Translations under genes and position numbers: made by a program
Shown here: positions 1 through 34,967 of the stretch, in pieces
Position numbering within the stretch: the first letter of the stretch is position 1
Layout of the letters: every line of letters begins with the position of its first letter
Notes under the pieces: generated by a model
Seen by the model: the letters and a program-made list of their open reading frames with translations, nothing else
What the model was told of the DNA's origin: nothing
Databases searched by the model: none
IMG/VR virus record: IMGVR_UViG_3300010334_000014
Location: 1 to 34,967 of that record
DNA: 34,967 nucleotides
Source: a virus
Reading direction: 5' to 3' (one strand)

Positions 1-123
1 CAAAGTAAGCCAAGTTCCTGCATTGAATACTGTTCGACAAGGTGTACAAGTTGGTGCGACTGCTGCGGAAGGACTACCATCAAATGTACAACCAGTAGAC
101 GGTAAGCCGTTTATGGAAAGACC
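1..123. repeat. Terminal direct repeat, left copy (circular contig overlap)
   Basis: Bases 1-123 are identical to 34845-34967. A reading frame continues in phase through the repeat (32923 to 34967, then 124 to 577), so the repeat is best read as the same locus seen twice in a linearised circular assembly. A true short terminal repeat of a linear virion genome is less likely, because it would lie inside an essential virion gene and cut it. Confidence 0.93.
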
Positions 124-577
124 GATGTTAGACTTAACAGCTCCTGAAGAAGCAGCTCCTACAAGTACTGGCGGTGAGCGTCCTAGTATTGACTTAAGCT
201 ACAATCCTGCTGCAATTGAGCAACAAATTCGTGCGGAGGCAGAGAAGCAAGGCTTGGGAAAGTATAGTGACCTGCTTGTTCGTCAAGCAAAGCAGGAATC
301 TGGTTTCAATCCTTATGCAACATCTCCAAAAGGTGCTGGTGGTGTGTTCCAACATATGCCAGCCACTGCTAAAGAACTAGGTATTGATCCTTACGATACC
401 AATCAAAGTATTCAAGGTGGTGTGAAGTACATGGGTCAACTACTGAATAGGTATCAAGGAGACCCTACAAAGGCTCTAGCAGCTTACAACTGGGGAATGG
501 GTAATCTAGATAGACAAGGACTTGAAAAAGCCCCTGCAGAGACGCAAAACTACCTAAAGAACATCTTAGGAGCATAA
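1..577 (+). CDS. Ejection protein with lytic transglycosylase domain, C-terminal part (continues from 32923)
   Basis: This is the C-terminal end of the gene that starts at 32923; the first complete codon here is at base 2, and the TTG at 23 is an internal codon. Joined across the circle the protein is 832 residues. The last about 110 residues form an SLT (lysozyme-like) domain: QESGFNPYATSPKGAGG carries the catalytic Glu (about residue 740 of the joined protein), followed by VFQHMPATAKELG and ALAAYNWGMGN. Such domains cut the glycan strands of murein so that phage DNA can cross the cell wall during ejection. In T7 gp16 the transglycosylase is N-terminal; here it is C-terminal. The gene ends five bases before the terminator stem and is the last gene of the rightward arm. 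Confidence 0.93.
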   Translation, partial: KVSQVPALNTVRQGVQVGATAAEGLPSNVQPVDGKPFMERPMLDLTAPEEAAPTSTGGERPSIDLSYNPAAIEQQIRAEAEKQGLGKYSDLLVRQAKQESGFNPYATSPKGAGGVFQHMPATAKELGIDPYDTNQSIQGGVKYMGQLLNRYQGDPTKALAAYNWGMGNLDRQGLEKAPAETQNYLKNILGA

Positions 578-581
578 AAAG

Positions 582-603
582 AAAGGGACTCGAAAGTCCC
601 TTT
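582..603. terminator. Bidirectional intrinsic terminator between the convergent arms
   Basis: A perfect 9-bp stem (582-590 with 595-603) closes a CGAA loop. A T-run to 606 follows on the plus strand and an A-run (576-580) precedes it, which gives a T-run on the minus strand. It sits five bases after the rightward arm's last stop and a few bases after the leftward arm's last stop (608), so it can end both transcripts. Confidence 0.92.
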
Positions 604-607
604 TTTG

Positions 608-757
608 TTACTCGAAGTCTACATCATCTTCATGTGGTTTGCTAAAGATTATCCTAAGTACTCCTAGGTCGATAGCAAAGTGAGCTTCATCATCCCAATC
701 TGGGACATACTCAAATCCAACACTAAAACCACAAATCCAGTGAAATATTACTATCAT
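608..757 (-). CDS. Small hypothetical protein (49 aa), last gene of the leftward arm
   Basis: The ATG (757-755) overlaps the TGA of the ribonucleotide reductase gene in an ATGA arrangement, so it is probably translated by coupling. The sequence begins MIVIFHWICGFSVGFEYVPD, with a hydrophobic first 15 residues, and ends with an acidic tail (KPHEDDVDFE). I recognise no family. The hydrophobic stretch is short for a membrane span, and a small folded beta protein is equally possible. It is followed within two bases by the terminator T-run. The tight overlap and lack of other coding potential in this gap support it as a real gene. Confidence 0.7.
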   Translation of the reverse strand: MIVIFHWICGFSVGFEYVPDWDDEAHFAIDLGVLRIIFSKPHEDDVDFE

Positions 758-2658
758 ATTGAACATCCTCCGGCTGTGCAAGACAGCATTTGTGCTCCTT
801 CGACATTATCGTCGTACTCCTTAAAGTTCTCCCAATCTACTGTAGTCGGTACTAATGACTTCAGTTTATTGTAAGTCTCTTCATCACATTCCTCGTAAGG
901 TGCTTGCTTGTAAGTACCTCCATCCATCGGCAAGAACGATACACCAGTCACTTCATCAAAGTGCTTGAATGTCCATGCTCCAACATCCATCCACTCATTC
1001 TCAAGGACTGAGATAGTTACTGAAGGCTTATGCTCACAGTAGTGACGTTGGAAGATCAACCATAACTTCAAGTGTTGAATAGCTGACAAGTCTTCACGCA
1101 ACAAACCACCTTCAGCTACTTCTACAGGAAAACTAAATACTGTAGTTGACTCAGGCTTCATTACACAAGGCTCTGCAACAAAACCAGCTTGAATCATGAA
1201 CTGTGTTAGTGGATCTTTATTGTCAGCTCGGACACGACGTATATAATGTTTACTATGCTGAGGATGAATACCAGAGGCAGTAGAGCATAGCTGACTGACG
1301 GTACCTTCGGGTTTAACAGCCGTGACAGCAACACTCTGATTAATTCCAATAGCGTTAGCAAACTCAGCATTAGTAGAGATAGCAATATCACGTAATGACT
1401 CCAATCTAGCAGGTAATGACTCATCGTCAGGGTTATTCAACAGCGTATTATCACAGATACCAGTCATTGATACACCTAAGAGTGCTTCTTCTTCAGTGTT
1501 CTTCTGCCAGATCTTACGCAAGTAAGGGAAGTCTGTTAACGACGCTTGAAAAGTACCAAGAATGGTCGCAAGACGAATCTTATTAGCGATGCTGTCAAAA
1601 GTATCGTCAGAGCGAATGATACAAGAAGACAGATTACAGAATTGATAAGGACGGAGTATGATTTCGCTACACGGATTGGTCCCAAAATCATAAGTCGAAT
1701 CTCGTCGTCCATTTTTAGCAGCTTGCACCTGAGAAGCTTGACGATTGAAGATACCACGTTCACCAGAGTGTGATTCATAAATAGAACTCCATTCACGCAT
1801 AAATTGACCAATTGAAGGTGTCTCTAGGTACGATGCAGAGTTATTAGCTAATGCTCGTTGACCGTGTCCATCCCACCAGTTACCTGCTTTAGCATGAGCC
1901 ATCTTGTCGTCAGATAGGTCTGACAAGCTAATCATTGCTGACCGTCTGACTCCGCCCACGACAACAACTTCCCCGATTTTGCACAAAATGTCATGGCATT
2001 CAAGGGAACTGAGACGGCGACCAACTGCTCCTTTAAATTTGGCAACACAAAACCGATAAAGTTCTTCCAAAGGTCCGGGTCCAGAAGCCCTTCCTCCGAA
2101 AGTCTTGAGTCTAGCTCCTGCAGGTCGAACTCGTGATACGTCGAACTTTGGAATTTCGCCAGCGTATAGAAGAGCCAAGAGCTGTCGAAGTGATTTTGCC
2201 CATCCTTCTTTAGAATCTGACACAACAATAGAAGTCTTACTATCGTACAACTTAGTTGGGATTTCAGGTAATTTAGAAACATACTTTTGCTCCACAGAGA
2301 AACCGACACCAGTGCCACAGAGAAGGATGTACATCGCTTCATCAAAAGCTTTAGGGTCATCTATTGGTAAGTAAGAACAATTGAATGCAGCCACGTTCTG
2401 ACGCTCTAATGCAGGTCCTGCTGTCATTACTGCTCTCATGCTTGGTACTACAGATAAATCATTTACTGCTTGTTCTAATTCTGCACGTAATTCTTTAGGT
2501 AATGTGTAATTCTGTTTTGTTGCTAAATGGTTCTCCATGAAATCAAAGTAACGTGCTACAGTTTCGTTCCAGTGCTCTCTACGTCCCTTGTCATCGAGAT
2601 ACCGACTGTATCGGCTCTTTGCAATGAAAGTGTTGTACGGGGTCATCTTATATGTCAT
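754..2658 (-). CDS. nrdJ: Adenosylcobalamin-dependent ribonucleoside-triphosphate reductase (class II, monomeric type)
   Basis: It reduces ribonucleotides to deoxyribonucleotides using adenosylcobalamin as radical source, supplying precursors for phage DNA synthesis without needing oxygen. The protein (634 aa) has the class II signature: C94 (in AAFNCSYLPID) and C341 as the reducible pair, FGTNPCSEI with thiyl-radical C330, N328 and E332, and a C-terminal CX4C pair (C627, C632) that would re-reduce the active site. The spacing of C330 to C341 matches C408 to C419 of the Lactobacillus leichmannii enzyme. It is about 100 residues shorter than that enzyme (739 aa), with about 50 missing between the first and second active-site cysteines. 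Vitamin B12 must come from the host. It lies at the end of the replication block, directly after a 56-aa gene (TAA next to ATG). Confidence 0.95.
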   Translation of the reverse strand: MTYKMTPYNTFIAKSRYSRYLDDKGRREHWNETVARYFDFMENHLATKQNYTLPKELRAELEQAVNDLSVVPSMRAVMTAGPALERQNVAAFNCSYLPIDDPKAFDEAMYILLCGTGVGFSVEQKYVSKLPEIPTKLYDSKTSIVVSDSKEGWAKSLRQLLALLYAGEIPKFDVSRVRPAGARLKTFGGRASGPGPLEELYRFCVAKFKGAVGRRLSSLECHDILCKIGEVVVVGGVRRSAMISLSDLSDDKMAHAKAGNWWDGHGQRALANNSASYLETPSIGQFMREWSSIYESHSGERGIFNRQASQVQAAKNGRRDSTYDFGTNPCSEIILRPYQFCNLSSCIIRSDDTFDSIANKIRLATILGTFQASLTDFPYLRKIWQKNTEEEALLGVSMTGICDNTLLNNPDDESLPARLESLRDIAISTNAEFANAIGINQSVAVTAVKPEGTVSQLCSTASGIHPQHSKHYIRRVRADNKDPLTQFMIQAGFVAEPCVMKPESTTVFSFPVEVAEGGLLREDLSAIQHLKLWLIFQRHYCEHKPSVTISVLENEWMDVGAWTFKHFDEVTGVSFLPMDGGTYKQAPYEECDEETYNKLKSLVPTTVDWENFKEYDDNVEGAQMLSCTAGGCSI

Positions 2659-2829
2659 TTATTCTTCTTCCCAGTCTACTTCGTTAATTAATGATTCAAA
2701 ATTGTCTTCGATTAAGTCAGAAAAAGCCTTAACAAGATCTTCCGTAGTGAGTCCTAATAACTCCACTAACGTGACCTCATCAAGGCTTTTAAGACGCTCT
2801 CGAAGTTCTTCAAGCGTCAAGGGGAACAT
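2659..2829 (-). CDS. Small acidic helical protein (56 aa)
   Basis: The ATG abuts the TAG of the upstream DUF3310-type gene, and the TAA abuts the ATG of nrdJ, so it fills this gap exactly. An AAGGA-type ribosome site lies about 9 bases upstream, inside the preceding gene. The sequence starts MFPLTLEELRERLKSLDEVT and ends INEVDWEEE. It is rich in Leu, Glu and Asp and is probably all helical. It contains LTLEELRERLKSLDEVTLVELLG, which looks like a short two-helix domain, but I cannot name a family. Position between DUF3310 and nrdJ suggests a role in nucleotide or replication metabolism, by context only. Confidence 0.78.
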   Translation of the reverse strand: MFPLTLEELRERLKSLDEVTLVELLGLTTEDLVKAFSDLIEDNFESLINEVDWEEE

Positions 2830-3186
2830 CTAGTCTTGTCCTTTTTCGTAATACTTCTCATGAACTTCATCGTAATGCTCAATTAAGAAGTCTACATAGT
2901 GTTTGGCTTTTTTCAAGTCTTCTAAGCCATTCTTATATGGAAATCTTAGTATATATTTTACCACATTTGCTGCCCATGGGTCAAGTCCCCAAGCAAGAAA
3001 AATATCCCAAGGCTGTAATGCTGCCTTTTGATAGTGATCTCCACCTACTTGGGATGACTTTACAGACAATTCTTCATCTAAAGACTGAACACTGAGTTGT
3101 AACTTCTTGAAATACTCTTCAAGTGTTATTTCTCCTTCAGCTTCAACATATCCGTAAGGACCGGGCATAGCTACTGGATTATGCAT
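2830..3186 (-). CDS. DUF3310-family protein (SaV-like, possible nucleotide metabolism)
   Basis: The C-terminal about 70 residues carry the family signature: VGGDHYQKAALQPWDI, then WAANVVKYILRF and NGLEDLKKAKHYVD. This small helical domain is widespread in phages, often annotated as DUF3310 or nucleotide kinase-like, without proven activity. The N-terminal 45 residues, rich in Pro, Gly, Glu and Leu, are extra. The start overlaps the upstream exonuclease gene by 8 bases. Its location between DNA exonuclease and ribonucleotide reductase genes fits a role in replication or nucleotide supply. Confidence 0.88.
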   Translation of the reverse strand: MHNPVAMPGPYGYVEAEGEITLEEYFKKLQLSVQSLDEELSVKSSQVGGDHYQKAALQPWDIFLAWGLDPWAANVVKYILRFPYKNGLEDLKKAKHYVDFLIEHYDEVHEKYYEKGQD

Positions 3187-3916
3187 AATGTTTTACCTCT
3201 ACAGATTTCTTAACAGACTTCGTACCCTGACTCCATGATCCGCAGGACTTACACTGATAGCGTTGATACGAACCAGTAGTAGATACTGCTACACCACGCT
3301 TGTGAAGGTGCGTTGAACCACAAGTAGGACAACCAGTATGATCCATGTACAAGTTACGATTAGGTGCGTTCTTGATCCAAGGAAGTAAATGATTGTAAAG
3401 ACTCTCTAACAGAACTACGTCTTGAATGTTGTAGTCTTGCATTCTCTTCCATGCATCTTTGTCGCCGTTCATACACTTAACCCAAAGCTCATGTCCTTCG
3501 TGTGCGTGTTTCTTACCTAAGCCCAGACGTTGAGATACATAATCCAGCTTATTGCTAGGAAACCTAAAATTACTACGAACCACACGCAAAAGGTCAATTT
3601 GTTTATAAGGCGATGGAGGAAGTAACTTCGTGAGTAAAAATTCTTTGTTAAGAGTAGGAATATCAAACTTAGTTCCATTGTAATGGATAACAGCATCAGC
3701 AGAGTCCAGAAGAGCATGAATACCTTTCAACATTGATTTAGGTTTAGATTGGTGTACAGAATCAAAATAGACATCTTCCTCGCCTAGCCACTTAGCTGCG
3801 TAGCATAGGACATAGGAAGACTCCATCAACTGATTGATACTGACGTTTTGCTGCCATAATCCCCAGACATGAGCGGTATTAGGACTTGTCTCAATATCGA
3901 GCAGTAGAATTTTCAA
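3179..3916 (-). CDS. DEDDy 3'-5' exonuclease with C-terminal zinc ribbon
   Basis: An RNase H-fold exonuclease domain spans residues 1-180: LLLDIETSP (D7, E9), VIHYNGTKFDIPTL (D85), LDYVSQRLGL and DYNIQDVVLL (Y162, D166), the DEDDy metal-binding set. Residues 196-225 form a zinc ribbon (GCPTCG and QCKSCG), likely a nucleic-acid contact. The DNA polymerase here already has its own proofreading domain, so this second exonuclease probably serves recombination, repair or host DNA breakdown. The zinc ribbon resembles those in transposases and homing enzymes, but no endonuclease domain is present. It overlaps both neighbours by 4-8 bases. Confidence 0.88.
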   Translation of the reverse strand: MKILLLDIETSPNTAHVWGLWQQNVSINQLMESSYVLCYAAKWLGEEDVYFDSVHQSKPKSMLKGIHALLDSADAVIHYNGTKFDIPTLNKEFLLTKLLPPSPYKQIDLLRVVRSNFRFPSNKLDYVSQRLGLGKKHAHEGHELWVKCMNGDKDAWKRMQDYNIQDVVLLESLYNHLLPWIKNAPNRNLYMDHTGCPTCGSTHLHKRGVAVSTTGSYQRYQCKSCGSWSQGTKSVKKSVEVKHYA

Positions 3917-4221
3917 TTGGAATCATCCTCTTCTGAAAAATCTAACTCTTCTTGATTAGAATCAATCTCTTTAGCTAACTGATAAGCAGCAGTAGTGATT
4001 GTTCTTGAGCCGATTACAGACCACTCATCGTGAAAGCCGTAGTCACTTAAGAAGACAATCTTTTCTTTTACATCGTAGCCATACTGGGCATTTAAGAAAT
4101 CAGCAAACTTAATAATCAGTTCTGTCCACTGTGTGTCACCTTCAACGACAAACACATTATTAAGCAAGTTGTTGTCTTCTTCTAATGTAAAGCTTAACTT
4201 CATTGGATAATCTAGTTTCAT
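3913..4221 (-). CDS. Hypothetical acidic protein (102 aa)
   Basis: No family recognised. The protein begins MKLDYPMKLSFTLEEDNNLL, with an alternating beta-like N-terminal half (about residues 1-30) and TQWTELIIKFADFLNAQYGY as a likely amphipathic helix. It ends in a strongly acidic tail (EELDFSEEDDSN). Both ends use ATGA overlaps with the neighbouring nuclease genes, so it is translationally coupled to them. The acidic tail recalls phage proteins that bind replication partners, but this is only an analogy. Confidence 0.8.
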   Translation of the reverse strand: MKLDYPMKLSFTLEEDNNLLNNVFVVEGDTQWTELIIKFADFLNAQYGYDVKEKIVFLSDYGFHDEWSVIGSRTITTAAYQLAKEIDSNQEELDFSEEDDSN

Positions 4222-4604
4222 TTTGTTCCCTTTACTAAAAGTAGTACATCGATTTGGTGTTGTAAATCTTTAATCTTTTGAATCAAGTCTAAGAAGTGTT
4301 CAGCGTCTACTAGTGCTAAAGGCTTGCTTAGGTTTTGTTTCAATATCACTAACGGCTCTATCAGTCCATGTGTCTTTGCTTGTTCGTAATCCTTGTACAC
4401 TGCGATTGCTTTTCTGTTCTTGCATTCGATTGTGTACGTAACCAGTTCACGAGCTGCTGTAGACAACTGTACATCTTCACCACCTGCACCCATGCTTGTA
4501 GAACGTACATCGTCAATGGTCAGCGTAGGGAATCGTTGGAGTATCTGATCCCTGCACCACTGTTGAAGCTTTCTTCCTTTTGCCTTTGCGGACTGTGGCT
4601 TCAA
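4218..4604 (-). CDS. PD-(D/E)xK-type endonuclease (possible Holliday junction or debranching nuclease)
   Basis: The core reads RSTSMGAGGEDVQLS then TYTIECKNRKAIAVYKDYEQA, giving E43, D44, E60 and K62 of a PD-(D/E)xK site (E60-C-K62). The N-terminus KAKGRKLQQW is a typical lead helix. I chose the TTG at 4604-4602 because AGGAAG lies 6 bases upstream and the family-like sequence starts there; a longer frame from ATG 4700 would overlap the upstream gene by 188 bases and adds unrelated residues. It occupies the place of T7 endonuclease I (gp3) between SSB/exonuclease and other nucleases and may resolve branched replication intermediates. The exact subfamily is uncertain. Confidence 0.8.
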   Translation of the reverse strand: MKPQSAKAKGRKLQQWCRDQILQRFPTLTIDDVRSTSMGAGGEDVQLSTAARELVTYTIECKNRKAIAVYKDYEQAKTHGLIEPLVILKQNLSKPLALVDAEHFLDLIQKIKDLQHQIDVLLLVKGTK

Positions 4605-4827
4605 GTTTAACTTCCTTTCGTTTCTTAATCCAAATTTTAGGGATATGCATTCGTGCATTGCTGTAGTCTGCTGAGACTGTAGAAGCGATACAGATTGCAT
4701 CTTTAGTTTCTGATATTAAGAACCCAATCGTTTTAACAAAGTGAATATCCGGTATTACGTTTTCTTCCCAGCTTCCATCGGAGACTGCGTCAACCCACTC
4801 GATGTAGAGGATTTTGGCGGTGTCCAT
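4513..4827 (-). CDS. Small conserved phage protein of unknown function (104 aa)
   Basis: Starts at ATG 4827 inside the 3' end of the 5'-3' exonuclease gene (73-base overlap) and ends 92 bases inside the endonuclease gene, in different frames. The core ILYIEWVDAVSDGSWEE, VKTIGFLISETKDAICIAS and RMHIPKIWIKKRKEV resembles a small beta-barrel protein seen in many phages next to replication genes, which typically ends near the KKRK motif. The last about 35 residues are basic and may be an extension over the downstream start. An upstream in-frame ATG at 4941 would lengthen the overlap and gives Arg-rich shadow sequence, so I rejected it. Confidence 0.75.
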   Translation of the reverse strand: MDTAKILYIEWVDAVSDGSWEENVIPDIHFVKTIGFLISETKDAICIASTVSADYSNARMHIPKIWIKKRKEVKLEATVRKGKRKKASTVVQGSDTPTIPYADH

Positions 4828-5483
4828 AACTGTCCGTGGCTTCGCTGGAGCCACAGTAGCTGCCCGTTTTCCAGCACTCGGCTTTCGTCGCCCTTGTAGG
4901 CTTCGAGGACAGCAAGATACATTTCGTTTTCTGTCTGACATTCTTCAAGTATCCTTTTTGCTTTGACGGGACCAATCCCTTTAATACCAATGATGTTATC
5001 AATTCGATCTCCAGTTAGCATTTGAATATAAAAACTATGTAGACCTTCAAACTCTGTTACGTGATACTTTTCTTTTTTGCGGTAGTTGTAATGCCAACCA
5101 CGAAGTTGATTAAGGTCTTTATCGATGTGTACCATAATCATTTCATCTTCAGGGATAGCGTAACAAGCTATTGCAACTGCATCGTCAGCTTCTATATCCT
5201 TAGTCATCATGAAGCCGTATTTGACTTGTAGGTGCTCTCGTAAGGCTTGATAGTGAGCAGGTTTAGGAGCTACACGAGTTCCTTTGTAAGGAGCAGTCTT
5301 TGCTATGTCGTTACGGAAGTTTCCTTTACCCGTCAACCAACCAAAGTAACAGTCTGCTCCTACATCAGAAAGAATCGTATCGACAGCTTCATTCATTCTC
5401 CATTTAGCTAACGGCTCGTCAATGTCTTCACTGGAGAAACCGATAGCGTACACTAGAGAATCAGCGTCGATTAAAGCTCGCAT
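4755..5483 (-). CDS. 5'-3' exonuclease, T7 gp6 / FEN-like
   Basis: A flap-nuclease-family enzyme that removes RNA primers and degrades host DNA for recycling. Visible metal sites: ALIDADSL (D6, D8), DIEADDAV (E98, D100, D101), MVHIDKDL (D121, D123) and LTGDRIDNI (D159, D162). A helix-hairpin-helix follows (GIKGIGPVKAKRIL, 166-179). The length (242 aa) is slightly shorter than T7 gp6. The C-terminal about 35 residues are Ser/Gly/Thr/Pro-rich and overlap the next gene, so they may be disordered. Its start shares a base with the SSB gene's stop. Confidence 0.92.
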   Translation of the reverse strand: MRALIDADSLVYAIGFSSEDIDEPLAKWRMNEAVDTILSDVGADCYFGWLTGKGNFRNDIAKTAPYKGTRVAPKPAHYQALREHLQVKYGFMMTKDIEADDAVAIACYAIPEDEMIMVHIDKDLNQLRGWHYNYRKKEKYHVTEFEGLHSFYIQMLTGDRIDNIIGIKGIGPVKAKRILEECQTENEMYLAVLEAYKGDESRVLENGQLLWLQRSHGQLWTPPKSSTSSGLTQSPMEAGKKT

Positions 5484-5893
5484 TACAGAACGTCGTCTAA
5501 CTCTGCTACTGCTTCAGGGTTATACGTAACTACTTCGTTCACTGTCAGCTTCTTGATTGATGGAGCCATGCCATGAGCAGGAGTCATCCGATGCTCATAA
5601 GAAGTTACTTCAGCAGTAACTTTAGATCCATTACCAAGTGCTTCAATCTCAACTGGCTTACCTTTGGAATCAAAAGGTGTAAACAAGTAGTTGCTTTTGG
5701 CAACAATGAATTTACCTTGTGCGTCCTTGTTTTTAATCTTGATGCCTAAGCTTTCCAACTTAGTAGCGTCAGCATCGCTGATATTACCGATAGTGCATTG
5801 ATACTTGGTGTTGTCTGGATTAAACTTAGTGTTAAAGTTATTCATATCACGAGTCCAAAATAACTCGCCTTTAATTGTCACTTGCTTATTCAT
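5483..5893 (-). CDS. Single-stranded DNA-binding protein, T7 gp2.5-like
   Basis: A 136-residue OB-fold-like protein: KQVTIKGELFWTRDMN at the N-terminus, KYQCTIGNIS, then FIVAKSNYLFTPFDSKGKPV and VTAEVTSYEHRM. It ends in a short acidic tail, AELDDVL, with hydrophobic last residues, as in T7 gp2.5, where the tail contacts polymerase and helicase. It would coat ssDNA at the fork. A ribosome site AAGGATATT precedes the ATG. The gene sits between DNA polymerase and 5'-3' exonuclease, as expected for the replisome block. The fold assignment rests on pattern and position; direct homology to gp2.5 needs profile confirmation. Confidence 0.85.
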   Translation of the reverse strand: MNKQVTIKGELFWTRDMNNFNTKFNPDNTKYQCTIGNISDADATKLESLGIKIKNKDAQGKFIVAKSNYLFTPFDSKGKPVEIEALGNGSKVTAEVTSYEHRMTPAHGMAPSIKKLTVNEVVTYNPEAVAELDDVL

Positions 5894-5963
5894 ATAATAT
5901 CCTTAATTAGGTTAGTAAATACTGCTTCATCATTATACTACAAGTTTACTTCTACTGCTTGGA

Positions 5964-6143
5964 TTACTGCAAAAGTGTTGTTTTTACGTCATACTCTTCA
6001 TTCTCAACTGAATCAATTGCCATCTCTAATATACCGGTCAGGTTTCTGTCATCAAGATAAGAGTAGACGTGTAAGTATCCACCAATGTCCCCTAAGATCG
6101 CTAGTGGCTGAAATCCTTCAGGGAGTTCATCAATGATACTCAT
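5964..6143 (-). CDS. Small hypothetical protein (59 aa)
   Basis: ATG at 6143 overlaps the stop of the upstream 50-aa gene (ATGA). The sequence starts MSIIDELPEGFQPLAILGDI and continues GGYLHVYSYLDDRNLTGILE. The PLAILGDIGGYLHVYSY part looks like paired beta strands, and the total is acidic. No family recognised. The gene sits between DNA polymerase and SSB, and about 70 bases without a gene follow before the SSB start. Confidence 0.72.
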   Translation of the reverse strand: MSIIDELPEGFQPLAILGDIGGYLHVYSYLDDRNLTGILEMAIDSVENEEYDVKTTLLQ

Positions 6144-6292
6144 GGTTTAAAACTACTTTCAGATATTGCTATTAAATAAATTTCAACCATATTAATTTCA
6201 GTTAAAATATTCTCAAGCATTTTACGAATCTCAGAAGGAGTAGTACCCATCCTAATTTGTTCAATAATGAACTTTCTAAATTGTTCTTGCAT
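6140..6292 (-). CDS. Small helical hypothetical protein (50 aa)
   Basis: ATG at 6292 overlaps the TAA of the DNA polymerase gene (TAATG) and its stop overlaps the next ATG (ATGA), which strongly supports translation. It begins MQEQFRKFIIEQIRMGTTPS and continues EIRKMLENILTEINM, probably two or three helices. Function unknown. Coupling to DNA polymerase suggests a replication-related accessory role. Confidence 0.75.
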   Translation of the reverse strand: MQEQFRKFIIEQIRMGTTPSEIRKMLENILTEINMVEIYLIAISESSFKP

Positions 6293-7941
6293 TAGTGTGT
6301 TTCCTTCCAATTGTTACCAACTTTATATTCACCTGTCAGAGGACAACGCATCTCTAACACCTGTCCTGCTTCTTCTATTGCCTTTACTCCAAACTTTCCT
6401 ACCTGCTCTGCATAGACTTCTGGTGCTTCTATCTGCCACTCATCATGCACGTTAGCTACGAACTTATAAGGTATCTTAGAGACCTTTAATTTACGATCTA
6501 GTAGCACGAGTGCTTGCTTCATAACGATCGCACCAGCCCCTTGCAATAACGTGTTAAGCGACGAGTGCTCGGAACGAACGAGTATTTGCCTTCCGTCAAT
6601 ACCTTGTACCCGTCCTTTTTGAGAGTAGATACGAGCCACTTTCTCTCTAAGTTCTTTAAGTTTCGGTGTGTTTCGTAAAAAATTATCAATGAGTTGTTGT
6701 CCTTCTTTCGCAGAGCCTCCAACAATTGACCCGATTTTGGTACTTCCGGCACCATAGAGGAATGCATATATAAACGTCTTAGCTTGGTTCCTCGTTTGCA
6801 GCCCAGCAGCGGTTTGGTTCGCTGTGTGTATGTCGCCTGAAACAACTTCATGTGTATATACATTGTCATTCATATAGTGAGCCAGCATACGAAGTTCTAA
6901 ACCTGAAGCATCGATACCAACTAAACTATTGCCTTTCTCTACTGTCCAAAGTTCTCTGCAGTCCATTCCATAAGGACTACCACTGTTAGGCACCTGTGCC
7001 ATATTAGGCGACATATGTGTCATACGACCAGTGATAGCACCACAAGTAATGATCCGTCCATGTACTCTACCGTCCGACTTCATAGCGTCTAACCAAGACT
7101 CAATCTGAGCTATACGCTTTTGAAGCATCATGTATTCTGCGATGGCTTTCGCTTCGGGGTAGTCGAGCGTTTCGAGGACGGCTTCGTCGACGATGACGCT
7201 ACCTTTTTCGGTGTGCTTTTTCGGTTTCCAGCCTTTTTCGATAAGTCGTTCAGCAATTTGCTTTCGGCTGCCGGGGTTAAACGGGGTGATGATGTCTTTA
7301 AGCGGTTTACCGTTTTTACTGACTCTACCGGACTCGACTCTGTCTGGAAATATGCTTGACATTTCAATTTGAATAGCGTCCAGCTTAGTTTTAAGTAGAG
7401 ATAATAATTGTAAAGATTTTGCTTCATCAATTTTAAACCCGTGTTCTTCTTGCTTCGTGATGATCGCTTGTACATTGTGCTCAAGGTCTATACTCCTTTG
7501 TGAGAAATTTTCTGATTGTAAAGTTAAAACTAGGTGACTATAAAGTTTAGCAGTCACCAACGTATCCTGAATGCAATACTCTTCCATCTCAGGCGATGCT
7601 CCATTGTCCCAGTCGCTAAAGTCTCCTTTAGCATATCCAAGACGCTTACCCCATGCTTCGAGACTATGCCCGTCCTCTAGGCTTGGGTTTAGAAGTCGGC
7701 TTGCTACGAGCGTATCGTACACTTGGCTCAACTTCATCGTGACGTTCCAGTTCTTCCTCAGTACTGGTGCATCGAAGTTTATTCCGTTGTGCATGATAAT
7801 CAAATCGCAAACTTCCAAATACTTTTGTAATCCACTTGCTGCTTTCCATACCTTAACCTCATCTGTTTCAATGTCACGAGTAACACACATCCAAATCTTA
7901 TCGTGTGTACTATTTGTTTCGATGTCGAGGACAATTTTCAT
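6292..7941 (-). CDS. Family A DNA polymerase with 3'-5' proofreading domain (T7 gp5-like)
   Basis: The replicative polymerase, 549 aa. The DEDDy exonuclease domain covers about residues 1-150: IVLDIETN (D6, E8), IIMHNGINFDAPVL (D57) and YCIQDTLV (Y122, D126). The polymerase domain has motif A LVGIDASGLELRML (D344), motif B RNQAKTFIYAFLYGAG (R384, K388, Y392) and motif C NVHDEWQIE (H499, D500, E501). Tyrosine at 392, the position of E. coli F762, matches T7. It is about 155 residues shorter than T7 gp5, and I see no thioredoxin-binding insertion in the thumb region, so processivity probably relies on other partners. Start and stop overlap neighbours by ATGA and TAATG. Confidence 0.96.
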   Translation of the reverse strand: MKIVLDIETNSTHDKIWMCVTRDIETDEVKVWKAASGLQKYLEVCDLIIMHNGINFDAPVLRKNWNVTMKLSQVYDTLVASRLLNPSLEDGHSLEAWGKRLGYAKGDFSDWDNGASPEMEEYCIQDTLVTAKLYSHLVLTLQSENFSQRSIDLEHNVQAIITKQEEHGFKIDEAKSLQLLSLLKTKLDAIQIEMSSIFPDRVESGRVSKNGKPLKDIITPFNPGSRKQIAERLIEKGWKPKKHTEKGSVIVDEAVLETLDYPEAKAIAEYMMLQKRIAQIESWLDAMKSDGRVHGRIITCGAITGRMTHMSPNMAQVPNSGSPYGMDCRELWTVEKGNSLVGIDASGLELRMLAHYMNDNVYTHEVVSGDIHTANQTAAGLQTRNQAKTFIYAFLYGAGSTKIGSIVGGSAKEGQQLIDNFLRNTPKLKELREKVARIYSQKGRVQGIDGRQILVRSEHSSLNTLLQGAGAIVMKQALVLLDRKLKVSKIPYKFVANVHDEWQIEAPEVYAEQVGKFGVKAIEEAGQVLEMRCPLTGEYKVGNNWKETH

Positions 7942-8135
7942 AATCTAATTATACCATAAAAATACATGAGCACTGCCACGAACTCGACCATAAATAAAGC
8001 ATAGTCTTTCTGTCTTAGTCCAGCAATGGTCCACAGTCCACTTCCGATTAAACCAAACCAAAGATTTAAAGGAAAGATGTTTAGACTTGTGAGAGCAATT
8101 CCCACAAGGCATAGGACTGTGCCTGTCCACTTCAT
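7938..8135 (-). CDS. Small membrane protein (65 aa), DUF6552-like
   Basis: MKWTGTVLCLVGIALTSLNI, then NLWFGLIGSGLWTIAGL, then FMVEFVAVLMYFYGII: two or three hydrophobic spans with a charged turn (RQKDY) between. Sequences of this shape are common in phages and marine or freshwater bacteria, and I recall them as DUF6552; that name is from memory. It probably sits in the host inner membrane. Both ends overlap neighbours by ATGA, immediately upstream of DNA polymerase. Function unknown. Confidence 0.82.
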   Translation of the reverse strand: MKWTGTVLCLVGIALTSLNIFPLNLWFGLIGSGLWTIAGLRQKDYALFMVEFVAVLMYFYGIIRL

Positions 8136-8425
8136 TTTCTACTGTATCCTCTACGTGTACCATCGTTGCTATAATAGTTCGTAGTGCCTTGATTTGATTC
8201 AGTTTTATAGCCAGTACGTTGACCTTTATCGTCATAGATTGCATTGGCTGCGTTCGGGTTTACAGAACTATTGTTGTAGTTGTACGGACTATTTTTGTAG
8301 TTGTATTGTGAGTTCTCATAGTTGTACGGACTGTTCTTATAGTTATAAGGACTATTCTCATACGAAGTTTGAGCACCACAAAGTGTAGCTACAAATAATA
8401 AACTACTTACCATTACAGTTTTCAT
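8132..8425 (-). CDS. Secreted heptad-repeat protein (NSPYNY repeats)
   Basis: Start chosen at ATG 8425 because AAGGAG stands 7 bases upstream and the protein then begins with a signal peptide (KTVMVSSLLFVATLCGA, likely cut before QTSYENS). Residues 23-57 are five seven-residue units: ENSPYNY, KNSPYNY, ENSQYNY, KNSPYNY, NNSSVNP. The C-terminal third has two copies of a D-x-G-x-R-x-GY motif (DDKGQRTGY, SNDGTRRGY). Similar Asn/Ser/Tyr repeat proteins occur in Burkholderiales genomes, from memory. An exported repeat protein inside a replication block is odd; it may alter the infected cell surface or periplasm. Overlaps the neighbours at both ends. Confidence 0.85.
   Translation of the reverse strand: MKTVMVSSLLFVATLCGAQTSYENSPYNYKNSPYNYENSQYNYKNSPYNYNNSSVNPNAANAIYDDKGQRTGYKTESNQGTTNYYSNDGTRRGYSRK
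8255..8359 (-). repeat. Five 21-bp tandem coding repeats
   Basis: In-frame 21-bp units encode the (E/K)NSPYNY heptads. Four units are close to each other and the fifth (NNSSVNP) has diverged. Copy number could change by slippage or recombination without breaking the frame. Confidence 0.85.
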
Positions 8426-8594
8426 CTTGCTCTCCTTGAGTAACATAGTGTGGCTCTCCACCGGTAAAGGTTTTCACTGGTGAGTTAAACTCTTTTAACT
8501 TCTGAATTGCTTCTTGAATCAATGCGTTTTCTTTAGCAGTATATGGATTGCCATAGCGTTGATCTAGTGCTTCAATTAAGTCTTCTAATTTCAT
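8403..8594 (-). CDS. Small hypothetical protein (63 aa)
   Basis: MKLEDLIEALDQRYGNPYTA followed by KENALIQEAIQKLKEF: a charged helical N-terminal part, then GGEPHYVTQGEQDENCNGK, probably flexible. The 5' end overlaps the DUF1289 gene (ATGA), and the 3' end runs over the ribosome site and start of the heptad-repeat gene. No family recognised. Confidence 0.72.
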   Translation of the reverse strand: MKLEDLIEALDQRYGNPYTAKENALIQEAIQKLKEFNSPVKTFTGGEPHYVTQGEQDENCNGK

Positions 8595-8806
8595 TTCTGC
8601 TCCTTTAAAAGTTGTTCAAGTACTGCTAACTTCTCATCATCAGTCATAACATACCATGTACTGATTTGCTCTTTAGTTCTACCACAATCGTTACATTTCA
8701 TAATGGTAATGTCGTAAGTACATTTACCGATACAGGGTGATTTTACAACTGATTGATTACGTTCATTCTCTGCAAGTGCTTCATAAACTTCTTGATCGTA
8801 TTTCAT
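8591..8806 (-). CDS. DUF1289-family zinc-binding protein
   Basis: The family pattern is clear: SPCIGKCTYDI, KCNDCGRTKEQISTWYVM, then DDEKLAVLEQL. Four cysteines (two pairs) probably bind a metal ion. DUF1289 proteins are small bacterial proteins of unknown function, common in proteobacteria, and are found in some of their phages. A strong GGAGGA ribosome site lies just before the ATG, which also overlaps the upstream stop. Possibly acquired from a host; function cannot be inferred. Confidence 0.88.
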   Translation of the reverse strand: MKYDQEVYEALAENERNQSVVKSPCIGKCTYDITIMKCNDCGRTKEQISTWYVMTDDEKLAVLEQLLKEQK

Positions 8807-8922
8807 ATATTCCTCCAGTACCTATCTTTAGGGTTAGCAAGCATAGACTTTAGTAGCTCATCTATTGAGCTAAACCACTGAGTAACTCTCATTCCTTTTT
8901 CAGTAATGATGTCAAAACTCAT
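8803..8922 (-). CDS. Very small hypothetical protein (39 aa)
   Basis: MSFDIITEKGMRVTQWFSSI, then DELLKSMLANPKDRYWRNI. ATGA overlaps at both ends (with 8919 and 8806) fit the local packing, and the 3' end contains the strong ribosome site of the DUF1289 gene. No family recognised; it could be translated chiefly to couple the neighbours. Confidence 0.6.
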   Translation of the reverse strand: MSFDIITEKGMRVTQWFSSIDELLKSMLANPKDRYWRNI

Positions 8923-9137
8923 AGAGGTACTCCGTGTCTCATTCTATTAGGATATTCTTGCTCAAGCCAAAAACAACGTACATCACCACTAGCGTCACGT
9001 GCAAGAAAACCTTTCCATATAGTATGCTTAGTCGTGAAATCGTGACAGTCTAAAAACTGAATGTCGTAATAGATCTTCATTCCATAAGCACCGGCAAGTA
9101 AAGCCATACACACTATACACACGATTTTAAAGGACAT
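8919..9137 (-). CDS. Small membrane-anchored or exported protein (72 aa)
   Basis: Start chosen at ATG 9137, with GGAG about 7 bases upstream; a longer frame from 9329 would run deep inside the primase-helicase gene. The N-terminus MSFKIVCIVCMALLAGAYGM is a hydrophobic anchor or signal segment, followed by an about 50-residue soluble part with four aromatic and two Cys residues (DCHDF, VRCFWLEQEYPN). It overlaps the end of the primase-helicase by 11 bases. Function unknown. Confidence 0.78.
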   Translation of the reverse strand: MSFKIVCIVCMALLAGAYGMKIYYDIQFLDCHDFTTKHTIWKGFLARDASGDVRCFWLEQEYPNRMRHGVPL

Positions 9138-10710
9138 CTTTAATCTCCAACATACGACCAGTATCTCGATTGTATAAAAGACTTGCACAATGTGGTGACG
9201 TAAGACCTGCAAAGCGATTCTTAAGTATTGATACCTTAGTGGTATTACGCTCCATAGGATCTTCTGCTTGTGCGTTACGAACCAATCCGATAACGATGTC
9301 AGATAGCTGAGCAATGCTGCCAGAACCACGTAGTTGTGACAATGACGTTGCAGCTCCTTCTTCGTGTCCTTTGGACTCTGGACGCTTTAGGTGAGATACT
9401 GCAATTAAGCAGATACCAGTCTCCTGCACCAGCATACGAAGCTTAGTCATTAACTCATCAATGCTCTTACGCTCATCACCATTTGACTGAGCACTAACAA
9501 CCATGCTAATGTGATCAAGAAATACATACTTGCAGTCCGAAGCTTTGGCGAAGTAACGAATGCGATTAATGACATTATCGATGTCAGTGCTACCAAAGTT
9601 ATCCCAAAAGAATAAACGATCAGTAGCAAGAGTGTTGTCGAATGCATCTTTTAACTCCTCGTGTGATACCTGCGTACTTGGCAGGTGTAATGGTTTATTA
9701 GCATATAAGGACATAATGGATTTAGCAGTCTTACTAACTGATTCCTCCATAAACATACATCCTATACGTCCGTCTGTGGTCTTAAGCAAGTGCCAAAGAA
9801 TTTCTCTAAGGAATTGTGATTTGCCAAGACCTGATCCAGCAGTGACTGTGATGAGTTCAGCAGGTCTAATTCCATAAGTGAGTTCATTGACTCCGTCCCA
9901 AGGGTACAAGGCAAGTGACTGCTCGACTGGCTTCGTAACTTCGTCCCATAGTGACGACCCTGCAATAATCCCGTCGGGTGTCCATTGTTCGGCATTCCAC
10001 CATAAGTTAACATATTCTGCACTCTTACCACCTTTGAGATAGTCGCAAGCATCTTTATACCCTGTTAAGTGTTTAATGATTTTACATTTAGAGCCAAATA
10101 ACTCAGCCACTTCGTTGACTGCTTTTGTACCAGCTTCATCACTATCAAAGGACAAGTAGATTGTCTCGAAGCTATCAAGCCATTCATACTGTGCCTTACA
10201 GTCCTTTAGAGCTGCACTAGCACCGTTTTTAACAGAGACATGGGGATACTTACTACCTGCCATTTGAAACCCTGCTAGAGCGTCTAGTTCTCCTTCGTGG
10301 ATAGTGACGTTACGTCCTCCCTTAGCAAACTTGTTTTGTCCGAATAAGGTAGTGGCTTTCCAGTCACCTTGAATACTGAAGGACTTATCTGCGACAGTAC
10401 GCACTTTGAGACCAGCAATGGAGTTGTCAGCATCATAGTAAGGATAATAATGATTCTTAGCATCTTGCTTTACTCCGTAGGCTAACGCAGTATTGTGAGT
10501 AATGCCACGATCACTGATAGAACTGCTAGTAAGATTGTCATAATTTGTAAAATTCCGCATTGGTTTAATTGCCTGTTTAGTTACTTCTCCGTCACCGGTG
10601 ACATAGGTTTGACATACGTGACAGTATTCGTGATTGTCGTCATAGAGTGAATTACCATCACTAGAGCCACATTTAGTGCATGGAATGTGTTTTATAAATT
10701 GACTAGTCAT
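9127..10710 (-). CDS. Bifunctional DNA primase-helicase, T7 gp4-like
   Basis: It unwinds DNA at the fork and makes RNA primers. The 527 residues contain a zinc-binding domain (CTKCG at 11-14 and EYCHVC at 30-33), a TOPRIM primase core (IHEGELDALAG, E139; LSFDSDEAG, D189 and D191) and a RecA-like helicase: Walker A TAGSGLGKSQ (290-299), Walker B KYVFLDH (394-400), H440 in VSHLKR, and the arginine-finger region SQLRGSGSI. The length is close to T7 gp4 (566). ATG 10710 is chosen because the zinc domain starts right after; an upstream ATG at 10779 lies within the preceding gene. The preceding 51-aa gene overlaps by 8 bases. Confidence 0.96.
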   Translation of the reverse strand: MTSQFIKHIPCTKCGSSDGNSLYDDNHEYCHVCQTYVTGDGEVTKQAIKPMRNFTNYDNLTSSSISDRGITHNTALAYGVKQDAKNHYYPYYDADNSIAGLKVRTVADKSFSIQGDWKATTLFGQNKFAKGGRNVTIHEGELDALAGFQMAGSKYPHVSVKNGASAALKDCKAQYEWLDSFETIYLSFDSDEAGTKAVNEVAELFGSKCKIIKHLTGYKDACDYLKGGKSAEYVNLWWNAEQWTPDGIIAGSSLWDEVTKPVEQSLALYPWDGVNELTYGIRPAELITVTAGSGLGKSQFLREILWHLLKTTDGRIGCMFMEESVSKTAKSIMSLYANKPLHLPSTQVSHEELKDAFDNTLATDRLFFWDNFGSTDIDNVINRIRYFAKASDCKYVFLDHISMVVSAQSNGDERKSIDELMTKLRMLVQETGICLIAVSHLKRPESKGHEEGAATSLSQLRGSGSIAQLSDIVIGLVRNAQAEDPMERNTTKVSILKNRFAGLTSPHCASLLYNRDTGRMLEIKDVL

Positions 10711-10858
10711 ATTCGTATTCCTGCGTTCGAGTCTCTTCGAGTCTATCGTAGATATCGACCATGACGACATCAATTCCATATAGGTCTATCGCTTGTTTAA
10801 TGTCATCTAGGACAAAGTGATACCAAGCATTTTGAGAGGTAAAGCGGTCTTCGTTCAT
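10703..10858 (-). CDS. Small acidic protein upstream of primase-helicase (51 aa)
   Basis: MNEDRFTSQNAWYHFVLDDI then KQAIDLYGIDVVMVDIYDRL and a Glu/Tyr-rich end. GGAG 8-10 bases upstream supports the start. It overlaps the primase-helicase start by 8 bases and shares ATGA with a 32-aa upstream peptide. Probably a compact helical protein; family not recognised. Confidence 0.75.
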   Translation of the reverse strand: MNEDRFTSQNAWYHFVLDDIKQAIDLYGIDVVMVDIYDRLEETRTQEYEYD

Positions 10859-10953
10859 AGTGTGTTCTCCGTTTTTAGTGAAGCCCTACTATACTTATAA
10901 GTTAAGACATATATAGTTATAACAATAATAGTTAAACCATATAAGAAAAACAT
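10855..10953 (-). CDS. Putative 32-aa membrane micro-protein
   Basis: MFFLYGLTIIVITIYVLTYK followed by YSRASLKTENTL: one clear hydrophobic span with a positively charged end, expected in the inner membrane. The stop overlaps the next ATG (ATGA). It is the first gene after the internal promoter at 10976-11003. The ribosome site is weak (AAGG directly at the ATG; GTAAG further up), which lowers confidence. Parts of this DNA reappear in front of the terminase genes (14839-14979), where the frame is broken. Confidence 0.55.
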   Translation of the reverse strand: MFFLYGLTIIVITIYVLTYKYSRASLKTENTL

Positions 10954-10975
10954 CCTTAGTGTCTTACTTCTGAGT

Positions 10976-11003
10976 ATTATAGTGCAAAAGTTTAGTCTGT
11001 TAA
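10976..11003 (-). promoter_or_regulatory. Sigma70-type promoter for the replication block
   Basis: On the minus strand, TTAACA (11003-10998), a 16-base spacer, and TATAAT (10981-10976). It begins in the last codons of the zinc-finger gene at 10992 and would start transcription just before the 32-aa micro-gene and the primase-helicase. One mismatch to the -35 consensus, perfect -10. Confidence 0.75.
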
Positions 11004-11222
11004 AGGATTGTCGTTCCATAATGTGAAATAGTCATCATTTTTCATATCGTGAAATTCCTCCTCTTCGTCTTCGTGTCTTAAATCCGTTCGCTCAATCGAT
11101 AAGACATCACTAGAAATAGATCCATAGCACTTATTACACATATCTAAGAATTGCCCAGTTTGTACGCTCTTGCGTGTCGCCTCATAGTCGGACAACGCTT
11201 TATTGCAACAATAGCATCTCAT
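10992..11222 (-). CDS. Small zinc-finger-like protein (76 aa)
   Basis: MRCYCCNKALSDYEATRKSV then GQFLDMCNKCYGSISSD: two CxxC pairs (residues 3-6 and 29-32) that should bind zinc, followed by an acidic tail (RHEDEEEEFHDMKND). Small proteins with this Cys pattern are frequent in phages; function unknown, perhaps nucleic-acid or protein binding. AAAAGGATT precedes the ATG. It ends the early cluster; the promoter for the replication block overlaps its last codons. Confidence 0.82.
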   Translation of the reverse strand: MRCYCCNKALSDYEATRKSVQTGQFLDMCNKCYGSISSDVLSIERTDLRHEDEEEEFHDMKNDDYFTLWNDNPLTD

Positions 11223-11285
11223 TTTATAATCCTTTTAAATCGATTTTAAGGGGCTTTTTAGCCGTTTATTTGTTACTGTTGATAC
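11223..11285 (-). other. Short intergenic gap with a small hairpin
   Basis: Contains GGCTTTTTAGCC (a 4-bp stem, TTTT loop on the plus strand) and a palindromic AAATCGATTT (11237-11246). Neither looks like a strong terminator, since no minus-strand T-run follows the stem. No gene seen. Confidence 0.4.
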
Positions 11286-11486
11286 CTATCCTTTAGAATT
11301 GGTAAAAGGCTCTCTAAAGTCCGTTAAATCGTTTGCATCTTCTTGGTGCATAGAGTTCATTTCTGCCTTAGTAAATACGCATTTATAGACTCTTTTCCAT
11401 TCCAGTAGAAAATCAGCGTATCTCCTAGCCTCTTCGTAGTCCTCGAATGGAAAACCATTGACATAGTAATTATGTTCATATTTCAT
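11286..11486 (-). CDS. Small hypothetical early protein (66 aa)
   Basis: MKYEHNYYVNGFPFEDYEEA followed by RRYADFLLEWKRVYKCVF. The N-terminus is rich in Tyr and acidic residues, the middle is helical, and the tail is polar. An AAGGATT site lies before the ATG. Function and family not recognised. Confidence 0.72.
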   Translation of the reverse strand: MKYEHNYYVNGFPFEDYEEARRYADFLLEWKRVYKCVFTKAEMNSMHQEDANDLTDFREPFTNSKG

Positions 11487-11498
11487 AATGTGAAATCC

Positions 11499-11780
11499 TT
11501 ATAAGTTAGCAAAATAAGACTCTTCGCCTAAATTACGTGCGATATCTTCCCAGTACTCTTTTACTTGTGCTTTTTGCTCTTCCGTTGCGTCTTCCCAGTT
11601 TTCCAGCTCCTCCGGTAATCTTAACTGACTAACGGCTTCAGCAAAATTATCCGCCTCCATAGGGTCTAAATCTCCGCCTTTACGCATTTCAAACTTAACA
11701 TAGTCCTCTATATAGTCCTCCATATCTTCGTAATCGTCATCCTCCGGCTCATAATATCTATCATGCATTGATGTACCCAT
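11499..11780 (-). CDS. Highly acidic small early protein (93 aa), possible DNA mimic
   Basis: By hand count about 30 of 93 residues are Asp or Glu against 8 Lys/Arg, a net charge near -22. The acidic residues are spread along the chain (EPEDDDYEDMEDYIEDY at the start, WEDATEEQ later), not confined to a tail. T7 Ocr, an early anti-restriction protein that mimics DNA, has this kind of composition and timing; sequence similarity to Ocr is not evident. AAGGAG stands about 10 bases before the ATG. The start is one base after the stop of the sigma region 4-like gene. Confidence 0.75.
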   Translation of the reverse strand: MGTSMHDRYYEPEDDDYEDMEDYIEDYVKFEMRKGGDLDPMEADNFAEAVSQLRLPEELENWEDATEEQKAQVKEYWEDIARNLGEESYFANL

Positions 11781-11781
11781 G

Positions 11782-11982
11782 TTATAAAATCTCCTTTAGT
11801 GAATTGTACCCCAGTAAGTATAAATTATTTCTAAGCTTATTGATAGCTCTCTTTTCAATTTCGTATACCGCTTGATGACTGATACCCATCATAGTGCCAA
11901 TTTCATCATAAGTGTATATATCAGTACGTCGACAAGCTTTACAAGTGTAATATGGGTCGCATTTGCAGCTTTTAGGCTTCAT
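11782..11982 (-). CDS. Sigma factor region 4-like HTH protein with Cys cluster (66 aa)
   Basis: Residues 24-51 (TYDEIGTMMGISHQAVYEIE plus KRAINKLR) match the helix-turn-helix of sigma70 region 4.2, which reads the -35 box. The N-terminus has four cysteines (C6, C8, C14, C17), which may bind a metal. No other sigma domains are present, so it cannot be a full sigma factor; it may be a small DNA-binding regulator or an RNA polymerase-binding appropriator. GGGG six bases before the ATG is a good ribosome site. An early-expressed regulator fits a phage without its own RNA polymerase. Confidence 0.82.
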   Translation of the reverse strand: MKPKSCKCDPYYTCKACRRTDIYTYDEIGTMMGISHQAVYEIEKRAINKLRNNLYLLGYNSLKEIL

Positions 11983-11983
11983 T

Positions 11984-12187
11984 TTAAACCCCGTAAAGTG
12001 TTATATCTTCAATGATAACTTCGTCGCTGTCGTCTAAATCGTCGCATGACTGGATAAATCCTAGAGTTTTAATTCTATAAGATTGTGCGTCTTCGTAATT
12101 CTCGAATGCCCTTAAGTTTTCCCAGTATATAGAGCCGTCCTCTAGCTCTTCGCTTGATTTCACTAAGTAGATTGTTTTATTAGTCAT
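11984..12187 (-). CDS. Small acidic hypothetical protein (67 aa)
   Basis: Start chosen at ATG 12187 with GGAG 8 bases upstream; the ATG at 12253 would extend it through the preceding gene. MTNKTIYLVKSSEELEDGSI then YWENLRAFENYEDAQSYRIK suggests a beta-alpha fold, with an acidic C-terminus (CDDLDDSDEVIIEDITLYGV). Unknown function. It overlaps the upstream 58-aa gene by 8 bases. Confidence 0.72.
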   Translation of the reverse strand: MTNKTIYLVKSSEELEDGSIYWENLRAFENYEDAQSYRIKTLGFIQSCDDLDDSDEVIIEDITLYGV

Positions 12188-12356
12188 TTTTAATGCTCCA
12201 TTGTCCGGTTTTATTGCCGTTAGTGTCATGTATAGATCCTTCCTTAATGCCATGCCCTATACGCTCAATTACATACTGTAGGTTTTCTCCCAGCTCCCAG
12301 CCTAAGAGATCTCCATAAGCTTCATTATCTAAGTTGATTTCAATCATAAGCTTCAT
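12180..12356 (-). CDS. Small hypothetical early protein (58 aa)
   Basis: MKLMIEINLDNEAYGDLLGW, ELGENLQYVIERIGHGIKEG, then SIHDTNGNKTGQWSIKND. AGGATAAATT before the ATG is a plausible ribosome site. The pattern MxIEINxDNxAY is frequent at the start of small phage proteins. Likely alpha-beta; function unknown. Confidence 0.75.
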   Translation of the reverse strand: MKLMIEINLDNEAYGDLLGWELGENLQYVIERIGHGIKEGSIHDTNGNKTGQWSIKND

Positions 12357-12359
12357 AAT

Positions 12360-12647
12360 TTATCCTATCTTGATATATTGAAAATGATCCGCAATAAATT
12401 GCGTAGATTGTTTAAGACCGCTATAGATTGTATTTAACTCCTCCGCTATATCGTCCCCTTTGATAGATCCGATAGATCCGAAGCCGATATACTTTTTATC
12501 CGGTGCGATCCATTTTAGATCGATATAAGACCCTTCAAACTCAATTGATAAGTGAGTCATGCCCATTTGTAAGCATTCCCCTATAGTTCGCATGATATAG
12601 GTCTTATTACCCTTCGCAATTCTTACCGGTGTAATGAGTTCGCTCAT
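12360..12647 (-). CDS. Small hypothetical early protein (95 aa)
   Basis: MSELITPVRIAKGNKTYIMR then TIGECLQMGMTHLSIEFEGS, YIDLKWIAPDKKYIGFG and a helical C-terminus. AAGGGG six bases upstream supports the start. No family recognised. It lies between two other small early genes with only a few spacer bases. Confidence 0.72.
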   Translation of the reverse strand: MSELITPVRIAKGNKTYIMRTIGECLQMGMTHLSIEFEGSYIDLKWIAPDKKYIGFGSIGSIKGDDIAEELNTIYSGLKQSTQFIADHFQYIKIG

Positions 12648-12648
12648 G

Positions 12649-12885
12649 TTATGCCCCTTTGATAGCTAGAATTTGATCCTTCGCAATGGCTCTATATCCT
12701 TCGCTTTTAAGATCGTATACGGTTATATACTTAGTAGGATCTAACGTACTTAAACCGCCTTTTAGGTGTTTAGTGACCCCTAGTCGACAATTCATTACCC
12801 GTATTGTCCCGTCCTTTTTTGTGAATGTTACGGTTACAATTTTCCCGTTAGTGTTTAATAATTTGATAGCTAGATTGTTTTCCAT
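12649..12885 (-). CDS. Small SH3-like (WYL_2/DUF2693-type) protein (78 aa)
   Basis: The core KIVTVTFTKKDGTIRVMNCR followed by TKYITVYDLKSEGYRAIAKD and QILAIKG matches a small beta-barrel family common in tailed phages (VTFTKKDGT...MxC...VxDLxxxGWR), which I recall as WYL_2, formerly DUF2693. It is likely a nucleic-acid- or protein-binding accessory. GGATC precedes the start. Family name from memory. Confidence 0.8.
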   Translation of the reverse strand: MENNLAIKLLNTNGKIVTVTFTKKDGTIRVMNCRLGVTKHLKGGLSTLDPTKYITVYDLKSEGYRAIAKDQILAIKGA

Positions 12886-12897
12886 AGTAGATCCTTT

Positions 12898-13227
12898 TTA
12901 AGTGTTATATAAATTTAATGCTTTATTGCGAAGCTTACTACAAATACGTTGATATACGTCCGCCTTGCTTTTATAATAGTGGTAATTTTGATCCCCTTCT
13001 CTAAAATTGAGCCATTTATTGGCGGACTCATTAGCTAGAATATTTTCCGCTAAGTTTGATCCGCTATAGTGATCTTTAAACCCGTTTAGATTGTAATGAG
13101 CGATAAACCCCGAAGCAAGATAGATATATTTATAACCCGTCCCGTTAAGCTTCTCTATATCGTCGCATGCTCTCACAATGTTATTGACTATTAGTGTTTT
13201 CTGTTTTTCTGTTATGGCTTCGATCAT
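12898..13227 (-). CDS. Hypothetical early protein (109 aa)
   Basis: MIEAITEKQKTLIVNNIVRA then CDDIEKLNGTGYKYIYLASG, FIAHYNLNGFKDHYSGSNLA and a Tyr- and Lys-rich end. Mostly helical by eye. AAGGGGTC lies before the ATG. No family recognised. Confidence 0.75.
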   Translation of the reverse strand: MIEAITEKQKTLIVNNIVRACDDIEKLNGTGYKYIYLASGFIAHYNLNGFKDHYSGSNLAENILANESANKWLNFREGDQNYHYYKSKADVYQRICSKLRNKALNLYNT

Positions 13228-13241
13228 GATAGACCCCTTGA

Positions 13242-14015
13242 TTAGTTTACAACGTTAAGATTAAAAACCGGTGCAACGTGATCCACTACAAACCCCGTTT
13301 GATCCTTTTTTGCTTTACCCTTAGCGTACAATGCGACAATGATATTACCGGCTTCAATATGACGGATATCTGTATTATCACCTGATACGCAATTCAAACC
13401 TAAGAATTTTGCAGGGATAGTTTTTTCTGATCTAAAAACTACAGCAATTCTCATTTTATTTTGCATTGCAATTTTTACGTATTTTTGATAAGGTAAAACA
13501 CCGCTATAGCTAAAAGTAAGATCATAATTTTTAGGTAGATCTACTCTATTCGCACGTTTTGTATAATCATAAAATTGTATTTCAGGAAAAACACTCATGA
13601 TATTTTTGTATTCTATCCCGTTAACTGTTAACGGTACGTTTTCCCATACTATATCGCTTGTGCCATTTAAGCGAACTAATGGAATAAACCCTTTTTTTGC
13701 AGCACGTGCGATAAGCTTTTTAATATCTAGCACAATGTTATGCATGAATAATTCTCTATGCTCAAAATATAGTTTTGCTTTATTGATACGTGCCAATTGA
13801 ATGCTGGAATATACACCGCCTAAGCCAGCCGTATTTAAGCAAGCTTCACCGCATTGTGCAATTGCTTCCATTCCACAAGTGTTATAACCGCTTAAGTTTG
13901 CCGGTGCCATGTATAAGATCCCGGTGAGATAACCTTCAGATTGACCCTTAACAGTTTTGGCATTAGTGTCGATAGAGATTAATGGAATACGTTTTAATTT
14001 GATAGTGTTAAGCAT
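13242..14015 (-). CDS. DUF7227-like (GP88-type) phage protein, Cys-containing
   Basis: 257 residues from ATG 14015, chosen because AAGGATCTACC lies immediately upstream. The region YMAPANLSGYNTCGMEAIAQ and CGEACLNTAGLGG has three Cys residues in a C-x8-C-x3-C pattern. Further on come RLNGTSDIVWENV and the repeated Tyr/Phe-rich stretch FYDYTKRA. This pattern (N/G-rich Cys cluster, then R-L-N-G-T-S-D) occurs in a phage family I recall as DUF7227 or gene product 88. Its function is unknown; the clustered cysteines suggest a metal or iron-sulphur site. It is the first sizeable early gene of the leftward arm. Confidence 0.75.
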   Translation of the reverse strand: MLNTIKLKRIPLISIDTNAKTVKGQSEGYLTGILYMAPANLSGYNTCGMEAIAQCGEACLNTAGLGGVYSSIQLARINKAKLYFEHRELFMHNIVLDIKKLIARAAKKGFIPLVRLNGTSDIVWENVPLTVNGIEYKNIMSVFPEIQFYDYTKRANRVDLPKNYDLTFSYSGVLPYQKYVKIAMQNKMRIAVVFRSEKTIPAKFLGLNCVSGDNTDIRHIEAGNIIVALYAKGKAKKDQTGFVVDHVAPVFNLNVVN

Positions 14016-14025
14016 GGTAGATCCT

Positions 14026-14118
14026 TTATAGGTATACAACGATATAGATAACAGTTACAACGATAGAGTACAACGTGAAGCCGGTTAGAATGAAGCTTTT
14101 TACTTGATTAGATAACAT
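14026..14118 (-). CDS. 30-aa membrane micro-protein, first gene of the leftward arm
   Basis: MLSNQVKSFILTGFTLYSIV, then VTVIYIVVYL: nearly the whole chain is one membrane span. AAGGATATAAA directly before the ATG is a good ribosome site, and the stop is ten bases upstream of the next gene. First-transcribed small membrane peptides in phages often modify the host envelope or exclude rivals, but nothing here identifies its role. Confidence 0.65.
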   Translation of the reverse strand: MLSNQVKSFILTGFTLYSIVVTVIYIVVYL

Positions 14119-14780
14119 TTTATATCCTTTATTGTTTAAGTACGTAACACTATTTTAGGGCATTTCAAGTATAAATCTATAGGTGTTTACCCTTAGTTTT
14201 ACAAATAAATTACACAATGCAATTGCTTAATGCTTACAGTATTTAACGGTACAATTCAGGGAATGTATACTAGGATAAACCCTTAGTCTATAAAGTATCT
14301 CATATTGTGAAATATTGTCGATACCTTGTAAGTACTCTATATTTCCCTATGCTTTATTGTCCTATATAGGTACCTTCAGTGACTCATATGCTTATCCCTT
14401 TGGAGCACCTTCAAAGCACCTTGTAAGTGAATACTTACTAACTTAGACTCTGAAGTGAGCACTTACAAACTTAGACGGGGGGCTGGGTGAGCTTCACAGT
14501 ATTCTTTAACGGAACCCACAGAGATTCCTAAAAAGAAAAAACAAGCAATAGCTCTAAAGTAACGAAAAAGCAAGATAAAGTGCCTCTAACGTAACAAATA
14601 AGTTATGTTTAAGAATCAACGACTTAGTAACGACTGTGTCCCTATTAAATGTGCCTAAAAAAGTAGCAGATAAGTGTATGTCGGAGATGCCCACCCGAAG
14701 GGCTGTCTAAGATGTCCTAGGTGTGCTCCCCGAAGGGGCTAAGACAACACAAGAGACTGTAAATAAATCTTACAAAGGTA
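14119..14780. other. Non-coding divergent control region (possible origin)
   Basis: No convincing gene on either strand. It holds two ACTAAGGGT elements on the minus strand (near 14189-14198 and 14279-14287), a weak minus-strand promoter candidate (TCGACA 14321-14316, 16-base spacer, GATACT 14299-14294), GCACCTT direct repeats (14405, 14416), a tandem pair of dyads (14425-14476) and two CCCGAAGGG-type hairpins (14689-14703, 14728-14738). It lies between the divergent arms, the usual place for early promoters, and may also contain an origin of replication. Confidence 0.7.
14425..14476. repeat. Two tandem 24-bp repeats, each with a dyad
   Basis: Copies at 14425-14448 and 14453-14476 (28-bp period) share AAGTGARYACTTAC followed by WAACTTAGAC. 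In the first, GTAAGT and ACTTAC form a 6-bp inverted repeat; in the second, AAGTG and CACTT do. Likely a protein-binding site or origin iterons. Confidence 0.6.
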
Positions 14781-14809
14781 TTGACAAAGAGACAAAGAAG
14801 TGTTATAAT
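14781..14809 (+). promoter_or_regulatory. Consensus sigma70 promoter for the rightward arm
   Basis: TTGACA (14781-14786), exactly 17 bases, TATAAT (14804-14809): a perfect match to consensus. It is followed by AAGGAG and a 15-codon open frame (TTG 14827 to TAA 14874), then the leader module and the small terminase gene at 15015. It probably drives the packaging and portal genes. Confidence 0.92.
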
Positions 14810-14838
14810 AGTATCTAAGGAGAATCTTGTCAGTTAAA

Positions 14839-14979
14839 ACACTAAGGATGTTTTACTTAGATGAAAAGCACTAAGGGTGTTTTATCTTATTTTGTTATAA
14901 CTAACTAAGTTAAACAACTTAAGTAAAACAACTAATAAAGAAATACTCCTATAAGTTAACTTTAAAGTATAGTAGGGCT
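14839..14979 (+). promoter_or_regulatory. Leader module related to the one before the primase block
   Basis: Carries ACACTAAGGATGTTTT (14839), a second copy GCACTAAGGGTGTTTT (14868), TTGTTATAACTA (14892) and AAGTATAGTAGGGCT (14965-14979). The same elements in the same order occur on the minus strand at 10962-10882. Here the 32-aa micro-gene frame is closed by early stops, leaving only the MF[FY]L start. It may be an operator or RNA control element, a second phage-specific promoter, or a decayed duplicate. Confidence 0.6.
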
Positions 14980-15014
14980 GTCTAAAAAAGACAATAACCT
15001 GAGAGAACAAACAA

Positions 15015-15389
15015 TTGAATGATGTTGTCGTAAAACCTAAAGCAAAGATGGGTCGTCCTCGTAAAGAGGATTTGAAGAAAGCTAAACTACCAATGGGTCG
15101 TCCTAAAAACGATACCGGTCGCTTAGCTGAATTTAAACAAAGACTCTTAGGAACATCAGGTAGTGCTGTCATCGAAAAGATTATCCAGATAGGTCAGAAC
15201 GATGACCATCCCGGACAGATGGCTGCATTGAAGATGGCAATGGATAGAATCCTACCGTTGTCAATGTTTGAGAAAGATGCTAAAGGTCAACGCAATGCCA
15301 TTCAGATTAACATCACTGGTATTGGTGAAGCTAAGATTGAGACTGCTTCTGACTATGTTGATGAAGTAGTGGATGAAGATGAAGCTTGA
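15015..15389 (+). CDS. Putative small terminase subunit (124 aa)
   Basis: The gene lies directly before the large terminase and overlaps it by 17 bases. The N-terminus has two AT-hook-like GRPRK/GRPK segments (MGRPRKEDLKKAKLPMGRPK), followed by a helical region (GSAVIEKIIQIGQNDDHPGQ, MAALKMAMDRILPLS) and an acidic tail (EVVDEDEA). This layout is common for DNA-recognising small terminases in podoviruses of this type. The start is TTG at 15015 (GAGAGAAC upstream); the first in-frame ATG, at 15048, would remove 11 residues. Assignment rests on position and basic motif more than on a clear family match. Confidence 0.75.
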   Translation: MNDVVVKPKAKMGRPRKEDLKKAKLPMGRPKNDTGRLAEFKQRLLGTSGSAVIEKIIQIGQNDDHPGQMAALKMAMDRILPLSMFEKDAKGQRNAIQINITGIGEAKIETASDYVDEVVDEDEA

Positions 15390-16632
15390 CTTTGAACTAC
15401 TGCCTTGGCAGCAAGAGGTCTACAAAGACCCTACAAGATTTAAGGTAATTGTTGCTGGTCGTCGCTGTGGTAAGTCAAGATTGTCTGCCATTAGTTTGAT
15501 TGTCGAAGGACTAAAGTGTCCTAAAGGCTCAGCAGTAATGTATGTAGCTCCTACACAAGGGCAAGCAAGACAGATTATTTGGGATGTCCTCATGGACTTA
15601 GGAAGAGATGTAATTCAGTCTTCCCACGTGAACAACATGGACATCACCTTAGTAAATGGTGCAAAGATTTACGTCAGAGGTTCTGACCGTCCAGATACCC
15701 TTCGTGGTGTCAGTTTGACATATTTAGTCTTGGACGAGGTAGCTGACATTAAGAGTGAAACTTGGGAGAAGGTCTTACGTGCTTCTCTTTCTGATAAAAA
15801 AGGTTCTGCCCTGTTTATCGGTACTCCTAAAGGACGTAACTGGTTTTACGATATGTACAATATCGGTCTTGAAGAAGAAGACAAAGATTGGAAGTCTTGG
15901 CATTTCACCACCAAGGATAATCCTTTGATTGATCCTGATGAGATTGAAGGTGCAAGAAAGAGTTTAAGTTCTTTTGCATTCAAACAAGAATACGAGGCAT
16001 CCTTTGATAATGCAGGTACTGACGTATTTAAGGAAGCTTGGCTCAAATACGGAGAAGAGCCGTCATATGGGTCTTACTACATTGCAATCGATTTGGCTGG
16101 ATTTGAGAACATCAATAATTCGGCAGAGCGTAAGAAACGTCTTGATAAAACCGCTATTGCTGTGGTTAAGGTTGATGAAGAAGGTGAATGGTTTGTTCAC
16201 AAGATTGAAACTGGTCGTTGGGATATTCAAGACACCGCCAGACGCATCCTAAAGAACATAGCTGAGTTTAAACCTTTGGCTGTAGGGATAGAGCGAGGAA
16301 GTCTTAAGAACGCTGTGTTGCCCTATTTAAGCGATTTGATGAGGTCTAATAATGTGTACTGTCATATTCAAGACTTGACACACGGTAATAAGAAAAAGAC
16401 TGAACGTGTTATCTGGGCTTTACAAGGACGATTCGAGCATGGTAAGGTTGTCCTAAACGAAGATGAGGACTGGGCTGATTTTAAAGATGAGTTCTTGATG
16501 TTCCCTACACCACAAGTGCATGATGACTTGATTGATGCTTTAAGCTACATTGACCAACTAGCGGTTACATCTTATTTTGCAGATGATGACTCCGATGAAT
16601 ACGAACCTTTGGATATGATAAGTGGATACTAA
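15373..16632 (+). CDS. Terminase large subunit (packaging ATPase-nuclease)
   Basis: It pumps DNA into the prohead and cuts concatemers. The ATPase domain has Walker A VAGRRCGKS (27-35), Walker B LTYLVLDE (115-122) and a coupling motif FIGTPKGRNWF (148-158). The C-terminal RNase H-like nuclease shows IAIDLAG (D240), GIERG (E307) and HDDLIDAL (D384, D385). Length 419 aa is typical of the Terminase_6-like group. It starts within the end of the small subunit gene (ATG 15373; an ATG two codons later is possible). The next gene overlaps its last 11 bases. Confidence 0.96.
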   Translation: MKMKLDFELLPWQQEVYKDPTRFKVIVAGRRCGKSRLSAISLIVEGLKCPKGSAVMYVAPTQGQARQIIWDVLMDLGRDVIQSSHVNNMDITLVNGAKIYVRGSDRPDTLRGVSLTYLVLDEVADIKSETWEKVLRASLSDKKGSALFIGTPKGRNWFYDMYNIGLEEEDKDWKSWHFTTKDNPLIDPDEIEGARKSLSSFAFKQEYEASFDNAGTDVFKEAWLKYGEEPSYGSYYIAIDLAGFENINNSAERKKRLDKTAIAVVKVDEEGEWFVHKIETGRWDIQDTARRILKNIAEFKPLAVGIERGSLKNAVLPYLSDLMRSNNVYCHIQDLTHGNKKKTERVIWALQGRFEHGKVVLNEDEDWADFKDEFLMFPTPQVHDDLIDALSYIDQLAVTSYFADDDSDEYEPLDMISGY

Positions 16633-17071
16633 TAGTTTTGATTTAACAAAGTTTGAAGGTTTAAATTCAAATAATAAAAATTTATCTGTATCTTCTCTTC
16701 CTTTAAATTTTGATGCTCTTCAAAAAGTAGGAGCATTTAGAGTTACTCACCAAGGTTTAGAAGGCGATAAATATAATCCTGATCCAACTGCTGGTTTTTC
16801 CCTAGTCTCTAAATATAATGATTTAATAGGCGGAGATAAAGGAACAGTTAATTGGAAAGATAATCCACAGGCATATGATGTAGTTAGAAATATGTTTATG
16901 CAGACTCCAGAAAATATTGGAGCACACAAGTATATGCAAATTGTTGAGTCTGCTAGACAACTAGGTTTGAAAGACTCAGATATTTTTCTAACACCTCAAG
17001 CACCGACAGCATCTTTGCAATATCAAGATCCTTTTAAAAGCACAATAGATCAAGGACTATATGGACAATAG
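16622..17071 (+). CDS. Hypothetical protein with DPFKST C-terminal motif (149 aa)
   Basis: Begins at a GTG overlapping the terminase end. MDTNSFDLTKFEGLNSNNKN, then RVTHQGLEGDKYNPDPTAGF and KYNDLIGGDKGTVNWKDNPQ suggest a surface-exposed, Asn- and Gly-rich protein. The DNA looks more AT-rich than the genes on either side. The C-terminus YQDPFKSTIDQGLYGQ shares DPFKST with the C-terminus of the next gene, although the DNA differs. No family recognised; the position between terminase and portal suggests a packaging or head role. Confidence 0.78.
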   Translation: MDTNSFDLTKFEGLNSNNKNLSVSSLPLNFDALQKVGAFRVTHQGLEGDKYNPDPTAGFSLVSKYNDLIGGDKGTVNWKDNPQAYDVVRNMFMQTPENIGAHKYMQIVESARQLGLKDSDIFLTPQAPTASLQYQDPFKSTIDQGLYGQ

Positions 17072-17537
17072 ATTACTAGATGGGTGTCCTTTACCCCTAC
17101 AAAGCAATAAACTTAATATTAAAAACCATCTTAAAGCAATTGAAGAAGCTGCTTTAGGACCTGCGAATCCGCTAGAGAGAAACGATGAATTTTGGAACAA
17201 GAAAGCGACTATCTGGGGTATCTCGGAAGGTGATGCTCGTGGTCGTCTGTGTAACAATTGCGAGTACTATTTTGATAATGAGCAAATCAGAGATTGTGTC
17301 GCAAACGGTCCTGCAAACGATCTCAAAGCTTCAGCACTACCGTTAACACCTGCTTGGGCTGACATTGAAGCACACCCAGTAGGTTACTGCACTATGTGGG
17401 ACATTACTTGTTCTCCTATCCGCACCTGCGATGAACAAGAGATATTTGAACGTCCTCTTGTCGAGGAAGATACAACTTCGGAAACTAATCCTATCTTAGC
17501 ATACACAGACCCCTTCAAATCAACATTGGAAGACTAA
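17061..17537 (+). CDS. Cys-rich phage protein of unknown function (158 aa)
   Basis: Seven cysteines: C9, C64, C67, C79, C110, C117, C123. The patterns RLCNNCEYYFDNEQIRDC and GYCTMWDITCSPIRTC look like metal or iron-sulphur ligands, and similar Cys-clustered proteins sit before portal genes in related podoviruses. It ends in AYTDPFKSTLED, the same C-terminal tag as the upstream gene. AAGGAC supports the start at 17061, and the gene overlaps its upstream neighbour by 11 bases. Only three bases separate it from portal. Confidence 0.82.
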   Translation: MDNRLLDGCPLPLQSNKLNIKNHLKAIEEAALGPANPLERNDEFWNKKATIWGISEGDARGRLCNNCEYYFDNEQIRDCVANGPANDLKASALPLTPAWADIEAHPVGYCTMWDITCSPIRTCDEQEIFERPLVEEDTTSETNPILAYTDPFKSTLED

Positions 17538-17540
17538 TAC

Positions 17541-19535
17541 ATGAGTGATCCGTTAATCGACGAAAATATCGATAAGAGTGAATTTGTAGACGAAACAGAT
17601 GCTGACAAAGAGTTAGTTGGTTTTGTTCTTGACCACTGTAATGAGTGGAGAGACCATCGTGATGTTAACTTCGTCATCTACTGGCAAGAGTATGAGCGTC
17701 TGTTCCGTGGTATCTGGGATCCAGCAGACAAGACTCGTGACTCTGAGCGTTCACAGTTGGTTACTCCAGCTATGGCTCAAGCAGTTGAGTCTAAACAAGC
17801 TGAGATTTCTGAAGCTATCTTTGGTCGTGGTGAGTGGTTTGACATTGAAGATGATATCAACGATACTGATAAATCAGACATCCAGTTAGTACGTCGTCAG
17901 ATGCACGAAGATTTCCGTCGTAGCCGAATTAAGAAATCTATTGATAATATTATTCTCCTTGGTGAGATGTATGGTACAGGTATTGGTGAGATTGTTATTG
18001 AAGAACAAACCATCCTAGCACCTGCTACTCAGCCTATCCCCGGAGCTAATATTGCTGCTATTGGGACAATGGAGAAGACGCAGTTCATGGTTGGCTTGAA
18101 TGCTATCAACCCACGCAACTTCCTCATTGATCCTAATGCCGAGACTGTAGATGAGTCTTTAGGTGTTGCTATTGAAGAATATATGTCTTACTACACAATC
18201 GTACAAGGTATCGAAAAAGGTATCTATCGTAAGGTTGATGTAGTTCCTAGCTATCGTTCGACTAAGCTAGAAGCTGTACAAGAACAGGTTATCTCTCGTT
18301 CAGATAAAGTTCCTGTAATTCGCTACTATGGTTTGATTCCACGCTCAATGCTAAATGGCTTGGAAAAAACAGAAAATCCAGCAATGGAACTCTTCCCAGA
18401 AGATAGTGCTGGTGATGAGTATTCTGACATGGTTGAGGCTGTAGTTGTTATTGCTGACAACCAGTATCTACTTAAAGCAGAAGAGTCTCCTTACATGATG
18501 AAGGATCGTCCTGTGGTTGCTTATCAGGCTGATTCAATGCCGGGTCGCTTCTGGGGTCGTGGTACGATTGAGAAGGGCTACAATATGCAAAAAGCCCTTG
18601 ATGCACAGATTCGTAGCCACTTAGACAGCCTTGCACTGACGACTGCTCCAATGATGGCTATGGACGCTACCCGTCTGCCACGTGGTGCTAAGTATGAAGT
18701 ACGTCCGGGTAAGAACTTCTTGGTTAATGGCAATCCTGCTGAAATCATGATGCCATTCAAGTTTGGTTCTACTGATAATGGTAATATGCAGACTGCTACA
18801 GCCTTCCAGCAGATGCTTTTAGCTGCTACAGGTACTCTAGATAGCTCTTCTATGCCTAACTCAGTAGCTGGTGGCGAAGCTTCTGGTGCTGGTTTATCGA
18901 TGGCTCTGTCTGGTTTGATGAAGAAGAACAAGCGTGCCTTGATTAACTTCCAAGAAGACTTCCTGATTCCATTCATTGAACGTGCTGCATGGAGATTTAT
19001 GCAGTTCGACCCTGAGCGTTATCCAGTTAAAGACTTCAAATTCATGCCTGTTTCGACCATGGGAATGGTTGCTAGAGAGTACGAACAGCAGCAAATGGTT
19101 GGTTTAATGCAGACTCTTGGACCTAATAGCCCAATTACCCCTGTATTGCTCCAAGGTATTGTACAAGCTAGTTCACTTTCTAACCGTGAAGACATTATTT
19201 CACAGTTACAGAAGATGTCACAGCCTGATCCACAAGCTCAACAACGTGCAATGCAAGAAGATCAGCTTAAAAATGGTCTAGTTGAGGCTCAAATCAACTA
19301 CTACAACTCACAAGCTGGTAAGAGTATGGCTGATGCTCAGAAAATTCAGGTTGAAACTCAGATTTTACCTCAAGAAGCTGAAGCTAAGATGATTGGTAAC
19401 ATCTCACGTGGTTCTAAAGACCCTTCTGACTTTGATAAGCGAGTTAAGGTAGCAGAATTGGCACTTAAGGAGCAAGATATTAAGTCCAATGAGCGTATTA
19501 GTGTTATGCAAATGCAACGGACTAAGTTAGTATAA
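17541..19535 (+). CDS. Portal protein
   Basis: The dodecameric ring at the capsid vertex through which DNA passes, 664 aa. The size, location after terminase and sequence features (early acidic region, WRDHRDVNFVIYWQEYERLF, TPAMAQAVESKQAEISEAIF, MYGTGIGEIVIEE, AINPRNFLIDPNAETVDES, RFWGRGTIEKGYNMQKALDA) fit portals of the P22/N4-like podovirus group. The C-terminal about 100 residues are Gln/Glu/Ala-rich and probably coiled-coil (EAQINYYNSQAGKSMADAQK). The start follows three bases after the Cys-rich gene. Confidence 0.92.
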   Translation: MSDPLIDENIDKSEFVDETDADKELVGFVLDHCNEWRDHRDVNFVIYWQEYERLFRGIWDPADKTRDSERSQLVTPAMAQAVESKQAEISEAIFGRGEWFDIEDDINDTDKSDIQLVRRQMHEDFRRSRIKKSIDNIILLGEMYGTGIGEIVIEEQTILAPATQPIPGANIAAIGTMEKTQFMVGLNAINPRNFLIDPNAETVDESLGVAIEEYMSYYTIVQGIEKGIYRKVDVVPSYRSTKLEAVQEQVISRSDKVPVIRYYGLIPRSMLNGLEKTENPAMELFPEDSAGDEYSDMVEAVVVIADNQYLLKAEESPYMMKDRPVVAYQADSMPGRFWGRGTIEKGYNMQKALDAQIRSHLDSLALTTAPMMAMDATRLPRGAKYEVRPGKNFLVNGNPAEIMMPFKFGSTDNGNMQTATAFQQMLLAATGTLDSSSMPNSVAGGEASGAGLSMALSGLMKKNKRALINFQEDFLIPFIERAAWRFMQFDPERYPVKDFKFMPVSTMGMVAREYEQQQMVGLMQTLGPNSPITPVLLQGIVQASSLSNREDIISQLQKMSQPDPQAQQRAMQEDQLKNGLVEAQINYYNSQAGKSMADAQKIQVETQILPQEAEAKMIGNISRGSKDPSDFDKRVKVAELALKEQDIKSNERISVMQMQRTKLV

Positions 19536-19555
19536 CAAAATAAGTTGCAAAGTAC

Positions 19556-19584
19556 TTGACAATTGGTTGAAATTGTGTTAAAAT
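19556..19584 (+). promoter_or_regulatory. Sigma70 promoter before the capsid block
   Basis: TTGACA (19556-19561), 17 bases, TAAAAT (19579-19584), with GTGT just before the -10. It lies in the about 100-base gap after portal and before the 84-aa gene, and would drive the scaffold and capsid genes. Confidence 0.88.
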
Positions 19585-19637
19585 AGTGGTATTGCAGAAA
19601 CTATAAACACATTTCTCCACTTGTTAAGGAAAAAGAA

Positions 19638-19892
19638 ATGAAAAAAGAATTACAGGACTATTACGAGAATAGATTCTCCATGATGGCTACACAAGGCTGG
19701 CGAGACCTCCTTGAAGACCTAGAAATCATGATTGAAGCAACAAATACACTAGCTGGTGTAGACACAGAGCAGCAACTGCATTTTAAAAAAGGTGAAATGT
19801 CAATCCTTAACTGGATCAAGAACCTTCGAGATGCTTCTGCCGAAGTCTACGACCAATTACAGCAAGAAGAGAAAGAATTAGAGTATGCCTAG
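19638..19892 (+). CDS. Small hypothetical protein (84 aa)
   Basis: MKKELQDYYENRFSMMATQG then WRDLLEDLEIMIEATNTLAG, QLHFKKGEMSILNWIKNLRD and an acidic end (QQEEKELEYA). Mostly helical, with AAGGAAAAAG before the ATG. A short helical gene at this position, before an FmdB-like gene and scaffold, is common in related phages. The role is unknown, possibly assembly. It overlaps the FmdB-like gene by 8 bases. Confidence 0.8.
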   Translation: MKKELQDYYENRFSMMATQGWRDLLEDLEIMIEATNTLAGVDTEQQLHFKKGEMSILNWIKNLRDASAEVYDQLQQEEKELEYA

Positions 19893-20130
19893 ACGTCTGT
19901 ATGAGTTTAAGTGTGCCAAAGATCATATCACTGAGCAGCTCGTCGATGAGACGATAAAGGTTTCTCAGTGCCGTGAGTGTGACGAGACAGCAACTCGTAT
20001 CATCTCCCCTACTGGGATCTATCTAGAACCCTTTAGTGGCAACCACGTCGGTGCTTATGACCGATGGACTAGGGTTAGAGCTGAGAAGCTCAAACAGGAG
20101 AAAAGACAAAATGCCGAACATGGTTCATAA
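19885..20130 (+). CDS. FmdB-like zinc-ribbon protein (81 aa)
   Basis: MPRRLYEFKCAKDHITEQLV followed by KVSQCRECDETATRIISPTG: a single zinc ribbon with ligands C10 and likely H14, then the CREC pair. Small FmdB-family regulatory-looking proteins are frequent in phage head operons. The tail after residue 50 (FSGNHVGAYDRWTRVRAEKL) is basic and polar. Function unknown. Confidence 0.82.
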   Translation: MPRRLYEFKCAKDHITEQLVDETIKVSQCRECDETATRIISPTGIYLEPFSGNHVGAYDRWTRVRAEKLKQEKRQNAEHGS

Positions 20131-20190
20131 GTGGTGATCGTTACCGCCGAACTATTTTAAAAACATCCTACAATCTTTACGACAGGAAAC

Positions 20191-21012
20191 ATGATGGCTG
20201 AATTAATTGAAGTGCAAGATGACCAAGGCAGTATTGCAAGCTTAGACCAATCTATCGCCGGTACAACTACAGATAACCCTGTAACAACTGAACCCGTAGA
20301 ACAAACAACTGAAACTGTAATTCCTGATAAGTATAAAGGTAAATCCTTTGACGAAATCATGAAGATGCACCAAGAAGCTGAAAAGCTCATTGGACGACAG
20401 GCTCAGGAAGTTGGTGAAGTTCGCAAACTAGCTGATGAGTTAATCAAGCAACAACTCAATACCAATAAGCAAGACACGCAGCCACGTGTAGAAGATAACG
20501 AGATAGATTACTTTGCTGATCCCGATAGGGCGGTAAATCATGCAGTAGAGAACAATCCGGTTGTTAAACAACTAAGACAGCAATCGGAACTAGCAGCGAA
20601 ACAGCAAGTCGTAGCGACCCTACAACAGCAGTATCCTGACTATTTAAACATTGTTCAAACTGAAGATTTTGCCAACTGGGTTAAGTCCTCGAAAGTACGG
20701 ACTAATTTGTTGATTGACGCTGAGAATTATAATTTAGACGCTGCTCAAGAATTGTTGGAAACATATACAGCAATCAAGGGTATCAAAGCACAAAATGCTC
20801 AAAAAGCTGATGCTGCTTTAGTCGAAGATGCTAAGACTACACGTTCACAAACACTTAGATCTGCTGCTGTTCAGAAGGGCGGTACTGGGGAAGTAGGCAA
20901 ACCTATTTATAAACGTGTCGATTTAATTCGTTTAAGAATGACAGATCCTAACAGGTATAACGATATGCAAGACGAAATTCATGCTGCGTATGCCGAAGGA
21001 CGAGTCCGTTAA
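20191..21012 (+). CDS. Scaffold protein (capsid assembly)
   Basis: Directly upstream of the major capsid gene, 273 aa, acidic and Thr/Glu-rich at the start (IPDKYKGKSFDEIMKMHQEA), then a long coiled-coil-like part (AKQQVVATLQQQYPDYLNIV) and a basic C-terminus (IYKRVDLIRLRMTDPNRYND), the usual layout for a scaffold that contacts capsid protein with its C-terminus. AGGAAAC before the ATG supports the start. The about 60 bases before it hold no gene. Homology to the P22/N4-type scaffold is inferred from position and composition. Confidence 0.86.
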   Translation: MMAELIEVQDDQGSIASLDQSIAGTTTDNPVTTEPVEQTTETVIPDKYKGKSFDEIMKMHQEAEKLIGRQAQEVGEVRKLADELIKQQLNTNKQDTQPRVEDNEIDYFADPDRAVNHAVENNPVVKQLRQQSELAAKQQVVATLQQQYPDYLNIVQTEDFANWVKSSKVRTNLLIDAENYNLDAAQELLETYTAIKGIKAQNAQKADAALVEDAKTTRSQTLRSAAVQKGGTGEVGKPIYKRVDLIRLRMTDPNRYNDMQDEIHAAYAEGRVR

Positions 21013-21035
21013 TTTAATTTTAGGAGATTTTTAAA

Positions 21036-21956
21036 ATGGCTTTAGGTACAGATCATCAAACAAAAACAACTGCAGATAAGTTTATCCCCGAGATTTGGTC
21101 CGACGAAGTAGTTGCGACCTACAAAAAGAACTTAGTCCTTGCAAACCTCATCAAAAAATTGTCTTTCAAAGGCAAAAAAGGTGACACACTCCATATCCCT
21201 AAACCGGGTCGTGGTTCCGCTAACGCAAAAGCTGCTGCTACTCAAGTAACACTGAATACAGATACAGCAACTGAAATCAACGTATTGATTGACAAGCATT
21301 TTGAGTATTCAATCTTGATCGAAGACATTGTTGACGTACAAGCTTTGGCTTCTATGCGTCAATTCTACACTGATGATGCTGGTTACGCTTTGGCTCGTCA
21401 AGTAGATACTTCATTGATCCAATTAGGTCGTGGTGTTAATGGCGGTGCAGGTACTGCTGCTTATGACACAGCTTATTTAGGTTCAAATGGTACAACTGCT
21501 TATGTTGCAGCTTCTAACAACGAAGCAGCTATCACTGATGCAGCTATCCGTCGTTCAATCCAGCGTTTGGATGACAACGATGTACCAATGGATGGTCGCT
21601 TCTTGATCGTTCCGCCTTCAAGCCGTAACACATTAATGGGTATTGCTCGTTTCACTGAGCAAGCATTCGTTGGTGAAATTGGTGGTGGTAACACAATCCG
21701 TAATGGTGAAGTTGGTAACGTATATGGTGTTCCAGTATTCGTTTCAACAAACGCTGATACAACATCCGGTTCAGGTGCTGCTCGTATTGCATTGCTAGGT
21801 CATCGTGACTTTGCAGTTTTAGCTGAGCAAATGGCTGTTCGTTCACAAACTCAATACAAACAAGAGTACCTCGGTAACTTGTTCACTGCAGATACAATCT
21901 ATGGTGTTAAAGAGTTGCGTGACGGATCTGCTGTTGCACTAGCTGTTCCAGCCTAA
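21036..21956 (+). CDS. Major capsid protein (HK97-fold, P22/N4-like)
   Basis: 306 aa with TADKFIPEIWSDEVVATYKK, KGDTLHIPKPG, EINVLIDKHFEYSILIEDIV, GRFLIVPPSSRNTL, GEVGNVYGVPVFVSTN and a C-terminus FTADTIYGVKELRDGSAVAL. These segments (N-arm, IEDIVDVQA P-domain, YGVPVFVSTN) are typical of HK97-fold capsid proteins of small podoviruses. AGGAG sits 8 bases upstream. A hairpin terminator follows, consistent with high expression. Confidence 0.93.
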   Translation: MALGTDHQTKTTADKFIPEIWSDEVVATYKKNLVLANLIKKLSFKGKKGDTLHIPKPGRGSANAKAAATQVTLNTDTATEINVLIDKHFEYSILIEDIVDVQALASMRQFYTDDAGYALARQVDTSLIQLGRGVNGGAGTAAYDTAYLGSNGTTAYVAASNNEAAITDAAIRRSIQRLDDNDVPMDGRFLIVPPSSRNTLMGIARFTEQAFVGEIGGGNTIRNGEVGNVYGVPVFVSTNADTTSGSGAARIALLGHRDFAVLAEQMAVRSQTQYKQEYLGNLFTADTIYGVKELRDGSAVALAVPA

Positions 21957-21973
21957 TACCTAGAAACTAGGTT

Positions 21974-21999
21974 CTGCCCTGCTCAAGAGAGTGGGGCAG
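21974..21999 (+). terminator. Terminator-like hairpin after the capsid gene
   Basis: An 11-bp stem (21974-21984 with 21989-21999, two G-U pairs, AAGA loop) is followed by TTTACTTT. A small hairpin CCTAG-AAA-CTAGG (21959-21971) lies just before. It may end part of the transcription and lower expression of the tail fibre downstream. Confidence 0.75.
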
Positions 22000-22050
22000 T
22001 TTACTTTAGTGCTTTGCCAAGAGCCTTAAAATAAACTGTGGAGATATAAC

Positions 22051-22218
22051 ATGGCAATTTTTAAATGTACGGAAACCAATAATACAGTAGAGTTTGATTT
22101 AGAGCACGATATTCGTACTATGCGTCAACACCCCGGCTACGTAGAGGTCCTCGAAGAGGTTAAACCTGTTGTAGAAATCAAAGAAAAGAAAACAGTAGCT
22201 AAATCTAAGGCTGAATAA
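22051..22218 (+). CDS. Small basic-tailed hypothetical protein (55 aa)
   Basis: MAIFKCTETNNTVEFDLEHD, then IRTMRQHPGYVEVLEEVKPV and a Lys-rich tail. The pattern FKCTETNNTVEF ending in MRQHPGY is common in phages, resembling a small zinc-ribbon-less head-completion protein, but I cannot name it. GGAG precedes the ATG by about 9 bases. Its TAA overlaps the fibre ATG (TAATG). Confidence 0.82.
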   Translation: MAIFKCTETNNTVEFDLEHDIRTMRQHPGYVEVLEEVKPVVEIKEKKTVAKSKAE

Positions 22219-24236
22219 TGAGCATCTATCGTGGTGCAGGTGGAGCAGGTGATGCTGTTGCAGATTCATCCAGTGAAGCCCTATTAGTCCGTCAATTAGC
22301 TGTCCAAACACAAGCTAGTGCTGATGCTGCTGCTGCTTCGGCAAGCGGTGCTTCAGGCTCAGCTACATCTGCTAATACGTCCGCTACTAACGCAGCTACT
22401 TCTGCAACTAACGCTAGTAACTCTGCTTCTACAGCAACTACTCAGGCTACTAACGCATCTAATAGTGCGTCTACAGCTACAACTAAAGCTTCTGAAGCAT
22501 CTACTTCAGCTACTAATGCTGCTAGTTCAGCATCCTCAGCAAGTACTTCAGCTACAACAGCAACTACACAGGCTACTAATGCTTCCACTTCCGCATCTGG
22601 AGCAAGCACTTCAGCAACTAACGCATCCAACTCAGCCACTACAGCAAGCACTCAAGCAACAAACGCTGCAAGCAGTGCATCGGCTGCTTCCACTTCTGCA
22701 ACCAATGCAGCAAGCTCAGCTACATCCGCATCAGGAAGTGCTTCTGGAGCAGCTACTTCAGCCACTAGTGCCAGCACTTCTGCAACTAATGCAGCAGCCA
22801 GCTCTACAAGTGCAGCAGGATCAGCAACAACAGCAACTACTCAAGCAGGTATAGCAACTACACAGGCTTCTAATGCCTCTACGAGTGCCACCACAGCGTC
22901 TACGCAAGCTAGTAATGCTAGTACCTCAGCCACTAACGCTGCAGCCTCTGCGACCTCTGCAAGTGGCTCTGCGTCGACTGCTACTACACAAGCATCTAAT
23001 GCCAGTACTTCAGCGTCTAATGCTGCTACTTCGGCAACTAACGCTGCCAACTCAGCAACAACTGCAGCATCATATACACCAAGTCAAACAGGTAACTCTG
23101 GTAAGTTCTTAACTACCAATGGTACTGCTACATCTTGGGGTACTGCGGTTACTTCTGTCACGGGTACTGCACCAGTAGTATCTTCAGGCGGTACAACTCC
23201 AGCAATATCAATGCCAGCAGCTACTACATCTGTTAGTGGCTATTTGACATCTACTGATTGGACTACCTTTAATGGTAAACAAGCAGCAGGTTCTTATGTA
23301 ACTGTCGATGGAGCATTGGGTACTCCTTCTTCAGGTACGCTTACAAACGCTACTGGTTTACCTGTTGGCGGTATCACTGCTACTGGTACTCCATCGTCTA
23401 CTACTTATCTACGTGGTGATGGTAGTTGGGCATCTGTATCAGCAACTTCGGCTAATAGCTTATCTGGTGGTGCATTAGGTTCTGTTCCTTATCAACTTTT
23501 ATCAGGTACAACAACATTCTTAGCTGGTAATACAACAACTACTCCTCAGTTTATAACCTCTACTGGTGTTGCTGGTTTAGCTACTGCTCCAACTTTAACA
23601 GGTTCAACAGGAAGCGGTAATGTAGTATTATCAACAAGCCCAACTTTAGTAACTCCAGCTTTAGGTACTCCTTCAAGTGGTACTTTAACTAACTGTACCT
23701 TCCCTACATTAAATCAAAACACATCAGGCACAGCAGCAGGTTTATCTGCTACCTTAGCAGTATCTTCTGGCGGTACTGGTGCAACTACATTAACATCAAA
23801 CAATGTTCTTTTAGGCAACGGAACTTCTGCTTTGCAAGTTGTTGCTCCCAGCACAGCAGGAAATGTATTAACTTCTAACGGTACTACATGGACATCTGCT
23901 GCTGCTGGTGGTTTAACAGGCTCTACTTCTCAACTTGCAAAGGCTTGGGTACATTTTAATGGCTCTAATCCAGCAACAATACAAGCGTCATACAATGTAA
24001 GTTCTGTAACTTATCAATCAACTGGTAGGTATTATGTTACATTTACAAACGCATTAGCGGATGCTAAATATGCTTTTGCTGGAGCTTCATCACCATCAAA
24101 CGACACTACTCAATTTATACAAACAGGGTATCAGCCTACTTATGGAACTAATACTTCTTCTGTTTGTTATTTAGCAGTTGGACCAAGTGGTGCGATAGCA
24201 TCTTCAACATTTGTTACTGTAGTATTTTTTAGGTAA
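22218..24236 (+). CDS. Tail fibre protein with Ala/Ser/Thr/Asn-rich shaft
   Basis: 672 aa. Residues about 30-285 are a long low-complexity shaft (ATNASNSASTATTQATNASN and many variants), a periodic, coiled-coil-like trimer stalk seen in phage fibres. Residues 286-600 carry short glycine-rich repeats (GNSGKFLTTNGTATSWG, VTGTAPVVSSGGTTPAISMP, SSGGTGATTL). The C-terminus AKAWVHFNGSNPATIQASYN is a typical fibre tip that would bind the host receptor. The start overlaps the preceding stop; the next gene is a fibre assembly protein. Expect high variability here. Confidence 0.93.
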   Translation: MSIYRGAGGAGDAVADSSSEALLVRQLAVQTQASADAAAASASGASGSATSANTSATNAATSATNASNSASTATTQATNASNSASTATTKASEASTSATNAASSASSASTSATTATTQATNASTSASGASTSATNASNSATTASTQATNAASSASAASTSATNAASSATSASGSASGAATSATSASTSATNAAASSTSAAGSATTATTQAGIATTQASNASTSATTASTQASNASTSATNAAASATSASGSASTATTQASNASTSASNAATSATNAANSATTAASYTPSQTGNSGKFLTTNGTATSWGTAVTSVTGTAPVVSSGGTTPAISMPAATTSVSGYLTSTDWTTFNGKQAAGSYVTVDGALGTPSSGTLTNATGLPVGGITATGTPSSTTYLRGDGSWASVSATSANSLSGGALGSVPYQLLSGTTTFLAGNTTTTPQFITSTGVAGLATAPTLTGSTGSGNVVLSTSPTLVTPALGTPSSGTLTNCTFPTLNQNTSGTAAGLSATLAVSSGGTGATTLTSNNVLLGNGTSALQVVAPSTAGNVLTSNGTTWTSAAAGGLTGSTSQLAKAWVHFNGSNPATIQASYNVSSVTYQSTGRYYVTFTNALADAKYAFAGASSPSNDTTQFIQTGYQPTYGTNTSSVCYLAVGPSGAIASSTFVTVVFFR

Positions 24237-24241
24237 AAAAA

Positions 24242-24646
24242 ATGGAACAAATAATAGTTTTTACAGCATTAAATGGAAATGTTAATGTGTGTGTTCCAAC
24301 TGGTGAACTACCTATTGAAACAGTATTAACAAAAGATTGCCCAATAGGAGCAATTATTTTCAACAAAGATGATTTGCCAAATGATGATTGGGATTTTTTC
24401 AACAGTTGGGAATTAGTAAACAATAGTGTATTAGTTAATATAACTAAAGCTAAAGAACAAACTAAAGACAGACTACGTGAAGAACGAATTCCGTTACTAG
24501 CTGCACAAGATGTTTTATATATGCAAGCTATTGAGAAAAACCAAGACCCTTCTGTAATCGTAACTGAGAAACAACGGCTTCGTGATTTGCCAACTTTAAC
24601 TAATGCTTGTACAACATTAGAGCAACTTCGTAACTTAAAGCCATGA
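24242..24646 (+). CDS. Tail fibre assembly protein
   Basis: 134 aa. The N-terminus TGELPIETVLTKDCPIGAII precedes DFFNSWELVNNSVLVNITKA and a helical C-terminus KEQTKDRLREERIPLLAAQD. This resembles the fibre assembly/chaperone family whose proteins fold or trimerise fibre tips. Immediate position after the fibre (6 bases) supports the role. A TGA overlaps an ATG of a 13-codon open frame. Confidence 0.82.
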   Translation: MEQIIVFTALNGNVNVCVPTGELPIETVLTKDCPIGAIIFNKDDLPNDDWDFFNSWELVNNSVLVNITKAKEQTKDRLREERIPLLAAQDVLYMQAIEKNQDPSVIVTEKQRLRDLPTLTNACTTLEQLRNLKP

Positions 24647-24684
24647 AACAATTATTATCTAACCTAACTGCATTGGTAGGCTAA
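24643..24684 (+). CDS. Possible 13-aa micro-ORF between fibre chaperone and lysis gene
   Basis: MKQLLSNLTALVG, in an ATGA overlap with the chaperone stop; it fills the gap to the next start. No clear ribosome site. Hydrophobic leader-like peptides can couple genes, but the frame may also be accidental. Confidence 0.3.
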   Translation: MKQLLSNLTALVG

Positions 24685-24685
24685 C

Positions 24686-24892
24686 ATGACAGATTCCGTA
24701 GAGCGTATAGCTGTCTTAGAAGCTGAAGTGGAAAAGCTACAAGAGAGCCAAAGAGAGATACTAGAGTGCATCCATTCTGTTCGTGACGAGATGATGCGTT
24801 ATAAAGGCTTCCTAGGTGGAGTAGCTTTCTTAGCTTCTGGTATCGGTATATTCTTAACAGTCTTCAAAGACTGGATTCTAAAACATTTCTAA
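24686..24892 (+). CDS. XhlA-like small membrane protein (possible lysis/holin)
   Basis: 68 aa: a coiled coil (VERIAVLEAEVEKLQESQRE) then MMRYKGFLGGVAFLASGIGI and FLTVFKDWILK, a single C-terminal membrane span. This layout is that of XhlA-like hemolysin accessory proteins, which help a holin open the membrane. GGTAGG lies about 7 bases before the ATG. It stands apart from the holin and endolysin genes (26623, 27023), by about 2 kb. Confidence 0.72.
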   Translation: MTDSVERIAVLEAEVEKLQESQREILECIHSVRDEMMRYKGFLGGVAFLASGIGIFLTVFKDWILKHF

Positions 24893-24899
24893 GGCTACT

Positions 24900-25259
24900 A
24901 TGTTTGGTAAATTAATTGCACTACTGCTTCTCTCCAGAGATACAGCACATCGTCAACATTGGAACACAATCAGTTTTGCACATCACAAGACACTCAATGA
25001 GTTCTATGACAACATCCTAGAACTGACTGATTCTTTGATGGAGAAATATCAGGGACGTAATGGACGTATAGAAGTTCCTACATTGGAAGAGAAAGATACC
25101 TATACTAAGGATGCTGTAACAGTATTGACTAAGCATCTAGACTGGATTGAGAAAGCTCGTTACGACGTAGTACCAAAAGAAGATACTCCAATACAGAACA
25201 TCATCGATGAAATAGTAGGACAGTACCTTGAAACACTTTATTTACTAACACTTGACTAA
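24900..25259 (+). CDS. Dps/ferritin-like protein (DUF5856-type, 119 aa)
   Basis: The N-terminal helices read DTAHRQHWNTISFAHHKTLN then EFYDNILELTDSLMEKYQGR. H20, H29, D44 and E48 reproduce much of the Dps ferroxidase spacing: H43 to D58 is 15 residues and D58 to E62 is 4, and here H29 to D44 is 15 and D44 to E48 is 4; the first His is three residues closer. Such phage proteins, which I recall as DUF5856, are thought to be ferritin-like. A role in iron or peroxide protection or DNA binding is plausible. The last part is predicted helical, with EDTPIQNIIDEIVGQYLETL. No hexameric or virion evidence can be read from sequence. Confidence 0.8.
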   Translation: MFGKLIALLLLSRDTAHRQHWNTISFAHHKTLNEFYDNILELTDSLMEKYQGRNGRIEVPTLEEKDTYTKDAVTVLTKHLDWIEKARYDVVPKEDTPIQNIIDEIVGQYLETLYLLTLD

Positions 25260-25268
25260 GGAATTATT

Positions 25269-25586
25269 ATGAGTACATTTCAATTAGATCCAAACGGAGT
25301 AGCTAACGGAGTTCCTGCTTTAGGAACAACTCAAGTATTTACTGTTACAAACTCTAGCGTAGCTTCAACAGCCTTTGGTGCAAATACTACAATGATTCGT
25401 ATTGCTTCATCTTTAGGTCATTGTCACTTCGCAATCGGTACAGCACCTACTGCGTCTATCACAACAAGCCCTATGTGTCCAACTAATAGTGTTACTTTTG
25501 TTAAAGTAAATCCGGGAGACAAGATTGCTGTTATTAAAGACTCTGGTGTAACATCTTCTACATTTTCTGTAACTGAACTTATCTAA
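25269..25586 (+). CDS. Probable virion beta-protein of unknown function (105 aa)
   Basis: [40 protein letters not shown], then [20 protein letters not shown] and [16 protein letters not shown] form an all-beta chain resembling small phage capsid-decoration or attachment-module proteins. The pattern TTMIRI...[11 protein letters not shown] recurs in related phages but has no assigned role. AAGG lies before the start. It is separated from the next gene by only a few bases. Confidence 0.75.
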
Positions 25587-25594
25587 GGACTAAT

Positions 25595-25765
25595 ATGCCA
25601 CTCAAATCTGGAACATCTAAAAAGACTATTTCTTACAATATCAAAAAAGAAATGAAAGCTGGAAAGCCACAGAAGCAAGCTATTGCTATTGCTTTGAGCA
25701 GTGCAGGTAAGTCTAAACCGATGGCTAAGCCAATGAAGAAGATGGGTGCTAAGCGTGGCTACTAA
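25595..25765 (+). CDS. Lys-rich small protein, DUF6496-like (56 aa)
   Basis: [56 protein letters not shown]. The middle QAIAIALS motif and Lys-rich flanks match a small phage family I recall as DUF6496. A highly basic peptide could bind DNA or RNA or be packaged with the virion. AAGG precedes the ATG. Confidence 0.8.
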
Positions 25766-25910
25766 GATGGGCTTGTATGCCAATATCGCTGCTAAACGTC
25801 GTCGTATCGCTGAAGGATCTGGCGAGAAGATGCGTAAAGTAGGTGCTAAAGGTGCTCCTAGTGCTAAGGACTTCAAAGACTCTGCTAAGACAGCTAAGAA
25901 GAAGAAATAA
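25755..25910 (+). CDS. Lys-rich small protein (51 aa)
   Basis: [51 protein letters not shown]. Start set at GTG 25755, giving the MATKxGLYANI start seen in similar phage proteins (from memory); the first ATG, 25767, would shorten it by four residues. It overlaps the previous gene by 11 bases and the next by a TAATG. Strongly basic, function unknown. Confidence 0.75.
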
Positions 25911-26155
25911 TGGTTAAGAAAGTTTATCAGAACCCTAATGGCGGACTTAATCAAAAAGGTAGAGACTTTTATAACAAGACTACCGGATCTAAGCTAAAGC
26001 CACCGGTGTCTGCTAAGGAGGCTGCAAAGTCTCCTAAAGCTGCTGGTAGACGTAAAAGCTTCTGTGCTCGTATGGAAGGTGTTAAGGGTCCTATGAAGGA
26101 TGAAAAGGGTAGACCTACTCGTAAGTCCTTAGCACTCAAGAAGTGGGATTGTTAA
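25910..26155 (+). CDS. DUF6321-like basic protein (81 aa)
   Basis: [40 protein letters not shown] and SPKAAGRRKSFCARMEGVKG, then MKDEKGRPTRKSLALKKWDC. The GGLNQKGR, SPKAAGRRKSFCARM and LALKKWDC patterns match a conserved phage family I recall as DUF6321, unknown in function. Third Lys/Arg-rich gene in a row. Confidence 0.85.
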   Translation: MVKKVYQNPNGGLNQKGRDFYNKTTGSKLKPPVSAKEAAKSPKAAGRRKSFCARMEGVKGPMKDEKGRPTRKSLALKKWDC

Positions 26156-26160
26156 GTTGA

Positions 26161-26613
26161 ATGCCAGATCCATATGGAATCTCCGAAGGAGTCAAAGCCT
26201 TTAGTAGTAGTCTTGATAGCGGTCGAGAGGCTGCTAACAAGCTATCTAAAAGCATTGAAGGGATACAACAAGACGCAGCAGATGTAGCACAGCGTCAAGC
26301 TACAGAGAGACGTAGAGCAGCCAGAGAAGCGGAGTTTAAGAAAGAGACTGCTTTACTTAAAGCTTTAAAAGACTGGAACCACAAGAAGCAGATTAGTGAC
26401 CAAGAAGCTAAGCTCAAGATAGACTTCATTAAGAAGCATGGTGCTAAAGAGTGGGAAGCGTTACTAAAGATCAAACTAGATATAGAGAAAATGGAACAAC
26501 AGAATAAAGATCAATATCAGCATGACATGAAAGCTGTTAGACGAGTACAGTTTTATTGCTTTGCTGCTGCTGCAGTGATAGCTTGGTATTTAACTTGGGG
26601 TTATAAAATTTAA
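26161..26613 (+). CDS. Coiled-coil protein with C-terminal membrane span (150 aa)
   Basis: A long charged helix (about residues 15-125: RQATERRRAAREAEFKKETA, KLKIDFIKKHGAKEWEALLK, DIEKMEQQNKDQYQHDMKAV) followed by VQFYCFAAAAVIAWYLTWGY, one span at the C-terminus. This could be a spanin-like or holin-associated lysis protein, although inner-membrane spanins usually have an N-terminal anchor; an unusual orientation or a virion role is also possible. It precedes the 3-TM holin. Confidence 0.75.
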   Translation: MPDPYGISEGVKAFSSSLDSGREAANKLSKSIEGIQQDAADVAQRQATERRRAAREAEFKKETALLKALKDWNHKKQISDQEAKLKIDFIKKHGAKEWEALLKIKLDIEKMEQQNKDQYQHDMKAVRRVQFYCFAAAAVIAWYLTWGYKI

Positions 26614-26622
26614 AGGTAGGAT

Positions 26623-27036
26623 ATGTTTCCATTAGACGCAATACTAGGTATCGGTAGCAAACTCATTGACCACTTCTTTCCTGATGCAAAACAGGCAGAA
26701 GAGGCTAAGCTTAAACTGCTTGAGATGCAACAGAATGGTCAGTTAGCTCAGTTAAATGCTGATGTAAGCGAACAACAAGAACTGACTAAAAGACAAGAAG
26801 CTGATATGGCTTCAGACTCTTGGTTGTCTAAGAATATCCGTCCTATGACATTAATTGCTATTCTAGCTGGTTATTTTATCTTTGCTGGTTTATCTGCTGC
26901 CAAGATTGAAGTTACAGGTGAATATGTTCAGTTATTAGGTCAATGGGGTATGTTGATTATGTCTTTCTACTTCGGTGGTCGTACTCTAGAGAAGATTATG
27001 GATATGAAAGCTAAGGACAAAGATGCAACTAAGTGA
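26623..27036 (+). CDS. Holin, 3-TM type (GTA_holin_3TM-like)
   Basis: 137 aa. An amphipathic N-terminal part (LDAILGIGSKLIDHFFPDAK), a coiled-coil-like middle, then IRPMTLIAILAGYFIFAGLS and WGMLIMSFYFGGRTLEKIMD, two clear spans with a short loop. The pattern NIRPMT with FGGRTLEK matches the GTA_holin_3TM family, which forms membrane holes that release the endolysin. It overlaps the endolysin gene by 14 bases. Confidence 0.85.
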   Translation: MFPLDAILGIGSKLIDHFFPDAKQAEEAKLKLLEMQQNGQLAQLNADVSEQQELTKRQEADMASDSWLSKNIRPMTLIAILAGYFIFAGLSAAKIEVTGEYVQLLGQWGMLIMSFYFGGRTLEKIMDMKAKDKDATK

Positions 27037-27451
27037 ACACTTTACTCTTGAAGAGTTAACTCATACAGATCATCGTCAGTTTGATAATACTCCTAATGAA
27101 CAAGAACGTGAGAATCTAGGTCGTTTAGCTACTCTGCTAGAAAGAGTTAAAGAAGTATTAGGTGGTAAACCTATCATGATTAACTCTGCTTTCAGGTCTA
27201 AAGCTGTGAATGATGCCGTTGGTAGCAAAGATTCGAGCCAACACCGTATAGGCTGTGCTGCTGACATCCGAGTCCCCGGCATGACTCCAGATCAAGTTGT
27301 AAGAGCTATTATGGCTTCGGACATAGGGTACGATCAGATCATCAGAGAATTCAATGCATGGACTCATATAAGCGTTCCTAATAGCTTTACTATACCACCA
27401 AGAAACCAAGCCTTGATTATCGATAAGACAGGCACAAGAAAGTTCAGTTAA
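27023..27451 (+). CDS. Endolysin, M15-type peptidase
   Basis: Murein peptidase for lysis, 142 aa. VanY/Peptidase_M15-like zinc site: SSQHRIGCAADIRVPG (H74, D81) and FNAWTHISV (H115), with E109 a likely catalytic base. SAFRSKAVNDAVG is the matching upstream motif. It likely cuts peptide cross-links of the host wall after holin opening. It overlaps the holin gene; no signal peptide, so it is holin-dependent. Followed by the third host-type promoter. Confidence 0.92.
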   Translation: MQLSEHFTLEELTHTDHRQFDNTPNEQERENLGRLATLLERVKEVLGGKPIMINSAFRSKAVNDAVGSKDSSQHRIGCAADIRVPGMTPDQVVRAIMASDIGYDQIIREFNAWTHISVPNSFTIPPRNQALIIDKTGTRKFS

Positions 27452-27454
27452 AAC

Positions 27455-27483
27455 TTGACTTTTTCTACAAAATGTGTTAAAAT
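27455..27483 (+). promoter_or_regulatory. Sigma70 promoter before the tail block
   Basis: TTGACT (27455-27460), 17 bases, TAAAAT (27478-27483), preceded by GTGT like the promoter at 19556. It lies between the endolysin and adaptor genes and would raise tail and ejection protein expression. Confidence 0.87.
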
Positions 27484-27492
27484 AAGGACACC

Positions 27493-28146
27493 ATGGCATC
27501 CCCGACCTACTTACAATTAGTAAATGATGTACTGATTAGACTTCGTGAGAACGAGGTCTCTTCTGTATCAGATAACGCTTATTCAAAGCTTATCGGTAAA
27601 TTTGTAAATGATGCTAAGCGTCAGTGTGAAGATGCTTACAACTGGAATGCATTATCAGATACTTTATCAGCCGTAACCGGTGCAGATGTGTTCAACTATG
27701 TATTAGTTGGGTCCGGACAACGATTTCGTGTAATTGATGTTATTAATGATACCAATGATTACTTTCTAGAGTTACAAACAACTGAGCAAATGAACAAGTT
27801 GTTCTTGACACAAACTGCTCAAAAAGACCAACCAAGATACTATAACTTCAACGGTACAAACTCTAACGGTGATACACAGGTAGATCTCTATCCAATCCCT
27901 AACGGTGTTTACAATATTCGTTTTAACGTTATTAAACCACAAGTACCACTATCAGCTAACGCAGATCAGCTATTAATTCCATCAGAGCCTGTCATATTTA
28001 ATGCCCTAGCTCGTGCAATGGGTGAGCGTGGTGAAGACGGTGGTATTGCTTCTAACGAAGCCTATGCAATGTACAAAGCTTCTCTAAGTGACGCTATCTC
28101 TCTTGAGAGTGGTCGTTACCTTGAAGAGGCAGAGTGGACTAGCTAA
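27493..28146 (+). CDS. Head-tail adaptor (tail tubular protein A-like)
   Basis: 217 aa. MASPTYLQLVNDVLIRLREN, YSKLIGKFVNDAKRQCEDAY, WNALSDTLSAV, then a C-terminal FNALARAMGERGEDGG helix: the pattern of podovirus adaptor proteins (T7 gp11 or P22 gp4 type) that bind below the portal. It is a few bases after the promoter, and AAGGACACC sits before the ATG. Its TAATG overlap with the next gene supports co-translation of the nozzle. Confidence 0.86.
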   Translation: MASPTYLQLVNDVLIRLRENEVSSVSDNAYSKLIGKFVNDAKRQCEDAYNWNALSDTLSAVTGADVFNYVLVGSGQRFRVIDVINDTNDYFLELQTTEQMNKLFLTQTAQKDQPRYYNFNGTNSNGDTQVDLYPIPNGVYNIRFNVIKPQVPLSANADQLLIPSEPVIFNALARAMGERGEDGGIASNEAYAMYKASLSDAISLESGRYLEEAEWTS

Positions 28147-29756
28147 TGGCTGAACAGTTACTAACTGGATCAATACAAGCTCCGGGATTCTCCGGTCTTA
28201 ATATTCAAGATGCGTCAGTCCAGCTTACAAGCGGATACGCACTAGAAGCATTCAATTGCGTTGTTGATAAATACGGTCGTATTGGTGCTCGTAAAGGCTG
28301 GACCAAAGTAAACACAACAGCTATTAGTTCTACTCCTGCAGTAAGAACCGTATTTGAGTTTGTTAAGTCTGACGGTAACGTAGTGTTTACGGCTGCTGGT
28401 AATAAGATTTACACCGGCACTACTACATTGACTGCTACTGTAGATGGAACAGTAGTAGATGCTGCCGGTACAGGAACTACAGCAATTACTATTAGTGATG
28501 ATAACTGGCAGATTGCTCCAATGCCATATAACAACTCTGGTAATAGTTCTGCTCATGCTATCTTTGTACAAGGCGGACACCCAGTACTAGTCTATCATAA
28601 ACTAGGTAATGCAACTCACAACCACACAGGTGCTTATGGGTTTCAAAGACTAGGCGATGTAGGTACACTACCAACAGGATATACATCAACTAGTTTTACA
28701 CCTAACTGTGCAATGACAGCTTATGGTCGCTTGTGGACTGCTAATATTACAGGTAACAATCAAACTGTTTACTTTAGTGACTTACAGAACCCAGCTAACT
28801 TTACTACAGGTACTTCAGGTTATTTAGATATCAGCACTGTTATACCTACTGGTGACGGTATTACAGCAATTGCAGCACATAATGGTTTCTTGATTATCTT
28901 CTGTAGCCGTACTATCTTGATCTATGCTAACCCTAAAGATCCTGCAACAATGACATTGCAAGATGTAATAAAAGGTGTTGGTTGTATTGCTCGTGACTCA
29001 GTAGCGTCCGTATTCGGTTCAGATATCATGTTTTTATCTGAAACAGGTGTACAGTCTCTCGGTCGTTTGATTCAAGAGAAGTCAATGCCGTTACGTGATG
29101 TCTCAAAGAACGTACGTGATGACTTAATTGCTAACGTATCTAGTGAAACTTTAAAGAATGTTAAGGCTGTGTACTTTGCAACTGATGCTTTTTACTTACT
29201 GTCTTTACCTTCAGTAGGGTTTACATATTGTTTTGATACTCGTGGTGTACTAGAAAATGGTGCAGCAAGAACTACAATCTGGAAGAGTATTAACCCTACA
29301 GCGTTTCATGTAACAGAAGATAGAAAAATGTATGTCGGTCAGAAGGGTTACATTGGTAACTACACTGGCTACCAAGACAACGGATCTGTGTATCGTTGGT
29401 CTTACTATACTAACTACTTTGACTTTGACCAACCAACAGCGATTAAGATTCTTAAGAAACTAGGAATGGTTGTTATTGGTGGAGGTAGTCAAGTAATTGC
29501 TATTAAATGGGGTTTTGATTACACAAACAACTATAACAGCAGTACACTTACTTTAAAGTCTGTAACTGTTGCAGAGTATGGAACAGCAGAATACGGTATT
29601 GCAGAATACTCTAACGGTATTGCGTTGGATACTTTAAAATTCAATGCATCAGGCTCAGGTAAAGTATTACAAATTGGATTTGAATCAGATATTAACGGAT
29701 CTCCGTTATCTATTCAAAAAGTAGACGTAGCTATTAAAACAGGAAAGAATATATAA
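28146..29756 (+). CDS. Tail nozzle/hub protein (P22 gp10 or T7 gp12-like)
   Basis: 536 aa with beta-rich repeats: SGYALEAFNCVVDKYGRIGA then RKGWTKV at the start, YGRLWTANITGNNQTVYFSD, DGITAIAAHNGFLIIFCSRT, GCIARDSVASVFGSDIMFLS. This is the pattern of beta-propeller hub or nozzle proteins in podoviruses, forming the tail tube under the adaptor. The start overlaps the adaptor stop, and the stop overlaps the next ATG. Assignment to P22 gp10 or T7 gp12 type is by fold pattern and order. Confidence 0.84.
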   Translation: MAEQLLTGSIQAPGFSGLNIQDASVQLTSGYALEAFNCVVDKYGRIGARKGWTKVNTTAISSTPAVRTVFEFVKSDGNVVFTAAGNKIYTGTTTLTATVDGTVVDAAGTGTTAITISDDNWQIAPMPYNNSGNSSAHAIFVQGGHPVLVYHKLGNATHNHTGAYGFQRLGDVGTLPTGYTSTSFTPNCAMTAYGRLWTANITGNNQTVYFSDLQNPANFTTGTSGYLDISTVIPTGDGITAIAAHNGFLIIFCSRTILIYANPKDPATMTLQDVIKGVGCIARDSVASVFGSDIMFLSETGVQSLGRLIQEKSMPLRDVSKNVRDDLIANVSSETLKNVKAVYFATDAFYLLSLPSVGFTYCFDTRGVLENGAARTTIWKSINPTAFHVTEDRKMYVGQKGYIGNYTGYQDNGSVYRWSYYTNYFDFDQPTAIKILKKLGMVVIGGGSQVIAIKWGFDYTNNYNSSTLTLKSVTVAEYGTAEYGIAEYSNGIALDTLKFNASGSGKVLQIGFESDINGSPLSIQKVDVAIKTGKNI

Positions 29757-30529
29757 TGTCTGATTATTCAAAGGCAACGAATTTTACAACTAAAGACACA
29801 CTACCTACAGGTAACTCAGGTAAGATTGTTAAAGGCACAGAACTAGACACAGAGTTTACTGCTATTGCATCTGCTGTTGCATCTAAAGCAAATATTTCTA
29901 GTCCTGATCTATTAGGTACTCCTACTTCACCTACAGCAACTTCAGGTGCTAATACAACGCAAATAGCTAATACAGCATTTGTTACTGGTGCTATTACTAC
30001 ACTAGGCTTAGGCACTATGTCTACACAAGCTAAGACTGCTGTAGACATCACTGGTGGTACTATCGTCGGTATTACTGACTTAGCTGTTGCTGACGGCGGT
30101 ACAGGTACTTCTAGTTTGACTGGTGTTGTTATTGGTAACGGCACTTCAGCAATGACTGCTGTTGCTCCGGGTACAACAGGCAATGTATTAAAATCTAACG
30201 GATCTGCATGGACATCTGCAGCTCCTACTGTAATTGCAGGTTTAGGTTTTAATGGCGAGACTTGGGCAAGCAAGAGTGTAACTTCAGGCACTTCTTATAC
30301 AAATAATAAATCATATCCTATTATGGTTAACTTTTGGGCTGGTCCTAACCCATCACCTAGTTCAGGAAGTTTGTCAATGACTGTAGATGGAGTTCAAGTA
30401 AGTTTGCAAGTAGGTAACTTTAATGGCTCTGGTATGTACTTGAGTGCAAGTGCTATTGTTCCTCCCGGAAAAACATACTCTGCAACAAAAAATACATTAA
30501 ATGATTTGTATTGTGCTACTTTAGAATAA
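29756..30529 (+). CDS. Second tail fibre/tail spike-type protein (257 aa)
   Basis: The N-terminus MSDYSKATNFTTKDTLPTGN then SGKIVKGTELDTEFTAIASA is the usual podovirus fibre attachment domain. A glycine-rich repeat (VADGGTGTSSLTGVVIGNGT, GNVLKSNGSAWTSAAP) matches a repeat in the 22218 fibre. The C-terminus (FWAGPNPSPSSGSLSMTVDG) is a compact tip. The protein is short for a fibre, so it may be an adaptor or head fibre that attaches the longer one. It overlaps the nozzle stop by ATGs. Confidence 0.84.
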   Translation: MSDYSKATNFTTKDTLPTGNSGKIVKGTELDTEFTAIASAVASKANISSPDLLGTPTSPTATSGANTTQIANTAFVTGAITTLGLGTMSTQAKTAVDITGGTIVGITDLAVADGGTGTSSLTGVVIGNGTSAMTAVAPGTTGNVLKSNGSAWTSAAPTVIAGLGFNGETWASKSVTSGTSYTNNKSYPIMVNFWAGPNPSPSSGSLSMTVDGVQVSLQVGNFNGSGMYLSASAIVPPGKTYSATKNTLNDLYCATLE

Positions 30530-30535
30530 ATAGTA

Positions 30536-30826
30536 ATGGTAAAAGTACCAGTAGTCATTCGTGAAGACTACACAATGTTGTTAGAGTTACATGATGGATT
30601 ACTTTGGTTTCACACAGATATAAGAAAGTGGACACCAGAAGTTAAAGTAAAGTACTTAGGTGATTTACACTTACTTCAGTATTTAACAGATGTTCCATTG
30701 GTAGCAATGGTGCATGAAGATGATACTAAGTTAGCAAAGTTTGGTAGAACAATTGGTTTTGAATTTAAACAGCCTTTATTAGGTCAGGATAAAAAGATGT
30801 ATCACATATATAGTAGGAGTCTATAA
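30536..30826 (+). CDS. Small protein resembling T7 gp13-type (GNAT-like) virion protein (96 aa)
   Basis: MVKVPVVIREDYTMLLELHD, GLLWFHTDIRKWTPEVKVKY, then AMVHEDDTKLAKFGRTIGFE. The order (fibre, this, gp14-like) and the KLAKFGRTIGFEF motif fit T7 gp13/DUF2833, an assembly or GNAT-derived protein missing acetyl-CoA features. The stop overlaps the next ATG (TAATG). Annotate with caution. Confidence 0.65.
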   Translation: MVKVPVVIREDYTMLLELHDGLLWFHTDIRKWTPEVKVKYLGDLHLLQYLTDVPLVAMVHEDDTKLAKFGRTIGFEFKQPLLGQDKKMYHIYSRSL

Positions 30827-31839
30827 TGGGTTCAATAGCAGGTCCAGCACTGGGCATAGTTGGTGGATTAATTTCTGGTGGTAAAGCTGCAGACGCAGCT
30901 AAAGGACAAGCAGAAGCACTTCGTGCTGCTGGTCAGTATGCCTTTGATAGAGCTAAGTTTAATCCAATTGGAATTAAAACTAACTTAGGTTCTTCTAACT
31001 TCACTATGGGTCCTGACGGACAGCTTACGTCAGCAGGATACTCTTTATCTCCTGAGCTACAAGCTATTCAACAAAGACTAATTGGCGGTGCTGGACAATA
31101 TGATCCAACGCAAGTAGGGCAAGCTGCTCAGCCTTTATACGGTGGTGCTCAGAGTCTTTTTAATCTTGGTCAACAATATTTAGCCACGTCTCCGGATCAA
31201 GCTCGTCAAGATTACATCAACACACAAAGAGCTGCTTTAGCTCCGGGTCGTGAACAAGACTTAGCAAGTATTCGTAATCAACAATATCAAACAGGTCGTG
31301 CTGGTTTAGCTACTGGTGGTACTACTGCTGGTAACATGATGCAGTCTAATCCTGAACTAGCTGCTTACTATAATTCTATCGCTAAACAAGATTTAGCTTT
31401 AGGTACACAAGCAGAAGCTGCGTCACAACAACGTCAGCAATTTGGTGCTGGTTTGTTTGGATCCGGTGGTACTTTGTTAGGTCAAGTTCCAACATTGACT
31501 TCAGCAGGATATAGCCCATTACAGACTCAGTTAGGTCTTGCAAATACAATCGAAGGTTATGGTCAACAGCCTTTTGCACTAAGTCAAGGTCTTGCAGGTG
31601 CTCAGTCTAGTGCAAATGCTAATGCAGGTCAACTCTATATGCAACCACAAGCTGCTGCTGCTAATGCTTACGCACAGTATCAAGGATATAGTCCAATGGG
31701 TAGTGCCTTAAGTGGTGCTGGTCAGGCTATAGGTGGAATGGGTGGAGGTGGCTTCGGAGGAGTTGGTGGCTGGTTTGACAATCTTTTAACTCGACAATCT
31801 AATCAATCAGCTCCCGGTTTCGTTGGTCCGGTATTTTAA
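30826..31839 (+). CDS. Internal virion protein (T7 gp14-like ejection protein)
   Basis: 337 aa. Glycine-rich N-terminus (MGSIAGPALGIVGGLISGGK, AADAAKGQAEALRAAG), a long Gln/Ala-rich part (AAYNSI... repeats of Q, A, G), and a Gly-rich C-terminus (IGGMGGGGFGGVGGWFDNLL). The composition resembles ejected internal core proteins that span the outer membrane. Order before two further ejection proteins matches T7 gp14-gp15-gp16. Confidence 0.82.
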   Translation: MGSIAGPALGIVGGLISGGKAADAAKGQAEALRAAGQYAFDRAKFNPIGIKTNLGSSNFTMGPDGQLTSAGYSLSPELQAIQQRLIGGAGQYDPTQVGQAAQPLYGGAQSLFNLGQQYLATSPDQARQDYINTQRAALAPGREQDLASIRNQQYQTGRAGLATGGTTAGNMMQSNPELAAYYNSIAKQDLALGTQAEAASQQRQQFGAGLFGSGGTLLGQVPTLTSAGYSPLQTQLGLANTIEGYGQQPFALSQGLAGAQSSANANAGQLYMQPQAAAANAYAQYQGYSPMGSALSGAGQAIGGMGGGGFGGVGGWFDNLLTRQSNQSAPGFVGPVF

Positions 31840-31848
31840 GGAAAAATA

Positions 31849-32913
31849 ATGGCTACTAATTCAATTGTAGGTGGTTTGTTCGGAGCAGATCCGGCAGTAT
31901 TACAAGCCCAACAGCGTCAGTCTGATATGGAAAATGCTGCAGCTTATGCTCAGATGACTCCACTTCAGAGAGCTAACGCAAGTATATATCAAGGTGCTGC
32001 TGGTTTAGGTCGTGTTGCTGGTGGACTTCTTGGTCTACAAGACCCAATGATTCAACAAGCCACAGAGTTAAAACAGATTGCTAGTCAGTTTGATATTACA
32101 ACACCAGAAGGCTTAACTCAGTTAGCTCAAGCTATTTCTGGTAAGTATCCACAACAAGCACAACAAGCCGTTGCTGCTGCTCAAAAGATGAAGCTGGATC
32201 AGGCGACTATCTATCAGAAGACTGGCGAGAATCTAAATGCACTTATTGCTTCCGGCAAGTACACACCTGAGTCGTTATCTAAATTCCAACAAACCCGTAA
32301 TGCTGGTGATTTAGTTCCTTTAATTGCTCCTGAGAAGATGGGTGAAGGTACTATTAAAGAAATTGCAACTGCTGAAAAGAATAACACAATTCTTACAAAC
32401 AGCAATAAAACGTTAGATAGCTGGATTACTCAGACAGAAAAAGGCGAAGTACAGTTTGGTCTAGGTCCTCGTGCTGTTGCTATTGGTCAAAGATTTACTG
32501 GTAAGCAAGATGAAAATACACGTAAATTAGATAGTTTGTCTAAGTTTATGGAAACAGAGCGTAACAATATCTTACTAGCTGCTAAAGGAACACAGACAGA
32601 AGGCGATGCTACACGTGCTATGAATCAAATCATTCAAAGTACTGACTTGAATAATCAAGAAAGTGTTGCTCAAGCACTTAGAGATTTAAAAGCATATAAA
32701 GAATCTCAAGTAGCTGGTAATAATGTATTTATTGAATCTTTAAAAGGACAGCGTAAACTAGGCGGTCAAACCACTGCTTCTCAGCCGCCATCAGCTCCTA
32801 ATAAATCTGTATATGACAGAGTACGTGCTAAACAAGGATGGGGCGATGCTTCTGATGCAGAGATTGATAATGCAATTAAAACTGGTAAAATTAAAGTCGG
32901 TGCAATTAAATAA
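31849..32913 (+). CDS. Internal virion/ejection protein (354 aa)
   Basis: MATNSIVGGLFGADPAVLQA, then QQRQSDMENAAAYAQMTPLQ, followed by a helical, Gln/Ala-rich chain (QQAQQAVAAAQKMKLDQATI, ERNNILLAAKGTQTEGDATR) and a C-terminal VRAKQGWGDASDAEIDNAIK. This fits a T7 gp15-type ejection protein forming a channel in the periplasm. AAGGAAAAATA precedes the ATG. A single base short of overlap separates it from its neighbours; function by position. Confidence 0.8.
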   Translation: MATNSIVGGLFGADPAVLQAQQRQSDMENAAAYAQMTPLQRANASIYQGAAGLGRVAGGLLGLQDPMIQQATELKQIASQFDITTPEGLTQLAQAISGKYPQQAQQAVAAAQKMKLDQATIYQKTGENLNALIASGKYTPESLSKFQQTRNAGDLVPLIAPEKMGEGTIKEIATAEKNNTILTNSNKTLDSWITQTEKGEVQFGLGPRAVAIGQRFTGKQDENTRKLDSLSKFMETERNNILLAAKGTQTEGDATRAMNQIIQSTDLNNQESVAQALRDLKAYKESQVAGNNVFIESLKGQRKLGGQTTASQPPSAPNKSVYDRVRAKQGWGDASDAEIDNAIKTGKIKVGAIK

Positions 32914-32922
32914 GGAGTTTTA

Positions 32923-34967
32923 ATGGCTCAGTATAAGTCAAAAGAAGAAGCCGGTGCTGCTTTATCAGCTAAGTTACAAGCTAAAGCTCGTGAATTACGT
33001 CCTATCTACGACAGTAAAGATCCACAAGATGTAGCTAAAGCAGATAAGTTAAAAGCTGAAATTGGTGCTATTCAGAATCAATTAATGATTAATAGTGGTG
33101 GTATTGGTGCTTTTGGTGGTGGTATAGCTAAAGGTGTTACCAGTGCTGCTACAGCTATTCCAGATATTCTTACAATGGGTAAAAACCTATTTACTAAGAA
33201 TCAGACACCGTTATTAGGTGACATTCTCACACCCGGATTAGAAGCAACCTCACCAGACTCTGCTTTATTGTTTGGTACAGGTAAGGGTATTGGTAGTTCA
33301 GTAGGTCTTGGTAAAACACTAACTGGTTTGAACATCGGTGCTAACGTTACTGACGAGACTTTATTTGGCGGTACTCCAGTGGCTCAGTCTTTATTGGCTG
33401 TAGGTACTATTGGTAAAGGTGGTTTTGATCTTGTGCGTAATATGCAGAAGAACAAACAAGTTAAGAACTTGATGAACCAACTTGGACCTGAAGAACAAAA
33501 TGCATTACAGCAGTTTATGCTTAAAGGTCAATCTTCTAGCGATCCTGTAGTGTCTGGAATGGTTGCTAAGTTACGTCAAAACCCTAAGTATGCTGAGTTG
33601 TTTAACGTATTAGAAACACAAGCTACCAAAGCAGCTACTTCTGGTGCTCGTGTTGAAACAGCTAAAGGTTATCCAAAAGAAGAAGCTGGATCTGCAATAT
33701 TTAATGCGTTTGACGGTAAAGTTAAATCACTATACGAAAAAATTCAAACATCTTCACAAAGTAAGTTTGATGCTGCTAAACAAATTGGCGGTAACAACAA
33801 CATTCTAATGACAGATAATACCGTAAAAGCACTGGATGGTATGATTCTTGATTTTAGCAAACGTATTGGTGACAACACTGGAGCAGGAACAACTGACGCT
33901 AAAGCAGCTATTCGCTTCATGTCTTCTATGCGTGATGATTTAGCTGCAGGTCGTATCTCTGCTGAGCGTATGCAAGCTCTATTACAAGAATTTGGTCAAC
34001 AAGCTAAACAAGGTGAGTCTTTAATTAAGGACGTATCTGTTGGGTCTCAGAAAACTATTGCTTCAGCAATCTTTGGCGGTCTAAAAGATGATTTAAAACT
34101 TACCAAAGAAACATCAACTGTTCCTCGTATCAAAGACGTAGCTAATCTTTTAGAAGAAGGTCGTGCTGCTTATAAGGCTGGATATGATGATCTTAACAAA
34201 TTTGTTGCTCAAGGTTTACCTGAGAAATTAAAAGGTAAAAACATCAATGAGATTGATACAGATACACTTCTAACTACCATTAAAGGTTTATCAAATAAAC
34301 AAAGAGATACAATGGCAGGTGTTCTTCAGAATACTGCTCCTGAAGATCTTAAGCGTATTAGACAAGTAATGTATGATGACTTTGTTCAATCAGCACGCAC
34401 AACTCTACCAGACGGAACTACCGGTGTTGATTTAAAGTTACTTGCAAACAAGTTCAACACTCTACCTGAAAAAGACCGTCAAGCAATGGCTTTTGCTGTT
34501 GGTACAAACATTGATGATTTCTCAAGTCGTATGAAGGATGCTGAAAACTTCTTTAAATATCAACAACGTTTTGGACAAGCTGCTGAAGGCGGAGAAGCTT
34601 TAAATGCTAAGACTGTAGACGCTGTTTCGTCTGCTGCTGCCGTTGCTCTTGGATATGGTCCTGCTAAAGCAGTTAGTTTAACCGGTCGTGTTTATAATAT
34701 GATTAAAGGCGGTTTAACAGATGATCAAGTTTTAAATCTATTAACTAGTCCTGAGACAAAACAAGTCCTTAGAGATACTATTAAGAATCCAAATAGTATT
34801 GAAACATTAAATAAAGTTGAGAACGCAATTAATATTGTTAATGGCAAAGTAAGCCAAGTTCCTGCATTGAATACTGTTCGACAAGGTGTACAAGTTGGTG
34901 CGACTGCTGCGGAAGGACTACCATCAAATGTACAACCAGTAGACGGTAAGCCGTTTATGGAAAGACC
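32923..34967 (+). CDS. Large ejection protein, N-terminal part (joins 1-577; SLT at C-terminus)
   Basis: Starts MAQYKSKEEAGAALSAKLQA, with AAGGAG five bases upstream, and runs off the right edge in frame with the codon at 2. The full gene is 2,499 bases (832 aa plus stop) on the circle. Residues about 65-80 are glycine-rich (IGAFGGGIAKGVTSAATAIP), then a long helical and Gly/Ala-rich stretch, a typical ejection-channel protein. The C-terminal transglycosylase domain is described under 1-577. T7 gp16 is the nearest functional parallel, larger and with the enzyme at the other end. Confidence 0.92.
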   Translation, partial: MAQYKSKEEAGAALSAKLQAKARELRPIYDSKDPQDVAKADKLKAEIGAIQNQLMINSGGIGAFGGGIAKGVTSAATAIPDILTMGKNLFTKNQTPLLGDILTPGLEATSPDSALLFGTGKGIGSSVGLGKTLTGLNIGANVTDETLFGGTPVAQSLLAVGTIGKGGFDLVRNMQKNKQVKNLMNQLGPEEQNALQQFMLKGQSSSDPVVSGMVAKLRQNPKYAELFNVLETQATKAATSGARVETAKGYPKEEAGSAIFNAFDGKVKSLYEKIQTSSQSKFDAAKQIGGNNNILMTDNTVKALDGMILDFSKRIGDNTGAGTTDAKAAIRFMSSMRDDLAAGRISAERMQALLQEFGQQAKQGESLIKDVSVGSQKTIASAIFGGLKDDLKLTKETSTVPRIKDVANLLEEGRAAYKAGYDDLNKFVAQGLPEKLKGKNINEIDTDTLLTTIKGLSNKQRDTMAGVLQNTAPEDLKRIRQVMYDDFVQSARTTLPDGTTGVDLKLLANKFNTLPEKDRQAMAFAVGTNIDDFSSRMKDAENFFKYQQRFGQAAEGGEALNAKTVDAVSSAAAVALGYGPAKAVSLTGRVYNMIKGGLTDDQVLNLLTSPETKQVLRDTIKNPNSIETLNKVENAINIVNGKVSQVPALNTVRQGVQVGATAAEGLPSNVQPVDGKPFMER
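34845..34967. repeat. Terminal direct repeat, right copy
   Basis: Identical to 1-123; see the left copy. The real circular genome contains it once. Confidence 0.95.

Follow-up and report, generated by a model that had tools for sequence, protein, structure and literature searches.

The two oppositely directed arms of this virus genome begin with leaders that share a set of short sites, and comparison of related sequences inclines us, if only modestly, to the view that these are double-stranded-DNA operators by which one regulator would co-regulate both arms. The window (the whole stretch of DNA that was analyzed, a virus record of 34,967 bases) has early and replication genes on its minus strand and terminase and structural genes on its plus strand. 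Its main features are as follows.

10976..11003, minus strand: sigma70 promoter P1 of the replication arm, TTAACA-N16-TATAAT, 11/12 matches; the -10 is kept in relatives
10966..10975, minus strand: dyad 1, ACT-CAGA-AGT, directly after the -10 and across the expected start of transcription
10947..10962, minus strand: element A, ACACTAAGGATGTTTT, replication arm, exact; loop CTAAGG within an inverted repeat
10914..10925, minus strand: element B, TTGTTATAACTA, replication arm, exact; includes the palindrome GTTATAAC
10882-10896, minus strand: element C, AAGTATAGTAGGGCT, replication arm, exact
10882..10905, minus strand: extended element C, TTAACTTATAAGTATAGTAGGGCT, replication arm; includes dyad 2, ACT-TATA-AGT, at 10893-10902
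10855..10953, minus strand: 32-aa frame, open in the window, not conserved
10703..10858, minus strand: conserved 51-aa gene, function not assigned, first gene after the replication leader
9127..10779, minus strand: DNA primase/helicase open reading frame after the replication leader, overlapping the 51-aa gene; its real start may be internal
14781..14809, plus strand: sigma70 promoter P1 of the terminase arm, TTGACA-N17-TATAAT, 12/12 matches, with TG before the -10
14839..14854, plus strand: element A, copy 1, terminase arm, exact
14868..14883, plus strand: element A, copy 2, terminase arm, 2 mismatches
14892..14903, plus strand: element B, terminase arm, exact
14965-14979, plus strand: element C, terminase arm, exact
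14956..14979, plus strand: extended element C, TTAACTTTAAAGTATAGTAGGGCT, terminase arm; includes the dyad ACT-TTAA-AGT at 14959-14968
14980..14992, plus strand: RNA hairpin GUCU-AAAAA-AGAC after C, terminase arm; its stem covaries in relatives
15015..15389, plus strand: probable small terminase subunit (no family match), first gene after the terminase leader, preceding TerL
15373..16632, plus strand: terminase large subunit (TerL)

A preliminary description of this DNA had noticed that elements A, B, and C follow both sigma70 promoters in the same order and sense, with a second copy of A in the terminase arm. Both observations hold: the copies of the three elements are exact, the second A is present with 2 mismatches, and the alignment of the terminase leader to the replication leader scores 20, as compared to a maximum of 12 in 200 shuffles. 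Match counts alone favor only A, which has 5 matches in the window at up to 3 mismatches (0.54 expected); the counts for B (9 versus 7.4 expected) and C (2 versus 1.3 expected) are not above chance. We consider the module to be real because of its order, sense, position, and conservation. Two features had been missed, namely, the dyad ACTCAGAAGT (10975-10966), directly after the replication -10, and the covarying RNA hairpin directly after C in the terminase arm.

A pattern search of IMG/VR identified 13 stretches that carry element A, and in all of those that are long enough to show both arms, A and C have the same layout in each. A and C are kept in about a dozen relatives. The preliminary description had proposed a search for the elements before the primase and terminase genes of related phages; A and C are present in both arms of L004, L005, L009, and L012, and they are found in the available arm or arms of most of the others among L003 to L015 (L006 has A only). 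Most close relatives have no element B in their replication leader. The conservation of A and C is not due to coding: the 32-aa frame, previously proposed as a micro-gene, stops after 6 codons in L004, L005, L009, L012, and L015 (ATGTTTTTCTTATATGTATAA), so that it is interrupted in most relatives, and we reject it as a coding gene. It is also extremely improbable that the module is a decaying duplicate of such a gene, as had been suggested, or a chance resemblance. The open frame in the window would fit a decaying duplicate, but A and C stay almost exact in both arms where the frame is broken.

The exact A, B, and C words are confined to the window's clade; other clades share words of their own between the two leaders. 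We collected 80 relatives with TerL (79-99% identity) and 80 more with the primase, and we compared more than 60 distinct leaders. We called a terminase promoter in 81 loci, and in nearly all of them it has consensus hexamers and lies about 500-600 nt before TerL (those of L132, L156, and L129 were called further from TerL and are less certain). The replication arm also starts similarly in the relatives, with a promoter and leader directly after a small zinc-protein gene.

Both leaders are enriched in the 10-bp dyad ACT-N4-AGT: in a set of 32 nonredundant leaders (4.25 kb), 25 contain it, with 40 sites in all, or 9.4 per kb versus 0.51 per kb across the whole loci. The motif was chosen by a spaced-dyad count and a spacer scan on the same leaders in which it was then counted, and the nominal probabilities of around 1e-36, which ignore both this post hoc choice and the kinship of the sequences, should not be taken at face value. 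Other spacers scored much lower in the scan; the next were N1, which is partly nested in ACTACTTAGT/ACTAAGTAGT, and N5, from the L097 clade. The window's leaders contain 3 dyads, and the rest of its sequence (34.7 kb) contains 8. Of 23 distinct replication leaders, 16 have a dyad with its start at 0-4 nt past the -10; three have no dyad, and in the other four, the nearest dyad is at least 14 nt from the -10. Near the -10, the cores vary (CAGA, ATGG, ATGA, AAGA, TATA, ATAT, AAGT, and ACAT) and the ACT and AGT ends are constant. Free central bases with fixed ends are as expected for an operator.

The leader words co-vary between the arms, with a terminase-to-replication score of 17.3 within clades versus 10.8 between clades, which was not reached in any of 2,000 label permutations. 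Orientation is not fixed. Asymmetric cores of the dyad are found either way around (ACTT 22 times and AAGT 19, TCTA 10 and TAGA 5, CCTA 5 and TAGG 3), and in L113, L122, L129, L136, L137, and L147, the best match between the two leaders is reversed relative to transcription, with a score of 18-30; same-strand matches score 9-15, and shuffles reach at most 13-14. In the clade of L113, L122, and L137, the reversed match covers about 24-55 nt and is a direct repeat on one strand of the genome; L125, from the same group, has neither a reversed nor a same-strand match. The shared block is a direct repeat with copies about 4 kb apart in L122, L136, L137, and L147, and an inverted repeat in the window. 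Recognition as double-stranded DNA is favored because the cores flip, because the block is reversed in the sister clade, and because part of the replication dyad should lie upstream of +1 (at an offset of 0-4 nt, this part should not be transcribed). Of the options in the preliminary description, we thus favor the DNA operator, with sites that are shared between the arms and indifferent to orientation.

Distant leaders outside the discovery set are also enriched. Among terminase leaders (TerL identity mostly 67-70%), 2 of 8 contain a total of 4 dyads, at 3.3 per kb versus 0.47 per kb; among replication leaders, some of whose promoters were wrongly assigned, 4 of 15 contain 10 dyads, at 6.1 per kb versus 0.47 per kb. 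The enrichment persists in distant relatives, but it is weaker, and the shared leader words seem to drift again (CATAGAAG, CATAGATGT). Dyads are not enriched in the named distant phages MEP401, HTVC115P, MW202697, and MW202701.

Sites can also be arrayed. The replication leader of L104 (2055-2197, minus strand) has about seven tandem units of the CTTAAGTAGT type with a 10-bp period, or about one helical turn. Five ACT-N4-AGT units (several of them GACT-N4-AGTC) lie at 34-120 of L201, with a period of 19-20 bp, beside a C-tract. A C-tract, CCCC(T)CCCCC (G-rich on the plus strand), lies in the early-promoter region on the minus strand of the window, upstream of the terminase promoter, at about 14450-14510. 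This tract is found in most relatives and also in L238 near 2870-2890, and the distant phage MW202796 has a similar G-rich tract.

The observations are that the arms share dyads, that these are enriched in the leaders at particular positions, and that they occur in either orientation. From these, we infer binding, repression, timing, and the kind of regulator as follows. The ACT-N4-AGT dyads would be bound by a regulator that is a dimer and, most probably, an early protein of the phage. In the replication arm, dyad 1 covers the sigma70 transcription start, and a bound regulator would keep transcription from initiating. The terminase dyads are about 70-160 bp downstream of the promoter and could serve as roadblocks or switch sites. 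The late promoter is close to consensus and, if nothing held it back, would fire as soon as the phage infected a cell; the sites would thus postpone middle and late expression and coordinate the two. A and C would be the form that the leader takes in the window's clade, with C composed of dyad 2 and a clade-specific tail, TATAGTAGGGCT. Part of this clade's module may act otherwise: A and C do not flip between the arms, and the position of C depends on the start codon.

We also considered other readings. The leader could be an RNA element that acts in nut- or put-like antitermination, in attenuation, or as an mRNA stabilizer, with A as a hairpin and C as a linear signal to the polymerase or the ribosome; we think this unlikely. 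The similar leader elements of lambda (nutL and nutR) and HK022 (putL and putR) also lie behind the promoters of two opposite operons, and in the window's clade, the order and sense of A and C are constant in both arms, A is able to pair, and its CUAAGG loop is invariant. The hairpin after C covaries: its 4-bp stem has C-G, U-A, and G-C pairs, and 0 of 500 shuffles reach its score, in a comparison of only 7 sequences. (This hairpin lies directly before the ribosome-binding site of the probable small terminase subunit gene; at this place, the small hairpin of other clades is a different one, CUGCGAUAGCAG or CUACUUACGUAG.) In two clades, the RNAalifold scores of the terminase leaders exceed those of column shuffles (z = -5.5 and -5.8), but DNA palindromes give the same signal. 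However, unlike in lambda and HK022, orientation is not kept across clades, and no boxA (YGCTCTTTA with at most 1 mismatch) was found in 66 distinct leaders. The sister clade has the shared block in the opposite orientation with respect to transcription, the dyad cores flip, and AACTTAGAAGTAAACTTAGAAG is a direct repeat in L151 and L160 and an inverted repeat in their sisters. Covariation in the stem of A is not above that of shuffles, which led us to reject A as an RNA hairpin; folding of the window's leaders is unremarkable (z of -0.9 to -1.4); and the leaders have no Rfam match (the single weak, sub-threshold match in the scan was outside them). Antitermination or another RNA role, which the preliminary description had also offered, is therefore not favored for the module in general.

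Its suggestion of a phage-modified promoter we retain for element C only, whose tail is fixed near the start codon. C might be a second, phage-specific promoter, used later by the host RNA polymerase with a phage cofactor; this has a modest chance of being correct. It would have a -10-like TATAGT after the conserved TTAACTTWWAAG box, no -35, a start near GGGCT, and a short 5' untranslated region. Both arms retain the 24-bp block, and the placement of C follows the gene start, at 21-25 nt from the start codon in the replication arm and 29-35 nt in the terminase arm, whereas the distance to the -10 of P1 ranges from 66 to 157 nt. The covarying hairpin of the terminase arm begins directly after C; hairpins occur at the 5' ends of some phage mRNAs. 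In addition, an early promoter in the L101 clade is TTGACA-N17-TATAGT-AGTGACC, and the distant L257 also has AGTATAGTAGGG in its terminase leader. Against this, C lacks a -35 and has just two copies per genome, so either a cofactor is needed or the idea is weakened. The obvious cofactor, a sigma-region-4-like protein, was not found in the fragment of L257, which has the tail of C, and the dyads of clades without C would be left unexplained. C ends in TATAGTAGGG and roughly resembles TATAGGGAGA, which is similar to the promoters of T7-type single-subunit RNA polymerases, and like them it is near start codons; but there are only two copies, and no such polymerase is among the annotated open reading frames. 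The large open reading frames of the window that we scanned had no match to one, and a search with PF00940 was empty, as was its control. Another alternative, which we consider quite improbable, is that the sites have a nontranscriptional role, as replication-initiator or packaging sites, and are near promoters by chance. The tandem units of L104 and L201 are iteron-like, and the probable small terminase subunit, which is encoded beside the AT-rich terminase leader, has two N-terminal AT-hook-like GRP motifs (GRPRK and GRPK) that are also found in relatives. However, the sites keep to positions defined by the promoter in each arm, the dyads of the terminase arm follow the promoter in all clades, and it is difficult to envisage a single such role that would serve both arms.

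If the sites are operators, then the dyad leaders would work most like the operator/roadblock set of the cluster A mycobacteriophages, by analogy and without two of its defining features. The stoperators of these phages (bound by the repressor of L5 or TipsytheTRex) are repeats of a short site that are proposed to stop both initiation and elongation; the sites, which are 13 bp long and asymmetric, bind a monomer, point in the direction of transcription, and are found throughout the genome (PMC9283540). Here, too, one short site is repeated behind promoters. In contrast to stoperators, the dyads are symmetric, with asymmetric cores and whole blocks in both orientations, and they are concentrated in the two leaders; the 8 in the rest of the window are about the background expected from composition. 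The sites also recall the C-boxes of restriction-modification controller proteins, which are GACT-N3-AGTC or, for C.Csp231I, CTAAG-N5-CTTAG (PMC3115060). Both have half-sites of ACT/AGT close to promoters, CTAAG-N5-CTTAG itself is found in the L101 clade, and the C.Csp231I test duplex TCACACTAAGGAAAACTTAGTAAAA has CACTAAGG in common with element A. However, the spacer here is 4 (or 5) rather than 3 (40 ACT-N4-AGT sites versus 1 ACT-N3-AGT site in 4.25 kb), the genomic setting differs, and 12 virus records contain no HTH_3 protein. CTAAG-N5-CTTAG was rejected as a universal site, with only 3 occurrences in the leaders. The resemblance to C-boxes is a lead, not evidence of membership.

We considered two proteins of the early region as candidate regulators.

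10992..11222, minus strand: zinc protein, 76 aa, with an acidic tail
11782..11982, minus strand: sigma-70 region-4-like HTH protein, 66 aa (PF04545, E = 4.5e-8), clade-restricted

Of the early proteins, only the zinc protein is present in all 19 of the genomes compared. The first 50 residues of its model have a pLDDT of about 88, but the best hit of a PDB fold search was not significant (E = 1.7), and a sequence search found no match. Zinc proteins of 58-81 aa with an acidic tail, annotated as hypothetical, are beside the primase in many aquatic phages, including MEP401 (L237). The sigma-region-4-like protein, which the preliminary description had proposed as the binding partner, matches mostly sigma factors among its top PDB sequence hits (model pLDDT, 81). 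It occurs only in the window's clade, in parts of another group, in L229 to L236, and in L294, and we reject it as a universal binder, as it is missing from the clades where dyads are richest (L097, L101, and L113). We also rejected an XRE/HTH_3 regulator: that profile matched none of the 12 virus records, which may be fragments, and its positive control matched 14 of 14. No repressor was recognized by PHROGs or Pfam among the open reading frames scanned. It is possible that the regulator is a host protein instead. The early region otherwise encodes, for the most part, small proteins with no assigned function; an exception is the early gene at 13242-14039, which matches GP88 (PF17338, E = 1.5e-38).

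More speculatively, and with little confidence, the late promoter, with its full consensus, and the replication promoter may be jointly held and released through the ACT-N4-AGT operators by an undescribed type of regulator, perhaps the small zinc protein, to which the window's clade would add a phage-specific promoter (C). Literature searches on regulation in Zobellviridae-like phages found nothing on point. Our guess, from the type of collection and from named neighbors (a Limnohabitans phage and spring phages), is that this group of phages is mostly from lakes. These phages have a T7-like replication module without a recognized RNA polymerase of their own, and we found no mechanism for their early, middle, and late timing in the searchable literature. 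An operator set that is shared by both arms would provide a concrete and testable switch, defined across dozens of uncultured phages, whose operator vocabulary can be seen to drift jointly in the two arms.
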